NCBI GenBank assembly: GCA_947088345.1
Contig: CAMUGE010000029.1
Location: 1 to 42,172, forward strand
DNA from: an uncultured Roseburia sp.
GTDB lineage: Bacteria; Bacillota; Clostridia; Lachnospirales; Lachnospiraceae
Reading direction: 5' to 3'
DNA: 42,172 bases
Positions within the stretch are counted from its first letter, which is position 1; every line of letters begins with the position of its first letter. Of the stretch, positions 1-42,172 are shown one piece after another. The position numbers and the translations under genes are program-made. Under the pieces are notes generated by a model. The model was not told the origin of the DNA. It was given only the letters and a program-made list of their open reading frames with translations, and ran no database searches.

Positions 1-625
1 AAACGAGCACTCGCGTTGACTTCCCGTAAATTTATACGTCTGCTCTTTGGTCTGCAGGACAGGAGCCAACTCTGCTCTCCGGAAAAGAGTAGATAATCCA
101 TACTGCATATCAGACTTACGTTCTTTCCGGACTGTAGGTCTATTAAGATTACCCTTTTCCAGGAAAATCTTTTTCATCTTCCTCTTGGCATATCACCAAC
201 TTGCTTTACTCTGTCACTGCCTGCCGGTGAATCGGGCTGACATGTTTTAAACCGCGATTCTTCCAGGCAAAAAATCGTTACGGTATTTACTGTGCTGTTG
301 CAATATCTTTCATGTTCTTATGTAGTCTGCATACCCTCAAAATATTGCGCAATAACAATTTATTTCATGAATGGTACACGAACGTTCAAATTTAAGATAA
401 CTGATTTGTGTGTGGTATATGTAAAAATGCCATGTATAATATTTTACTCTTGATGCAGATTTGTGTCGCGGCATGCCAAGATATGAAAGTTAATATAAAA
501 ATCACCTCTAAGAACCATGCAAATCGACGCTAACGCAAACTTTGTTCACATGGCAGGACGTCACTAAGTTTCAGATCATAATCTGATATTCGGCAAGCAA
601 AATGACAGAGGACACTGCCATATTA
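1..625. other. Region without a recognisable gene
   Basis: I find no open frame with a recognisable product or a convincing ribosome site on either strand. The only long frame (47-250 plus) has no ribosome site and a composition unlike a protein. The stretch is AT-rich and looks like decayed intergenic or mobile-element DNA. It lies downstream of the minus-strand gene at 688-975. Confidence 0.5.
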
Positions 626-654
626 CAAAAAGGGCTGCTATGCGGCAGCCCTTT
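626..654 (-). terminator. Rho-independent terminator after the 95-aa gene
   Basis: AAAGGGCTGC and GCAGCCCTTT form a 10-bp stem around a short loop. Read on the minus strand, the stem runs straight into a U-rich tail, 33 bases after the stop codon of the 688-975 gene. Confidence 0.8.
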
Positions 655-687
655 CTTTATTCAAAGACCATATTCATGATTGTCAAT

Positions 688-975
688 TTATTCTTCTGTA
701 TCGTCTTTTTTCTCTTCTTTCTTTTCAGAAGCGTCTTCTTCCTCATCTTCAAAGAAATCATCCTCAAAGTCATCCTCGAAATCATCTTCAAAATCTTCCA
801 GATAATCCGGTGTGAAGAAACGATAAATACCATATGCTGCAGCTGCAAGCGCCGCGACGATGCCGATGATTGCAAAAATCCATACGACCTTGGAATTTCT
901 TTTTTCTTCTTTGTCTTTCTTGTTCAAAATTTCATTCAGTTTTGTCATGTTAATCAACTCCTCCACCTTGTTCAT
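688..975 (-). CDS. Small single-pass membrane protein with acidic tail
   Basis: This 95-residue protein has a charged N-terminal helix (residues 1-27), one hydrophobic membrane segment (about 29-50) and a very acidic C-terminal tail built from near-repeats of FEDD followed by Lys/Glu runs. I recognise it only as a type of conserved small protein common in Lachnospiraceae; its function is unknown. The start at 975 follows GAGGAGGG seven bases upstream. A second possible start nine codons later, at MTKLNEIL, also has a ribosome site. A promoter lies 58 bases upstream of the start and a terminator follows the stop, so it is a single-gene unit. The acidic tail should lie on one face of the membrane; orientation is not evident. 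Confidence 0.75.
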   Translation of the reverse strand: MNKVEELINMTKLNEILNKKDKEEKRNSKVVWIFAIIGIVAALAAAAYGIYRFFTPDYLEDFEDDFEDDFEDDFFEDEEEDASEKKEEKKDDTEE

Positions 976-1032
976 AGGTTTGCCCTCCTCTTGCTTTTTA
1001 TATCCAAATAGATATAGCCTTTTCTTTGGCTT

Positions 1033-1061
1033 ATTATATCATATGTTTCCCAAATATACAA
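1033..1061 (-). promoter_or_regulatory. Sigma-A promoter for the 95-aa gene
   Basis: On the minus strand, TTGTAT (1056-1061) is followed by a 17-bp spacer and a perfect TATAAT (1033-1038). It points at the 688-975 gene and leaves a leader of about 50 bases. Confidence 0.75.
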
Positions 1062-1321
1062 ATAATATTTTTATGAACTGAAAATTAAGAACTACAAAAT
1101 GAACTCCATCTGACAGACCGCTTCGATCTCCTCCTAAAAAACAGTGTATTATGTATGCATCACCATAAAAAGAGAACAAAGAGCAGCTATTATTCAATTT
1201 CCTTGATTTTCCTGATAAACTCATTGACGATAGCGAGCGTTAATTCCTCTTATTGGTTACGCAATATTCGGATCTGTCTTACATATTTCCTGCGATGAAA
1301 CAAATATGTCATTTCTGATGC
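1062..1321. other. Intergenic region between divergent units, possible recombinase scrap
   Basis: No intact gene lies here. On the minus strand at 1190-1249 a 19-codon open fragment reads EELTLAIVNEFIRKIKEIE before a stop. It loosely resembles the C-terminal part of large serine recombinases of conjugative elements. The match is short and could be chance. Confidence 0.3.
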
Positions 1322-1350
1322 TTGCTACTGTTCGTTATGCCGTATATAAT
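1322..1350 (+). promoter_or_regulatory. Sigma-A promoter for the HTH-TCS-ABC operon
   Basis: TTGCTA (1322-1327), a 17-bp spacer and a perfect TATAAT (1345-1350) stand 35 bases before the start codon at 1386. It is the only clear promoter before the five-gene module. Confidence 0.7.
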
Positions 1351-1385
1351 GATACTGAAATATTTGAAAGAAAGGACGACGCCTT

Positions 1386-1574
1386 ATGGAATATATGTCT
1401 TGTACAGAAGCAGCCGGCAAATGGGGCATTTCAGAAAGACGGGTGCAAAAACCTTTTGAAGAAAATCGCATATTTGGCGTTTCAAAATTTGGGAGCATGT
1501 GGATAATACCAAAGGAAGCAAAAAAACCGGTTGACGGCAGAACGAAACAAGGAAAGGAGCAGAATAATAAATGA
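1386..1574 (+). CDS. Excisionase/MerR-like helix-turn-helix protein
   Basis: This 62-residue protein matches the short winged-helix DNA-binding proteins of the excisionase type. The pattern SCTEAAGKWGISERRVQ is the turn-helix core, followed by a wing ending in WIIPKEAKKP and a basic tail. Such proteins either help a recombinase excise an element or regulate neighbouring genes. Its stop overlaps the start of the response regulator in an ATGA arrangement, so the two are translationally coupled and it probably acts in control of this operon. Where relatives usually have an L-C-E-E-x-R-I-P pattern after the recognition helix, this copy reads PFEENRIFG, so the fold may be altered. No intact recombinase lies nearby. 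Confidence 0.7.
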   Translation: MEYMSCTEAAGKWGISERRVQKPFEENRIFGVSKFGSMWIIPKEAKKPVDGRTKQGKEQNNK

Positions 1575-2257
1575 GACGGTTATTTTTACTGGAAGATGAT
1601 TTGAGCCTGGTCAGCGGACTTTCTCATGCCGTAAAAAAACAGGGATATGAAATAGATGTTGCCCGTACCACGCTGGAAGCTGATACACTCTGGGGAAATG
1701 GAAAATATGATCTGGTTATTCTGGACGTATCGCTTCCCGACGGTTCCGGCTTTGATTTTTGCAGGAAAATACGTCTGACTTCAAAAGTACCTGTCATGTT
1801 TCTTACTGCCGCTGATGAAGAAACAGATATCATTATGGGGCTTGATCTTGGCGGAGATGATTACATTACAAAACCTTTTAAATTAGCAGTGTTTCTTTCA
1901 AGACTTAACGCCCTGCTCCGCAGGAGTGAAAATTTTAGTACCTCCGTCACAGAATTAAACTCGAATGACATAACGATTAAACTCCTGAAAGGAGCAGTTT
2001 ATAAACAGGGTAAGCTGCTTGACCTTACGGCGAGCGAGTATAAATTGTTATGTCTGTTCATGGAAAATCCCAACCGGATACTTTCTCCGGAGCAGATTTT
2101 AGGAAAACTATGGGACTGTAACGAAAGCTATATAGATAATAACTCTCTTACCGTATATATCCGCAGGCTCCGAACAAAAATCGAGGATCATCCCGGGAAA
2201 CCGAAACGAATTGTTACGGTTCGCAGCATGGGCTATAAATGGAATACAGAGGATTGA
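1571..2257 (+). CDS. OmpR/PhoB-family response regulator
   Basis: This 228-residue DNA-binding regulator has a receiver domain at residues 1-115 and a winged-helix effector domain at about 130-225. The expected residues are present: the acidic pair E8-D9-D10, phospho-acceptor D52 in LDVSLPDGSG, T79 and K101 in ITKPF. The C-terminal domain carries the typical LTASEYKLL and IRRLRTKIE patterns. It should be phosphorylated by the kinase encoded eight bases downstream and act on the promoter of the ABC genes or the whole operon. It starts within the stop codon of the HTH gene. The set resembles regulators of antimicrobial-peptide detoxification operons, but the inducing signal cannot be read from sequence. 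Confidence 0.93.
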   Translation: MRRLFLLEDDLSLVSGLSHAVKKQGYEIDVARTTLEADTLWGNGKYDLVILDVSLPDGSGFDFCRKIRLTSKVPVMFLTAADEETDIIMGLDLGGDDYITKPFKLAVFLSRLNALLRRSENFSTSVTELNSNDITIKLLKGAVYKQGKLLDLTASEYKLLCLFMENPNRILSPEQILGKLWDCNESYIDNNSLTVYIRRLRTKIEDHPGKPKRIVTVRSMGYKWNTED

Positions 2258-2265
2258 GGAATAGG

Positions 2266-3303
2266 ATGAAACTATTAATAAACCGAAAAATCAGATTCCT
2301 TTTTGTCGGTATCTTGTCTGGTATCATGGTTTTTATACTGATTTCAGCAGCATTGGTGATCTTTCCTATTAGAAATGAGGCGTATTACATCATCATTTGC
2401 GGCGTATGTATGGGGGTTGTGATACTGCTGCTCTGCTATGGATATTTCAAAGAACAGCATAAAATCATGGAAACTGCCATTTCGCAGATTACAGAATATA
2501 GATCCGGCAGCAAAAATATTTCTATTGAGTGCAACGACGAAGGCGAGTTATACCGGTTATTCCATGAAGTAAATTCTCTGGCAGCAATCTTAAATGCTCA
2601 TGCGGAGAATGAAAAAAACGCAAAGAAATTTCTGCGCAGAACCATATCGGACATTTCACACCAGTTGAAAACGCCGCTTGCCGCCCTTAATATTTACATC
2701 GGGCTCATACAGGACGAAGCGAAAGAGCTCCCGGCCATACAGGAATTTAGCCGGCTTTCTGAGCAGGAGCTCGACCGTATAGAAACATTGGTACAGAACC
2801 TTTTGAAAATTACAAAGCTGGACGCAGGTACGATTATATTAGATCAGTCTTTCGAAAATGTTTCCGGAATAGCGGATGACATCAAAAAACATTTCCTGCT
2901 CCGCGCCAAACAGGAGGGAAAAGAAATCCACTTATCGGGCCAGAAAGAAATCTCACTTTTTTGTGACCGTAACTGGATCATCGAAGCTATCAGTAATCTT
3001 GTAAAAAACGCCCTTGACCATACAGAAAGGGGCGGCATGATCTGTATCGAGTGGCAGTCGTTCACTACTATTGTGCAAATTACCATAAAAGATAATGGCA
3101 GCGGCATACACCCGGAAGACTTACACCATATTTTCAAACGGTTTTACCGCAGTCGTTTTTCGAAAGACACACAGGGCATCGGGCTTGGATTGTCAGTGAC
3201 AAAAGCGATTGTGGAAACTCATAACGGAACGATTGAAGTTGACAGCGCATTAGGCGCGGGAACCTCTTTCATCATGAATTTTCTGAACCCTACAAAATTG
3301 TAG
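2266..3303 (+). CDS. Two-TM sensor histidine kinase (intramembrane-sensing type)
   Basis: The start at 2266 is chosen because GAGGAATAGG lies directly upstream; the frame opens 27 bases earlier without a ribosome site. The 345-residue protein has two membrane helices (about 11-33 and 39-60) with only a few residues between them, so it has almost no external sensor domain. That architecture is known from kinases that sense through a partner ABC permease, such as BceS. The kinase core is complete: H132 in the SHQLKTPLAAL box, the N box NLVKNALDH, the G1 box DNGSGI and the G2 box GIGLGLSV. It should phosphorylate the regulator encoded upstream and probably takes its signal from the FtsX-type transporter downstream. 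Confidence 0.93.
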   Translation: MKLLINRKIRFLFVGILSGIMVFILISAALVIFPIRNEAYYIIICGVCMGVVILLLCYGYFKEQHKIMETAISQITEYRSGSKNISIECNDEGELYRLFHEVNSLAAILNAHAENEKNAKKFLRRTISDISHQLKTPLAALNIYIGLIQDEAKELPAIQEFSRLSEQELDRIETLVQNLLKITKLDAGTIILDQSFENVSGIADDIKKHFLLRAKQEGKEIHLSGQKEISLFCDRNWIIEAISNLVKNALDHTERGGMICIEWQSFTTIVQITIKDNGSGIHPEDLHHIFKRFYRSRFSKDTQGIGLGLSVTKAIVETHNGTIEVDSALGAGTSFIMNFLNPTKL

Positions 3304-3374
3304 GGTAATTGTAATATTGGTGTAGGATTTGTTTGTTATATTGGGGCTATCAAATCAGAAAGAGGTGTTTAAAC

Positions 3375-4058
3375 ATGAACTTATTAGAAGTCAACAATAT
3401 CTGTAAAACTTACGGAAACGGCGAAACTTCCGTACACGCTTTAAAAAAAGTCAGTTTTTGCGTTTCAAAAGGTGAAAATGTCGCTGTTATTGGGGAATCC
3501 GGCTCCGGAAAAAGTACGCTGCTTCATATAATAGGCGCACTTGATACGCCTACGTCTGGCAAGGTAGAGATCGGCGGAAAGGATATTTTTTCTATAAACG
3601 ACCGTAAACTTACCATTTTCCGCAGGAGGAATATCGGCTTTATTTTTCAGTCGTTCAATCTCATTCCCGAGCTGACTGTCGAGCAGAATATCATATTTCC
3701 GATGCTGCTTGATTATCAAAAGCCTGATAAGAAGTATCTGGAAGAATTGCTTACGATTCTCAATCTTCAAGAACGGCGTAACCACTTGCCGAGCCAGCTA
3801 TCTGGCGGACAGCAGCAGCGGGTGGCAATCGGACGCGCCCTTATCACGCGCCCGTCGTTAATCCTTGCAGACGAGCCGACAGGAAACCTTGACACCCAAA
3901 ACAGCAGTCAAGTAATTGCCCTGCTGAAAGAAGCGTCAAAAAAATATGAGCAGACCATCCTTATGATTACCCACAACAGACGCATTGCACAGAGCGCAGA
4001 CCGGGTATTGCAGGTATCGGACGGTGTGCTGACCGATCTGGGGAGGCGCCGGGAATGA
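3375..4058 (+). CDS. ABC transporter ATPase (MacB/LolD-like)
   Basis: The start at 3375 is chosen for the AGAGGTG site; 14 upstream in-frame codons have no such site. The 227-residue ATPase belongs to the group that pairs with FtsX-type permeases. It shows Walker [10 protein letters not shown] (residues 40-48), a Q-loop in [14 protein letters not shown], the signature [15 protein letters not shown], Walker [13 protein letters not shown] and an H-loop in MITHNRR. A 71-base gap separates it from the kinase gene, and its stop overlaps the permease start in an ATGA arrangement. With the permease it should form a mechanotransmission-type or export complex at the cytoplasmic face of the membrane, probably giving resistance to a membrane- or cell-wall-active compound. 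Confidence 0.93.
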
Positions 4059-5857
4059 AAAGTTATTTAGGCCTTATCCCAATTTCTGCAAAGCTCCGCA
4101 GACGACAAAACAGAATGACTCTTTTATGTATTATTTTTGCTGTTTTCTTAGTAACTGCTGTATTCAGCATGGCAGATATGGGAATTAGAATGGAACATAC
4201 AAGATTGTTGCATAAACATGACAATCTGACATTTCAGGATGTGATGAACAGCACGACAGGGCAAACACTCTGCCTAACTGCCGCAGCATTCTTTGTGTTG
4301 GTGCTGACAGCAGGCGTATTGATGATTTCAAGCAATATCAACAGTAACGTGACACAACGGACCAAATTCTTCGGCATCATGCGCTGCATTGGAATGAGCA
4401 AACAGCAGATTGTTCATTTTGTAAAGCTGGAAGCTCTAAATTGGTGTAAAACAGCGATTCCGATAGGCGTTATTCTTGGAATAATCGTCACATGGGGATT
4501 ATGTGCCGTTTTACGTTTCCTTGTCGGCGGAGAATTTTCTGACATTCCTCTCTTTGGTATCAGCCTGGTCGGTGTGATCAGCGGAATTATCGTTGGTATT
4601 GTTACAGTATTGCTTGCTGCCAGAAACCCGGCAAAAAGAGCGGCAAAAGTATCTCCTGTTACGGCGGCTTCCGGAAATTCAGAGAATACAGTTCCTATAA
4701 ATCGTGCAGCAAAAGTCAACCTGTTCAAAGTTGAAACAGCTCTTGGTATTCACCACGCTGTATCAGCAAAAAAAACACTGACACTTATGACAGGCTCATT
4801 TGCTCTTAGCATTATCCTTTTCCTGAGTTTTTCTGTTTTAATCGAATTTGTCGGTTATCTCATGCCGCAGTCTGCCGCCGCTTCGGATATCAACATTTCA
4901 AGCATTGACACCTCAAATGAAGTAGACCGTACTTTGCTTGATAAAATCGGTAAAATGGATGGCGTAAAACATATTTTTGGACGACGCAGTGTTTTTGACA
5001 TTCCGGCACAGCTAAATTCAAATACGGTTGAAATTGACCTGATTTCTTATGATGATTTTGATTTGGACTGTCTTGTGAAAGACGATATGCTGAAAAAAGA
5101 CAGCGATATTTCCAAAGTACATGGAAACAGTAACTATGCGCTTGCAACATGGGACAAAGACAGTATATTAGAAATTGGGGATAAAATCCGTGTTGGCAGC
5201 GAAGAACTTGAAATTGCAGGATTACTGAAATACGACCCGTTCCGAAGCGACGGTCTTACAGATGGAGAAATAACCCTGATTACTTCCAGCGATACCTTTA
5301 TCCGCTTAACAGGAGTCACGGATTACTCGCTCCTTCTGATACAGACAACACGTGATGTGACAGACGAGGATGTAACGGCAATCCGTGACATCTTAGACCA
5401 GAACTGCACACTGAACGATTTGCGGGACCAGCGAACTTCCGGCACTTACACTGCATTTGTTTTTTGTATCTATGCGTTCTTAGCAATTATTACCTTAGTA
5501 ACGGTGTTGCATATTGTTAACAGCATTTCTATGAGTGTGTCCTCAAGGATAAAGTCATATGGAGCAATGCGGGCAGTAGGAATGGACAAACATCAGATAA
5601 CGAAAATGATTGCTGCCGAAGCATTTACCTATGCTTTGTCCGGAGGTATCGTCGGCAGTATAGCCGGATTATTGATTTACAGGCTGCTCTATAACGCTCT
5701 AATCGCCGCTCATTTCAGCTATGCAGTTTGGAGTTTACCAACAATCCCATTACTGCTCATTCTGCTGTTTGTTTGTATGGCGGCCATTGCAGCAGCTTAT
5801 ATTCCGGCAAAGCGAATACGCAGCATGGCAATTTCCGCTGCAATCAATGAATTATAA
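4055..5857 (+). CDS. FtsX-type ABC transporter permease, two FtsX modules
   Basis: This 600-residue permease shows about eight membrane segments: near residues 22-44, 70-92, 131-155, 165-187, 243-267, 469-494, 526-548 and 558-585. An external domain of roughly 200 residues lies between segments five and six. Two FtsX modules are visible, each with a cytoplasmic coupling motif (FFGIMRCIGMSKQQI and SYGAMRAVGMDKHQI). BceB-type permeases are of similar length but have ten segments, so I call this a general two-module FtsX permease. It is co-translated with the ATPase. Together with the loop-poor kinase it forms a plausible flux-sensing resistance module; the substrate is unknown. Confidence 0.9.
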   Translation: MKSYLGLIPISAKLRRRQNRMTLLCIIFAVFLVTAVFSMADMGIRMEHTRLLHKHDNLTFQDVMNSTTGQTLCLTAAAFFVLVLTAGVLMISSNINSNVTQRTKFFGIMRCIGMSKQQIVHFVKLEALNWCKTAIPIGVILGIIVTWGLCAVLRFLVGGEFSDIPLFGISLVGVISGIIVGIVTVLLAARNPAKRAAKVSPVTAASGNSENTVPINRAAKVNLFKVETALGIHHAVSAKKTLTLMTGSFALSIILFLSFSVLIEFVGYLMPQSAAASDINISSIDTSNEVDRTLLDKIGKMDGVKHIFGRRSVFDIPAQLNSNTVEIDLISYDDFDLDCLVKDDMLKKDSDISKVHGNSNYALATWDKDSILEIGDKIRVGSEELEIAGLLKYDPFRSDGLTDGEITLITSSDTFIRLTGVTDYSLLLIQTTRDVTDEDVTAIRDILDQNCTLNDLRDQRTSGTYTAFVFCIYAFLAIITLVTVLHIVNSISMSVSSRIKSYGAMRAVGMDKHQITKMIAAEAFTYALSGGIVGSIAGLLIYRLLYNALIAAHFSYAVWSLPTIPLLLILLFVCMAAIAAAYIPAKRIRSMAISAAINEL

Positions 5858-6010
5858 AGGCAGCTTCATTTCCGAACACTTTGTATAAGATCTTCCGGAC
5901 AACGGCAAACGGAAAAACGGCAGACGGCAGACATATTTTCACACACCTGTGATTCGTTGCAGCGCTTTGAGAAAATGAACTGTTCAAAAACGGCGTTATA
6001 ATACTTTACA

Positions 6011-6060
6011 GAAAAGCAGAGAACCTGCCGCTAATAAAAGCGGAACGTTCTCTGCTCTTC
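6011..6060. terminator. Bidirectional terminator between the permease and metA
   Basis: AGCAGAGAAC (6015-6024) pairs with GTTCTCTGCT (6047-6056), and an inner CCGC/GCGG stem closes the loop. On the minus strand it is followed by TTTTC and lies 89 bases past the metA stop; on the plus strand a looser T-rich tail follows. The rest of 5858-6144 holds nothing else I recognise. Confidence 0.75.
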
Positions 6061-6144
6061 GTTTCACCCTGTCTGACAGCGTTAGCGATACGTTGATGTA
6101 AATACTTCCTTTTCTGCAAAACCGCAGAACCGGCAAATCAAAAA

Positions 6145-9109
<2,965 letters not shown>

Positions 9110-9823
9110 TTATTTTCTGCACATATCGCAAAGCTTTTTGTATTCATCTTCCGTTACTTTACGGTACTTCCCGTATTCAAGATCGCCTAACCTGATATTC
9201 ATAATACGGACACGAACCAGTTTCTCCACCCGATATCCAAAATATTCGCACATACGCCTGATCTGTCTGTTTATTCCCTGCGTCAGAACAATGCGAAAAC
9301 TGTTCTTTCCTGTTTTTTCCACCCTGCATATTCTTGTATACTGTCCTAACTCCACAAGTGGAACTCCACCGGAAATCCCGCGCAAAAATGATTCTGTCAG
9401 CGGTTTGTTGACTGTGACGATATATTCTTTTTCATGCATATTTCGCGCTCGCATTATCTCATTTACAATTTCTCCCTGATTCGTTAAAAGAAGCAGCCCT
9501 TCGGAATCCTTATCGAGTCGTCCGATCGGATATATGCGCTTTGGGTACTGCATATACTCAATCACATTGTCTTTTTCCCGTTTTTCTGAAGTACAGACAA
9601 TCCCGCGCGGCTTATAAAGTGCGAGCAGGATTCTCTCCTCTTCCTTTTTTACAGGCAATCCATCCAGCAAAACCTCCTGCCCGCCGTACACTCTCGTACC
9701 AACAGCTGCCGTAACTTTTGCAACTGTCACTCTGCCTTCCGCAACTATACGATCTGCCTGACGCCTGGAACAGACGCCGGCCTCACTTAAAAATTTATTA
9801 ATCCGCACTCCGCAATCTTCCAT
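9110..9823 (-). CDS. rluF: Pseudouridine synthase, RluF-like
   Basis: The start at 9823 is preferred because AGGAGGTG stands just before it; the frame extends 19 codons further without a ribosome site. The 237-residue enzyme has an N-terminal S4 RNA-binding domain (RINKFLSEAGVCSRRQADR) and a catalytic domain with the conserved aspartate in YPIGRLDKDSEGLLLLTN. The later motifs QGINRQIRRMCEYFGY and VRIMNIRLG fit the RluF branch, which modifies 23S rRNA near the peptidyl transferase centre; the RluB/RsuA branches are less close by eye. It is the first gene of the unit with ligA and metA. The symbol is by resemblance only. Confidence 0.85.
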   Translation of the reverse strand: MEDCGVRINKFLSEAGVCSRRQADRIVAEGRVTVAKVTAAVGTRVYGGQEVLLDGLPVKKEEERILLALYKPRGIVCTSEKREKDNVIEYMQYPKRIYPIGRLDKDSEGLLLLTNQGEIVNEIMRARNMHEKEYIVTVNKPLTESFLRGISGGVPLVELGQYTRICRVEKTGKNSFRIVLTQGINRQIRRMCEYFGYRVEKLVRVRIMNIRLGDLEYGKYRKVTEDEYKKLCDMCRK

Positions 9824-9935
9824 TTTACACCTCCTGAACCCGCTCTGCAGAATCTCAAATCTGCAGAACATAGCGGACACGCCCCCGCTCCAACCATATT
9901 TTCACGCTTTAGCACGGCACGGTCCTCCGATAGAA

Positions 9936-9984
9936 TAAGAAAGTGACTGCCGCACTCTGTTTTTGTGCAGCAGCCACTTTCTTA
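9936..9984 (-). terminator. Terminator after the SH3b protein gene
   Basis: A long stem-loop is formed by an arm at 9936-9955 and its near-complement at 9965-9984, with two non-Watson-Crick positions in about 20 pairs. On the minus strand it ends in a U-rich CTTTCTTATTCT stretch, about 50 bases past the stop at 10034. Confidence 0.65.
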
Positions 9985-10033
9985 TCTATGACAATAGAAA
10001 ACATTACAGGCTGCTTTCCATTGTTTGGGTCAT

Positions 10034-11347
10034 TTACTGTAACAGGTCTGTCTTAACGTAACCTGTTTTATCATTCCATTTTACCTTTGTCCAGCCTTCC
10101 GCATAACTCATAATCACCGTCAGCTTTTCTCCGTCAAATGCTATTCCGACCTTTTCGGATGTCTCGCTCATGCTGGCACGTATATTCACTGCACCTGATA
10201 CCGTAATCACACTGCCCTCCGCCAGAGAACCTGCCGTGGTATTTGTATTATTTTCCTCCTGCTGCGGCGCGGATACTTCGGTTTCACTCAAAAATTCGGT
10301 TTTCACATAGCCGTTCTTTCCATTGTAGCTGACAGCGGTCCATTCGCCTTCCTCCCCTGTCTTAGTAACGGCGGCGCCTGTCTCCAGTAACTCAAGCACC
10401 TCGGATTCGGTACTGGCCGCGGCGCGCATCCTGACGCCCTCTTTCACATAAAGTGTCTGCGACGGCTCTTCCGGCTGCTGATCGTTATTCTCATTTGTCG
10501 GCAGCTCTTCCGGCTGCTGGTCATTGTTTTCGCTTGCCGGCGGCTGCTCCGGCTGTTGTGTATCCGACGACTGTCCCGGCAGCACCACTGTCTTTTTCCA
10601 CTCTGAAATTGCCGTGCCCAGTGCGGAGACGACGGTATTTAAATTTTCATCCGAAACTTTGGCGCCGTTGTACTTCTCCAACACTTCCTGCCGCAGAGCA
10701 AGCACATCCTCCTCCTCCTCAAAAGTATCCACTTTCGCCTTGATATCCGGATTGCGCTCATATTCATTGGTTTTATCATTATAGGGACTGTAACTGTTGT
10801 CAATATACAGCGCGCCGTTCTCATCCGCCTGTACATAGAAAAAGTCAAGGCTTGGGCCAACCGTGTCCACATTTAAAAATTTTACTTCTATATAGGCTGA
10901 TACAAGGTAGGAATTTTCGGTAATCCCTTTCTTGGTATAACATTTTAAATTCTGATACGATTCGACATACTGGCTGAACATCTGAATATAACTTTTCTCA
11001 TTGTCCGAAATCGGTTTAACAAGCTGTGACAGGGAATCAATATCACCGGCTGCGTATGCGGCATAATATCTGGAAATCAGATCGTTCACCGGCTGATAAG
11101 CGTCAACTTCGTACTTCTCCGCCTGCGGCTGCTCCGGCGCTGTCTGCGTATCGTCCGCCGAGTTAACGGCCTCCGTCTGCGGCGTATCCAAATCACTCTC
11201 TCCGGACGGCCCCGCAAACTTTATCACGACAAACACAAGGATTAAAAGCAGCACGCCCGCCGAAATATATTTGATGTTTTTCTGTAAAAAAGCGACAACT
11301 TTATTAAGGCCTTCGTTGGAAGGCGTATTTTTATCTGAACTACCCAT
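10034..11347 (-). CDS. Membrane-anchored protein with two SH3b domains
   Basis: The frame stays open upstream to 11701, but that extension reads through the tRNA-Arg gene and cannot be protein. The start at 11347 (MGSSDKNTPSN) has a weak GGTGG site. The 437-residue protein has a short cytoplasmic N-terminus, one membrane helix (about 27-46), an acidic linker, an extracellular NTF2-like region (about 80-200), a low-complexity linker with the repeat ENNDQQPEE, and two bacterial SH3 domains (about 298-355 and 378-437). SH3b domains commonly bind peptidoglycan or its peptides, so a cell-wall-sensing or wall-attached role is likely. It is monocistronic. The function is inferred only from architecture. 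Confidence 0.85.
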   Translation of the reverse strand: MGSSDKNTPSNEGLNKVVAFLQKNIKYISAGVLLLILVFVVIKFAGPSGESDLDTPQTEAVNSADDTQTAPEQPQAEKYEVDAYQPVNDLISRYYAAYAAGDIDSLSQLVKPISDNEKSYIQMFSQYVESYQNLKCYTKKGITENSYLVSAYIEVKFLNVDTVGPSLDFFYVQADENGALYIDNSYSPYNDKTNEYERNPDIKAKVDTFEEEEDVLALRQEVLEKYNGAKVSDENLNTVVSALGTAISEWKKTVVLPGQSSDTQQPEQPPASENNDQQPEELPTNENNDQQPEEPSQTLYVKEGVRMRAAASTESEVLELLETGAAVTKTGEEGEWTAVSYNGKNGYVKTEFLSETEVSAPQQEENNTNTTAGSLAEGSVITVSGAVNIRASMSETSEKVGIAFDGEKLTVIMSYAEGWTKVKWNDKTGYVKTDLLQ

Positions 11348-11565
11348 TTGTATCCACCAAACCTTTCTAAATGTAAACGTTCCTGTTCCGGCCTGACCCC
11401 GCCGGCTTACAAAACTGTGATTAGAAACTGAAAAAACTTCTGCTAAAATAACAACGACGGCAAACACATAAATTTTACTGTATGTCCTGCCGGCCCCTTT
11501 CGCACAGGATACAAACCGCTCCTGTACGTTCGATATTATCAGTTTTCCACTGATGTCTGAAAAAA

Positions 11566-11637
11566 TGCACCCGGCGGGAATCGAACCCGCATTGCCGGAG
11601 TCGGAGTCCGGTGTTCTATCCATTAGACTACGGTTGC
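11566..11637 (-). tRNA. tRNA-Arg, anticodon CCG
   Basis: The minus strand folds as a 72-base tRNA. The anticodon stem is CCGGA/TCCGG around the loop CTCCGAC, giving anticodon CCG, which reads the CGG arginine codon. The T arm GCGGG-TTCGATT-CCCGC and the discriminator A are normal; CCA is not encoded. The acceptor arms GCAACCG and CGGGTGC pair at six of seven positions, with an A4-G69 mismatch, and the D stem has a C-A opposition. A strong promoter lies directly upstream. Confidence 0.93.
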
Positions 11638-11672
11638 CAGTAAAGTGTGACTCTGTTTTCGGCACACAAATT

Positions 11673-11701
11673 ATGCTAACACAAAACAGAATACTTGTCA
11701 A
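11673..11701 (-). promoter_or_regulatory. Sigma-A promoter of the tRNA-Arg gene
   Basis: On the minus strand a perfect TTGACA (11696-11701) is followed by a 17-bp spacer and TAGCAT (11673-11678), about 36 bases before the first tRNA base. Confidence 0.8.
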
Positions 11702-11778
11702 ACTTTACTTTTTATTCTTTTTATATTTTTTTATATCATAGAATCGTTCTCTTTTTGGCAAACGTATCCTGTAATTTT

Positions 11779-12894
11779 TTACAAACCTGCAGCCCTACGC
11801 ATCTCTTCCATAACACGACGGCTTTCCTGCGCGTCGGCTCCCAAAATACGAACTGCAATCTCAATCGCTATCCCGGAAACCGGATGCAAACGCAGAAATT
11901 CCTCATCCTCTTTTGTCTGTGTCCTGCGCCAAAAAGCGGATGCGATGCGGTTTAATTCGGAAAAAAGAACAATCAGTCTGCGATACTCCCGCTCCCGCTG
12001 CAGAATATGATTCCCGCAGCGCTCCCGTTCTTTGCCGGCCGTCGCAATGATCTGCATACACAGGCGGAGTTCCCCCGTAATATCAGACGCCTCCATCAAC
12101 ACATCCGGACGCTTTTGCCGCTGCTTAAGAAAATACGCTTTTGCCCCGTCCACATCACCCTGTTTAAAATATCCGGCCAGATTTTTTTTCATCTCAGCTG
12201 TCTCGGCTTTTTCTCCGAGCATCCCGACTTTGCACTCACAGACGCTAAGCCCTCTCGCCGTCACCCATACCAGCAGCAAAAATTCGGAGATAAACCCGAA
12301 AACACGCCTGTGATAATCATCTTCTCCTGTTTCCAGGTCAATCCTCTTTTGCACTTCAAAAAAGATCGTAAAAAGCCAGGATGCATACGCATCAAATAAC
12401 TCCTTTGACGTCACCAGCATGTTTCCGAAATAAGTCCTGTTTTCATTTACCAGACACAAAAATATTTCGTAATCGTCCGGATAAAGTTCCTTTATCACTT
12501 CTCCCGTTACGGCAAGCGCACGGCCATTGTGATTGACGGAAAACGCATTTTTATAAGAATCGTTGAGCAGCACTTTTTTTGTTGTAATCAGGTCGTACTC
12601 CCCCAACAAATTCAGCAGTTCATCTTTTGTAAAAATTCTCTCATGCTCATTGAGCAGATATCTCCGGTAATGGCAGGTACCTACATAACGGGAAGACCTG
12701 TCATTTTTCCAGATCCAGTAATGGCCGGTCAGTTCACTGTAATAACAGTTCTGTTCTGAAATATTTTCTCCGGTATCATCTCCCATAAATCCAAGATCTT
12801 TCGCATATGCGCGCCCCACATGGAGCGGCACATACGTTGAATCCGGCGGCGCGTCAAATTTTTTATGGGTCAGTGTGTATATGCGTAAATCCAT
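11779..12894 (-). CDS. DUF4422 family glycosyltransferase-like protein
   Basis: The first 250 of 371 residues match the DUF4422 family, found in capsule and exopolysaccharide loci and treated as glycosyltransferase-like. Family traits are the opening DLRIYTLTHKKFDAP, the motif NCYYSELTGHYWIWKN, GTCHYRRYL, and a later EFLLLVWVTARGL segment. Residues 250-371 form a helical, charged extension that I do not recognise. The start at 12894 has GAGGGGG upstream, nine bases after the ABC gene ends, so it is the third gene of that unit. No other polysaccharide genes are near, so the acceptor is unknown. Confidence 0.75.
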   Translation of the reverse strand: MDLRIYTLTHKKFDAPPDSTYVPLHVGRAYAKDLGFMGDDTGENISEQNCYYSELTGHYWIWKNDRSSRYVGTCHYRRYLLNEHERIFTKDELLNLLGEYDLITTKKVLLNDSYKNAFSVNHNGRALAVTGEVIKELYPDDYEIFLCLVNENRTYFGNMLVTSKELFDAYASWLFTIFFEVQKRIDLETGEDDYHRRVFGFISEFLLLVWVTARGLSVCECKVGMLGEKAETAEMKKNLAGYFKQGDVDGAKAYFLKQRQKRPDVLMEASDITGELRLCMQIIATAGKERERCGNHILQREREYRRLIVLFSELNRIASAFWRRTQTKEDEEFLRLHPVSGIAIEIAVRILGADAQESRRVMEEMRRAAGL

Positions 12895-12903
12895 CGTTCC
12901 CCC

Positions 12904-14751
12904 TCACACTGCATCCTCAAACTGCGAGTTATACAGATTTGCGTAAAATCCATCTTTTTCAAGAAGTTCTCTGTGCGTCCCCTGTTCGATAATGTCCCCG
13001 TCTTTCATAACAAGAATCAGATCTGCATTGCGGATCGTGGAAAGGCGATGCGCAATAATAAAACTGGTTCGTCCTTCCATCAGGTTATCCATCGCTTTTT
13101 GGATCTGTATCTCCGTTCTGGTATCAACGGAAGAAGTCGCCTCATCTAAAATCAATATTTTGCTATCGGCGAGAATTGCTCTTGCAATCGTCAAAAGCTG
13201 TTTCTGTCCCTGTGAGACATTGCTGGCATCCTCGTTTAACTCCATCTGGTAGCCGCCCGGCAATGTTTTGATGAAGCGGTGCGCATGAGCGGCCTTTGCC
13301 GCCTGAATGACTTCCTCGTCCGTAGCGTCCAGCTTCCCATAGCGGATATTTTCCATAATTGTCCCCTGAAACAGCCATGTATCCTGCAGAACCATGCCGA
13401 AAGCTTCGCGCAGGTTTCTGCGATTGAAATCCCTGATATTATGGCTGTCAAGAGAAATGGAACCGCTGTTCACATCATAAAAGCGCATCAGCAGTTTTAC
13501 CATCGTTGTTTTTCCTGCACCTGTCGGGCCTACAATGGCAATCTTCTGCCCGGGCTTTACATTTGCATTAAAGTCTTTGATAATAATCTGCTGCGGACGG
13601 TACCCAAAACTTACATGACGAAACTCAACCGCACCTGTAACAGCGCCGATATCCGCCGGATTTTTCACAGACTGCTCTTCCTCTTCCTCCGACAAAAACT
13701 CAAACACACGCTCGGAAGCCGCCGCCATGGACTGTACCTGTGTAATCACCTGCGCAATCTGCTGTATCGGCTGTGTGAAATTTTTTACATACTGGATAAA
13801 CGCCTGTATATCCCCGATCGTAATGGTCCCGTGCATTGCAAGAAGTCCTCCTGAGAGCGCCACAGCCGCATACCCCAGATTTCCGACAAACATCATAATG
13901 GGATGCATCATGCCGGACAAAAATTGTGATTTCCAGGCTGACTCGTATAAAATATCGTTTGTTTTATTAAATTCCTCGATCGTACTCTTTTCTTTATTAA
14001 AAGCCTTAATTACAAGATGCCCGCTGTAAATCTCTTCTACCTGACCGTTAATATGCCCTAAATATTCCTGCTGGCTCTTAAAAAATTTCTGTGACTTTTT
14101 TACAACAAACGAAATCAGAAAAACCGAGATCGGAAGTATAATCAGTGCAATCAGAGTCATAAGGCCAGAAATGCTAAGCATCATAACCAGCACGCCGACC
14201 ATGGTAGTCACTGATGTGATGATCGTTGTAACACTCTGGTTTAAGCCCTGTCCTAATGTATCCACATCGTTCGTAATACGCGAGAGCACTTCTCCGTATG
14301 TCCGGCTTTCAAAATAGCGCATCGGCATGCGGTTAATTTTCTCGGAAATTTCCTTTCGCAGCCGATAACAAAGTTTTTGTGTGATACCGGTCATAATAAA
14401 TCCCTGCACAAAAGAAAAAACTGCGCTCACCAAATACAATCCGAGTACAAACAACAAAATCTTTCCAATCGCCGTAAAATCAATGCCTCCTGTACCAGTA
14501 ATTTTTGACATCAGCCCTTCCGATAATTCTGTCGTCGCACGCCCGAGAATCTTTGGTCCCACGACGTTAAAGATTGTTGAACTTACGGCAAACAACATCA
14601 CAACGCCAATTGCAATCTTATATCTGCCAAGATATGCGGCCAGTCTTGAAACAGATCCTTTAAAATCTTTCGCTTTCTCCCCCGGCGCCATCCCCGGCCC
14701 CCCCATTGGTCCGCGGTGTCCGTGTCCTCTTCTCTCATGATTTTCACTCAT
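12904..14751 (-). CDS. Heterodimeric ABC exporter subunit with canonical ATP site
   Basis: The start at 14751 overlaps the end of the previous gene by eight bases and follows GAGGTGGCAGAGG; the frame extends further upstream only within that gene. The 615-residue half transporter begins with a His/Gly/Pro-rich cytoplasmic segment, then six membrane helices and an ATPase domain. It shows Walker A GPTGAGKTT, a signature in NVSQGQKQLLTIARA, Walker B ILILDEATSSVD with the catalytic Glu, and an H-loop in IIAHRLSTI. It should pair with the product of the preceding gene as a multidrug or lipid exporter of the BmrCD/TM287-288 kind. The substrate is unknown. Confidence 0.92.
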   Translation of the reverse strand: MSENHERRGHGHRGPMGGPGMAPGEKAKDFKGSVSRLAAYLGRYKIAIGVVMLFAVSSTIFNVVGPKILGRATTELSEGLMSKITGTGGIDFTAIGKILLFVLGLYLVSAVFSFVQGFIMTGITQKLCYRLRKEISEKINRMPMRYFESRTYGEVLSRITNDVDTLGQGLNQSVTTIITSVTTMVGVLVMMLSISGLMTLIALIILPISVFLISFVVKKSQKFFKSQQEYLGHINGQVEEIYSGHLVIKAFNKEKSTIEEFNKTNDILYESAWKSQFLSGMMHPIMMFVGNLGYAAVALSGGLLAMHGTITIGDIQAFIQYVKNFTQPIQQIAQVITQVQSMAAASERVFEFLSEEEEEQSVKNPADIGAVTGAVEFRHVSFGYRPQQIIIKDFNANVKPGQKIAIVGPTGAGKTTMVKLLMRFYDVNSGSISLDSHNIRDFNRRNLREAFGMVLQDTWLFQGTIMENIRYGKLDATDEEVIQAAKAAHAHRFIKTLPGGYQMELNEDASNVSQGQKQLLTIARAILADSKILILDEATSSVDTRTEIQIQKAMDNLMEGRTSFIIAHRLSTIRNADLILVMKDGDIIEQGTHRELLEKDGFYANLYNSQFEDAV

Positions 14752-16912
14752 CCTCTGCCACCTCGCTTTCCTCCATTCCAAGCTCTTTTGCAGAGAGCTG
14801 CGATTTTGCAATCTCGCGATATGTCTCGCAATTTTTCAACAGTTCTTCGTGTGTGCCCTTTCCGACAATTCTGCCCTCATGCAGTACCAGGATCTGCTCT
14901 GCATGAAGAATTGTACTGATTCGCTGCGCAACAATTAACACTGTTTTGTCCGCTACTTTTCCGGAGAGCGCTCTCCTTAGTGCAGCGTCTGTCTTTAAGT
15001 CCAGCGCCGAAAAACTGTCGTCAAAAATATAGATCTGCGGATCTTTTGCAATTGCCCGCGCAATAGCAAGACGCTGCTTTTGTCCGCCGGACACATTACT
15101 TCCGCCCTGCGCAATGACATGCTCATACTGTTCCGTTTTCTCCTCAATAAATTCCTGCGCCTGTGCGATACGCGCCGCCTCCCGGATCTCTTCATCATTT
15201 GCCTCTTCTTTTCCAAAGCGCAGATTGGATGCGACTGTTCCGGAGAACAGGATTCCCTTTTGCGGCACAAAACCAATTTCACCGCGCAAATCTTCCATTC
15301 GAAGATCACGTATATCTTTTCCATCCAGCAATACGGCGCCGCCCGTCACATCATAAAGACGAGGAATTAAATGAACCAGCGTTGATTTTCCGGAACCGGT
15401 ACTTCCGATTATTGCTGTTGTCTCACCGGGCTTTGCAGTAAAATCAATATCTTCGATTACATTCTCCTCCGCATTCGGATAGCGGAAACTTACTTTGGAA
15501 AAACGAATAACACCTTTTTTCTCCGCCAGCTCCTGCGGATTTTCTTTTTCCAAAATAGAAGAATCCGTCCGGATCACCTCGTCAATTCGCTCTGCCGCAA
15601 CAGCAGCTCTCGGGAGCATAATTGACATCATAGTCAGCATTAAAAATGCCATGACAATCATCATTGAATAAGTAATAAATGCAGTCATTGCTCCTACCTG
15701 CATCGTGCCCACATCAATACGTTTCGCACCGAACCATACGATACCGACTGCCAGCAGATTCATAATAAACATCATTCCCGGCATCATAAAGGTCATGACA
15801 CGGTTTGTAAACAACATAGTTTTCGTCAATTCCCTGTTTGCATCATCAAAGCGCTCTTCTTCCTTTTTCTCCCTTCCGAATGCACGAATCACCGAAAGTC
15901 CGGTTAAAATTTCACGTGATACCAGATTCACTCTGTCCACAAGCTTCTGCATTAATTTGAATTTTGGCATAGTAACTGACATTAAAATCATGACATAACC
16001 GAGAATCACAAGAACCGCCAGTATAATGATCCAGCCCATCCCGGCGCCTGTTTTCGCTACTTTTATGATTCCGCCGATTCCAAGAATCGGCGCGTAGGCA
16101 GCCATTCGGATTAACATGGCGGAAACCATCTGGATCTGCTGAATGTCGTTTGTACTTCTTGTAATCAGCGAAGCCGTAGAAAAACGATCCATCTCCGCAT
16201 TGGAAAAACCGACCACTTTCTGAAACGTTTTTCTCCTTAAATCGCGGCCGATTCCGGCGCCGATACGCGATCCGAAAAAGCCGATCGCTGCTGCGGCAGC
16301 GCCTAAAATCAGGGCAATTCCGATCATCTTCAAGCCCTCTTTCAGCAGATAGGAAAACTGTATTTTTTCCATATCAAGCCCCGCTGCCTGATCGCACGAT
16401 ACGGCATACGCAATCCCCATTGACTTTACCATGGAATCCCCCATCGTATCCATTGTATCTTGCGCCTGCATACGCACTTTTTCCAGCGGCGATTGATCGG
16501 GATTATAATTACTGCCTGCCATCATTTTCATAATCTGGTCGCGCTGTGCGGTATTCTGCATTGCGGATACCTGATAATTAATTAGAAGCGGCAACAACAG
16601 CGCCTCGTCCGCCTCGTCCAGTTCCTGCTTCGTCATCGTTTTGCGCCTGTAATTCTTACCGTCTTTCACGTAACAGGATTCCCATAATTCTCGCTCCTGA
16701 TCTGTCATAAATAACGGAGCCGCCTGATATTCTTCCGCTGTCACTGCCTCAGGAATCACATGCTCCACGCCGCTGTTTATAATACCCACATCAATAATAT
16801 CCGATGTGTAGGCAGGAAGCGACAGATCGCACCAGGCCTGCACAAACAACAGAAGCAGCACCAGGATCACAGACTTCCAGTAGGGCGCCATATTCTTGAA
16901 AATTTTACTCAT
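14744..16912 (-). CDS. Heterodimeric ABC exporter subunit with degenerate ATP site and large external insert
   Basis: This 722-residue half transporter has Walker A GSTGSGKST, signature NVSGGQKQRLAIARA and Walker B IYIFDDSFSALD. In the Walker B the catalytic Glu is replaced by Asp, as in the non-hydrolysing site of known heterodimeric exporters. It is longer than the usual 570-620 residues because about 150 residues (roughly 37-190) lie between the first and second membrane helices. This insert is Gln/Met/Asp-rich and probably extracellular. The gene is first in the unit and overlaps its partner. A 9-bp inverted repeat lies about 100 bases upstream of its start. Confidence 0.92.
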   Translation of the reverse strand: MSKIFKNMAPYWKSVILVLLLLFVQAWCDLSLPAYTSDIIDVGIINSGVEHVIPEAVTAEEYQAAPLFMTDQERELWESCYVKDGKNYRRKTMTKQELDEADEALLLPLLINYQVSAMQNTAQRDQIMKMMAGSNYNPDQSPLEKVRMQAQDTMDTMGDSMVKSMGIAYAVSCDQAAGLDMEKIQFSYLLKEGLKMIGIALILGAAAAAIGFFGSRIGAGIGRDLRRKTFQKVVGFSNAEMDRFSTASLITRSTNDIQQIQMVSAMLIRMAAYAPILGIGGIIKVAKTGAGMGWIIILAVLVILGYVMILMSVTMPKFKLMQKLVDRVNLVSREILTGLSVIRAFGREKKEEERFDDANRELTKTMLFTNRVMTFMMPGMMFIMNLLAVGIVWFGAKRIDVGTMQVGAMTAFITYSMMIVMAFLMLTMMSIMLPRAAVAAERIDEVIRTDSSILEKENPQELAEKKGVIRFSKVSFRYPNAEENVIEDIDFTAKPGETTAIIGSTGSGKSTLVHLIPRLYDVTGGAVLLDGKDIRDLRMEDLRGEIGFVPQKGILFSGTVASNLRFGKEEANDEEIREAARIAQAQEFIEEKTEQYEHVIAQGGSNVSGGQKQRLAIARAIAKDPQIYIFDDSFSALDLKTDAALRRALSGKVADKTVLIVAQRISTILHAEQILVLHEGRIVGKGTHEELLKNCETYREIAKSQLSAKELGMEESEVAEDE

Positions 16913-17010
16913 TCCATCTTCCTTTCTCTTTCCCGATTAGATGCGTTTTTGCCTGTTTTGCAAAACAGCATATTTTCTCTGGAAAATTTTTCTTTTTGTC
17001 ATAAAAATAT

Positions 17011-17051
17011 AACACTATGAAAATACCCGGTCAAGAGATTCCCATAGTGTT
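17011..17051. promoter_or_regulatory. Candidate operator: spaced inverted repeat upstream of the ABC exporter genes
   Basis: AACACTATG (17011-17019) and CATAGTGTT (17043-17051) are perfect inverted repeats 23 bases apart, about 100 bases upstream of the exporter start. Each arm could be half of a repressor site, or the pair could form a hairpin. No regulator gene is adjacent. Confidence 0.35.
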
Positions 17052-17088
17052 TCATACTTTTTTCCGATATGATTTAGAAATATTTTAT

Positions 17089-17118
17089 ATTAAACGGCAG
17101 CTAACTCTGCCGCTTAAT
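17089..17118 (-). terminator. Likely terminator after aroD
   Basis: ATTAAACGGCAG and CTGCCGCTTAAT form a 12-bp stem with one non-Watson-Crick position around a six-base loop. It lies 91 bases past the aroD stop. A second weaker hairpin (CGCACAAA/TTTGTGCG, near 17130-17167) lies between. Confidence 0.55.
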
Positions 17119-17208
17119 ATAGCAGGATGCGCACAAACGCATAAGGAAACACGCCGCTTTGTGCGTGGCGCAATACTCACGGCAGATTTCATCAAGCATA
17201 CGTATAGA

Positions 17209-17964
17209 TTAATTTTTATAACTCCTATGAATACTGTTTAATATTTCATTTAGCTGTTCCATCGGGAACTGCCCCGGAGCGCTTGCCTTTTTATTGCATC
17301 CAAATGTAACGCAGGAACCGAACGTCTCTCCGCAGATTCTGCTGACGCCTCCCAGACTTCCCATCGACATGGAAATAACCGGCGTATCCGGATTTTGTTC
17401 CGCAAATTCACAGGTTACCTCCAGTAAATTTAGCACATCTTTTTTACTCTTCGGCATGACGGCCAGTTTGACAAGATCCGCTCCGCCAGCGGCCATCTTG
17501 TCCAGCAGCATACGCATTACTTCCGGCTTTGGCGTCATTTCAAAATCATGATGAGAAGCAATAATTTTAAGCCCCTCTTTCTGCAACTTTCTGATTTTGC
17601 GCTGCGGATGCTCCCCGGCAAAATATTCAAAATCCAAAAGATCGACACATCCTGATTCCGCCGCAAGATCATGCAGATCGTCAAGCATCACTTCGTCCGG
17701 CATAGCCTCCCCACCCTGTTTTTTGGTGCGGAATGTATATAAAAAAATTTTTTCTTCCATATATAATGCGACTTCATTTAACACTTCGCGTACCCGATTG
17801 AAATCGGCATAATGTTTAAAAGCATCCACGCGCCATTCGATCATATCTGCACAGCTTTTGGATAAATTCGCCACTTCCTCCACGATTTCTTCTTTTGTCT
17901 GTCCTATGACAGGAACACAAATGATCGGCCTGCCGCATGCAATCTCTCTATTTTTTATAATCAT
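17209..17964 (-). CDS. aroD: Type I 3-dehydroquinate dehydratase
   Basis: This enzyme converts 3-dehydroquinate to 3-dehydroshikimate in the shikimate pathway. The 251-residue length is typical. The Schiff-base lysine is K166 in ADLVKLAVMP, the catalytic histidine is H139 in IIASHHDFE, and the substrate-binding EWRVD (E43-D47) and MSMGSLGGVSR motifs are intact. It is transcribed alone. The DAHP synthase gene of the same pathway lies about 2.5 kb away on the opposite strand. The ribosome site upstream of 17964 is weak, but no better start is seen. Confidence 0.95.
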   Translation of the reverse strand: MIIKNREIACGRPIICVPVIGQTKEEIVEEVANLSKSCADMIEWRVDAFKHYADFNRVREVLNEVALYMEEKIFLYTFRTKKQGGEAMPDEVMLDDLHDLAAESGCVDLLDFEYFAGEHPQRKIRKLQKEGLKIIASHHDFEMTPKPEVMRMLLDKMAAGGADLVKLAVMPKSKKDVLNLLEVTCEFAEQNPDTPVISMSMGSLGGVSRICGETFGSCVTFGCNKKASAPGQFPMEQLNEILNSIHRSYKN

Positions 17965-18092
17965 TTCCGTCTGCTTCCCTTTCCCTGCATTCTTCCATTC
18001 TATTGTATCGCATTACTTTCCGCGTCTGTTTGGTATACCTCATTATGCCAAACATATAACATTCTTCCATCTGCTGCCCTCAATTCTGTTTC

Positions 18093-18326
18093 CTATTTGT
18101 CTGCTGAAATCCATCTTTCCTTATGTGCCCATTCCTCTGCTTTCTTCAATTTTGTAGAAAGCGTATAGGCTGCCCGGCATCCAGCAAGCTTATCTATCTC
18201 TGTCATAGTAAAAATTCTATAATCTCCGTGCCCATTTGGTGTAAGATACATACGGCTTAAATAATCTGCCCGTTTCAATACCTCTGTATAATTTCTCAAA
18301 TCTGAAATTGGTTTTCTATTTGGCAT
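18093..18326 (-). CDS. Orphan Phd/RelB-type antitoxin-like protein
   Basis: The N-terminus MPNRKPISDLRNYTEVL is the typical beta-strand and helix opening of the Phd/YefM antitoxin family, followed by a diverged FLTKNGRGRY-like segment (YLTPNGHGDYRIFT). At 77 residues it is a normal antitoxin length. GGGAGATGG precedes the start at 18326. The C-terminal half, which would bind a toxin, does not look like common RelE-pairing tails. No toxin gene follows in the 128 bases before aroD, and none precedes it within 70 bases. It is either a solitary regulator or the remnant of a toxin-antitoxin pair. Confidence 0.65.
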   Translation of the reverse strand: MPNRKPISDLRNYTEVLKRADYLSRMYLTPNGHGDYRIFTMTEIDKLAGCRAAYTLSTKLKKAEEWAHKERWISADK

Positions 18327-18399
18327 AACAACCATCTCCCAACTGGATTTTCTTTCAATTTTCTGACAAACGCCTTATGCAATAACCTGCCCTATTCCG

Positions 18400-19002
18400 T
18401 TAAACGTCCCTCAGCAGCTCCCGCCGGTAATCCGTATCCAAAACTATCCGGTGAAAATCATTCATCCGCTTCTTATCCATCAGTTTCTCTCCCAGCTTCA
18501 CCAGCGACATACACTTCCACTCCGGCTCAATCCCCATCTGATTAAAATACTGCGCATAGGAAAATCCCCGGCTTTCCGCTTCCGTTCCCTCAAACACGGA
18601 CACGATGGCATCCATCAGCTTCACAATCGGAGAATCCCCAAAAACCTCTTTCAAACGCTCCGCTTTACACTTATCATACCTCTCATCAAAAGACAGGGCA
18701 AAATCATACTTCCCCCACCTGTCGCCGTCAAATTCCAGCATCCCGGAGATATCCCCCTTGCAGGACGGAAGATTGATCTGCTCCATAATCTCCAAAATAT
18801 AATGCCTGCCATGAAAATCCATTTCCATTTCAAACATATGGCTGATAAATGCATCCTCTTTTACATCTTCTTTCTCCCTCACAAAAGAGACCGGCTTATA
18901 TTCCAGCCTCCCCCATTCCTGCTTACCCGCCAGCATCCGCTCCGTCAGAGAACCCAGCAGCAGTTCCATAGTCTCCTTATCTATTTCCTCATACAATCCC
19001 AT
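18400..19002 (-). CDS. Unknown 200-aa protein, possibly immunity-like
   Basis: The start at 19002 follows a strong GGGAGGTG. The 200-residue soluble protein is acidic, with no membrane segment or signal peptide, and I do not recognise a family. It lies directly downstream of the tail of a broken protein (19059-19223). That layout, a toxin tail followed by a soluble acidic gene, is typical of polymorphic-toxin immunity pairs, so an immunity role is possible. This is an inference from context only. Confidence 0.6.
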   Translation of the reverse strand: MGLYEEIDKETMELLLGSLTERMLAGKQEWGRLEYKPVSFVREKEDVKEDAFISHMFEMEMDFHGRHYILEIMEQINLPSCKGDISGMLEFDGDRWGKYDFALSFDERYDKCKAERLKEVFGDSPIVKLMDAIVSVFEGTEAESRGFSYAQYFNQMGIEPEWKCMSLVKLGEKLMDKKRMNDFHRIVLDTDYRRELLRDV

Positions 19003-19058
19003 GATGCACCTCCCATAACGTTTATACACTCACAATCCAACTGCACTCCACTCCGCCG

Positions 19059-19223
19059 TCACCGCTTCAAAAAATAACTGGACTCTTTCTTCCTGCCTTT
19101 CGGATGACTGTTAAACTTCACATTGCGTACCATCTCCTCCAGCGCATATAATTGTTCCGGACAGACATTCGGATGCTTTCCCTTTATTTCTTTTCTAAAC
19201 TCTCTGACAAGCTGGAATGTATA
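19059..19223 (-). pseudogene. C-terminal fragment of an unidentified protein (toxin-tail candidate)
   Basis: On the minus strand an open frame runs from just after the stop of the broken acetyltransferase to a TGA at 19059. It gives 54 residues with a coding-like composition and no start codon at its head. It ends in the basic segment NSHPKGRKKESSYFLKR. The 5' part of the gene is missing, presumably lost by a deletion that joined it to the acetyltransferase. Basic tails of this kind followed by an acidic gene suggest a nuclease-like toxin end, but I cannot name a family. Confidence 0.45.
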
Positions 19224-19736
19224 TTAATCAATTCCAAATTCTTTCGCATATGTTACAATTCCATGAATATCGGATGCGTCTTCTTTTATTTTATATGCCA
19301 TAAAATTTTCATCCGGCACATCAAAAGGCGGCTTTATACCAAATTGATCGGCTGGCAAATATCCCGCTTTTTGATAATATCCCTGACTTCCCAACACAAT
19401 CGAATAACCATAACCTGATGCATCAGCAATTTTATGCCCTTCCTTGATCAAGGAGATGCCTACTCCTTTTCTTTGATAACCAGGAAGAACAGATAAAGGC
19501 GCTAATACTAAAACGGTATCTCCCCCAACCTTTGCTCCCGTAAACATGATATGCCCTACAATTTTTTCATCTATTTCGGCAACTAAAGATAAATCAGGAA
19601 TAAATGCTTCCCCCTATCTTAACGCATTTACCAGATCCTGTTCATTTCCGTCCGAGTGTTCCGCACTATTAAATGCATCTTTAACTACGGAATATACGAT
19701 TTCATAGTCCTTAGGTTCTTCTTTTCTTATAAGCAC
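19224..19736 (-). pseudogene. GNAT N-acetyltransferase interrupted by an in-frame amber codon
   Basis: The probable GTG start at 19736 follows GGAGGGG and opens VLIRKEEPKDYEIVY. The frame continues through HSDGNEQDLVNALR to a TAG at 19614-19616, then resumes in the same frame with GEAFIPDLSLVAEID. The second half has the acetyl-CoA site VLPGYQRKGVGISLI and a normal end. Relatives of this family have a lysine where the TAG stands, so one A-to-T change (AAG to TAG) explains the break. TAG ends ordinary genes here, for example the kinase at 3303, so this is a nonsense mutation and not a recoded codon. Confidence 0.8.
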
Positions 19737-19823
19737 AATACCCCTCCACAAATCCCAATCTGTCACTGGCACATTCAGCCCTTTCCTAATACCCATCATA
19801 ACAGAAAAAGGCTGCCATATCAA

Positions 19824-20120
19824 TCAGATTTCAGAACCGGTCTTCCATTTCAACGTACGCCGGCAGAGATAAAACCCGATACAGCGTCCCTGATCGCGCT
19901 GCTCACCAATGCTCCCCACCGACTTGCCGCCTACTGTAATAGCAAAAGCAAATGTTTCATTTTCATCTGCAGAAATATAATCCATTCCGTCCCGCTCCGT
20001 ATAGGGATATAGCAATCTGTCCCGAATCCGTTTTATCATAAAGTTTGTATTCCCGTCCACAGGCTTTGCTCCTAACATCAAGCAATACAGCAAACTGAAA
20101 AAAGAATAAATATCTCCCAC
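19824..20120 (-). pseudogene. Fragment of a RimJ/RimL-type acetyltransferase
   Basis: The middle of this 98-codon frame, RIRDRLLYPYTERDGMDYIS followed by TFAFAITVGGKSVGSIG, closely resembles the N-terminal third of RimJ/RimL-type acetyltransferases. After that the sequence loses its resemblance, with the acetyl-CoA-binding half missing or frameshifted. The opening residues also do not fit the family. I read it as a decayed gene. It stands next to a second broken acetyltransferase. Confidence 0.55.
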
Positions 20121-20271
20121 ATAATCTCCTCTAACAGAAGTAAAAATAAAATTTACTTCTCTTTAATTTAACACGAAAGCAAGCTCTTGTCAGATTGCGG
20201 ATTGTATTATTGTTTTCCTTTATCTGCTCCAAAAAACATCCCCGGTTCTTTCTCTGTTAATTTCAAAAGAA
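20121..20271. other. Short intergenic region with a weak hairpin
   Basis: AGAAGTAAA (20136-20144) and TTTACTTCT (20152-20160) form an AT-rich hairpin that may be a weak terminator. No gene is seen before the aroF promoter. Confidence 0.3.
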
Positions 20272-20300
20272 TTGACAATCCTGTTGATTTCCTTTAATAT
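20272..20300 (+). promoter_or_regulatory. Sigma-A promoter of the DAHP synthase gene
   Basis: A perfect TTGACA (20272-20277), a 17-bp spacer and TAATAT (20295-20300) stand 133 bases before the start codon, implying a leader of about 127 bases. Confidence 0.85.
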
Positions 20301-20433
20301 AACTTTGGATTACACCGGATTTTTAAGCCGCAGATTCGGCAGATTGCGAGAAATACTATATAAAATTTTTTCACAGGCAATCTTCGCCCAACTCCTAAAA
20401 TATACAGGACTGCGGCAGAATTGGAGGAATACG
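20301..20433 (+). promoter_or_regulatory. Long leader of the DAHP synthase mRNA with possible ribosome-site sequestering pair
   Basis: GCCGCAG (20327-20333) is perfectly complementary to CTGCGGC (20410-20416), which ends six bases before the ribosome site GGAGG. A local hairpin GCCGcagattCGGC uses the same left arm, so two exclusive folds are possible. No T-box or known riboswitch motif is seen. Confidence 0.3.
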
Positions 20434-21465
20434 ATGAGTTTTCAATTTTTAAATGAATTACCCGACCCAAAAAATTTCAAGCGCGAATACCCGCTTTCGG
20501 ATGAATTAAAACAGCTGAAACAAAAACGCGACCAGGCGATACGCGATGTGATTACCGGGGCGGACAACCGTTTTCTTGTCATTATAGGCCCATGCTCGGC
20601 CGACAATGAGGATGCCGTCTGCGATTATATCAGCCGTCTACCCGCCATTCAGGAAGAGGTTGCAGATAAAGTCATTCTGATTCCGCGCATTTACACAAAC
20701 AAACCGCGTACCACAGGCGAGGGCTACAAGGGCATCGCTTCCCAGCCTGATCCGGAAAAAGCCCCCGATATGGTAGAAGGCCTGATTGCTATGCGAAAAA
20801 TGCATATTCGCGCAATCAGAGAAAGCGGTTTAACCTGTGCTGACGAAATGCTTTATCCCGAAAACTGGGGCTACGTGGAAGATCTGCTCTCTTATGTGGC
20901 AATCGGCGCACGTTCGGTCGAAGACCAGCACCACAGACTGACTGCAAGCGGTTTTGATGTCGCCTCCGGCATGAAAAATCCAACAAGCGGCGATTTCTCT
21001 GTCATGCTAAATTCCGTCTATGCCGCACAGCATCCGCACCACTTTGTCTATCGTGGCTATGAAGTTGAGACAACCGGAAATCCTCTGACCCATGTTGTAC
21101 TTCGCGGCGCGGTCAGCAAGCACGGAAACTCCACACAGAATTACCACTATGAAGACCTGATCCGCCTGTGTGAGATGTATCAGAATATGGAACTTAAGAA
21201 CCCTGCCGCCATTATTGATGTCAATCACTCCAATTCCGGAAAAAAATTTAAAGAGCAGATAAGGATTGTCAAAGAAGTCATGCATAATCGCCAGGTATCT
21301 GCAGATATACGAAACATGGTAAAAGGCGTTATGATTGAGAGCTATATTCAAGAAGGCTGCCAGAAAATCGGAGAACATATCTATGGAAAATCCATTACTG
21401 ATCCCTGCCTGGGCTGGGAAGATTCCAAAAATCTGATTTATACAATTGCCGATATGTGCAAATAA
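20434..21465 (+). CDS. aroF: 3-deoxy-7-phosphoheptulonate synthase (DAHP synthase, class I)
   Basis: It condenses phosphoenolpyruvate and erythrose 4-phosphate, the entry step of aromatic amino acid synthesis. The 343-residue protein matches the AroF/G/H type: FLVIIGPCSADNEDA, the PRTTGEGYKG loop, and ADEMLYPENWGYVEDLLSYVAIGARSVEDQ (shown here in part as ARSVEDQHH), then DVNHSNSGKKFKEQ near the end. The start at 20434 follows TTGGAGGAATACG; the frame opens 54 codons earlier over the promoter and is not used. Which of the three isozyme letters fits best cannot be judged by eye. Regulation is likely at the long leader. Confidence 0.95.
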   Translation: MSFQFLNELPDPKNFKREYPLSDELKQLKQKRDQAIRDVITGADNRFLVIIGPCSADNEDAVCDYISRLPAIQEEVADKVILIPRIYTNKPRTTGEGYKGIASQPDPEKAPDMVEGLIAMRKMHIRAIRESGLTCADEMLYPENWGYVEDLLSYVAIGARSVEDQHHRLTASGFDVASGMKNPTSGDFSVMLNSVYAAQHPHHFVYRGYEVETTGNPLTHVVLRGAVSKHGNSTQNYHYEDLIRLCEMYQNMELKNPAAIIDVNHSNSGKKFKEQIRIVKEVMHNRQVSADIRNMVKGVMIESYIQEGCQKIGEHIYGKSITDPCLGWEDSKNLIYTIADMCK

Positions 21466-21491
21466 CCCCAATGCCACACTTTGGCTGCAAT

Positions 21492-21558
21492 TGCGGCGTG
21501 AACCCCAGTATATCTAAGCGCTCTCTGTCATGCGCTTTGCATATACTTTTCACACCGC
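21492..21558. repeat. Diverged member of the 82-bp foldable repeat family
   Basis: This 67-bp segment has outer arms TGCGGCGTGAA and TTCACACCGCA and inner arms AGTATAT and ATATACT. Read on the minus strand, it shares GTGAAAAGTA, then CATG-x-CAGAG-x-GC, with the four repeats in the pilus locus at 28.9-30.7 kb, but it lacks their second inner hairpin. It lies between the convergent aroF and MATE genes and could also stop transcription. Confidence 0.6.
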
Positions 21559-21661
21559 AGCTCTTTGCTTCAAGTGTCAGAAATTCTTCTCACACTGCTG
21601 ACCAGGCGTAGGAATTTTCACGCCTTGTCTGCTGCACTCACGACACAAATCAACAACATAG

Positions 21662-21692
21662 GCAGATCTGTATGTTCTCACAACAGATCTGC
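21662..21692 (+). terminator. Terminator between aroF and the MATE gene
   Basis: GCAGATCTGT and ACAGATCTGC form a perfect 10-bp stem. On the plus strand it is followed by TTTCCTTTTCG. It is about 200 bases after the aroF stop. Confidence 0.6.
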
Positions 21693-21716
21693 TTTCCTTT
21701 TCGTTAATCTGTTTTT

Positions 21717-23045
21717 TTAATAGTGATACTTCTTTCGTTTCGCCACAATAAACACCACCGCAACAACACATGCCGCCGTCTCCGCTACAACGATCGAAAC
21801 CCAGATCCCATCAATCCCCCAGATCAGCGGCAAAAGCAAAACAGCGGCAATCTGAAACACCAGCGTCCGCAAAAATGCAATCAATGCTGAGACAGGCCCG
21901 TTGCTTAATGCTGTAAAAAATGAAGAACCATATATCGCGCCACCGGAAAACAGAAATGAAAACGAAAAAATCTGAAACCCTCTCTGCGTCAGTGCAAACA
22001 GACCGGCATCATAACCGACAAATATCTTTGCAAGCGGCGTTCCCAGTACTTCGGCAAGCAAAAGCATACAGATCGACATAATCATTATTATCACAAAACT
22101 CTTTTTTAAAAGATTCGTTAGTTCGGCATGATTTCCGGCTCCGTAATGGTATCCGACTACCGGAGCGCTGCCGACGGAGTATCCAATAAAAACTGCGATA
22201 AAAATCATACAGACATACATTAAAACGCCGTATGCCGCCACACCGTCTTCTCCCGCATACTTCATCAACTGCATATTGTATAACATACTGACCAGAGACA
22301 TGGAAAGATTCGACATCAGTTCTGACGATCCGTTTGTGAAAGTCTTGACCAAAACAGCCTTTTCAAACTCTGTTTTTCCAAGCTGCAGCAAACTGTCATT
22401 TTTCCGAAAAAAATAAATTAACGGCACAATCCCGCCGACTGCCTGACTGATTCCGGTTGCAAGCGCAGCGCCCTCGATGCCCCAGCGTAAAGCCCCGACA
22501 AATAACGCGTCAAGCAGCATATTTGTCACTCCCGAAGCAATCGTCGTCAAAAGACCAAGCTGCGGTTTTTCCGCCGAAATAAAAAAACTTTGAAAAGACA
22601 TCTGCAACACAAATGCAGGCAGTGAAACCGCTATAAATCTGCCATAAATCACGCAGTTTTCTAAAAGTTCTCCCTCTGCTCCAAGAGCGGACGCCACGAT
22701 ACGCATTACTGCAAACGCAACGACGCCAATCACAACACCGCAGATTAACGCCGAATAAACCAACAGAGAAAAAATTCGATTCGCTTTTCTTCGGTCGCCC
22801 TCTCCAAGCGTTTTTGAGATCAGCGCGCTTCCTCCCGCTCCGAACACAAATCCAACCGTACCGAGTATCATTAAAAACGGCATAATAAAATTAACTGCAG
22901 CAAATGAATTTTTTCCGACAAAATTTGACACAAAAAGTCCGTCCACGACACCATAAATAGATGTAAAAATCATCATAACAATAGATGGCAGTGTAAATCG
23001 CAGCAATTTTCCGTAACTAAAATGATCCGATAACTGAATCCGCAT
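21717..23045 (-). CDS. MATE family efflux transporter
   Basis: This 442-residue protein has twelve membrane segments in two similar halves, opening with TLPSIVMMIFTSIYGVVDGLFVSNFVGKN-type sequence (given here in part) and containing GFVFGAGGSALISKTLGEGD, a classic MATE helix 2-3 pattern. Such pumps export drugs or metabolites in exchange for Na+ or H+. Its start overlaps the stop of the Nudix gene (TAATG), with GGGAGGTG just upstream, so it is translationally coupled. The substrate is unknown. The pairing with a housekeeping Nudix enzyme gives no clear functional hint. Confidence 0.92.
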   Translation of the reverse strand: MRIQLSDHFSYGKLLRFTLPSIVMMIFTSIYGVVDGLFVSNFVGKNSFAAVNFIMPFLMILGTVGFVFGAGGSALISKTLGEGDRRKANRIFSLLVYSALICGVVIGVVAFAVMRIVASALGAEGELLENCVIYGRFIAVSLPAFVLQMSFQSFFISAEKPQLGLLTTIASGVTNMLLDALFVGALRWGIEGAALATGISQAVGGIVPLIYFFRKNDSLLQLGKTEFEKAVLVKTFTNGSSELMSNLSMSLVSMLYNMQLMKYAGEDGVAAYGVLMYVCMIFIAVFIGYSVGSAPVVGYHYGAGNHAELTNLLKKSFVIIMIMSICMLLLAEVLGTPLAKIFVGYDAGLFALTQRGFQIFSFSFLFSGGAIYGSSFFTALSNGPVSALIAFLRTLVFQIAAVLLLPLIWGIDGIWVSIVVAETAACVVAVVFIVAKRKKYHY

Positions 23046-23596
23046 TACACACCTCCCGTATTCAATAAGTTTTTATAAGCGAGCAGCGCAGAAACAGTTT
23101 TCGCATCCTGTAACTTTCCCTGATAAATCATGTCGCAAAGTTCCTCTATCTCATAAGCTTTCACATCTATCTCTTCCGCTTCGTCCAAATGCTGCCGGCC
23201 TTTTTTTAAATCGCGCGCCAGATAAACATCAATAAATTCATCACAAAACGCAACTGTCGTTCTAAGTGAAATCAAAAATGTCAGATTGTCACTCCGAAAT
23301 CCCGTCTCTTCTTCCAGCTCACGCGCTGCGCATATTTTTGTATCCTCTGTCGTGCTGTCCCTGGAGCCTGCCGGAATCTCCAATGTCATACGCTCTAACG
23401 CATTCCGGTACTGCCTGACCATCAAAATTTTTCCGTCCTCCAGCACTGGCACAACCGCAGCAGCGCCTTTCCTGTGCGAGACAAAATCCCAGATTTCCTG
23501 CCTTCCATCCGGCAGTTCCATGGTATCCTGATAAATATCAAGAATTATCCCCTTTTTGATTAACTCTCTTTTTACTCTTGTTATATGCTGTCCCAT
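23045..23596 (-). CDS. Nudix hydrolase, ADP-ribose pyrophosphatase type
   Basis: This 183-residue enzyme contains a complete Nudix box, beginning AGSRDSTTEDTKICAAREL and ending EEETGF, which coordinates Mg2+. The opening about WDFVSHRKGAAAVVPVLEDG and the segment RQYRNALERMTLEIPAG match ADP-ribose pyrophosphatases, which hydrolyse ADP-ribose to AMP and ribose 5-phosphate. The start at 23596 follows AGAGG. The gene is first in a two-gene unit with the MATE transporter. The exact nucleotide substrate is not certain. Confidence 0.9.
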   Translation of the reverse strand: MGQHITRVKRELIKKGIILDIYQDTMELPDGRQEIWDFVSHRKGAAAVVPVLEDGKILMVRQYRNALERMTLEIPAGSRDSTTEDTKICAARELEEETGFRSDNLTFLISLRTTVAFCDEFIDVYLARDLKKGRQHLDEAEEIDVKAYEIEELCDMIYQGKLQDAKTVSALLAYKNLLNTGGV

Positions 23597-23756
23597 TTTT
23601 TTCCTCTCTTCCTGATTCCTGTTTTCACCGCCTGTGGTCGGCTGTTTCGACTACATAATGTCTCGCGCTGCACTGCGCTCCTTTTTGGAACATTCTTTAT
23701 TTCAAGAAAGGCATAAACTTTAACACTTCACCGCACTATGGTCTTTCCTACAATAT

Positions 23757-23820
23757 AAAAAAGACCTGCCGCATCAGGCAAAAACCATATGTTCCGTCTA
23801 TGGTTTGTCCTGAATGCGAC
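23757..23820 (-). terminator. Terminator of rny
   Basis: A long imperfect stem-loop with the inner perfect stem ACCATA/TATGGT lies just after the rny stop. On the minus strand the final arm runs into GGTCTTTTTTATA. Confidence 0.75.
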
Positions 23821-23851
23821 AAGCTCTCTCGTGCTAAATAACGCGTTGTAC

Positions 23852-25396
23852 CTATTTTGCATAATCCGTAACTCTTGACTCACGAATTACATTTACCTTA
23901 ATCTGTCCCGGATACTCCAGCTCTGACTCAATCTGTTTTGAAATATCGCGGGCAAGTAATACCATATCAGCATCGCTCACCTGCTCCGGGATAACCATAA
24001 CTCGAATCTCTCTACCTGCCTGAATAGCAAAAGATTTCTCAACCCCTTTAAATCCGTTTGTAATATCTTCTAACTGTTTTAACCTGTTGGAATATGTTTC
24101 AAGTGTCTCTCTTCTTGCACCTGGCCTTGCAGCACTAATCGTATCAGCTGCCTGTACAATACATGCAATCAGGGATTCCGGCTCCACATCGCCGTGATGC
24201 GCTTCAACCGCATTGATTACAAGCGGCGATTCTTTGTATTTCTTACATAAATCCACACCAATCTGTATGTGTGATCCTTCCATATCATGATCTACCGATT
24301 TACCGATATCATGTAATAAGCCGGCGCGTTTCGCAGTCCTGACATCAACGCCAATTTCGGCTGCAAGTAATCCGGATAGCTGCGCCACCTCAATCGAATG
24401 TTTTAATGCATTCTGACCATAACTGGTTCGGAACTTCATTCTGCCGAGCAGCCGGACAAGTTCCGGATGGATTCCATGAACTCCGATTTCAAGTGTAGCC
24501 GTCTCACCCTCTTCACGGATCATCGCTTCCACTTCTTTCTGAGCTTTTTCCACCATCTCCTCAATCCTGGCCGGATGAATACGTCCGTCAACGATAAGCT
24601 TCTCAAGTGCAATACGCGCAACTTCCCGTCGGATCGGATCAAATCCGGACAGGATTACTGCCTCCGGTGTATCATCTATAATCAGGTCCACGCCTGTCAT
24701 TGTCTCCAATGTACGTATATTGCGCCCTTCCCTTCCGATAATACGCCCTTTCATCTCATCATTTGGAAGCTGTACCACAGAAATTGTCGTTTCTGCGACA
24801 TGATCTGCTGCACATTTCTGAATTGCTGTTACCACATATTCCTTTGCTTTCTTTTCGGCTTCTTCTTTCGCCCTGTTCTCCAGTTCCTTGATCATCTTTG
24901 CAGTGTCAAGTTTTACATCTTCCTCAACGGTTTTTAAGAGATATTCCTTTGCCTGTTCAGAGGTTAGTCCTGAAATTCGTTCCAGTTCCTGCACACGCTC
25001 TTCATTGAGCCGTGCAACCTGGGCTCTCTGTCTGTTAATCTCTTCCTCTTTTGCTGCAAAACCAGCCTCGCGCTTCTCGATTGTCTCCAACTTCTTGTCC
25101 AGATTTTCTTCTTTCTGCACAATACGTCTTTCGCTTCTCTGAAGTTCCGCTCTCCGCTCTTTCACTTCCTTGTCCAAATCATTCTTAACACGAATGGATT
25201 CTTCCTTTGCTTCGAGAGTCGCTTCGCGCTTCTTGGTTTCTGCTGCCTTTACCGCCTCGTCAATGATCTCACGCGCTTTATCTTCCGCATTTCCGATCTT
25301 TGCCTCCGTCACTTTTTTATGATAGGCAGTTGTAACAAAGTACACGACAACGGCAGTAACAACAAGAGTAACAAGAACAGCAATTACTACATCCAC
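23852..25396 (-). CDS. rny: Ribonuclease Y
   Basis: RNase Y is the membrane-anchored endonuclease that starts mRNA decay in Firmicutes. The 514 residues show an N-terminal membrane helix (about 3-25), a long Glu/Lys/Arg-rich coiled coil (about 26-195), a KH RNA-binding domain containing [15 protein letters not shown], and an HD domain with the metal-binding [11 protein letters not shown]. The start is a GTG at 25396, following GGAGGTGCTCCT. It has its own promoter and terminator and diverges from guaB. The length is usual for the family. Confidence 0.97.
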
Positions 25397-25478
25397 AGGA
25401 GCACCTCCTTTATGAAATTTTCATTGTACATATAACACATAAATGTAATCTGTTATCTGTCATAATAACAACATATAA

Positions 25479-25507
25479 ATTTTATTCTATTTTCAGAAAG
25501 ATGTCAA
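25479..25507 (-). promoter_or_regulatory. Sigma-A promoter of rny
   Basis: On the minus strand a perfect TTGACA (25502-25507), a 17-bp spacer and TAAAAT (25479-25484) precede rny by about 80 bases. Confidence 0.8.
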
Positions 25508-25613
25508 GTTTTTTAATGCCCGGGACGCTATTTTATTTCCAAACACAGAATTACATTCTTATTTTGTGCATGAAAATCTTCTGAAAAAGACAAGAAACAT
25601 CAATATCATAACG

Positions 25614-25642
25614 TTGACACTATAATTATTTTTTGCTATGAT
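25614..25642 (+). promoter_or_regulatory. Sigma-A promoter of guaB
   Basis: A perfect TTGACA (25614-25619), a 17-bp spacer and TATGAT (25637-25642) lie 59 bases before the guaB start. The leader is short, so no large riboswitch fits. Confidence 0.85.
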
Positions 25643-25701
25643 ACAAAGAATAATATCTTTTCGACCCTATACATTTAATAAGAAGAAAGTGAGGAAAACA
25701 A

Positions 25702-27156
25702 ATGGCTACAATAATCGGTGACGGCATTACTTTTGATGATGTGCTCTTAGTACCGCTCTATTCGGAGGTGACTCCAAACATGATTCAGCTGAATACACAG
25801 CTGACAAAGGCAATCTCTCTTAATATCCCTATGATGAGCGCAGCAATGGATACTGTTACGGAACACAGGATGGCAATCGCTATGGCAAGACAGGGCGGCA
25901 TCGGCATTATCCATAAAAATATGTCTATCCAGGCTCAGGCAGACGAAGTAGACAAAGTAAAACGTTCCGAAAACGGTGTAATTACCGATCCGTTTTTCCT
26001 TTCTCCGGATCATACTTTACAGGACGCAGAAGATCTGATGCGAAAGTTTCGTATTTCCGGCGTTCCAATCTGTGAAAACGACAAACTTGTCGGCATTATC
26101 ACAAACCGCGACTTAAAATTCGAGACAGATTTCACCAAAAAAATCAGTGAGAGTATGACCTCCAAAAACCTGATCACTGCCCCTGAAGGAATCACCCTTG
26201 ACGATGCAAAACAAATTCTGGCCAAAGCTCGCAAAGAAAAACTTCCGATTGTAGATAAAGATTTCCATTTAAAAGGATTAATCACGATAAAAGATATTGA
26301 AAAACAGATCAAATACCCTCTCTCGGCAAAAGACTCCCTGGGCCGGCTGTTATGCGGCGCCGGTGTCGGCATAACCGGAAATATGATGGAGCGAATCGAG
26401 GCGCTTGTAAAAGCGCATGTCGATGTAATCGTTGTGGATTCCGCACACGGCCATTCCAAGAACATTATCGAAGCCGTTAAACAAATTAAAACGGTTTATC
26501 CCGACCTGCAGGTTATTGCCGGCAATGTAGCGACAGGCGAAGCCACACGCGATCTGATCAACGCCGGTGCGGATGCCGTCAAAGTCGGTATCGGACCCGG
26601 ATCGATCTGCACTACACGTATTGTCGCAGGTATAGGAGTGCCGCAGATCACCGCGCTAATGGATTGCTACAACGCCGCAAAAGATTCCGACACCCCTATT
26701 ATCGCCGACGGTGGAATCAAATATTCCGGCGATATGACCAAAGCATTGGCTGCCGGAGCAAACGTCTGCATGATGGGCAGCATCTTCGCCGGCTGCGATG
26801 AAGCCCCGGGAACATTCGAGTTATACCAGGGCAGAAAATACAAAGTGTACCGTGGCATGGGTTCTCTTGCCGCCATGGAAAACGGAAGTAAAGACCGCTA
26901 TTTCCAGGAGGGCGCTAAGAAACTTGTTCCGGAAGGCGTAGAAGGCCGTGTTGCCTACAAAGGGACTGTTGAAGATACCGTATTCCAGCTTGTCGGAGGT
27001 ATACGCTCCGGTATGGGCTACTGTGGCTGCCCCACAATCGAGGATTTAAAAACCAAGAGCAAGTTCGTTAAAATCTCTGCTGCCGCGCTTCGCGAAAGCC
27101 ATCCGCATGATATCCATATCACAAAGGAAGCGCCAAATTACAGCATAGACGAATAA
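25702..27156 (+). CDS. guaB: IMP dehydrogenase
   Basis: It oxidises IMP to XMP, the committed step of GMP synthesis, with NAD+. The 484-residue protein opens with [15 protein letters not shown], has two CBS domains inserted at about residues 93-205, and carries the catalytic loop [15 protein letters not shown] with the nucleophilic Cys. The mobile flap region around [11 protein letters not shown] and the later [10 protein letters not shown] are also intact. The start follows GTGAGGAAAACA. It is the first gene before the CNNM/CorC gene, 28 bases downstream, so the two may be co-transcribed. Purine synthesis genes purCFB lie about 10 kb away. Confidence 0.97.
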
Positions 27157-27184
27157 TCAAAATTTATATTGAGGTGAACATATT

Positions 27185-28462
27185 TTGGACCCTGTGGCCA
27201 TATTTCAAATTATTTTATTATTTATTTTACTGTTATTGTCTGCGTTCTTTTCTTCCGCAGAGACTGCCCTGACTACTTCCAACAAAATCAGGCTTCGCTC
27301 CATGGCGGAGGAAGGAGATAAACAGGCACAGCGGGTACTGCGTATCACAGAAAATTCCGGTAAGATGTTAAGCGCTATCTTAATCGGAAATAACCTTGTC
27401 AATATTTCCGCATCGTCAATTGCAACTTCTCTCGCAATCAAACTCTGGGGAAGTGTGGGAGCCGGCGTCGCTACCGGTATTTTGACGATTCTGGTATTGA
27501 TTTTCGGTGAAATTTCCCCGAAAACAATGGCCACAATCTATGCGGACAAAATTGCACTGCGGTATGCCGGAATGATTGAGTTTCTGATGAAGATGCTCAC
27601 CCCGTTTATCTTTATTATTAATAAACTGTCTATGGCATTTTTATTTCTGATGCGTGTAGACCCCAACGCCGGCAACCAGTCAATGACGGAAGAAGAGTTA
27701 CGCACTATTGTAGACGTAAGCAAAGAATCAGGAGTTATCGAATCGGAAGAACACGAAATGATTAATAACCTGTTTGATTTTTCCGACGCACAGGCAAAAG
27801 AAGTTATGATTCCCCGCATAGATATGACATTTGCCAATGTCAACAGTTCTTATGAGGAACTGATCTCCATCTTCAAAGAAGATAAATTTACACGACTCCC
27901 TGTTTTCGAGGAAACAACCGATAACATTATCGGTATACTTAATATGAAAGATCTGCTGCTTGCAGAAAATAAAGAAAATTTTTCCGTACGCACAATTATG
28001 CGTGAGCCGTATTTTACCTACGAGCACAAAAATACAGCTGAATTATTTATTGAAATGCGCAAATCCTCCATCTCCATTGCGATTGTCCTCGACGAATACG
28101 GCGCGACTGCAGGACTGATTACATTAGAGGATTTGTTAGAGGAAATTGTCGGCGAGATACGTGACGAATATGATACCGACGAGGAAGATTCCATCCAGCA
28201 TCTAAGCGCAAATGAATTTCTGGTGCAGGGTTCCGCCAATCTGGAAGATTTATGTCAGGAATTAGATCTTCCGTTTGTATCAGAAGACTATGATACCATT
28301 GGCGGATATTTAATCGGTCTTTTTGATCATGTGCCGGAACAACAGGAAAGTATGATTACAGATGATCATATCCTGTTGCGCGTAGAGCAAATGGACAAAA
28401 ACCGAATTGAAAAAATTTATATCAAAAAACCGGATGAACCGCAGGAAGATTTCGAATCTTAA
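27185..28462 (+). CDS. CNNM/CorC-type membrane protein with CBS domains
   Basis: This 425-residue protein belongs to the CNNM/HlyC/CorC family, tied to Mg2+ or Co2+ export. Domains in order: an N-terminal DUF21 membrane domain (about 1-190) with SAFFSSAETALTTSNKIRL, two CBS domains (about 205-325) with VMIPRIDMTFAN and VLDEYGATAGLITLEDLLE, and a C-terminal CorC_HlyC domain. The start is a TTG at 27185, with GAGGTG eight bases upstream. Its stop overlaps the stop of the convergent gene at 28459 by four bases. Ion specificity is not settled by sequence. Confidence 0.92.
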   Translation: MDPVAIFQIILLFILLLLSAFFSSAETALTTSNKIRLRSMAEEGDKQAQRVLRITENSGKMLSAILIGNNLVNISASSIATSLAIKLWGSVGAGVATGILTILVLIFGEISPKTMATIYADKIALRYAGMIEFLMKMLTPFIFIINKLSMAFLFLMRVDPNAGNQSMTEEELRTIVDVSKESGVIESEEHEMINNLFDFSDAQAKEVMIPRIDMTFANVNSSYEELISIFKEDKFTRLPVFEETTDNIIGILNMKDLLLAENKENFSVRTIMREPYFTYEHKNTAELFIEMRKSSISIAIVLDEYGATAGLITLEDLLEEIVGEIRDEYDTDEEDSIQHLSANEFLVQGSANLEDLCQELDLPFVSEDYDTIGGYLIGLFDHVPEQQESMITDDHILLRVEQMDKNRIEKIYIKKPDEPQEDFES

Positions 28463-28848
28463 TTTTCATTTGTAAACGGTTTATCCCAGATTACAGTCCG
28501 GCTGCTTTCCGTACTCCCCCGTTTTCCGTTTGGATAAACAAACTGTTCCACAACTCGTACAGAAAGCAGCCCCTTTTTTGCATCCAATGCTCCGACTTCC
28601 ACAACAAGATCCGACACGGTATCATTTGCCATTACAATCTGCCCGATAAAGTCGGCAAGCATCTCCTCATTTCCATAGGGAATACTACCATCCTCCCGAA
28701 TCAATCCGTCTACTGTCTGTTCCGCCGCCGAAGACAGATTGCTTTTAACTTCAACCGAACGGTTCATTCTTCCCGAAACTGCAAATATCATACCCATCGT
28801 CAGCACCCCCAAAGTAACGCTTACCATAATCATTACAATATTTTTCAC
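28459..28848 (-). CDS. Small anchored protein of the Tad-like locus
   Basis: A GTG start at 28848 is chosen because GGAGG stands just before it; an ATG four codons upstream would contain that site. The 129-residue product has an N-terminal hydrophobic helix (about 3-24, KNIVMIMVSVTLGVL) and then a soluble domain with beta-strand-like segments. This is the plan of TadE-like minor pilins or pseudopilins. I cannot assign a named family. It is the last gene of the pilus locus, and the 82-bp repeat copy A lies 88 bases upstream of its start. Its stop overlaps that of the convergent CNNM gene. Confidence 0.7.
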   Translation of the reverse strand: MKNIVMIMVSVTLGVLTMGMIFAVSGRMNRSVEVKSNLSSAAEQTVDGLIREDGSIPYGNEEMLADFIGQIVMANDTVSDLVVEVGALDAKKGLLSVRVVEQFVYPNGKRGSTESSRTVIWDKPFTNEN

Positions 28849-28901
28849 ACTAACCTCCATCTCGCGGCTCTGCCGCGACTCAAATCTGCGCGGAGAATCC
28901 A

Positions 28902-28917
28902 ACGCCATACATGGCGT
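28902..28917. repeat. Short GC palindrome before the last pilus gene
   Basis: ACGCCA and TGGCGT form a tight hairpin between repeat copy A and the 28848 start. A second palindrome, TCGCGGC/GCCGCGA (28862-28878), stands directly before the ribosome site of that gene. Confidence 0.5.
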
Positions 28918-28935
28918 GTTTTTGGGGATTCTCTG

Positions 28936-29017
28936 GCGTGAAACTTAGTACTTGTTGGCGCGCGAACCTGTTTCGCGTTTTGCTCTCTGGCATGAGCCTT
29001 TCAAGTACTTTTCACGC
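28936..29017 (-). repeat. 82-bp foldable intergenic repeat, copy A
   Basis: On the sense (minus) strand GCGTGAAA-AGTACTTG pairs with CAAGTACT-AAG-TTTCACGC, a 16-bp stem with a three-base bulge. Inside lie a CGCGAA/TTCGCG hairpin and a small GCC/GGC hairpin, giving a branched fold. Copy A differs from copies B-D by one base in the small hairpin. It is preceded on the minus strand by an ATTCCGC palindrome (29029-29045) and GGAGGTTA, which would start a four-codon frame (GTG AAA AGT ACT TGA) within the repeat. Confidence 0.85.
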
Positions 29018-29059
29018 TAACCTCCATAATTCCGCTCCGCGGAATCTCTTATCCGTATG

Positions 29060-29084
29060 AAAAACGCCTGTTTTTAGCGTTTTT
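29060..29084 (-). terminator. Terminator-like hairpin between pilus genes
   Basis: AAAAACGC and GCGTTTTT form an inverted repeat whose right arm ends in a run of U on either strand. It lies just after the 29127 gene and could reduce, without abolishing, read-through to the last gene. Confidence 0.5.
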
Positions 29085-29126
29085 CGGCGTGAAACCTAAA
29101 ATTTCTGTTTCACATAAATTGACTTG

Positions 29127-29615
29127 TCAGTCACTGCCTACCGGTATGGAAAATTCGCATACATTTTTTCTGTTATTCTCATCAGCCGCAGATACCCTGA
29201 CACAGTAAATACCGTCCGTCACAAACTCAAACAAGGTCAAACTGTCTCCCGCGCCATCCGAAGATAACTGCAGTCCATCCGGATTAAAACACGCAATAAT
29301 ACGAATCGGCAGTACATTGCCATTATAATCATATGCATGAATATAATCCGCCAGATCACATGTTCCGACCGTCAATACCTGTTCGTCATCATAAACAATC
29401 TGAGGCTTTCTATATTCTCCCTCCGCCGCATAATTTTTAAAATCCATATATTCATCATAAACAATATTTCCGGTGTCGGTCCTCGCTCCTGCCACATAAA
29501 AGATTCCTGTATTGCCGCTATGGTCCGCGACACCATAAAACAAAAATGTCAAAAGCGTTACTACGACAGCTGCCTCAAGCAGCGCTTTTCCATATGTATC
29601 GAAAATCAGTTTCAT
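29127..29615 (-). CDS. Anchored Tad-locus protein with YG motif
   Basis: The start at 29615 follows GGAGGGGG; six earlier codons are not used. The 162-residue product begins MKLIFDTYGKALLEAAVVVT, a hydrophobic helix that carries the same Y-G-x-A-[LI]-L pattern as the tiny proteins at 30374 and 33933. The remainder is a soluble domain with two cysteines in the middle (VGTCDLADYIH, IIACFNPDG) and a third near the end (KNVCEFSIP). It is probably a larger pilin-like or pseudopilin subunit of the same system. I recognise no named family. Confidence 0.7.
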   Translation of the reverse strand: MKLIFDTYGKALLEAAVVVTLLTFLFYGVADHSGNTGIFYVAGARTDTGNIVYDEYMDFKNYAAEGEYRKPQIVYDDEQVLTVGTCDLADYIHAYDYNGNVLPIRIIACFNPDGLQLSSDGAGDSLTLFEFVTDGIYCVRVSAADENNRKNVCEFSIPVGSD

Positions 29616-29834
29616 TCTATCCCCCTCCTCCACACGCCGCAGTCTCGCTGCTGCTTAAATCCGCTAAATAATCCAACACTGCGCACAGCATATTTTCAGG
29701 GGATTCTCTGGTGCGGATCCTATTCACACCAGAAATTTCGTACGCCTATGCGCGTAATCTGTTCCGCGATAACGCTCCAGCTGTGATCCCCCGGAACCCC
29801 CTTGATTTCGCTCCGTGGAATCTCTTAGCCGTAT
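29616..29834. other. Intergenic region with degenerate repeat pieces
   Basis: It contains the palindrome GATTTCGC/GTGGAATC (29804-29822), a decayed stretch resembling the spacer DNA near 28.9 kb, and no gene on either strand that I can support. Confidence 0.4.
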
Positions 29835-29879
29835 AAAAAACGCCATGTGACGTTTACGTAACATTTTTTTGGCGTTTTT
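29835..29879 (-). terminator. Terminator-like hairpin between pilus genes
   Basis: AAAACGCC and GGCGTTTTT enclose an inner ATGTGACGT/ACGTAACAT palindrome. The right arm ends in U5 on the plus strand, and the left arm gives a U run on the minus strand. It abuts repeat copy B. Confidence 0.5.
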
Positions 29880-29881
29880 CG

Positions 29882-29963
29882 GCGTGAAACTTAGTACTTG
29901 TTGGCGCGCGAACCTGTTTCGCGTTTTGCCCTCTGGCATGAGCCTTTCAAGTACTTTTCACGC
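29882..29963 (-). repeat. 82-bp foldable intergenic repeat, copy B
   Basis: This copy has the perfect outer arms GCGTGAAA/TTTCACGC and AGTACTTG/CAAGTACT and both inner hairpins. It starts 23 bases after the stop of the 49-residue gene. Confidence 0.85.
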
Positions 29964-29986
29964 TACTTCTCTTTACACTGTGGTCT

Positions 29987-30136
29987 TTAATTTCCGCATA
30001 CAGAATACATAAACGCAGCTGCAAGATCACAAATCAATCCCTTATTGTGCCAAAACACTGCAATAATTCCAAACATACAAAACGCTGTTACCAGATGCAA
30101 AAATCCCGTGCCAAAATAGTCTGTAATTTGTCTCAT
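29987..30136 (-). CDS. 49-aa membrane protein of the Tad-like locus
   Basis: The start at 30136 follows GGGGGTTAATGAT and a perfect GC hairpin (GCCGCAG/CTGCGGC). The product MRQITDYFGTGFLHLVTAF continues through one or two hydrophobic helices and ends AAAFMYSVCGN. Its DYFGTGFL segment is aligned in position with the YG-x-A-L-L motif of its neighbours, so it may be a diverged member of the same small pilin-like family. Its longer frame upstream crosses repeat-rich DNA and is not credible. I recognise no named family. Confidence 0.6.
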   Translation of the reverse strand: MRQITDYFGTGFLHLVTAFCMFGIIAVFWHNKGLICDLAAAFMYSVCGN

Positions 30137-30214
30137 ATCATTAACCCCCATGCCGCAGCTTTTCTGCGGCTCAAAACTATGCGAAGATATCGCTAATCTC
30201 CGATTAACCCCCAC

Positions 30215-30233
30215 GATTCCGCTCCGCGGAATC
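30215..30233. repeat. 19-bp palindrome GATTCCGC-tcc-GCGGAATC
   Basis: A perfect 8-bp inverted repeat with a three-base loop. Other copies are at 29029-29045 (ATTCCGC/GCGGAAT), 29804-29822 (weaker) and 30623-30641. On the sense strand each is followed within a few bases by a GGAGG- or GGGGG-like purine run. Confidence 0.7.
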
Positions 30234-30246
30234 ACTTATCCGTATG

Positions 30247-30290
30247 AAAAACGCCATGTGACGTTTACGTCACATTTCTTTGGCGTTTTT
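30247..30290 (-). terminator. Terminator-like hairpin between pilus genes
   Basis: AAAAACGCCA and TGGCGTTTTT enclose an inner ATGTGACGT/ACGTCACAT palindrome, more perfect than the copy at 29835. It abuts repeat copy C. Confidence 0.5.
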
Positions 30291-30292
30291 CG

Positions 30293-30374
30293 GCATGAAA
30301 CTTAGTACTTGTTGGCACGCGAACCTGTTTCGCGTTTTGCCCTCTGGCATGAGCCTTTCAAGTACTTTTCACGC
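30293..30374 (-). repeat. 82-bp foldable intergenic repeat, copy C
   Basis: It is nearly identical to copies B and D. One outer-arm base differs (GCATGAAA), which leaves a G-U pair on the minus-strand RNA but an A-C mismatch on the plus-strand RNA. The first base of the element on the minus strand is the last base of the stop codon of the 35-residue gene. Confidence 0.85.
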
Positions 30375-30481
30375 TAAAAAGTTGTTGAATACAGATAGAG
30401 CAGAGAAAACATAAAAATAATTGCCGTTCCCGCGAGAAGACCCAACAATGCTTCTCCATATTCTTCTATGATGATATCCAT
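30374..30481 (-). CDS. 35-aa pilin-like membrane peptide with YG motif
   Basis: The start at 30481 follows ATGGGGATTAAT and a TGCGAA/TTCGCA hairpin. The product opens MDIIIEEYGEALLGLLAG, then is almost wholly hydrophobic and ends LLYLYSTTF. The E-Y-G-E-A-L-L stretch matches MKLIFDTYGKALLE (29615) and MKHYGNAIL (34097), with an acidic residue before the helix as in Flp-type prepilins. No canonical processing glycine is obvious. It is likely a minor subunit or an assembly peptide of the pilus. Short length limits certainty. Confidence 0.6.
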   Translation of the reverse strand: MDIIIEEYGEALLGLLAGTAIIFMFSLLYLYSTTF

Positions 30482-30622
30482 ATTAATCCCCATTTCTGCA
30501 TTGCGAACGCAGTTCGCATTCACTTTATTTGCATAAGCGACTTTGTGGCAAGCCATTTATGGCTTTGAAGCGCACAATACAAATCGCCGTTTGAAAAATT
30601 TATTTTACACGCTAACCAACAT

Positions 30623-30641
30623 GATTCCGCTTTGCGGAATC
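30623..30641. repeat. 19-bp palindrome GATTCCGC-ttt-GCGGAATC
   Basis: Perfect 8-bp inverted repeat, a copy of the element at 30215. On the sense strand it follows repeat copy D after 11 bases and is followed by ATGTTGGTTAGCGTG. Confidence 0.7.
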
Positions 30642-30652
30642 TCATATCAAGA

Positions 30653-30734
30653 GCGTGAAACTTAGTACTTGTTGGCGCGCGAACCTGTTTCGCGTTTTGC
30701 CCTCTGGCATAAGCCTTTCAAGTACTTTTCACGC
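30653..30734 (-). repeat. 82-bp foldable intergenic repeat, copy D
   Basis: It starts two bases after the stop codon of the 117-residue-frame gene (30737). The outer arms are perfect. One loop base differs from the other copies (CATAAGCC instead of CATGAGCC). Confidence 0.85.
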
Positions 30735-30736
30735 TA

Positions 30737-31072
30737 TTATCTTGCAATCCCTCTTGTTGTCTTTGTCTCTGAAATTCCAAGCACCGGTATACAATAAGTA
30801 TACGACAAAATCACTTCCGCCATCTGTACTTCATTCCACGCATCATAGGAACACCCCAATACTTGTAGTGTGTATCCTGCTTCTGCAGCCTGCGCGATAC
30901 ACCCCTGTATCACTTTGGGATTAAAATTACTGTTCTCAATCTCTGCTACGACAGCAGCTTTATATTCTTTCGCCGCCGCAACATCAGCATTAACTGTAAT
31001 CATACCAATACACAGAAACACATTTAAGAGAAGTACAAACAAAATACTAAACGCGCCTATCACATGCTTCAT
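30737..31072 (-). CDS. TadE/DUF4320-like anchored protein
   Basis: The start at 31072 follows GGGGGATATCA. The 111-residue product begins with a hydrophobic helix (MKHVIGAFSILFVLLLNVF), then VNADVAAAKEYKAAVVAEIE and a small soluble domain ending TTRGIAR. This plan, an N-terminal helix, an alpha-helical A/E/K segment and a compact beta domain, fits the TadE/DUF4320-type pseudopilins found in clostridial Tad loci. It is the first gene after the TadBC fusion. The family call is by resemblance and moderately sure. Confidence 0.65.
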   Translation of the reverse strand: MKHVIGAFSILFVLLLNVFLCIGMITVNADVAAAKEYKAAVVAEIENSNFNPKVIQGCIAQAAEAGYTLQVLGCSYDAWNEVQMAEVILSYTYCIPVLGISETKTTRGIAR

Positions 31073-31304
31073 TGATATCCCCCGTTTCAAAAATATGACT
31101 TATCTACACGATTCTGTTCCGTAAAATCTCAAGTATGCACGATAAGATCTAATCGCACTAATCTCCATGTCGACGCTGCGCCGCTACTCAAACCAGAATG
31201 AGAAACCTCTGTTTCCGGTGTTTTCAGGAGTAAAACTTAGAAATACTTTTCTCATGTTAACCTTGGGACGCGGCTGATTCGCATCTCAAATCACTGCGGA
31301 GATT
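31073..31304. other. Intergenic region with collapsed repeat copy E
   Basis: At 31227-31256 the minus strand reads CATGAGAAAAGTAT then TTCTAAGTTTTACTCC. This matches the two outer ends of the 82-bp repeat with the whole interior missing. Twice in this gap a TTTGAG, a GC-rich inverted repeat and a purine run follow each other, as upstream of several other genes here. No gene is seen. Confidence 0.5.
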
Positions 31305-32843
31305 CTAACCGCTCATACTGCCGAGCAGCCGAAACATAACAGCCATGCCAACTGTCAGATCTACTAAAAGTTTTGCAGTCGCAGCAATCACCGGATAGGC
31401 AAAGATCATCTTCATTCGCAGCGCAATGGACTCGTTCCTGATCTGATCTGCAATGCTCTGCATTTCGTTTACTCTCTGTATAAAATGAGCCATCTGTATC
31501 CGCACATCACCGCTTCCGGTTTCCGAAATTGCATGCATCATCTTCATACAGCCCGCTACTTCCGGAAGATCATATTCGCGGCAGAAATCTGTATAGACAC
31601 AAAGTTCTCCGGGCATCCGGCCGGATCTTTCCAGCAATGCATCAATCTCGCTTTGCAGCGCTGCCGGCGCCCCTGCTCTTGATTTCTGTATTGCAATCTC
31701 AACATTGTTATTCTGCAATAACAATGCCATCTCCATCAACCATTGCGGCAATGCCAGATGCATTTCCTGTGTTATATCTTTCTTTGCCAGACGGTACCCG
31801 ATTCTTTTCGAAAACAATACAAACAACCCAAAAGTCAGGGCAATTGCCCCCGGTATCCAGTGCCGCTTCGAAAAACAGAACCCGACCAAAACCATAAATG
31901 GAATAGAACACAACAGACCTTTTTTATATGCGTTCCTTTTATCGTAACGAAAAACTGTGTCGTAACACTGTTTGATATATGCGCTGTCACGGAAATTTTC
32001 TTCTGTCAGCCAATCCGCAGTCAGGCTTTTTGAGCTTTTAGAAAACACATGATACAAAAAAAGGATAAAAAATGCTGAAGAAATCTGTATCGTTCCAATA
32101 CGAAATATCACAATCGAACTTTCCGCTGCAAACATTGTTTTCATTGCATCCAATACATACAGCGCTGCCGCACACATCATTGTTGCCACCACAATTGATA
32201 CCACATTATCCGTATGGCTCTTTTTCTTATCCGCCTGCAGTCGATATCCTCTTTTTTTCCATGATTCCAGATCTTCCAGCAGAATTATCACAGAAGACTC
32301 GACTTCTCCGCCATATTCCTCTGCATTCAGCAGCAAGTCATGCACCATCTGCATCTTACGGCAGTTATAATTTTCTTCGATTAGCTGAAACCCCTCTCGC
32401 AAAATTCCCTGGTCAGACCTCGTTTTACCCTGTTCAATATGTTCGACTGCAGCCTGTATGGCAGATCGCATCATTCCTGCCTCAAATAGTGCGCAGCTTT
32501 CCCGCAGAGAACTGATAATCTTTCCCGTTTTTAAAAAAGAATATAACATCTGTTCCATATAAGCAGCTGCGTCCGCAAATCGCTTTTGTTCGTACATCTT
32601 TTTGTACATGTTTAATATCAATACCGGAAGCATTACAATCGCTGCCAAAATCACAACAGTCAGCCAGAAAACAGAGAGCTTAAATAAAAGCCCGACAGTC
32701 CCTATACCGGTCAGTGTCGCTACCATCAGCATAAACTGTAATTTCCACGAAAAATGATAACCGTATATATGCACTTCCTTCGCAAGATTTTTATGACGCA
32801 GAAGCTTAAGATTCTCCCAAACATCTCTTTTCTTTTTTCTCAT
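31305..32843 (-). CDS. TadB-TadC fusion: pilus inner-membrane platform
   Basis: The start at 32843 overlaps the TadA stop in an ATGA arrangement and has AGAGGG upstream. The 512-residue protein has two halves, each with membrane helices and a cytoplasmic T2SF-type helical domain. The first contains YMEQMLYSFLKTGKIISSLRE; the second (in part) LPQWLMEMALLLQNNNVEIA and GSGDVRIQMAHFIQRV. In most Tad systems these are separate proteins, TadB and TadC, forming the platform on which the ATPase acts. Here one protein carries both, so it is a fusion or a two-domain homologue. No frameshift is visible at the join. Confidence 0.8.
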   Translation of the reverse strand: MRKKKRDVWENLKLLRHKNLAKEVHIYGYHFSWKLQFMLMVATLTGIGTVGLLFKLSVFWLTVVILAAIVMLPVLILNMYKKMYEQKRFADAAAYMEQMLYSFLKTGKIISSLRESCALFEAGMMRSAIQAAVEHIEQGKTRSDQGILREGFQLIEENYNCRKMQMVHDLLLNAEEYGGEVESSVIILLEDLESWKKRGYRLQADKKKSHTDNVVSIVVATMMCAAALYVLDAMKTMFAAESSIVIFRIGTIQISSAFFILFLYHVFSKSSKSLTADWLTEENFRDSAYIKQCYDTVFRYDKRNAYKKGLLCSIPFMVLVGFCFSKRHWIPGAIALTFGLFVLFSKRIGYRLAKKDITQEMHLALPQWLMEMALLLQNNNVEIAIQKSRAGAPAALQSEIDALLERSGRMPGELCVYTDFCREYDLPEVAGCMKMMHAISETGSGDVRIQMAHFIQRVNEMQSIADQIRNESIALRMKMIFAYPVIAATAKLLVDLTVGMAVMFRLLGSMSG

Positions 32844-33904
32844 TTTCCCTCTTTCATGTAGTCCTCCCAGTGCTCGCACACAAACGGATGCCTGATTTTT
32901 GCATGTATAAATTTCCGTATGATTTCCATTGGCAGATTAGCCGAAACAAGCTTGCCGTCCTTTACAATCATATAGATTCTGTTTTCTCTTTCTTCTCTGC
33001 TGTAAAAACACAGCTGGTCAATATAACGTTTCGGCAGTCCCTTTTCATCCTGTATGCAACGAATCAGTACGCCTACATTGACATACCGGTAGATGCGGTT
33101 TTCCATACGATCTGCGTCATGTACACTTTCCATCATATTCTGGATTCGGTCAGGAAGCTTGCGAAGGTCGTCCAGATGAATTGTCGTAAAGCCGTTTACG
33201 CCGGTGCTCCACTGTTCTAACAGCGACGTTACCTCGGTGGAACGCGCTTCTGATAAAATCAGCCATTTGGGATTCTGTCTCAAACACGCCTTGATCGCAT
33301 CCGTATAGGTAAACCCTGCGCCAATGCGAAGTTCAACCGTATCTGCCCCTGGATTTAGGTCCGCATAATGGATCTCAAGGGAATCCTCAATCGTAATGAC
33401 ACGTTCCTCTTTGGGAATAAACTGCATCAGAAATTTCGCACACTCCGTTTTTCCTGCGCCCGGTTCTCCGCCAAACACAAAATTCATTCGTGCAAGTACA
33501 CAGTTAATCAGCAACTGCAGTACTTCCTTTCTGCAATATTCGGCCTGAATCATATCCGAAATCCGATTGCGCACAATACAGGGCGACTTTCGGATACAGA
33601 TACTTGTCCCCGACATCGCCGCCGAAGCATGTATAATGCTGATGCGCAGCTCTTTTGTATCTGCTTCCAAAATACGGTTTGCGTTGTTAAACTGGCGATT
33701 CACACAATTTGAAATATTATGTGTAAACGCATTCACAAAATTCTCTGTAATTTCTTCTTTTGCCATGTAACGACCTTTTTTTAAGTCAGTGATCCACAGC
33801 TGCGTTCCATTATAATCTACATCCGTTACGTCCGCTTCCCTGATATATTTCCAAAAAACACCAAACTGCTCTTTTGTCGGTTCATAGTTGAGAATTTCAC
33901 TCAT
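32840..33904 (-). CDS. tadA: TadA/CpaF-type pilus assembly ATPase
   Basis: This hexameric secretion ATPase powers Tad/Flp pilus assembly. The 354-residue protein has Walker A GGEPGAGKT (residues 145-153), an Asp box in TIEDSLEIHY (171-180), Walker B WLILSEARSTE (about 214-224) and a His box in TTIHLDD (240-246). It is shorter than typical CpaF (about 450 residues) because the N-terminal region is reduced. The ribosome site at 33904 is weak. It lies between the tiny pilin-like gene and the TadBC fusion, as expected in the locus. Confidence 0.9.
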   Translation of the reverse strand: MSEILNYEPTKEQFGVFWKYIREADVTDVDYNGTQLWITDLKKGRYMAKEEITENFVNAFTHNISNCVNRQFNNANRILEADTKELRISIIHASAAMSGTSICIRKSPCIVRNRISDMIQAEYCRKEVLQLLINCVLARMNFVFGGEPGAGKTECAKFLMQFIPKEERVITIEDSLEIHYADLNPGADTVELRIGAGFTYTDAIKACLRQNPKWLILSEARSTEVTSLLEQWSTGVNGFTTIHLDDLRKLPDRIQNMMESVHDADRMENRIYRYVNVGVLIRCIQDEKGLPKRYIDQLCFYSREERENRIYMIVKDGKLVSANLPMEIIRKFIHAKIRHPFVCEHWEDYMKEGK

Positions 33905-33932
33905 AACTGTCTCGTATCTCTTTCTCTATCTG

Positions 33933-34097
33933 TCATGTTAATTTATTCATGCTGCTGAAAAAGCCTGTCAGCGCAGTGCGAAATTCCGTCGCCACATACC
34001 CATTGGAGGAAAGTGCAGCCACCAAAATGGCGCCAAGAGCCAGTAAAACAATCACCGCCAAAATTGCATTTCCATAATGCTTCATTACCTGTTCCAT
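33933..34097 (-). CDS. 54-aa Flp-like pilin candidate
   Basis: This short gene has AGGAG upstream and a choice of two ATGs; 34097 is preferred because the ribosome site is too close to the one at 34103. The product MEQVMKHYGNAILAVIVLLA is a hydrophobic helix with the locus's YG-x-A-I-L motif, followed by GAILVAALSSNGYVATEF and a short helical tail. Size, single N-terminal helix and position just before the ATPase fit a Flp-type major pilin or its small partner. No canonical prepilin peptidase site is clear. The abundance of the product cannot be judged from sequence. Confidence 0.75.
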   Translation of the reverse strand: MEQVMKHYGNAILAVIVLLALGAILVAALSSNGYVATEFRTALTGFFSSMNKLT

Positions 34098-34119
34098 AAA
34101 CATACTCTCCTTTTCTTTT

Positions 34120-34722
34120 CTAATAAAATTTGCTGATTTCTCGCTGAAACAAAAAAACGGTGCGTCTCAATTCATCATTTAACATCTTGTTTTTTTCACT
34201 TCGTTTTACACTTCGTTTTAAAAATTTTGCGGCCTCTCTTCGCTCCGCAGCGTCCTGAAATTCATTGTTATATGGAATAACAGCTATATTGCCAGCGTCA
34301 ATCCGATATGTTTTTTCCATAAATCTCCGCAGGTTGGAAACTTCCCAATATCCTGAAACAAGAAAAACCGTACGTTCTTCTCTCCAGATTCCGTACTCTC
34401 CAAAATGTTCCCATCCATAGCTGTCCCGATACAGATTGATCACTACCAGATCCGCCTCTCTGATTTGCCTGCGCGTCTTAGCGTCCGACCGGTTTCCACA
34501 GTCATAAAAGGAAACTTCTTTCTTACAGGAATTGCGTTTTTGTTTCGCTGTACCCCTTCCTGAGCGTCTTGCTGTTCTTTTTGGCTGTTCCGCATCCGGA
34601 TTGCGTCTGCGAAAAATACGTATTTGAACCGACGGCATATAAAAGGCCAGAAGTTCCGCAACAGTATACATATTCTGTGTAATCTCAAAAGGACTGATTT
34701 CACCCCAAAATACCACTTTCAT
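34120..34722 (-). CDS. TadZ/CpaE-position protein, degenerate
   Basis: This 200-residue protein is the first gene of the pilus locus, where TadZ/CpaE localisation ATPases normally lie. It opens MKVVFWGEISPFEITQNM, recalling the first strand of that family, but no P-loop (GKGGVGKT-like) follows. Instead there is a strongly basic segment at about residues 37-72. The second half has ADLVVINLYRD and ERTVFLVSGYWEVSNLR, like the strands of a MinD-like fold. It may be a non-hydrolysing positioning protein. The start follows GAAGAGAG. Confidence 0.55.
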   Translation of the reverse strand: MKVVFWGEISPFEITQNMYTVAELLAFYMPSVQIRIFRRRNPDAEQPKRTARRSGRGTAKQKRNSCKKEVSFYDCGNRSDAKTRRQIREADLVVINLYRDSYGWEHFGEYGIWREERTVFLVSGYWEVSNLRRFMEKTYRIDAGNIAVIPYNNEFQDAAERREAAKFLKRSVKRSEKNKMLNDELRRTVFLFQREISKFY

Positions 34723-35143
34723 GTGTTTCTCTCTTCCATATGTATTCTTGGAAAATGCTCTTAAACAAAATACTTCCGGCTCAAATCATCCCTGCAGATG
34801 ATATATGTTTTGAGTACAAGTATTTCAAGTGCAATTCCTCTGTCTTATATTTACTTTAAAATAATCGGGTAATTCATTAAGAAACTTCTGCTGACCCGGC
34901 AAACATCCGCCGCCTGATTCAGAGTAAAATAATTGATGTTAGAAATTCAGATCATATGACGTACGTTCCAGAGATTTTGAATGTTAAATTATTTCTACAA
35001 TTGATCTGTTCCTGAAATTTCCGATCTTTAATTTCTGATCGCTCATTACTGTCTTCAAACTGTTTGTTCCCGGAATTTCTGATCTTAGAATTTGTGTTCC
35101 TTGATTTTCTGTTCTTTGATTTTCTGATTTGTTCAAAAGATAT
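34723..35143. other. Upstream region of the pilus locus with imperfect repeats
   Basis: No gene can be supported. A minus-strand frame (34952-35167) is Asn/Lys/Ser/Arg-rich and periodic, reflecting repetitive DNA, and has no ribosome site. The plus strand holds two adjacent 15-bp near-repeats, TGTTCCTTGATTTTC (35095-35109) and TGTTCTTTGATTTTC (35110-35124), within a wider series of TTTCTGATC-like units. The pilus operon promoter should lie here; I could not place it with confidence. Confidence 0.4.
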
Positions 35144-35281
35144 GATTATAATACTTCTCAATTCCACATTTGTAAAGCAATAAATATATTTTTGTGATAT
35201 TGCACAAAAAGCGATAGCAAAAAAAGGGGAATATTTGATTCCCCTTCTCCCGATTACACATTAATTTCCGCTTTGACTCCC
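35144..35281. repeat. Left 138-bp target duplication flanking the IS
   Basis: This segment appears identical base for base to 37271-37408. It contains a second copy of the last 26 bases of purB, including the stop codon (35254-35256 region), and a second copy of the purB terminator hairpin. It is the junction created by the insertion, not a gene. Confidence 0.9.
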
Positions 35282-35329
35282 GGGAGTTTGACACTTCTTT
35301 TTAACATCATATCGCAAAAATCCTTTATT

Positions 35330-35354
35330 TAAGCCCATCAAGGCTTATTTTTTT
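35330..35354 (+). terminator. Terminator inside the IS left end
   Basis: TAAGCC and GGCTTA form a short stem followed by seven T. It would block transcription entering from the left flank before the transposase gene. Confidence 0.6.
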
Positions 35355-35435
35355 GTCAAATTTTTTAAAATAGTATGTGCGCTTTTGTACGCTTTGTTGT
35401 ATAATAAGATTATATCACGAAAGGAGCTGTTTCGT

Positions 35436-37181
35436 ATGTATATCTCACTTACAGGTAATTCAGATAACAAAGACGTCTATATTAAACGCTCATACCGTAA
35501 AAGCAATGGAAAAACTGCTACTCAGATCCATCGAAAACTTGGAAAGCTGAATGAACTCTTAGAACAGTTTTCCGGGGACTTTGATGCTATGATGGCATGG
35601 GCAAAATCAGAGGCAGAAAAAGAAACCATGGAATACAACGCTAAAACAGGCAGTGTTACAGTTTCTTTATCAAGAAGCGCTTATATCCCTAAAAATGAAG
35701 AACGCTGTTTTCAGATTGGTTATCTGTTCTTCCAAAAACTGTGCACGGAATTAAAAATCGATTCCATTTGTCGAAAGATTTCTAAACGCCACAAATACAC
35801 TTATGATTTCAGCGCAATTCTTACTGACCAGATTTTCTCAAGAATCCTGGCGCCTTCCAGCAAACTGGGCAGTTACTCTTACTGCCAGACGCTGCTTGAA
35901 CCGCCTAAGTATGAACTGCAGAACATCTACCGCGCACTATCCGTTATGGCCGAAGAATCCGACTTTATTCAGGAGGAACTATATCACAATTCAAGCTTCG
36001 TGCATCCGAGAAGCCAGAAGATTCTTTACTACGACTGTACGAATTATTACTTTGAAATTGAACAGGATGATGATTTTAGAAAGTATGGAAAAAGCAAAGA
36101 AAACAGGCCAAATCCCATCGTTACAATGGAATTGTTTATGGATGCTGATGGAATTCCCCTTGCTTTTGATGTGTTCCCAGGAAATCAGAATGAACAGACG
36201 ACCTTAAAACCGTTGGAAACAAAGATCATACGTGACTTTACATGCAGCGAGTTTATCTTCTGCTCGGATGCCGGGCTTGGCAGTAAGGCAAACCGCAGGT
36301 TTAACAGCTTTGGAAACCGTTCCTATGTCATTACACAATCCCTGAAGAAGATGCGCGGGGAAGACCGGCAGATTGCCTTGAATCCAAAACAGTTTCGCAG
36401 ACTTGGTTCCGATAAATTCATCGATATATCCACTCTTGATGAATCCGATCCTGATATTTATGAAGCAATGTTTTACAAGGAAGTGCCTGTTGTAAATGGA
36501 AACATGGATGAAACTGTCATTGTAACCTACTCTCCAAAATACAAGGCATACCAGAAGCGGATCCGTCAGCAACAAATATCACGTGCCATAAAAATGATCG
36601 GGCAGCCCGGAAAGAAACGCAAAGGCAAAAACCAGAATGATCCTGCCCGTTTTATCAAAGCCACAAATGTGACAAATGATGGAGAAATCGCAGAAAAGAA
36701 AGTCTGTGAGCTTGATTTAGACAGGATCCGGGAGGAGGAAAAGTATGACGGCTTTTATGCTGTCATTACAAACCTCGAAGACGATATACGCGGGATTTTA
36801 AAAATCAACCGGCAGCGTTGGGAAATAGAAGAAAACTTCCGCATTATGAAAACAGATTTTGGGGCACGTCCTGTCTATGTCAGGCGGGAAGACCGCATCA
36901 AAGCACATTTCCTCACCTGTTACATCAGCCTGCTTGTATATCGCCTGCTTGAGAAAAAGGTCGGAAATAATTATACCTGTAATGAGATTCTAAGTACACT
37001 TCGTTCCATGCAGGTAACACTTTTGTCAAAGGAAAGCGGCTATATCCCTTCTTACAAGAGAACAGTTCTGACGGATGATTTACACAAGGCATTTGGCTTT
37101 CATACGGATTATGAATTTATTTCAAAATCAGCCATGCGGAGCATAATAAAAAGTACCAAAACAGAAGAAGTAAAAAAATAG
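35436..37181 (+). CDS. IS1634-family DDE transposase
   Basis: The start at 35436 follows AAAGGAGCTGTTTCGT; the frame opens 17 codons earlier without a ribosome site. The 581-residue protein has the DDE layout of the IS4 superfamily: first Asp in YYDCTNYYFEIEQ, second in FIFCSDAGLGSKANR, and the Glu of the C-terminal motif in RWEIEENFRIMKTDF. It catalyses cutting and joining of the IS ends. No frameshift or internal stop is seen, so it is probably active. Confidence 0.92.
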   Translation: MYISLTGNSDNKDVYIKRSYRKSNGKTATQIHRKLGKLNELLEQFSGDFDAMMAWAKSEAEKETMEYNAKTGSVTVSLSRSAYIPKNEERCFQIGYLFFQKLCTELKIDSICRKISKRHKYTYDFSAILTDQIFSRILAPSSKLGSYSYCQTLLEPPKYELQNIYRALSVMAEESDFIQEELYHNSSFVHPRSQKILYYDCTNYYFEIEQDDDFRKYGKSKENRPNPIVTMELFMDADGIPLAFDVFPGNQNEQTTLKPLETKIIRDFTCSEFIFCSDAGLGSKANRRFNSFGNRSYVITQSLKKMRGEDRQIALNPKQFRRLGSDKFIDISTLDESDPDIYEAMFYKEVPVVNGNMDETVIVTYSPKYKAYQKRIRQQQISRAIKMIGQPGKKRKGKNQNDPARFIKATNVTNDGEIAEKKVCELDLDRIREEEKYDGFYAVITNLEDDIRGILKINRQRWEIEENFRIMKTDFGARPVYVRREDRIKAHFLTCYISLLVYRLLEKKVGNNYTCNEILSTLRSMQVTLLSKESGYIPSYKRTVLTDDLHKAFGFHTDYEFISKSAMRSIIKSTKTEEVKK

Positions 37182-37201
37182 CACAAATCGTTTCCAAAGA
37201 G

Positions 37202-37247
37202 AAAGTGGCTGCAGACCGCATAATTACTGGGTCTGTAGCCACTTTTT
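37202..37247 (+). terminator. Transposase gene terminator
   Basis: AAAGTGGCTGCAGACC and GGTCTGTAGCCACTTT form a nearly perfect 16-bp stem followed by T, 20 bases after the transposase stop and just inside the IS right end. Confidence 0.85.
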
Positions 37248-37270
37248 GATTTCACAAGTGTCAAACTCGG

Positions 37271-37408
37271 GATTATAATACTTCTCAATTCCACATTTGT
37301 AAAGCAATAAATATATTTTTGTGATATTGCACAAAAAGCGATAGCAAAAAAAGGGGAATATTTGATTCCCCTTCTCCCGATTACACATTAATTTCCGCTT
37401 TGACTCCC
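37271..37408. repeat. Right 138-bp target duplication, containing the purB end
   Basis: Identical by eye to 35144-35281. This copy joins the rest of purB and therefore keeps the gene whole. Confidence 0.9.
37344..37373 (-). terminator. purB operon terminator
   Basis: AAGGGGAAT and ATTCCCCTT form a perfect 9-bp stem with a five-base loop. On the minus strand a run of seven U follows. It lies eight bases after the purB stop and exists twice because of the IS duplication. Confidence 0.9.
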
Positions 37409-38829
37409 AAACATTCCCTGTTTGCATCAAGCACAGGCTGTATCACATCCTGTAAAAATTTTTCCACCTGAAGCGGAGCCCGTCCTACATACCTTGATGG
37501 CTCCATGGCTGATTTCAGTTCCTCTATCGTAAGATTAAACTCAGGGTCCTGGGCGATCAGTTCCAGAAGATTATTATCTTTCCCCTCTTCTTTTACGTTC
37601 CTGCCGGCCTGCATGGAAAGTGTTCTGATTTTTTCATGCAGCTCCTGACGATTGCCGCCGTTTTTTACAGCGTCCATCATAATATTTTCGGTTGCCATAA
37701 ACGGCAGCTCCGCCATCAGATGTTTCGTAATCACCTTATCATAGACAACAAGTCCGTCCACGACATTCAGACAGAGATCCAAAATTCCGTCCACAGCTAA
37801 AAATCCCTCCGGAATGGACAGGCGTTTGTTTGCAGAATCATCAAGCGTTCGTTCAAACCACTGCACAGCCGATGTCACTGCGGGATTTAACGCGTCAATC
37901 ATCACATATCGCGCAAGCGATGCAATGCGCTCCGAGCGCATTGGATTGCGCTTATAAGCCATAGCAGAAGAACCGATCTGATTCTTTTCAAACGGCTCCT
38001 CCACTTCCTTTAAATGCTGTAAAAGTCGTATGTCATTCGACATCTTATGCGCGCTTGCCGCAATACCGGCCAGGACATTCGCCACTCTGGTATCTACTTT
38101 GCGGGAATAAGTCTGACCCGAAACAGCATAACATTCCTGAAAGCCCATCTTCTCTGCAATCATCGGATCTATTTTATCAATCGTCTCCTGATCGCCGTCA
38201 AATAACTCCAGAAAACTAGCCTGCGTACCGGTCGTTCCTTTTGATCCGAGCAATTTCAAACTCTTCTGCACATACGTCAGATCTTCCAGATCCATCAGAA
38301 ATTCCTGTGCCCAGAGCGTCGCGCGTTTTCCGACAGTCGTAGGCTGCGCAGGCTGAAAATGCGTAAATGCAAGCGTCGGCAGCGCTTTATACTGATCTGC
38401 AAATTTTGCCAATTCCGCAATAATATTAACCAGCTTCTTTTGAACAAGTTTCAGCGCCTCGCTCATAAGAATCACATCCGTATTGTCTCCCACATAACAG
38501 GAGGTCGCCCCCAGATGGATGATTCCTGCGGCTTTCGGACACTGCTGTCCATACGCATACACATGACTCATCACATCATGGCGAACTAATTTTTCGCGCT
38601 CTGTGGCCACATCATAATTGATATCATAAATGTGCGCCCTCATCTCATCAATCTGTTCCTGCGTAATCACCGGGTTTCCGTTTTCGCTTAGCCCAAGCTC
38701 CATCTCGGTTTCGGCCAATGCAATCCATAACTTCCTCCATGTGGAAAATTTCATATCCTGAGAAAATATATACTGCATTTCCCTGCTGGCATAGCGCTCC
38801 GACAATGGGCTGGTATATCGGTCTGTCAT
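37381..38829 (-). CDS. purB: Adenylosuccinate lyase
   Basis: PurB acts twice in purine synthesis, releasing fumarate from SAICAR and from adenylosuccinate. The 482-residue protein carries the family signature GSSAMAYKRNPMRSERI and TSCYVGDNTDV near the active site. The start at 38829 (MTDRYTSPLSERY) follows GAGGAAAAAAGA; the longer frame upstream has no ribosome site. It is the last gene of purC-purF-purB. Its final nine codons lie within the 138-bp target duplication of the neighbouring IS, so the gene survives only because the duplication copied its end. Confidence 0.97.
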   Translation of the reverse strand: MTDRYTSPLSERYASREMQYIFSQDMKFSTWRKLWIALAETEMELGLSENGNPVITQEQIDEMRAHIYDINYDVATEREKLVRHDVMSHVYAYGQQCPKAAGIIHLGATSCYVGDNTDVILMSEALKLVQKKLVNIIAELAKFADQYKALPTLAFTHFQPAQPTTVGKRATLWAQEFLMDLEDLTYVQKSLKLLGSKGTTGTQASFLELFDGDQETIDKIDPMIAEKMGFQECYAVSGQTYSRKVDTRVANVLAGIAASAHKMSNDIRLLQHLKEVEEPFEKNQIGSSAMAYKRNPMRSERIASLARYVMIDALNPAVTSAVQWFERTLDDSANKRLSIPEGFLAVDGILDLCLNVVDGLVVYDKVITKHLMAELPFMATENIMMDAVKNGGNRQELHEKIRTLSMQAGRNVKEEGKDNNLLELIAQDPEFNLTIEELKSAMEPSRYVGRAPLQVEKFLQDVIQPVLDANRECLGVKAEINV

Positions 38830-38899
38830 TCTTTTTTCCTCATTTCTGCACTTTTTTTGAAACAACGCCGCCATGACGTTTTGTTCCAATCACGCGGTT

Positions 38900-40348
38900 T
38901 TACTTTTCATAGTTGCCTCTGATATCTTCTTTTGGCGGCTCCATCGGATATGTTCCGGTAAAACACCCCTTACAGATCGGAAGTCCCTGCGCCATCTCGC
39001 TCATTCGGCTTTCGTCTAAATAGGCAAGCGTATCAGCGCCTATCGTTTTTCTTATGTCTTCCAGAGACCTGTTGTAGGCAATCAGCTGTTTTCTCTCCGG
39101 GATATCGGTTCCAAAGTAACACGGCCATAAAAACGGCGGTGATGCAATACGAACATGCACTTCCGATGCTCCTGCATCGCGCAGCATTTTTACAATACGG
39201 TCTGACGTCGTACCACGCACAATGGAGTCGTCAATCATAATCACACGTTTTTGATCTACGGCTTCCCTTAACACATTTAATTTAATTCGAACACTGGATT
39301 CTCTGCTGCTCTGCTTTGGTTTGATAAAGGTTCGGCCCACATAACCGTTTTTCACAAAAGCAGTCCCATACGGAATGCCTGACTGCAGGGAATATCCGAG
39401 CGCGGCCGCATTGCCTGACTCAGGCACGCCGACAACCAGATCGGCTTCCACCGGAGAATCCATGGCCAAAAATCGTCCGGCCTGTATTCTGGAATGATAA
39501 ACGCTGACCCCGTCGATATGGCTGTCCGGTCTCGCAAAATAAATATATTCAAAAACACAGCGCGCTTCCCGCTCTTTTGGCAGTGCATTGGAAAGATCGG
39601 AAATAACGCCCCGCTCCGGGGTAATCGTCACAACTTCCCCCGGCAGCACATCCCGAACATATTCGGCGCCAATCGTATCGAGCGCACATGTCTCAGACGC
39701 AATAATATACGCATTGTCACGCCTGCCAATGCACAGCGGACGAAATCCATAGGGGTCTCTTGCGCCGATTAATTTTCTCGGACTCATGATCACAAGAGAG
39801 TATGCTCCCTTTATTTTTCGGCATGCACGCAAAACCGCCTCCTCGACAGTTTTGGAATTGAGGCGTTCCCTTGCGATATGGTAGGCAATCACCTCGGAGT
39901 CTATCGTCGTCTGAAAAATAGCTCCCGTATACTCCAGATCTTCCCGCAGCTCTTTTGCATTGATCAAATTCCCGTTGTGCGCTAATGCAAGCGTGCCTTT
40001 GACATAATTTAATACCAATGGCTGCGCGTTCTCTCTTGTAGAGGCGCCCGCTGTAGAATAGCGCACATGGCCTACGCCAATATCACCGTTTAGGCGCTCC
40101 AGATTTTCCTGTGTAAATACTTCGTTCACAAGGCCCATGCCCTTATATGCAGACACTTTTCCTTTCGGACCGTTCGTCTCTGAAACGGCAATACCGCAGC
40201 TCTCCTGGCCGCGATGCTGCAGGGCAAACAGCCCATAATAAATCGAAGACGCTACATTTCCGCCGTCAAAATCATAAATACCAAAAACGCCGCATTCTTC
40301 ATGCAGTCCACTTTCGCAGATCTCCTGCCTACACTTTTCTTTTTCCAT
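38900..40348 (-). CDS. purF: Amidophosphoribosyltransferase
   Basis: PurF makes phosphoribosylamine from PRPP and glutamine, the first step of purine synthesis. The start at 40348 is chosen because GAGGACAGG precedes it; an ATG four codons earlier overlaps that site. An 18-residue propeptide precedes the catalytic C19 in EECGVFGIYDF. The PRPP loop VIMIDDSIVRGTTSDRI is intact. All four cysteines of the iron-sulphur type of PurF are present: RCVFEYIYFARPDS, WPCYFGTDIPER and ICKGCFTGTYP. It is the middle gene of the operon, 69 bases or more from its neighbours. Confidence 0.97.
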   Translation of the reverse strand: MEKEKCRQEICESGLHEECGVFGIYDFDGGNVASSIYYGLFALQHRGQESCGIAVSETNGPKGKVSAYKGMGLVNEVFTQENLERLNGDIGVGHVRYSTAGASTRENAQPLVLNYVKGTLALAHNGNLINAKELREDLEYTGAIFQTTIDSEVIAYHIARERLNSKTVEEAVLRACRKIKGAYSLVIMSPRKLIGARDPYGFRPLCIGRRDNAYIIASETCALDTIGAEYVRDVLPGEVVTITPERGVISDLSNALPKEREARCVFEYIYFARPDSHIDGVSVYHSRIQAGRFLAMDSPVEADLVVGVPESGNAAALGYSLQSGIPYGTAFVKNGYVGRTFIKPKQSSRESSVRIKLNVLREAVDQKRVIMIDDSIVRGTTSDRIVKMLRDAGASEVHVRIASPPFLWPCYFGTDIPERKQLIAYNRSLEDIRKTIGADTLAYLDESRMSEMAQGLPICKGCFTGTYPMEPPKEDIRGNYEK

Positions 40349-40393
40349 GCCTGTCCTCATCTAAATATTATCGGTATGCTCCAATCGCCGCTC

Positions 40394-41272
40394 TTATTTT
40401 ACTGCAAACGGCTCTCCTACCAGCATCTCGTATGCTTCTTTATATTTATCAACTGTCTTGATCACTACATCTTCCGGAAGCAGCAGATCGTTGTCCGGAT
40501 TTGCCTTTAACCAGTCCCGCACAAACTGTTTATCAAAGGACGGCTGCGGCTTTCCTGCCTCATAGCCTTCTGACGGCCAAAAGCGTGAGCTGTCCGGCGT
40601 TAACATCTCGTCTCCAAGTACGATTGCACCGTTGTCATCCAGTCCAAATTCAAATTTTGTATCGGCAATGATAATTCCGCGCCTCAGCGCATATTCTGCA
40701 CATTTTTTATACAATGCGATCGTGCAGTCCCTGATTTGCGACGCATACTGCTCTCCTTTTCCCGGATAACTTTTTTCTAAAACTTCCACGCTCTTTTCAT
40801 ATGATATATTTTCGTCATGCAGCCCGATCTCCGCTTTTGTGCTCGGCGTATAAATCGGCTCCGGAAGTTTTTCGGATTCCGCTAAACCTTCCGGCAGACG
40901 GATTCCGCAGACTGTGCCGTCTTTTTTATAGCTTTCCCATCCGCTGCCGGTAATATAGCCGCGTACAATACACTCAATCGGAAGCATCTTAAGTTTACGG
41001 CACATCATACTGCTGCCGTAAAACTGATTCTGGCCGAAAAACTCCGGCATATCCGCCGTATCTACCGATATCATGTGATTTGGCACGATATCCTTTGTAA
41101 AATCAAACCAGAATCTTGACATCTGCGTCAAGATAGCGCCTTTTTCCGTAATTTTATTTTTTAATATATGATCAAATGCAGAGATCCGGTCTGTAGCTAC
41201 CATGATCAGGCTGTCTCCGTTATCATAGATCTCGCGAACTTTACCCTCTTTGAATGGTTTAAATTCTTTCAT
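40394..41272 (-). CDS. purC: SAICAR synthase
   Basis: PurC joins aspartate to CAIR using ATP. The 292-residue protein opens MKEFKPFKEGKVREIYDNG and contains MVATDRISAFDHIL, CIVRGYITGSGWESY and IADTKFEFGLDDNG, all typical. It is the longer form of the enzyme (about 290 residues rather than 237). The start at 41272 follows GGGGAAAG; the frame upstream covers the promoter. First gene of purC-purF-purB. Confidence 0.97.
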   Translation of the reverse strand: MKEFKPFKEGKVREIYDNGDSLIMVATDRISAFDHILKNKITEKGAILTQMSRFWFDFTKDIVPNHMISVDTADMPEFFGQNQFYGSSMMCRKLKMLPIECIVRGYITGSGWESYKKDGTVCGIRLPEGLAESEKLPEPIYTPSTKAEIGLHDENISYEKSVEVLEKSYPGKGEQYASQIRDCTIALYKKCAEYALRRGIIIADTKFEFGLDDNGAIVLGDEMLTPDSSRFWPSEGYEAGKPQPSFDKQFVRDWLKANPDNDLLLPEDVVIKTVDKYKEAYEMLVGEPFAVK

Positions 41273-41308
41273 TCTTTTCTTTCCCCTTTTCTGTCCATTT
41301 ATTAACAG

Positions 41309-41338
41309 ATTATAATACAGCTTGATAAGAGAAGTCAA
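41309..41338 (-). promoter_or_regulatory. Sigma-A promoter of the purCFB operon
   Basis: On the minus strand TTGACT (41333-41338), an 18-bp spacer and a perfect TATAAT (41309-41314) lie 37 bases before purC. The short leader leaves no room for a purine riboswitch. Confidence 0.85.
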
Positions 41339-41717
41339 TAATAAAACACGCAAAAGGATAGTTCATGTAAGTTCATCTGACCGGAAAAATCAGAAATCAT
41401 AACCCCTGACTATGTGATCAGATTCTTTCTCCGGCAATTTTGTTAAATCCAATACACTTCTTATACGGTTCATACCTTGTCCATCCAGAAAAACATGACG
41501 TATTTTTTCAGCATTCATAATACGGAAACTTGAAATATTAATATATCAAAATATAGTTTTTGACTATCTCTTTATAAGTTCTCATAAGCCTGTATAGCCT
41601 GTATTTACAGGCTTTCCGGCATTTTTCAAATTGGAAGAAGCTCTTATATATTCTCATTTCCCCTCATGTTTTCGCGTTCAAAAGTAGTAAATCAAGTAGT
41701 AAAACCTCTATTTACTA
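41339..41717. other. Intergenic region with inverted repeats next to the integrase remnant
   Basis: No gene is supported. AGTAGTAAAT and ATTTACTACT form an inverted repeat at about 41683-41718, with a further AGTAGTAAA between, just after the integrase fragment stop. Near 41608 GCCTGTA repeats occur beside TACAGGC. These could be an old attachment region of the element that supplied the integrase. Confidence 0.35.
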
Positions 41718-41912
41718 CTAAGCAATCAGCCGTTCCATTTCTGCCATTGCGCTATCAGAGGTAGCATGGGCGTAATAGTTCAGCGTCATATTGATGTTGG
41801 AATGTCCCATGATATACTGCAATGCTTTCGGGTTCATTCCGGCGTTTGCTAAGTTGGTAAGAACGTATGGCGTTAATCGCCCTGTGGTGTTGGTCTGAAT
41901 GTTGTCGCTCAT
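41718..41912 (-). pseudogene. C-terminal remnant of a tyrosine recombinase (integrase)
   Basis: The last 45 residues, from TNLANAGMNPKALQYIMGHS to MTLNYYAHATSDSAMAEME, are the C-terminal part of a Tn916-type integrase with the GHS box and the nucleophilic tyrosine. The usual R-H-T-F-C box with the catalytic arginine is absent: TPYVL joins directly to TNLANAG. A strong AAGGAGG site and an ATG at 41912 now stand before it, giving a 64-residue frame starting MSDNIQTNTTG of unclear origin. It cannot be an active recombinase. Confidence 0.75.
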
Positions 41913-41946
41913 ATTCCTCCTTGTTGGGCAATATGTGCAAGCACAC

Positions 41947-41990
41947 ATAAAAAAAGACGCATGGTTTACCATTTACTGTTCCATGCGCCT
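41947..41990 (-). terminator. Terminator of the right-edge gene
   Basis: GACGCATGG and CCATGCGCC form a nine-pair stem with one G-U, followed on the minus strand by seven U. It lies 37 bases after the stop at 42027. Confidence 0.8.
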
Positions 41991-42026
41991 TTACGCTGTT
42001 ATTTTGATATTAAATTGTTTTTCTGA

Positions 42027-42172
42027 TTATGCCAACTGCATAACCTCGGCTTCAATCTTTTTTAATTCTTCAAAAGATATTGTCGGAACACAATCCGCAA
42101 TATCTTCCAGTGACATTTTGCCTTTTTTTATCATTCTTTCTGCTGTTGCCCTGTCTGCTTCATAAGCAGCAG
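42027..42172 (-). CDS. C-terminal end of a gene cut by the window edge
   Basis: The last 47 or so codons on the minus strand read DRATAERMIKKGKMSLEDIA then CVPTISFEELKKIEAEVMQL before a stop. This ending is typical of small Firmicute proteins of the PD-(D/E)XK nuclease/Rpn transposase-like type. The catalytic part is outside the window, so the family is only likely. A terminator follows. Confidence 0.5.
   Translation of the reverse strand, partial: AAYEADRATAERMIKKGKMSLEDIADCVPTISFEELKKIEAEVMQLA

What the first reader, a model, noticed from the sequence alone, without database searches (positions are those of the whole stretch)
28936..30734. Four near-identical 82-bp branched-fold repeats inside one small-protein pilus locus
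Copies at 28936, 29882, 30293 and 30653 are the same length and differ by one or two bases each. Each sits at a gene end, in three cases within 25 bases of the stop (in copy C the stop codon and element share a base). Each can fold as a 16-bp bulged stem holding two hairpins. Near-identity suggests recent spread or conversion. Position suggests a role in mRNA processing or in setting different levels of each pilus protein. One substitution (copy C) keeps pairing only on the sense RNA, while another (copy A) keeps it only on the antisense RNA, so strand is undecided. I know no named family with this sequence.
Basis: partly seen in the sequence, partly recalled or inferred. Interest (0 to 1): 0.75.

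Follow-up and report, generated by a model that had tools for sequence, protein, structure and literature searches.

The report
Mobile RNA-like linkers at gene ends
The four repeats belong to an apparently unnamed family of small, foldable DNA inserts that some gut bacteria of the Lachnospiraceae carry between neighbouring genes, where an insert often supplies the stop signal of the gene before it and sometimes the ribosome-binding site of the gene after it.

Summary
In detail: four 82-bp copies, 1-2 bases apart, that fold well. But they are no pilus feature. They are this species' form (extra hairpin) of a 65-nt covarying hairpin, HP3, with 88 matches in this genome and a patchy spread in Lachnospiraceae. 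HP3 starts a ~150-nt module: HP3, second hairpin, short hairpin, CATGGRGGTTA (a Shine-Dalgarno site). Modules repeat in tandem between genes, nearly always in sense: in codirectional pairs 50 sense, 2 antisense here; 49 and 0 in other species; 0 of 63 and 0 of 62 arrays inside a called gene. In other species 37 of 55 upstream genes have their stop codon inside the element. A script puts the Shine-Dalgarno site of 23 of 52 downstream genes here in a module (19 after my check by eye). Sites differ between relatives: of 25 dxr-rseP loci only this genome's has a match at the junction, and dxr now ends in element-coded residues. RAYT transposase and reverse transcriptase genes were not found in the two richest draft genomes; the mover is unknown. 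Best reading: a non-autonomous mobile repeat family, alike in kind to BOX or ERIC, that enters at ORF ends. Effects on expression are inferred. No Rfam match.

The parts
28936..29017 (-). HP3 copy A (82 nt, three-hairpin form)
   Evidence: (47.1 bits)
29882..29963 (-). HP3 copy B; 23 nt after the stop of the ORF whose stop is at 29987
   Evidence: (47.2 bits)
30293..30374 (-). HP3 copy C; its first G is the last base of the TAG stop of the small ORF ending at 30374
   Evidence: (44.2 bits)
30653..30734 (-). HP3 copy D; 2 nt after the TAA stop of ORF 31090-30737
   Evidence: (44.9 bits)
28893..28933 (-). HP2 hairpin following copy A (GAGAATCC...GGATTCTC arms)
   Evidence: read; hairpins after HP3 as a class counted
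28862..28878 (-). HP1 hairpin TCGCGGCAGAGCCGCGA of the unit of copy A
   Evidence: read
28854..28858 (-). Shine-Dalgarno GGAGG at the end of the unit of copy A; followed by GTGTGAAAAATATT, where the GTG at 28848-28846 is a likely start of the next gene
   Evidence: read; the script picked another start here
29018..29126 (-). Remnant of a second unit upstream of copy A (partial HP3, HP2, HP1, GGAGGTTA)
   Evidence: read; not reported by R1
30492..30612 (-). T4 end module (ends GCGAACTGCGTTCGCAATGCAGAA) after the HP1 of copy D's unit
   Evidence: read; context counted
30488..30491 (-). Shine-Dalgarno GGGG at the end of the T4 module, 6 nt before ATG at 30481-30479
30145..30149 (-). Shine-Dalgarno GGGGG after an HP1-like hairpin (30152-30170), before ATG at 30136-30134
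30243..30292 (-). HP2 hairpin following copy C, with a nested hairpin
   Evidence: read
29831..29881 (-). HP2 hairpin following copy B, with a nested hairpin
   Evidence: read
21496..21555 (-). Weak, diverged HP3-like match elsewhere in the window (29 bits)

Best explanation
The repeats are copies of a modular, non-autonomous mobile repeat of gut Lachnospiraceae. One unit, read on the gene strand, is HP3 (65-82 nt hairpin, branched in this species) - HP2 - linker - HP1 - CATGGRGGTTA. Units enter at or just behind the 3' end of a reading frame, in the sense direction. Two of the three frames running into the element meet a stop within 19 nt (TA|G or TAA in one, TGA of GYGTGA in another), so the upstream frame often ends there; the last 11 nt carry a Shine-Dalgarno site that the next gene can use. 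An insert between two genes of an operon can thus be compatible with translation. Arrays grow and shrink, probably by recombination between units. Shown here: covarying fold, sense orientation, stop overlap, module Shine-Dalgarno sites next to starts, presence/absence at orthologous sites. Inferred: that a trans-acting enzyme moves it, that the RNA fold (protection, processing or spacing) alters expression, and that selection on translation explains the orientation.
For: Copies: 88 HP3 matches here in 63 arrays, 0 of 63 inside a called gene. Orientation: 50 arrays between two genes both sense to the element, 2 between two antisense genes; 62 arrays of other species, 0 inside, 49 and 0; neighbouring copies within 250 bp, 27 pairs same strand and 0 opposite. 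Stop: in other species 37 of 55 sense upstream genes have the stop inside the element (overlap 1 nt: 16, 6 nt: 13, 19 nt: 5, 56 nt: 3) and 9 more within 4 nt before it. Shine-Dalgarno: the script puts 23 of 52 in a module, 4 of 81 genes away from arrays have such a context; by eye 4 of the 23 are doubtful. Structure: A1, 98.1% of cells paired, 11 of 25 pairs with double changes, covariation 0.295 against 0.112 shuffled and at most 0.058 slid; A3, 96.3%, 21 of 25, 0.393 against 0.142 and at most 0.092 (rows fitted to the model). Presence/absence: at dxr-rseP 1 of 25 loci has a match at the junction, G000's, whose dxr ends CEKSF from the element; at the oadG end 5 of 30 loci, two of them weak; G051 has no match between the flanks in 8 of 16 comparable G000 arrays, three of which share one gap. 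Patchy: 17 of 62 genus genomes.
Against: No mover was found: Y1_Tnp and RVT_1 matches are absent from the two richest genomes, and no insertion sequence with matching ends was identified. No regular target-site duplication: C1:70598 shows TAGTGTGA on both sides, but the empty site of G051 has it too, so deletion in G051 is possible there. The third frame stays open past 90 nt in 46 of 90 copies here and 29 of 91 elsewhere, so the element is no full three-frame stop. Of 52 downstream genes 19 used another Shine-Dalgarno site and 10 had none found; some AATGGAGG sites are native, as G051 has them without an array (C23). In this genome 24 of 54 first copies with an upstream ORF have no stop within -10 to +20. 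Gene calls are from my own script. Loci of other species were fetched by the conserved core and so favour intact copies. G-U against A-C is even in this genome (45:42).
Confidence: 0.7

Rival explanations
1. A cis-regulatory RNA (mRNA stabiliser, RNase processing site or attenuator) kept by selection at operon junctions; copies are kept alike by gene conversion and differences between species are losses.
For: Strong compensatory change across species, sense orientation, a hairpin of 8 or more pairs right after HP3 in 73 of 90 and 73 of 89 copies, against 12 and 20 before it and 38 and 29 at random places.
Against: Patchy: 17 of 62 genus genomes, 19 of 348 family genomes. The same junctions exist without it: 24 of 25 dxr-rseP and 25 of 30 oadG loci have no R1 match there. 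No common gene function beside it (read).
Confidence: 0.14
2. A classical MITE: HP3 alone is the mobile unit, its arms being terminal inverted repeats, moved by a DDE transposase of an insertion sequence in the same cell.
For: HP3 arms are long inverted repeats; copies within a species are alike and species differ.
Against: The extra piece in G000 at dxr and C1:70598 is a whole unit with HP2 and HP1, which has no inverted ends; the one transposase examined (IS1634 family) has other ends by eye. Other insertion sequences were not examined.
Confidence: 0.1
3. REP/REPIN-like element moved by a RAYT (Y1) transposase.
For: Palindromic, extragenic, high copy, in composite arrays. Y1_Tnp is present in 7 of the 17 carrier genomes (15 of the 45 others).
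Against: Y1_Tnp 0 in G000 and G051, the two genomes with most copies; copies in arrays all on one strand.
Confidence: 0.03
4. HP2 and HP3 are ordinary intrinsic terminators at transcript ends.
For: Some HP2 forms have A-tract, GC stem and T-tract; terminator-like hits in window 27000-35000: 18 against 6.2 in shuffles.
Against: 4 of 63 arrays lie between convergent genes, 50 between codirectional ones. None of the four HP3 copies is called as a whole; one hit (28960-28978, plus strand) is the inner hairpin of copy A on the antisense strand.
Confidence: 0.03

Closest known systems
BOX elements of Streptococcus pneumoniae
   Same: Modular, small, interspersed, predicted RNA fold, thought non-autonomous, can expand by their modules, can be co-transcribed with operons (passages of PMC3049150).
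   Different: Those passages report over-representation of the pneumococcal repeats between convergently transcribed genes, and that ORFs formed by BOX lack good Shine-Dalgarno sequences; here arrays lie mostly between codirectional genes in sense and end in a Shine-Dalgarno site. No sequence comparison was made.
ERIC and Correia elements
   Same: Intergenic inserts in transcribed regions that can change transcript stability or be cleaved, orientation mattering for ERIC (passages of PMC3049150 and PMC2229807).
   Different: The passages seen do not describe overlap with stop codons of upstream genes or a supplied Shine-Dalgarno site; hosts are enterobacteria and Neisseria.
REP/BIME/REPIN with RAYT
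   Same: High-copy extragenic palindromes in composite arrays.
   Different: No Y1_Tnp match in the two richest genomes; neighbouring copies all on one strand (27 of 27 pairs), whereas BIMEs alternate (abstract of PMC2817692 in the listing).
Candidate structured RNAs of human microbiomes (PMC8040213)
   Same: Found by comparative genomics; 250 of 3161 candidates palindromic (passages).
   Different: The main text does not mention Lachnospiraceae (0 occurrences); its supplementary tables were not read, so an unnamed overlap is possible.

Membership tests
Any Rfam 15 family | Covariance-model match | tested here: not met
   Window at gathering threshold: only a tRNA; 7 carrier loci at E<=1: none
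REP with RAYT | RAYT (Y1_Tnp) in the carrier genome | tested here: not met
   0 in G000 and G051, drafts 90.5% and 87% complete; present in 7 of 17 carriers
REP with RAYT | Copies in alternating orientation (BIME/REPIN) | tested here: not met
   27 neighbouring pairs within 250 bp on the same strand, 0 opposite
MITE | Terminal inverted repeats of the inserted unit | tested here: inconclusive
   HP3 has them; the whole extra unit at dxr and C1:70598 does not (read)
MITE | Target-site duplication | tested here: inconclusive
   TAGTGTGA on both sides at C1:70598, also in the empty site; none clear at the other sites (read)
MITE | Parent insertion sequence with matching ends | not tested
   Only the IS1634-family element of the window was looked at, by eye
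BOX element | boxA-boxB-boxC sequence modules of streptococci | not tested
   No BOX sequence was compared; modular logic alike
Retroelement moved by a reverse transcriptase of the same cell | Reverse transcriptase in the carrier genome | tested here: not met
   RVT_1 0 in G000 and G051; present in 29 of 62 genus genomes, 7 of them among the 17 carriers
Mobile repeat | Filled and empty orthologous sites | tested here: met
   dxr-rseP 1 of 25 loci filled, oadG 5 of 30; livF end and C21:5490
Conserved structured RNA | Compensatory base changes beyond shuffled and slid controls | tested here: met

The most novel reading that the evidence does not exclude
The element does not insert at random and survive by selection but is aimed at ends of reading frames in mRNA sense, for instance through an RNA-level or translation-termination-linked step, so that it enters at the stop codon (TA|G) and rebuilds stop and ribosome-binding site. 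That would be a mobile element whose target is the translated message rather than a DNA sequence.
Probability: 0.1. Interest if true: 0.88.

Novelty: new variant of a known kind. Interest (0 to 1): 0.64.

Why it matters
It would account for part of the intercistronic DNA in carrier species of a common gut family, give a mobile repeat suited to sit inside operons without breaking translation, and supply natural experiments (same gene pair with and without the insert) on what intercistronic RNA structure does to protein ratios. Gene ends coded by the element also show how C-termini can change in one step.

Tried and rejected
REP/RAYT: no Y1_Tnp match in the two rich genomes. Reverse transcriptase: none there. 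Rfam: none. Phage, plasmid and viral carriage: none found (exact pattern in viral contigs; plasmids; phages). Pilus-specific role: neighbours of many kinds (read). Coding of a peptide by HP3 was dropped without a formal test, since the frame opened by GTG stops early in the window copies (read). Integron attC sites came to mind (recalled) and were set aside without a test, since the copies are dispersed. Literature: nine searches listed no paper that by title and abstract start describes this family; only CC0, CC BY and CC BY-SA papers are held, and supplementary files were not read.

Rows dropped: one search was given 78 of the 85 loci L049-L105 and L208-L235. Left out: L054 and L089 (taken as near-duplicates), L208 and L226 (same places as L073 and L083), L216 (another copy from G399, left out without need), L218 and L223 (their matches do not start where I looked, so they were never inspected). 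Of rows matching the same place twice, the lower-scoring was dropped (94 to 90 and 101 to 91). One search called genes on 55 of the 57 genome-contig loci. One search read 30 of 59 genomes with an oadG match; one search read 24 and searched 25 of 40 genomes with a dxr match, 40 of 62 genus genomes having been searched. Eleven of the 19 family genomes have only weak matches (40-49 bits) and may hold look-alike hairpins; 8 of 348 have 62 bits or more. In one search, by eye, C6:62858, C17:34555, C23:11661 and C60:3800 are doubtful among the 23, while C1:62338 and window copy A were missed.
Full report
WHAT IS THERE. The window is contig 29 of an 80-contig, 3.05-Mb draft. The four 82-bp copies are as described and fold as described on both strands. 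The genes beside them run on the minus strand. The ORF at 32840-33904 matches Pfam T2SSE and, below their cut-offs, NCBIfam ATPase models including TadA and VirB11; the small ORFs tested match no Pfam or NCBIfam family at E<=0.001. So 'pilus locus' rests on that ATPase and on a neighbouring 524-aa protein that I read as TadB/C-like (one sub-threshold Pfam match only).

A GENOME-WIDE FAMILY. BLAST with one copy gives 53 matches in this genome and a match in 7 of 62 genus genomes. Read on the gene strand, there is a common 65-nt form without the third hairpin. An exact 22-base core pattern hit 57 stretches in the GTDB species genomes; the record titles say Lachnospiraceae, Acetatifactor, Roseburia, Blautia, Ruminococcus, Clostridium, Bacillus or Bacillota (titles of MAGs can be wrong). 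A covariance model R1 from 19 copies gives 88 matches at E<=0.001 in this genome (150 of 1309 candidates scored), matches at E<=0.01 in 17 of 62 genus genomes, 1 to 78 per genome (at most 84 candidates scored each), at E<=1e-6 in 19 of 348 family genomes (15 scored each; 8 of the 19 reach 62 bits or more) and in 3 of 341 class genomes, one of them outside the family with 71 bits. A contig of the closest rich relative, G051:C16, has the length of CAMUHN010000016.1, an uncultured Roseburia sp., so the genus is probably what NCBI calls Roseburia; this is an inference.

STRUCTURE. HP3 is an outer 8-bp stem, a 3-nt bulge, a 9-bp stem, a short stem, a two-against-three internal loop (UC/UUC) and a 5-bp hairpin. 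On the MAFFT alignment of 19 copies 98.1% of cells pair, 11 of 25 pairs show double changes, covariation 0.295 against 0.112 after shuffling and at most 0.058 when slid. The innermost hairpin is invariant there because the loci were chosen by it. On 101 model-aligned matches from other species (87 distinct), with more distant copies, 21 of 25 pairs show double changes, four of five in the innermost hairpin (that alignment is fitted to the model). Extra hairpins are found at three places in different genomes: in the 5' side, beside the core (the window's form) or at the outer bulge (read). Within a species the stems are mostly alike, between species they differ in compensated ways (CAMWBY has two stem types).

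THE UNIT. In sense, HP3 is followed within 0-6 nt by a hairpin of 8 or more pairs in 73 of 90 copies here and 73 of 89 elsewhere; before HP3 in 12 and 20, at random places of the same loci in 38 and 29 (the random rate is high, so the test is lenient). Then come a linker, a short hairpin HP1 and CATGGRGGTTA, after which the next unit or gene starts (read, whose output was cut in the middle). Other end modules, here called T4 and T5, finish with AATGGRG. Of 63 arrays, 23 hold two or three HP3 matches. The grouping asked for one strand, so I checked: within 250 bp there are 27 neighbouring pairs on the same strand and 0 on opposite strands.

POSITION. With my own gene of 63 arrays lie inside a gene; both neighbours are sense in 50, upstream sense and downstream antisense in 4, upstream antisense and downstream sense in 5, both antisense in 2, upstream missing in 2. 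In other species: 62 arrays, 0 inside, 49 both sense, 0 both antisense, 4 and 3 mixed, 6 with one neighbour missing. The upstream stop lies inside the element in 37 of 55 and within 4 nt before it in 9 more. A cruder ORF test puts the stop's last base on the element's first base in 14 of 54 here and 23 of 79 elsewhere, and within -10 to +20 in 30 and 59; the antisense control has no peak there but some chance stops inside the element. In this genome many arrays begin with another module type, which puts HP3 further from the stop. One frame is closed within 19 nt in 85 of 90 and 86 of 91 copies, a second by nucleotide 6 in 86 and 75, while the third is open past 90 nt in 46 and 29. A script puts the best Shine-Dalgarno site of the downstream gene in a module for 23 of 52 genes (16 AATGGRG, 7 CATGGRGG), elsewhere for 19, not found for 10; genes away from arrays show such contexts in 4 of 81. 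By eye I would keep 19 of the 23.

PRESENCE AND ABSENCE. At the oadG end, 30 junctions were read: G000, G051 and G033 have an HP3 at the stop codon (42 to 81 bits); G021 and G004 have partial sequence (31 and 22 bits); G020, G034 and G024 have other hairpins there, and G050 perhaps a decayed one; most of the rest have short spacers. At the dxr-rseP junction R1 finds a match in 1 of 25 loci, G000's (30 bits; the match in the G051 locus lies before dxr), and the end of dxr there reads CEKSF-stop from the element. KdpE-like genes of two other species end in CEKNF-stop in the same way (read; the gene name is recalled). Of 16 comparable arrays, 8 have no R1 match between the flanks in G051 and 8 have one or more, some made of other modules at the same stop. 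Copies B, C and D of the window fall in one such gap without a match; copy A's junction has one. Absence in one relative could be loss; at dxr the 24 other loci make gain in the G000 lineage the simpler reading.

MECHANISM. I take the element for a non-autonomous mobile repeat whose sense insertions between genes are tolerated because it often ends the upstream frame and offers a ribosome-binding site to the next gene. That the sense bias arises at insertion, not by selection, is open. G-U against A-C mismatches in the stems (45:42 here, 68:31 elsewhere) lean to the sense RNA only outside this genome. The mover is unknown: Y1_Tnp and RVT_1 matches are absent from G000 and G051, though both are drafts. 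No phage, plasmid or viral contig match was found.

KNOWN KINDS. It works like other small interspersed repeats in transcribed regions. From passages of PMC3049150, BOX is the nearest in build, but those repeats are over-represented between convergent genes and BOX-formed ORFs lack good Shine-Dalgarno sites. Nine paper searches listed no description of this family. I therefore call it a new variant of a known kind.

Noticed in passing
35144-37408: An IS1634-family transposase gene (35385-37181, NF033559 365 bits) is flanked by two identical 138-bp direct repeats (35144-35281, 37271-37408), as if insertion had duplicated 138 bp of target; long variable duplications are recalled as typical of this family.
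   Followed up: partly
L196 and L330, dxr end (G000:C35:18398-18463): The C-terminus of dxr is element-coded (CEKSF-stop), a one-step change of a housekeeping protein end.
   Followed up: yes
L216, L232 (genome G399): Another genus has at least 13 matches to a simpler 60-nt hairpin with the same outer stem and bulge and a following hairpin but no core loop; possibly a sister family.
   Followed up: partly
L247, L248, L252 (oadG junction of G020, G034, G024): Other, unrelated-looking hairpins occupy the same oadG junction in these genomes, hinting at a common landing place.
   Followed up: no
10460-10537: Two tandem 39-nt repeats, 77% alike; context not examined.
   Followed up: no
31090-31300: A decayed copy of the same kind of unit seems to lie between the ORFs 31090-30737 and 32879-31305 (read); R1 does not report it.
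   Followed up: no
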